This document shows, in pieces, positions 1-7,471 of a DNA stretch of 7,471 nt; the stretch's first letter is position 1, and each line of letters begins with the position of its first letter. The position numbers and the translations under genes are program-made. The stretch covers positions 1 through 7,471 of the forward strand of contig JACQUC010000236.1 in the NCBI GenBank assembly GCA_016210495.1, given 5' to 3'. The notes beneath the pieces are model-generated. The model saw nothing but the letters and a program-made list of their open reading frames with translations, was not told the DNA's origin and ran no database searches. This DNA is from Chloroflexota bacterium (GTDB taxonomy: Bacteria; Chloroflexota; FW602-bin22; JACPRP01).

Positions 1-199
1 GACCTTGCGTCGCGAGTTGCGGCTTGCCACGGCGCGGCTCCGCCACAAGCGGGAAGTGATTCGTGGCTGTATCCGACACGCTGGTTACCATGTTTAGCTC
101 TCTATGCTCATGTCAGTAAATCCCCAGGCATACGACCTTTGCGTCCTAGATCCAAGACTGGTACGGGACTTGCGCAGGAAGTAGGTGTCCCACACCGCC

Positions 200-239
200 G
201 CCACTGAGTGGCTGTGGGCAGACAATATAACAATATAGA
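200..239 (+). promoter_or_regulatory. Possible operator and AT-rich -10 region upstream of the AhpD-like gene
   Basis: An odd-length perfect palindrome, GCCACT-G-AGTGGC, lies at 200-212. About ten bases further on is a tandem repeat of ACAATATA (222-229 and 230-237), which contains TATAAC (226-231) and TATAGA (234-239) as possible -10 hexamers. No convincing -35 hexamer sits 17 bp upstream of either one. The arrangement of a palindrome beside a -10-like stretch and a Shine-Dalgarno (GAGGT at 241-245) would suit a regulated promoter, but this is inference from position and symmetry only. Confidence 0.25.
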
Positions 240-251
240 AGAGGTAGAGAC

Positions 252-548
252 GTGACCAAGCATCAGATGTTGGCGGACATCAAGGATACCCTGGGCACGG
301 TGCCCGATTGGATGGTGAGCGTCCCAGACCACGTTCTGGAGCATGAATGGAGCATCATCAAGAACTTCCAGCTCGGCGAGACCGCCATCCCGAACAAGTA
401 CAAAGAGCTCATCGGCCTCGGTGTGGCCGCGCTGTTGGAATGCCCCTACTGCATTCATTTCCACACAGAGGCGGCCAAGTTCTGGGGTGCCAGCCAGGAA
501 GAAATAGCCGAAGCGCTCAAGATACTATCAAGCCAAGCTGATGAATAG
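252..548 (+). CDS. AhpD-like carboxymuconolactone decarboxylase family protein, probably short at the C-terminus
   Basis: This 98-residue protein belongs to the AhpD/carboxymuconolactone decarboxylase superfamily of small all-helical proteins. The diagnostic motif is E-C-P-Y-C-I-H-F-H at about residues 63-71: a CxxC pair followed by a histidine, the thiol peroxidase/disulfide reductase centre of AhpD-like proteins. The preceding helix (PNKYKELIGLGVAALL) is also typical. The start is GTG at 252, with a Shine-Dalgarno GAGGT six bases upstream. Homologues as I know them continue after the EEIAEAL helix with a further helix and a WSTYLNG-like segment. Here that part is absent and the frame closes at TAG within about 10 residues. 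The other two forward frames do not carry the missing segment, so a simple one-base frameshift is not the explanation. The active-site half is intact, so a redox or peroxidase-like role is plausible, but the substrate is unknown. Its expression seems independent of the convergent VOC gene. Confidence 0.8.
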   Translation: MTKHQMLADIKDTLGTVPDWMVSVPDHVLEHEWSIIKNFQLGETAIPNKYKELIGLGVAALLECPYCIHFHTEAAKFWGASQEEIAEALKILSSQADE

Positions 549-610
549 CACCCGATGTTGCAGCACATAGGAATCTCGGGACTGCCTGGCCAAGCTGTCA
601 ACTAGTCGAC

Positions 611-625
611 CGGTTTAGCAAACCG
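611..625. terminator. Short hairpin between convergent genes, possible weak terminator
   Basis: CGGTTT-AGC-AAACCG is a perfect 6-bp stem with a 3-nt loop. It lies in the 79-bp gap between the TAG of the AhpD-like gene (ending 548) and the TGA of the VOC gene (628-630), immediately after the latter on the minus strand. No T-tract follows on either strand, so intrinsic termination would be weak. The symmetry and the location between converging genes are the only support. Confidence 0.25.
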
Positions 626-627
626 CC

Positions 628-1020
628 TCACTGATGCACCCCGTAGATATTCCCATCCTGGTCGGCAAACGCGCCCCACCAGCCATATGGCTGTAGCTTG
701 GGCTCGTCCACAATGGGCACGCCGTCGGCTTTGAGTTGCGCGAAGGTCGCCACGATGTCGTCCACTTCCAGTACCATGCCGGTCATCTTGCCGATGGCCG
801 CCTTCGCCTCCTCGTAGGACGAGGCTCCCGGCATCTCCGGCGACGCCTTGTACAGCAGTATCCTCGTGTGCGCTCCCGGAGGCGCAACCTCGATCCAACG
901 TTGACTCGGGCCCATCGGCACGTCCATCCGCTTCTCGAACCCCAGCTTCTCCGTGTAAAACTCCAGCGCCTTGTCCTGGTCTGTTACTTGAACCGTAACG
1001 GTCCCGATCTTGGTTAACAT
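628..1020 (-). CDS. VOC (glyoxalase/bleomycin resistance/dioxygenase) superfamily protein
   Basis: This 130-residue protein has the vicinal-oxygen-chelate fold signature: two beta-alpha-beta-beta-beta modules. The first starts with TVTVQVTDQDKALEFYTEKLGFE (in part, about residues 7-29). The second contains VLEVDDI (about 83-89) and closes with the FADQDGNIYGVHQ strand at the C-terminus. Length and layout are usual for single-domain VOC proteins such as glyoxalase I relatives. The position that normally carries the first metal-binding His is Thr7, and only Glu44 (WIEVAPPG) looks like a conserved ligand. It may therefore not be a metal-dependent lyase, and no substrate can be named. The ATG at 1018-1020 is preceded by a strong Shine-Dalgarno (GGGGAGGT). 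A promoter on the same strand lies at 1116-1144, giving a leader of roughly 90 nt. The gene is divergent from the Old Yellow Enzyme gene, another enzyme class that acts on electrophilic carbonyl compounds, so shared stress control is possible. Confidence 0.85.
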   Translation of the reverse strand: MLTKIGTVTVQVTDQDKALEFYTEKLGFEKRMDVPMGPSQRWIEVAPPGAHTRILLYKASPEMPGASSYEEAKAAIGKMTGMVLEVDDIVATFAQLKADGVPIVDEPKLQPYGWWGAFADQDGNIYGVHQ

Positions 1021-1115
1021 GCCTACCTCCCCTCCACCAATATCTTTTCGTTAGCCGCGGTCCTTCGCGGTTCGCTCCCGGCCGCAGCAATCTTGCAGCT
1101 AATTCGGCTGGCCTA

Positions 1116-1144
1116 AGTATACCTAAAGGCTAGAGGACATTCAA
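1116..1144 (-). promoter_or_regulatory. Sigma70-type promoter of the VOC gene
   Basis: On the minus strand, TTGAAT (1144-1139) and TATACT (1121-1116) are separated by exactly 17 bp, matching the consensus at 4 of 6 and 5 of 6 positions. Transcription would start near 1109 and give a leader of about 90 nt before the ATG at 1020. The leader includes a small CCGCG/CGCGG stem (1055-1059 with 1066-1070). The -35 overlaps the left arm of an inverted repeat (see the operator entry). Confidence 0.6.
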
Positions 1145-1160
1145 GACGCTATTTGTCCTC
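1133..1160. promoter_or_regulatory. Candidate operator: GAGGACA-N14-TGTCCTC inverted repeat
   Basis: GAGGACA (1133-1139) and TGTCCTC (1154-1160) are perfect 7-bp inverted arms whose centres are 21 bp apart, which puts both arms on the same face of the helix. The left arm covers part of the spacer and the first base of the -35 of the minus-strand promoter. The right arm lies between the two divergent promoters. A dimeric repressor or activator bound here could control the VOC gene and perhaps the Old Yellow Enzyme gene. No regulator gene is in the window. Confidence 0.35.
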
Positions 1161-1193
1161 GGAAGCAGTTGCCGTCAAGAAAGGCTGAGGCTT

Positions 1194-1222
1194 TTGCCAG
1201 GCCGCCAAGTAGTGAGTATAAT
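1194..1222 (+). promoter_or_regulatory. Sigma70-type promoter reading towards the Old Yellow Enzyme gene
   Basis: TTGCCA (1194-1199) and a perfect TATAAT (1217-1222) are separated by 17 bp, a near-consensus promoter. Transcription would begin near 1229, about 215 nt before the ATG at 1444. The leader therefore contains the whole inverted-repeat element at 1264-1368. It is back to back with the minus-strand promoter at 1116-1144, with the two -35 boxes about 50 bp apart. Confidence 0.65.
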
Positions 1223-1263
1223 GGTGTTAGTTGATTACGCCATTGGCAGAGCGCAACGAAGTA

Positions 1264-1368
1264 GTCTGAACCGCAGATTGACGCAGATTACCGGATTATT
1301 CAGGTTACCTGATGGCCGGGCTTCGCGATCCGCGAAATCCCTTAATCTGGTTAATCTGCGGTTCAGAC
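1264..1368. repeat. Dispersed inverted-repeat element, copy 1
   Basis: The element is bounded by a perfect 16-bp inverted repeat: GTCTGAACCGCAGATT at 1264-1279 and its reverse complement at 1353-1368. The interior carries a second GCAGATT (1283-1289) and a small TTCGCG-ATC-CGCGAA hairpin (1322-1336). Bases 1332-1368 match 2544-2580 of copy 2 at 33 of 37 positions. The flanks add a weaker inverted match (AGCGCAACGAAG near 1250-1261 against the complement of about 1385-1397). Strings built from GCAGATT/AATCTGCG units are a familiar class of non-coding intergenic repeat in diverse bacteria. There is no room for a transposase, so it is non-autonomous or a pure hairpin. It sits in the transcribed leader of the Old Yellow Enzyme gene. 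Confidence 0.8.
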
Positions 1369-1443
1369 CTCTTGCGGTTTGGCCGCTTTCGTTCCGCTAG
1401 GCGCTGAAGGGTTCGCGCAGCCTTTTCGACACGGAGGCCGATT

Positions 1444-2481
1444 ATGCCCCATCTTTTCGATCCCATCACGTTGCGGGGACTAACCCTCAAGAACCGCATC
1501 ATGATGTCGCCCATGTGCCAGTACTCCGCCGGCAAGGATGCGGCGCCGAACGACTGGCACCTCGTGCACTACCCCACGCGGGCCGCTGGCGGTGTTGGCC
1601 TCATCATGGTGGAAGCCACGGCCGTCGAAAGCCGCGGCCGCCTCAGCGAAGCGGACCTGGGGATCTACGATGATCGGCACGTCGAGCTCTTCGCTCGCAT
1701 CGTCGACCTCTGCCACAAAAACGGGGCCAGGATCGGCATCCAGCTCGCCCACGCCGGCCGAAAAGCCTGGTCAGATGATAAAGCCTACGGGCCGGAGGAG
1801 CCGGTGGCGCCTAGCGCCATTCCGTTCGACGAGGGCTGGAAAGTTCCTCGCGCGCTGACCATTGCCGAGATCGGCCAGATCGTGACGTGTTTCCAGGACG
1901 CCGCCCGTCGTGCTCGAGACGCCGGCTTCGACGTGATCGAGTTCCACGCCGCCCACGGTTACTTGATCGGCGAGTTTCTTTCGCCCCTCGCCAACCACCG
2001 CCAGGATGAATACGGCGGCTCGCGCTCGGCACGAATGCTCTTTCTAAACCAGATCGTCGATTCTGTCAGGAAGGTCTGGCCCGAAGCCGCTCCCCTCTTC
2101 GTCCGAGTGTCGGCGTCGGACTACCTGCCTGGAGGCGTAACCGTCGAGGAGATGGTTGAGATGGCCAAAGGCTTGAAACTACGAGGAGTCGACCTCATCG
2201 ACTGCAGCTCGGGAGGCACGGTCCCTGCTCCCATCTCGGCCGGTCCTGGCTACCAGGTGCCCTTCGCCCAGCGCATCAAGCACGATGCAAACATCCCTAC
2301 CGGTGCGGTAGGCATTATCACCACCCCTGAGCTGGCCGAGGAGATCATCCGCAACGAGCGAGCCGACCTGGTAGTGCTGGGCCGCGAGCTACTCCGCCAC
2401 CCCTACTGGCCGCTCGAGGCCGCCGCCCATTTGCACAAGGAAACCCAATGGCCCGTCCAATACCTCCGGGCGAAGAGGTAG
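1444..2481 (+). CDS. Old Yellow Enzyme family ene-reductase (YqjM/NamA-like NAD(P)H:flavin oxidoreductase)
   Basis: This 345-residue FMN-dependent TIM-barrel enzyme should use NAD(P)H to reduce the activated C=C bond of alpha,beta-unsaturated carbonyl or nitro compounds in the cytoplasm. It follows Bacillus YqjM closely from end to end. The SPMCQYS motif gives Cys25 and Tyr27, the YqjM-class cysteine that tunes FMN. IQLAHAGRKA (99-108) follows. FHAAHGYL gives His168/His171, which bind the substrate, and Tyr173. EFLSPLANHRQDEYGGS (about 177-193), FVRVSASD (219-226), DLIDCSSG (250-257) and the GRELLR phosphate-binding loop (313-318) follow in order. The terminal QYLR places Arg342 where YqjM has the arginine finger that reaches into the neighbouring subunit. 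The ATG has GGAGG six bases upstream. Nothing is missing. It is likely a monocistronic detoxification or redox gene: its promoter is at 1194-1222, and a repeat element follows immediately after its TAG stop. Confidence 0.95.
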   Translation: MPHLFDPITLRGLTLKNRIMMSPMCQYSAGKDAAPNDWHLVHYPTRAAGGVGLIMVEATAVESRGRLSEADLGIYDDRHVELFARIVDLCHKNGARIGIQLAHAGRKAWSDDKAYGPEEPVAPSAIPFDEGWKVPRALTIAEIGQIVTCFQDAARRARDAGFDVIEFHAAHGYLIGEFLSPLANHRQDEYGGSRSARMLFLNQIVDSVRKVWPEAAPLFVRVSASDYLPGGVTVEEMVEMAKGLKLRGVDLIDCSSGGTVPAPISAGPGYQVPFAQRIKHDANIPTGAVGIITTPELAEEIIRNERADLVVLGRELLRHPYWPLEAAAHLHKETQWPVQYLRAKR

Positions 2482-2580
2482 ACCGCAGATTCAGCAGATT
2501 AATGGATTTCGCAGATACCTATGATCTCTGCGGGTGGTCATCTGCGAAATCCCTTAATCAGCGTAATCTGTGGTTCAGAC
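2481..2580. repeat. Dispersed inverted-repeat element, copy 2, between two convergent stop codons
   Basis: This 100-bp imperfect inverted repeat belongs to the same family as 1264-1368. Its core stem is perfect for 13 bp (GGATTTCGCAGAT at 2504-2516 with 2540-2552) and extends to 2497/2559 with a single mismatch, around a 23-nt loop. The outer arms are ACCGCAGATT on the left and the complement of TCTGAACCACAGATT on the right. It touches the TAG of the Old Yellow Enzyme gene (2479-2481) at one end and the TAG of fdhA (2582-2580, minus strand) at the other. RNA from either direction would form a long hairpin, so it may serve as a bidirectional 3'-end structure. It lacks a clear T-tract. Confidence 0.8.
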
Positions 2581-5360
2581 TACTCCCGCTCTACCCGCAC
2601 CGCGCACACCTTCAGCTCGGCGATCTTGGCTACCGGGTCATAAGCGGCGTTGGTCAGAGCGTTGGCAGGCGACTCCGCGAAATGGAAGTCCATGAAGACG
2701 ACCCCCTCAGGAACGACGGACGTCACCGAGGCCGTACCCTGGGCCACACCGCGCCGCGACGTCACCCTTACCCGCTCCCCGTCCGCCACTCCCAACCGCG
2801 AGGCGTCGGCCGGGTGGATCTGCACGTACTCCCTATCCACCAGGGCGACCAGCCCCTTCACCCGCCGGGTCATAGTGCCCGTATGGTAGTGCTGCAGCCG
2901 GCGGCCGGTCGTCAGCAGCAGGGGGTACTCCTCGTCCGGAAGCTCGGCCGCCGGGATGAACTCCACCGGGGAGAAGAGTCCCTTGCCCCGCGTGAACTTG
3001 CCCACGTGCAGGATCGGCGTACCAGGATGATCCGCGGCCGGCACCGGCCACTGCAGTCCGCAATTCTCCAGCCGCTCGTAGCAAATGCCCGCGTAGGATG
3101 GCGTGACACCCGCGATCTCCCGCATGATCTCGGCCGGGTCCCTCTGCCGGAAGCCGTCGGCCAGCTTCGCCGCCTCGCCACCGACTTTCTCGGCCGTGGC
3201 TCGAGCCAACTCCTGAATCACCTGCCAGTCGGGCCGCGCCTGGCCAACGGGATCGATCGCCTTGCGCACCCGCTGCACCCGCCGCTCGGTGTTGGTGATC
3301 GTCCCGTCCTTTTCGGCGAACGACGTCCCCGGCAATACCACATCGGCCAACTGCGCCGTTTCCGTGAGGAAGATATCCTGCACCACGAGGAAATCCAGCG
3401 ACTCCAGGACATCGCGCAGATAATTGACGTCGGGTTCGGAAACCAAAGGGTTCTCCCCGAAGATGTACATCGCCTTGATCTGGCCGGCCCCGACGGCCCT
3501 GATCATCTCCGGCATGGTCCTGCCGGGCTCCGACGGGAGCCGGCAGCCCCAGGCTTCCTCGAACCTGGCCCGGAGGGCGTCCGACGCCACCTGTTGGTAG
3601 GCCGTGTAGACGTCCGGCAGCGCACCCATATCGCAGGCCCCCTGGACGTTGTTCTGGCCGCGCAGGGGGTTCACACCCGAGGAGGGCTTGCCCAGGTTGC
3701 CGGTGAGCATCGCCAGGTTGGCGATGGCCTTCACGTTGTCGGTGCCGGTGGTGTGCTGGGTGATCCCCATCGTGTACAGGATGCTGGAAGCACGCCCCAG
3801 CGGGCTCGGTGCGCGCCGCGGGAAGGTTTCTTCGCACTGCGCGCCCGGCGCATCGCGCTCCCCGCCGGTGGCGTACAGGTAGGCGGCGCGCTCGATCTCC
3901 TCGACGGGAACGCGGGTGAGCCTGGCCACCAGGTCCGGAGTGTACCTCTCCACCGTCCCGCGAAAGGCCTCAAAACCCTCGGTTCGCTCCTCGACGAACG
4001 CCCTATCGTCGAGCCCCTCGCGCACGATGACGTGAGCGATGCCGTTCAGGAGCGCCGCGTCGGTCCCCGGACGCAGGCGCAGCCAGAGGTCGGCGATTCG
4101 GCAGAGGTCGATCTCCTTGGGGTTCACGACGATCAGCTTCGCACCCTTCTGGCGCACTGCCTTCCTGACCTGCAGGCCGATGACGGGATGGGTTTCCGTG
4201 GTGTTGCTGCCGATGACCAGCAGACAACCGGCGTCCTGAATCTCGCCGATGCTGTTGGTCATCGCGCCGCTGCCGAATGTCGTGACCAGACCGGTCACCG
4301 TCGGACTGTGTCAAACACGGGCACAGTGGTCCACCGAGTTGGTGCCCATCACCGCCCTCGTGAACTTCTGGAAGAGGTAGTTCTCCTCGTTCGTGCCCTT
4401 GGCCGAGGCGAGGGCCGCGAACGGCGCTCCGCCGTCTCCACCCGGTCGCGCGTGCTCTGCAAGCCTGGTGGAGATCCTGTCCAGCGCCTCCTCCCAGCTT
4501 GACTCCACCAGCACACCACCCTTGCGGATCAGCGGCTTGGTGAGCCGATCCGGATGGCCGATGAACTCCACGCCGAAACGGCCTTTGACGCACAGGGAGC
4601 CGCGATTCACCGGGCTGGACGGGTCGCCCTCGGAGCCCACGACCTTGGATCCCCGCACCAGCAGTTTGATGCCGCACCCCACGCCGCAGTAGGGGCACAC
4701 CGTCTTCACTTTGCCGGTGGGCTGCCGGTAGCCCTTCATGGAAATGGCACCCACCGGGCACTTGGCCTCGCACTAGCCGCAGCTCTCGCAGAGGGAGTTG
4801 ATGATGGGCTGGTCCATGTAGGTGCCGATCTTGGTGGCGAAGCCACGGTTCACGAAGTTGATGGCCCCGAGCCCCTGCACCTCGTCGCACACCCGCACAC
4901 ACTTAGCGCACAGGACGCATTTATTCATGTCGAAGCTCAAGAACGGGTTGGAGTCGTCCACCGGCAGGCCCCGATTGGTCTTGGGAAATGCGTTCCGTCG
5001 CGCCCCCACGAAGGCAGCCACCGTCTGGAGCGAGCAGCGAGTGTTCTTGGTACAGGTCAGGCAGTCGTCCGGGTGGTCCGACAGCAGCAGCTCGACGATG
5101 GTGCGGCGGGTCGTCTCCACCAGGTCGGTCTCCGTCTTCACCACCATGCCGTCGGCCACGGGTACCGTGCATGACACGGGGAGTCCCCGCATCCCCTCGA
5201 TCTCCACTACGCACAGCCGGCAGGCTCCATATGGTCGTAGGTCGGGATCGGCGCACAGGTTAGGAATGTACACGCCCGCTGCCAGGGCGGCTTCCAGCAC
5301 CGTCATGCCTGGGCGGGCCTCTATCTTCTTACCATCAATGGTCAGGCTGAGTGCAGACAA
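2580..5360 (-). CDS. fdhA: Formate dehydrogenase catalytic subunit, selenocysteine-containing, with NuoG-like N-terminus; interrupted by one in-frame TAG
   Basis: One continuous frame of 927 codons (about 926 residues) encodes the Mo/W-bis-MGD subunit that interconverts formate and CO2. The N-terminus is NuoG-like: a [2Fe-2S] domain (Cys36, 47, 50, 64), a His-Cys [4Fe-4S] site (His96, Cys100, 103, 109) and a two-cluster ferredoxin domain (Cys148, 151, 154, 158; Cys191, 194, 197, 201). The catalytic part has its own [4Fe-4S] site (CPYCGVGC, Cys222, 225, 229; Cys257) followed by Lys259. TGA codon 350 (CARV-U-HSPTV) is selenocysteine, with His351 next and Arg567 in PLRGQNNVQG; these correspond to Sec140, His141 and Arg333 of E. 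coli FdhF. The C-terminal molybdopterin dinucleotide-binding domain is complete. Codon 196 is TAG, between Cys194 and Cys197, and would truncate the protein unless read through or a sequence error. The start is TTG at 5360-5358, behind AAGGAGG that abuts the fdhB stop; the gap is 13 bp. A loop of about 24 residues (about 499-523) looks inserted. An annotation split into three ORFs would be wrong for the TGA. Confidence 0.9.
4282..4298 (-). promoter_or_regulatory. Bacterial SECIS element (selenocysteine insertion hairpin) in fdhA
   Basis: Read on the minus strand, GTGACC-GGTCT-GGTCAC forms a perfect 6-bp stem capped by a GGUCU loop. It begins 12 nt after the in-frame TGA, with 18 nt between the TGA and the loop. 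In E. coli fdhF, SelB recognises a stem-loop just downstream of the UGA whose apical loop includes GGUC. The loop sequence and the spacing seen here match that established pattern. Although the hairpin is coding (TVTGLVT), the codons chosen produce exact complementarity, which supports selection for structure. Confidence 0.85.
4311..4313 (-). other. In-frame UGA selenocysteine codon of fdhA (codon 350)
   Basis: The minus-strand codon TGA sits between CARV and HSPTV, exactly where Sec140 lies in E. coli FdhF (CARV-U-HGP). The same frame continues with unmistakable formate dehydrogenase sequence on both sides, so this is not a frameshift. The SECIS-like hairpin follows at 4298-4282. The organism must carry selA, selB, selC and selD elsewhere; none is in this window. 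Confidence 0.93.
4773..4775 (-). other. In-frame TAG within the second ferredoxin motif of fdhA (codon 196)
   Basis: The minus-strand codon TAG lies in C-E-S-C-G-TAG-C-E-A-K-C-P, inside one [4Fe-4S] ligand set. Family members usually have Gln here (CGQC), and CAG to TAG is a single C-to-T change (plus-strand base 4775, a instead of g). Reading continues in the same frame on both sides with conserved sequence. Three other genes in the window (AhpD-like, Old Yellow Enzyme and fdhA itself) end with TAG at sensible protein ends, so a genome-wide reassignment of TAG is unlikely. Confidence 0.9.
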
Positions 5361-5373
5361 TGCGGCTCCTCCT

Positions 5374-7305
5374 TCAATACCGGATCACGGCGGCAAACTT
5401 GCATACGTCGTAGCAGGAGCCGCACTTGATGCATTTGGGTTGGTCGATGGTATGGACGATCTGCTTCGCTCCCTGGATGGCATCCGAGGGGCAGTTCCGC
5501 AGGCACACCATGCAGCCATTGCACTTCTCAGGATCGATCTCGAAAGTCAGCAGGGCGGAGCACACTCCAGCCGGGCATTTCTTCTCGAGCACGTGCGCCT
5601 CGTACTCATCTCGGAAGTACCGTAGCGTGCTGAGCACCGGGTTCGGCGCCGTCCCCCCCAGAGCGCAGAGAGACCCGGCCGAAACGGCCCTGCCCAGCTC
5701 CTCCAGCCTGTCTAGGTCCTGCGGCTCTCCCCTGCCCTCGGTGATGCGCACCAGCACGTCCAGCATCTGTTTGGTGCCCAGCCGGCAGGGAACGCACTTG
5801 CCGCAGGACTCGGACTGCGTAAAGGTAAGGAAGAACCGCGCCACGTCCACCATGCAGGTATCCTGGTCCATTACCACCAGGCCGCCGCTGCCCATGATCG
5901 CGCCCACCCTGGCTAGGCTCTCGAAGTCGATGGGGGTATCCAGCAGAGAGGAAGGAAGACACCCTCCCGAAGGACCGCCGGACTGGGCCACCTTGAACTC
6001 CTTGCCGTTCACGATACCGCCACCGATGTCGAAAACCACCTCCCGCAGCGTGATGCCCAGTGGCACCTCCACCAGGCCCGGCCGGTTTATCTTGCCGGTC
6101 AGAGCGAACGTCTTGGCGCCCTTGCTCTTCTCGGTGCCCATTGCGGCGTACCAATCGGCACCTTTCACCATTATGGCCGGCACGCTCGCCAGGGTTTCGA
6201 CGTTGTTGATGGTGGTGGGCTTGCCCCACAGCCCCGCCTGGGCAGGGAAAGGCGGCCTCTGGCGCGGCATGCCCCGCTTGCCCTCGATGGACGCGAGCAG
6301 GGCCGTCTCCTCCCCGCAGACGAAGGCGCCGGCGCCCTCCTTGATCTTAATGTGCAGCGAGAAATCGGTGCCGAAGAGTCGATCTCCCACGACGCCATTT
6401 CTCTCCGCCTGGGCGATGGCTAGCTTGAGTCGCTCGATGGCCAGCGGGTACTCCGCCCGGCAGTAGATATAGCCCTCGCTCGCGCCGATAGCGTAGGCGG
6501 CGATCGCCAGCCCTTCCAGCACCGAGTGGGGATCACCCTCCAGGACGCTGCGGTCCATGAAAGCGCCGGGGTCCCCCTCGTCGGCGTTGCAGACCATGTA
6601 TTTCTGCTCCCCGGGCACCTTGTGGCAAAACTCCCACTTCAGGCCCGTGGGGAAGCCGGCTCCGCCGCGCCCTCGCAGCCCAGATCCCTTGATCTGGTCG
6701 ATGACCTGCACCGGCGTCATCTGCGTGAGGGCTCTATGTAGCGAAAAGTAGCCGTCGTTGGCGATGTAGTGGTGGATGCTGGTGGGGTCGATCAGCCCGC
6801 AGTTGCGCAGCGACACCCGCCGCTGTCCCTTCATCACCGTGAGGTCCTCGAAGCGGGGAATGCCGTCCATACTCTCGCTGCCGATTACCGCCATCGCCAG
6901 GTCCGCCAGCGGCTTCCCTCCAACAACGTGGCCCTCGATTATCTTAACCGCCGCTTTGGGCGTGACCGCACCGTAGCAAATGCGCGGCTGGCCAGGCATC
7001 ACCACGTCCAGCAACGGCTCGGCGTAGCAGACGCCAATGCAGCCGACCGCGCTGATGTCCGCGTCCACCCCGCGTTTCTCAAGCGTCTCCCGTACGGCCG
7101 TCTCGACGTGCTTCGCCCCCGCCGCTATCCCGCACGTGCCCATTCCCAGAAGGATGCGGGGCTTCCGGCTGGCTTGCAGTTGCTCCCACAGCGCTCGTGA
7201 CTCCGCCTGCAAAACCCCGAAGGGCAGCGGCCCCGCTCCAGCGCCGTTGCCCACCGTATCCTTCCGCCCGGCCCAATCTCCCAATATCGCTGTGTCGGCC
7301 ATCAT
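5374..7305 (-). CDS. fdhB: NuoF-like NAD(H)/FMN-binding iron-sulfur subunit of formate dehydrogenase
   Basis: This 643-residue diaphorase subunit should pass electrons between FdhA's iron-sulfur clusters and NAD(P)+ through FMN. Domains in order: a thioredoxin-like [2Fe-2S] module (about 48-130; Cys58, Cys89, Cys93); the complex I 51-kDa core, with the FMN/NADH glycine-rich loop GLRGRGGAGFPTG (209-221), NADEGDPGAF (240-249) and GAGAFVCGEETAL (324-336); a SLBB-type segment around 400-450; the N3-type [4Fe-4S] site ESCGKCVPCR (Cys501, 504, 507) with Cys547; and a C-terminal 2x[4Fe-4S] ferredoxin (Cys595, 598, 601, 605 and Cys625, 628, 631, 635). This architecture is shared with HydB/HndC of NAD-linked and bifurcating hydrogenases; pairing with fdhA assigns it to formate dehydrogenase. 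The ATG at 7305 has AGGAG six bases upstream and an adjacent second ATG. fdhA starts 13 bp after its TGA. No separate NuoE-like gene is visible in the 166 bp upstream. The frame is complete, with no lesion. Confidence 0.93.
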   Translation of the reverse strand: MMADTAILGDWAGRKDTVGNGAGAGPLPFGVLQAESRALWEQLQASRKPRILLGMGTCGIAAGAKHVETAVRETLEKRGVDADISAVGCIGVCYAEPLLDVVMPGQPRICYGAVTPKAAVKIIEGHVVGGKPLADLAMAVIGSESMDGIPRFEDLTVMKGQRRVSLRNCGLIDPTSIHHYIANDGYFSLHRALTQMTPVQVIDQIKGSGLRGRGGAGFPTGLKWEFCHKVPGEQKYMVCNADEGDPGAFMDRSVLEGDPHSVLEGLAIAAYAIGASEGYIYCRAEYPLAIERLKLAIAQAERNGVVGDRLFGTDFSLHIKIKEGAGAFVCGEETALLASIEGKRGMPRQRPPFPAQAGLWGKPTTINNVETLASVPAIMVKGADWYAAMGTEKSKGAKTFALTGKINRPGLVEVPLGITLREVVFDIGGGIVNGKEFKVAQSGGPSGGCLPSSLLDTPIDFESLARVGAIMGSGGLVVMDQDTCMVDVARFFLTFTQSESCGKCVPCRLGTKQMLDVLVRITEGRGEPQDLDRLEELGRAVSAGSLCALGGTAPNPVLSTLRYFRDEYEAHVLEKKCPAGVCSALLTFEIDPEKCNGCMVCLRNCPSDAIQGAKQIVHTIDQPKCIKCGSCYDVCKFAAVIRY

Positions 7306-7345
7306 GAGGAACTCCTGTCTCGTGAGGGATTATCTAAGGTCGTAG

Positions 7346-7375
7346 GGGCGAGGTCTCCTCGCCCTGGGACAGGGC
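7346..7375 (-). repeat. Two overlapping, mutually exclusive hairpins upstream of fdhB
   Basis: GGGCGAGG-TCT-CCTCGCCC (7346-7364) is a perfect 8-bp stem with a 3-nt loop. GCCCTG-GGA-CAGGGC (7361-7375) is a perfect 6-bp stem that reuses bases 7361-7364, so both cannot form at once. They lie about 40-70 nt upstream of the fdhB ATG, probably in its leader or promoter region. They may be a dispersed GC-rich palindromic repeat or a regulatory switch. I found no reliable -35/-10 pair on the minus strand beyond them. Confidence 0.5.
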
Positions 7376-7471
7376 GGCCCGCTTTGAGCCAAATCCCGTT
7401 TTTGAGATAGTTTCAAAGTCAAAGCGTGAGAACTGATGACGGATAAGTGGCGAGCTCAGGGGGCGGTGCTC

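What the first reader, a model, noticed from the sequence alone, without database searches (positions are those of the whole stretch)
4773..4775. Amber TAG inside a [4Fe-4S] cysteine motif of the same selenoprotein
CESCG-TAG-CEAKC breaks one iron-sulfur ligand set in two, so making two separate polypeptides would destroy the cluster. The rest of the 927-codon frame is intact, with no other lesion and a preserved Sec/SECIS, which argues against long-standing pseudogene decay. Options are: recent CAG-to-TAG mutation, sequencing or assembly error, amber suppression giving Gln, or (least likely) pyrrolysine. One gene carrying both a recoded UGA and a functional UAG would be very unusual.
Basis: partly seen in the sequence, partly recalled or inferred. 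Interest (0 to 1): 0.75.

Follow-up and report, generated by a model that had tools for sequence, protein, structure and literature searches.

The report
Nonsense codon in formate dehydrogenase gene
A bacterial formate dehydrogenase gene carries a stop codon that looks like a single recent C-to-T change, or a sequencing error, at a position where its nearest relatives have glutamine; this is ordinary, and nothing found suggests that the stop is read as an amino acid.

Summary
On the minus strand, fdhA (5360-2580, formate dehydrogenase alpha with a NuoG-like N-terminus) has an in-frame TAG at codon 196 (4773-4775), between the 2nd and 3rd Cys of the second ferredoxin-type 4Fe-4S motif. It also has a Sec UGA at codon 350 with an Rfam SECIS_3 match. 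No other in-frame stop interrupts it. In 24 of 24 nearest relatives the residue is Gln. The closest genome found (G088) has CAG, and its DNA matches the window at 38 of 39 bases around the codon, the one difference being C to T. TAG stands here in 0 of 80 genome loci. The window shows no excess of changes at conserved sites over its three nearest genomes, so a lesion, if real, is young. Among relatives, PylS passes its cut-off in 0 of 400, RF1 in 29 of 29, and none of 91 ordinary tRNAs of three genomes has a CUA anticodon. Three of the window's five genes end in TAG. The organism's own genome and reads are not held. Verdict: a private C-to-T nonsense change or a sequencing/assembly error, not separable here. 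Recoding is unlikely.

The parts
2580..5360 (-). fdhA, formate dehydrogenase alpha subunit with NuoG-like N-terminus, 927 codons including TAG 196, Sec UGA 350 and a terminal TAG; TTG start preceded by AAGGAGGAG
   Evidence: translation; TIGR01591 791.7 bits; Pfam domains; start region
4773..4775 (-). in-frame TAG, codon 196, between the 2nd (C194) and 3rd (C197) Cys of the second ferredoxin-type 4Fe-4S motif
   Evidence: Gln in 24 of 24 nearest relatives; CAG in L111/G088
4311..4313 (-). TGA, codon 350, selenocysteine codon
   Evidence: TGA at the same codon in 54 of 80 genome loci, Cys codons in 26
4258..4316 (-). bacterial SECIS element overlapping and following the UGA
   Evidence: Rfam RF01989 SECIS_3, 65.8 bits
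4776..5360 (-). 195-residue piece upstream of the TAG: 2Fe-2S domain, NADH-G cluster and incomplete dicluster ferredoxin domain; expected truncated product
2583..4754 (-). possible re-initiation product from GTG 4754 (724 residues with Sec), which passes the Fdh-alpha cut-off alone; a GAGG ends 11 bases before the GTG but is part of codons for the conserved CEAKC stretch
   Evidence: TIGR01591 793.2 bits over cut-off 666.25; sequence
5374..7305 (-). NuoF-like NADH-binding partner subunit upstream of fdhA, open frame of 643 residues
   Evidence: TIGR01959 nuoF_fam 502.7 bits, under its cut-off 558.65; NF010120 399.6 over 389; Pfam Complex1_51K, NADH_4Fe-4S

Best explanation
The TAG is a single C-to-T change of an ancestral CAG (Gln) codon in an otherwise intact, selenocysteine-encoding formate dehydrogenase gene of an uncultured bacterium, probably of the Chloroflexota. 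It is either a sequencing/assembly error or a private, recent nonsense allele. If it is real, it acts as a plain stop: the ribosome ends after 195 residues, the dicluster ferredoxin domain lacks C197 and C201, and the Mo/Sec catalytic part is not made from the normal start. Shown: one base differs from the nearest genome's local sequence, Gln in the near clade, no other stop and no excess of changed conserved sites, and no UAG-decoding machinery in the relatives searched. Inferred: that it terminates in this organism, that it is young or artefactual, and the phylum. I cannot tell error from mutation without reads.
For: Gln at this column in 24 of 24 nearest relatives (69-80% identity); 23 of these 24 proteins end in CAR plus one residue, just before the Sec site. 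L111 (G088; 66% by the genome search, 63% by tblastn) has CAG, and over codons 189-201 its DNA equals the window at 38 of 39 bases, the difference being C to T. 0 of 80 genome loci have TAG here. The match rows for 91 of 400 phylum genomes show no in-frame TAG (at most two candidates scored per genome); the one TAA (G325) lies before the real gene start. None of the 120 listed of 3809 hits to the 195-aa piece ends at CESCG. Decay is not raised: 17 of 287 conserved sites changed, against 21, 20 and 16 of 286 in L111, L112 and L113. Differences from L111 stay concentrated at third codon positions after the TAG. RF1 in 29 of 29 class genomes; three of five window genes end in TAG.
Against: The organism's own genome is not held, so its tRNAs, PylS and RF1 were not examined; machinery evidence is from relatives, the nearest three at 60-66% FdhA identity. 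The tRNA survey followed RF00005 matches and did not show the tRNA-Sec that RF01852 finds in two of the three genomes, so an odd tRNA could be missed. The site tolerates many residues in the wider family, so readthrough inserting almost any amino acid could give a working protein. Absence of decay fits readthrough as well as youth or error. The window's end branch, 0.22, is the third longest of 24 in its clade.
Confidence: 0.87

Rival explanations
1. Real in-frame UAG read through at some rate by a suppressor or near-cognate tRNA (for example tRNA-Gln), giving low but useful amounts of full-length FdhA.
For: No excess decay after the TAG; a permissive residue position; published: conserved in-frame stops in bacterial genes with dN/dS below 1, including a TAG/CAG example (PMC7918605, abstract and passages seen).
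Against: No relative seen shares the TAG (0 of 80 loci; 0 of 24 near relatives; none in the rows). No CUA anticodon among 91 distinct tRNAs of the three nearest genomes, with the limit that odd tRNAs can escape that survey; two tRNA-Gln(CUG) drawn have anticodon stems of at least 5 pairs. RF1 in 29 of 29 relatives. The RNA after the TAG does not fold better than shuffles (z 0.53), but this says little, since the true SECIS gives z 0.03 in the same call.
Confidence: 0.07
2. A natural split: termination at the TAG and re-initiation at GTG 4754 yields a stand-alone catalytic FdhA like the short ones found elsewhere.
For: The 724-residue downstream frame passes the Fdh-alpha cut-off alone, 793.2 over 666.25. 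Short FdhA matches that begin near residue 212-218 exist in other genomes, e.g. G002:C11 and G001:C155. A GAGG ends 11 bases before the GTG.
Against: The GAGG belongs to codons that L111 also has, without a stop, and L111 has GTC where the window has GTG. The N-terminal piece would lose two Cys ligands, yet the six codons between TAG and GTG still encode CEAKCP, as in 22 of the 24 near relatives.
Confidence: 0.04
3. Pyrrolysine inserted at UAG, so that one protein holds both Pyl and Sec.
For: The frame is open when UAG is read; bacteria using both Pyl and Sec, in different proteins, are published (PMC8318568, abstract and passages seen).
Against: PylS over cut-off in 0 of 400 phylum genomes, while 1 of 14 control genomes passes it. 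No Rfam family except SECIS_3 reaches its gathering score in 4250-4850 (that Rfam holds a PYLIS model is recalled). A Gln site in a ferredoxin motif, not a methylamine methyltransferase active site. Three window genes end in TAG.
Confidence: 0.01

Closest known systems
In-frame stop codons in bacterial protein-coding genes (Belinky et al. 2021, PMC7918605; abstract and passages seen)
   Same: A single in-frame TAG at a CAG site in an otherwise conserved bacterial gene, with a purifying-selection pattern around it.
   Different: Their cases were kept only if two or more genomes shared the stop, to reduce sequencing errors; here only one sequence has it.
Selenocysteine-encoding formate dehydrogenase alpha with NuoG-like N-terminus and NuoF-like partner
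   Same: Domain order, Sec UGA and SECIS; L111 also has a NuoF-like gene before fdhA.
   Different: The TAG at codon 196.
Dual Pyl/Sec genetic code expansion in marine Deltaproteobacteria (PMC8318568; abstract and passages seen)
   Same: UGA recoded in formate dehydrogenase.
   Different: There UAG is recoded in methylamine methyltransferases with pyl genes present; no PylS over cut-off was found in 400 relatives here.

Membership tests
Sec-containing formate dehydrogenase alpha | Score over the curated Fdh-alpha cut-off | tested here: met
   TIGR01591 791.7 bits over 666.25, stops read through
Sec-containing formate dehydrogenase alpha | In-frame UGA at the active-site Cys position with a SECIS behind it | tested here: met
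   SelB over cut-off in 3 of 3 and tRNA-Sec in 2 of 3 near genomes
Sec-containing formate dehydrogenase alpha | Unbroken reading apart from the UGA | tested here: not met
   TAG at codon 196
Private nonsense mutation or sequence error | Sense codon in near relatives, one base away | tested here: met
   Gln in 24 of 24; CAG in L111
Private nonsense mutation or sequence error | Reads show either C (error) or T (mutation) | not testable with these tools
   no reads on hand; own genome not held
Conserved functional in-frame stop (readthrough) | Same stop in two or more genomes | tested here: not met
   none; but no sequence of the same species was found (best identity 80%)
Pyrrolysine recoding | pylS (and pylT, pylBCD) in the genome | tested here: inconclusive
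   PylS over cut-off in 0 of 400 relatives; own genome not held; pylBCD not searched, pylT only by the tRNA survey
Genome-wide UAG reassignment | UAG not used as a terminator | tested here: not met
   fdhA, namA and the AhpD-like gene end in TAG; fdhA's TAG comes one residue before L111's stop

The most novel reading that the evidence does not exclude
A bacterial selenoprotein mRNA in which both an internal UAG (read as Gln or another residue by a suppressor or near-cognate tRNA) and a UGA (read as Sec) must be decoded to make one working formate dehydrogenase, the UAG perhaps lowering its dose.
Probability: 0.05. Interest if true: 0.7.

Novelty: already known. Interest (0 to 1): 0.12.

Why it matters
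As it stands it matters little: it is a caution that single nonsense codons in contigs should be checked against reads before being taken for recoding. If the UAG were really read, one gene would need two stop codons decoded in two ways. My paper searches (listings, two abstracts and passages of a few papers seen) showed no natural case of that, which is not proof that none is in print.

Tried and rejected
Own-genome checks: the whole genome is not held, so there is no test of its tRNAs, RF1 or pyl genes. A degenerate DNA pattern for the motif found nothing because I wrote the wrong serine codons; it bears on nothing.

The 195-aa search could not reach 349-aa pieces (upper limit 341), so the third protein search used the 349-aa piece. 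No relative above 80% identity is in its list of 120, so no same-species copy was found with or without the TAG. A 195-aa truncated copy would score too low to appear in that list; one search is the one that could have shown it.

Decay statistic: measured against the 120 full-length proteins themselves, the window looked worse (17 of 287 changed sites, others median 2, maximum 9, 0 of 120 as high). That set is not the window's own clade. With L111, L112 and L113 as controls the excess disappears. Of ten further genome loci in that call, two had 7 changed sites, one 17 and seven 32 to 42. In the 24 near relatives the window deviates at 3 of 117 columns that are invariant in them, codon 196 included; left out one by one, these relatives deviate at 0 to 6, and P0122 at 12, which I did not examine. 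P0126 was left out of the 24 because it ends before the column.

Signals near the TAG: no Rfam family but SECIS_3 over its gathering score, no significant fold (without power, since the SECIS itself gives z 0.03), no promoter- or terminator-like site in 4500-5000. G325's in-frame TAA is upstream of the real start. Near-cognate reading by tRNAs with 4-pair anticodon stems (PMC13092985, passages seen) was considered; two tRNA-Gln of relatives do not have such stems, the third was not seen drawn.

Structure prediction was not run: it cannot show whether the codon is read.

Full report
What is there. The minus strand carries a NuoF-like gene (7305-5374) and, after 13 bases, fdhA (5360-2580). fdhA starts at TTG behind AAGGAGGAG and reads 927 codons with three stop codons: TAG 196 (4773-4775), TGA 350 (4311-4313) and the terminal TAG. 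The protein is formate dehydrogenase alpha: TIGR01591 791.7 bits over a cut-off of 666.25, with 2Fe-2S, NADH-G, ferredoxin-like, Molybdop_Fe4S4, molybdopterin and dinucleotide-binding domains. Codon 350 is TGA in 54 and Cys in 26 of 80 genome loci, and an Rfam SECIS_3 match overlaps it (65.8 bits). SelB is over its cut-off in 3 of 3 near genomes and tRNA-Sec in 2 of 3. So the selenocysteine reading is sound and the TAG is truly inside the gene.

What the codon used to be. Among the 24 nearest relatives that reach this column, 24 have Gln; 23 of these 24 end just before the Sec site, as gene callers cut selenoproteins. The wider family is mixed: 95 further relatives have Q 51, E 40, R 4; 120 full-length proteins have E 88, Q 30, A 1, H 1; 80 genome loci, the best kept of 593, have E 25, Q 16, N 14, S 14, M 5, A 3, L 2, T 1 and no stop. 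In the closest genome found (G088, locus L111; 66% identity, 63% by tblastn) the codon is CAG, and codons 189 to 201 are the same in DNA at 38 of 39 bases, the one difference being C to T. L112 has GAG and L113 CAA. The ancestral codon was therefore most likely CAG. fdhA contains 25 CAG codons, and 42 single C-to-T or G-to-A changes in it would each make a stop, so hitting one is not remarkable.

Is the gene decaying? The Cys at 36, 47, 50, 64, 100, 103, 109, 148, 151, 154, 158, 191, 194, 197, 201, 222, 225, 229 and 257, Cys in 118 to 120 of 120 full-length relatives, are kept. Cys that more than 100 of the 120 have at 322, 460, 716 and 773 are not; whether the window's own clade has them was not checked site by site. 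Against those 120 proteins the window has changed 17 of 287 highly conserved sites; its neighbours L111, L112 and L113 have changed 21, 20 and 16 of 286. It groups with 23 near relatives at 100/100 support. Its end branch (0.22) is the third longest of those 24, after P0260 (0.27) and P0254 (0.23). Third-position differences from L111 dominate before and after the TAG (37, 44 and 46% against 13 to 30% at the first two positions); with L112 and L113 the contrast is weaker but holds in each segment (45 to 58% against 22 to 38%); GC3 is even at 0.83 to 0.87. A long-dead gene does not fit. A young allele, an error and a read-through codon all remain.

Does the organism read UAG? Its genome is not held. 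In relatives: PylS is over its cut-off in 0 of 400 phylum genomes, 269 of them having only weaker matches (1 of 14 control genomes passes); RF1 is over its cut-off in 29 of 29 class genomes. For G088, G184 and G128, loci were fetched to hold all 94 RF00005 places; ARAGORN reads 91 distinct tRNAs in them, none with a CUA, UUA or UCA anticodon. This survey does not show the tRNA-Sec that RF01852 finds in two of these genomes, so an odd tRNA could escape it. In the window, three of five genes end in TAG (fdhA, namA, AhpD-like) and two in TGA. fdhA's own TAG comes one residue before L111's stop, although L112 and L113 read further. The namA and fdhA stops lie at the edges of copies of an intergenic palindromic repeat, which may have supplied them. 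A genome-wide change of meaning is thus unlikely. Nothing found marks this one TAG: only SECIS_3 passes its gathering score nearby, and the 103 bases from the TAG fold no better than shuffles (z 0.53), a weak test because the SECIS itself gives z 0.03.

Could it be a natural split? The downstream 724-residue frame from GTG 4754 passes the Fdh-alpha cut-off alone, and short catalytic-only FdhA matches exist. But the GAGG before it is part of codons that L111 also has without a stop, and the N-terminal piece would lose C197 and C201. I rate this at 4%.

Is it shared? No TAG in 80 loci; no in-frame TAG in the match rows for 91 of 400 genomes (at most two candidates per genome were scored); none of the 120 listed of 3809 hits to the N-terminal piece ends at this point. 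No sequence of the same species was found: the best listed relative is at 80%.

Whose gene? The phylum searched is that of L005, titled Chloroflexi bacterium, and one near relative (P0126) is named Chloroflexota. G088, G184 and G128, the three best or near-best genomes, share one order of 13 held genomes. Placement in the Chloroflexota is an inference.

Comparison with what is known. Lone CAG/TAG stops in bacterial genes are described (PMC7918605, abstract and passages); that study kept only stops shared by two or more genomes to reduce sequencing errors, and this one is single. Bacteria with both Pyl and Sec are known (PMC8318568, abstract and passages), but in different proteins and with pyl genes.

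Verdict. An ordinary nonsense codon: sequencing error or private mutation, not separable here.

Noticed in passing
window 1259-1373 and 2482-2598: Two related palindromic intergenic repeats (35-nt arms at 2482-2516/2540-2574, 86% complementary; 24-nt arms at 1259-1282/1350-1373, 88%) flank namA; the stop codons of namA and fdhA lie at their edges.
   Followed up: partly
L111 5783-8373 (G088): The NuoF-like gene of the nearest genome holds a stretch of it twice in different frames, probably an assembly duplication.
   Followed up: partly
window 252-548: Small AhpD/CMD-like protein (TIGR00778, PF02627) with a CPYC motif, also matching GSU3128_fam, a family named (seleno)protein, below its cut-off.
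   Followed up: no
codon 196 column across relatives: The residue between the 2nd and 3rd Cys of this ferredoxin motif varies widely across the family (E, Q, N, S, M, A, L, T, R, H) though it is Gln in 24 of 24 near relatives.
   Followed up: yes
window 4395-4397 (codon 322) and codons 460, 716, 773: The window lacks Cys at four columns where more than 100 of 120 full-length relatives have it; at codon 322 it has Gly, where P0123, P0124, P0125 and P0127 have Cys.
   Followed up: no
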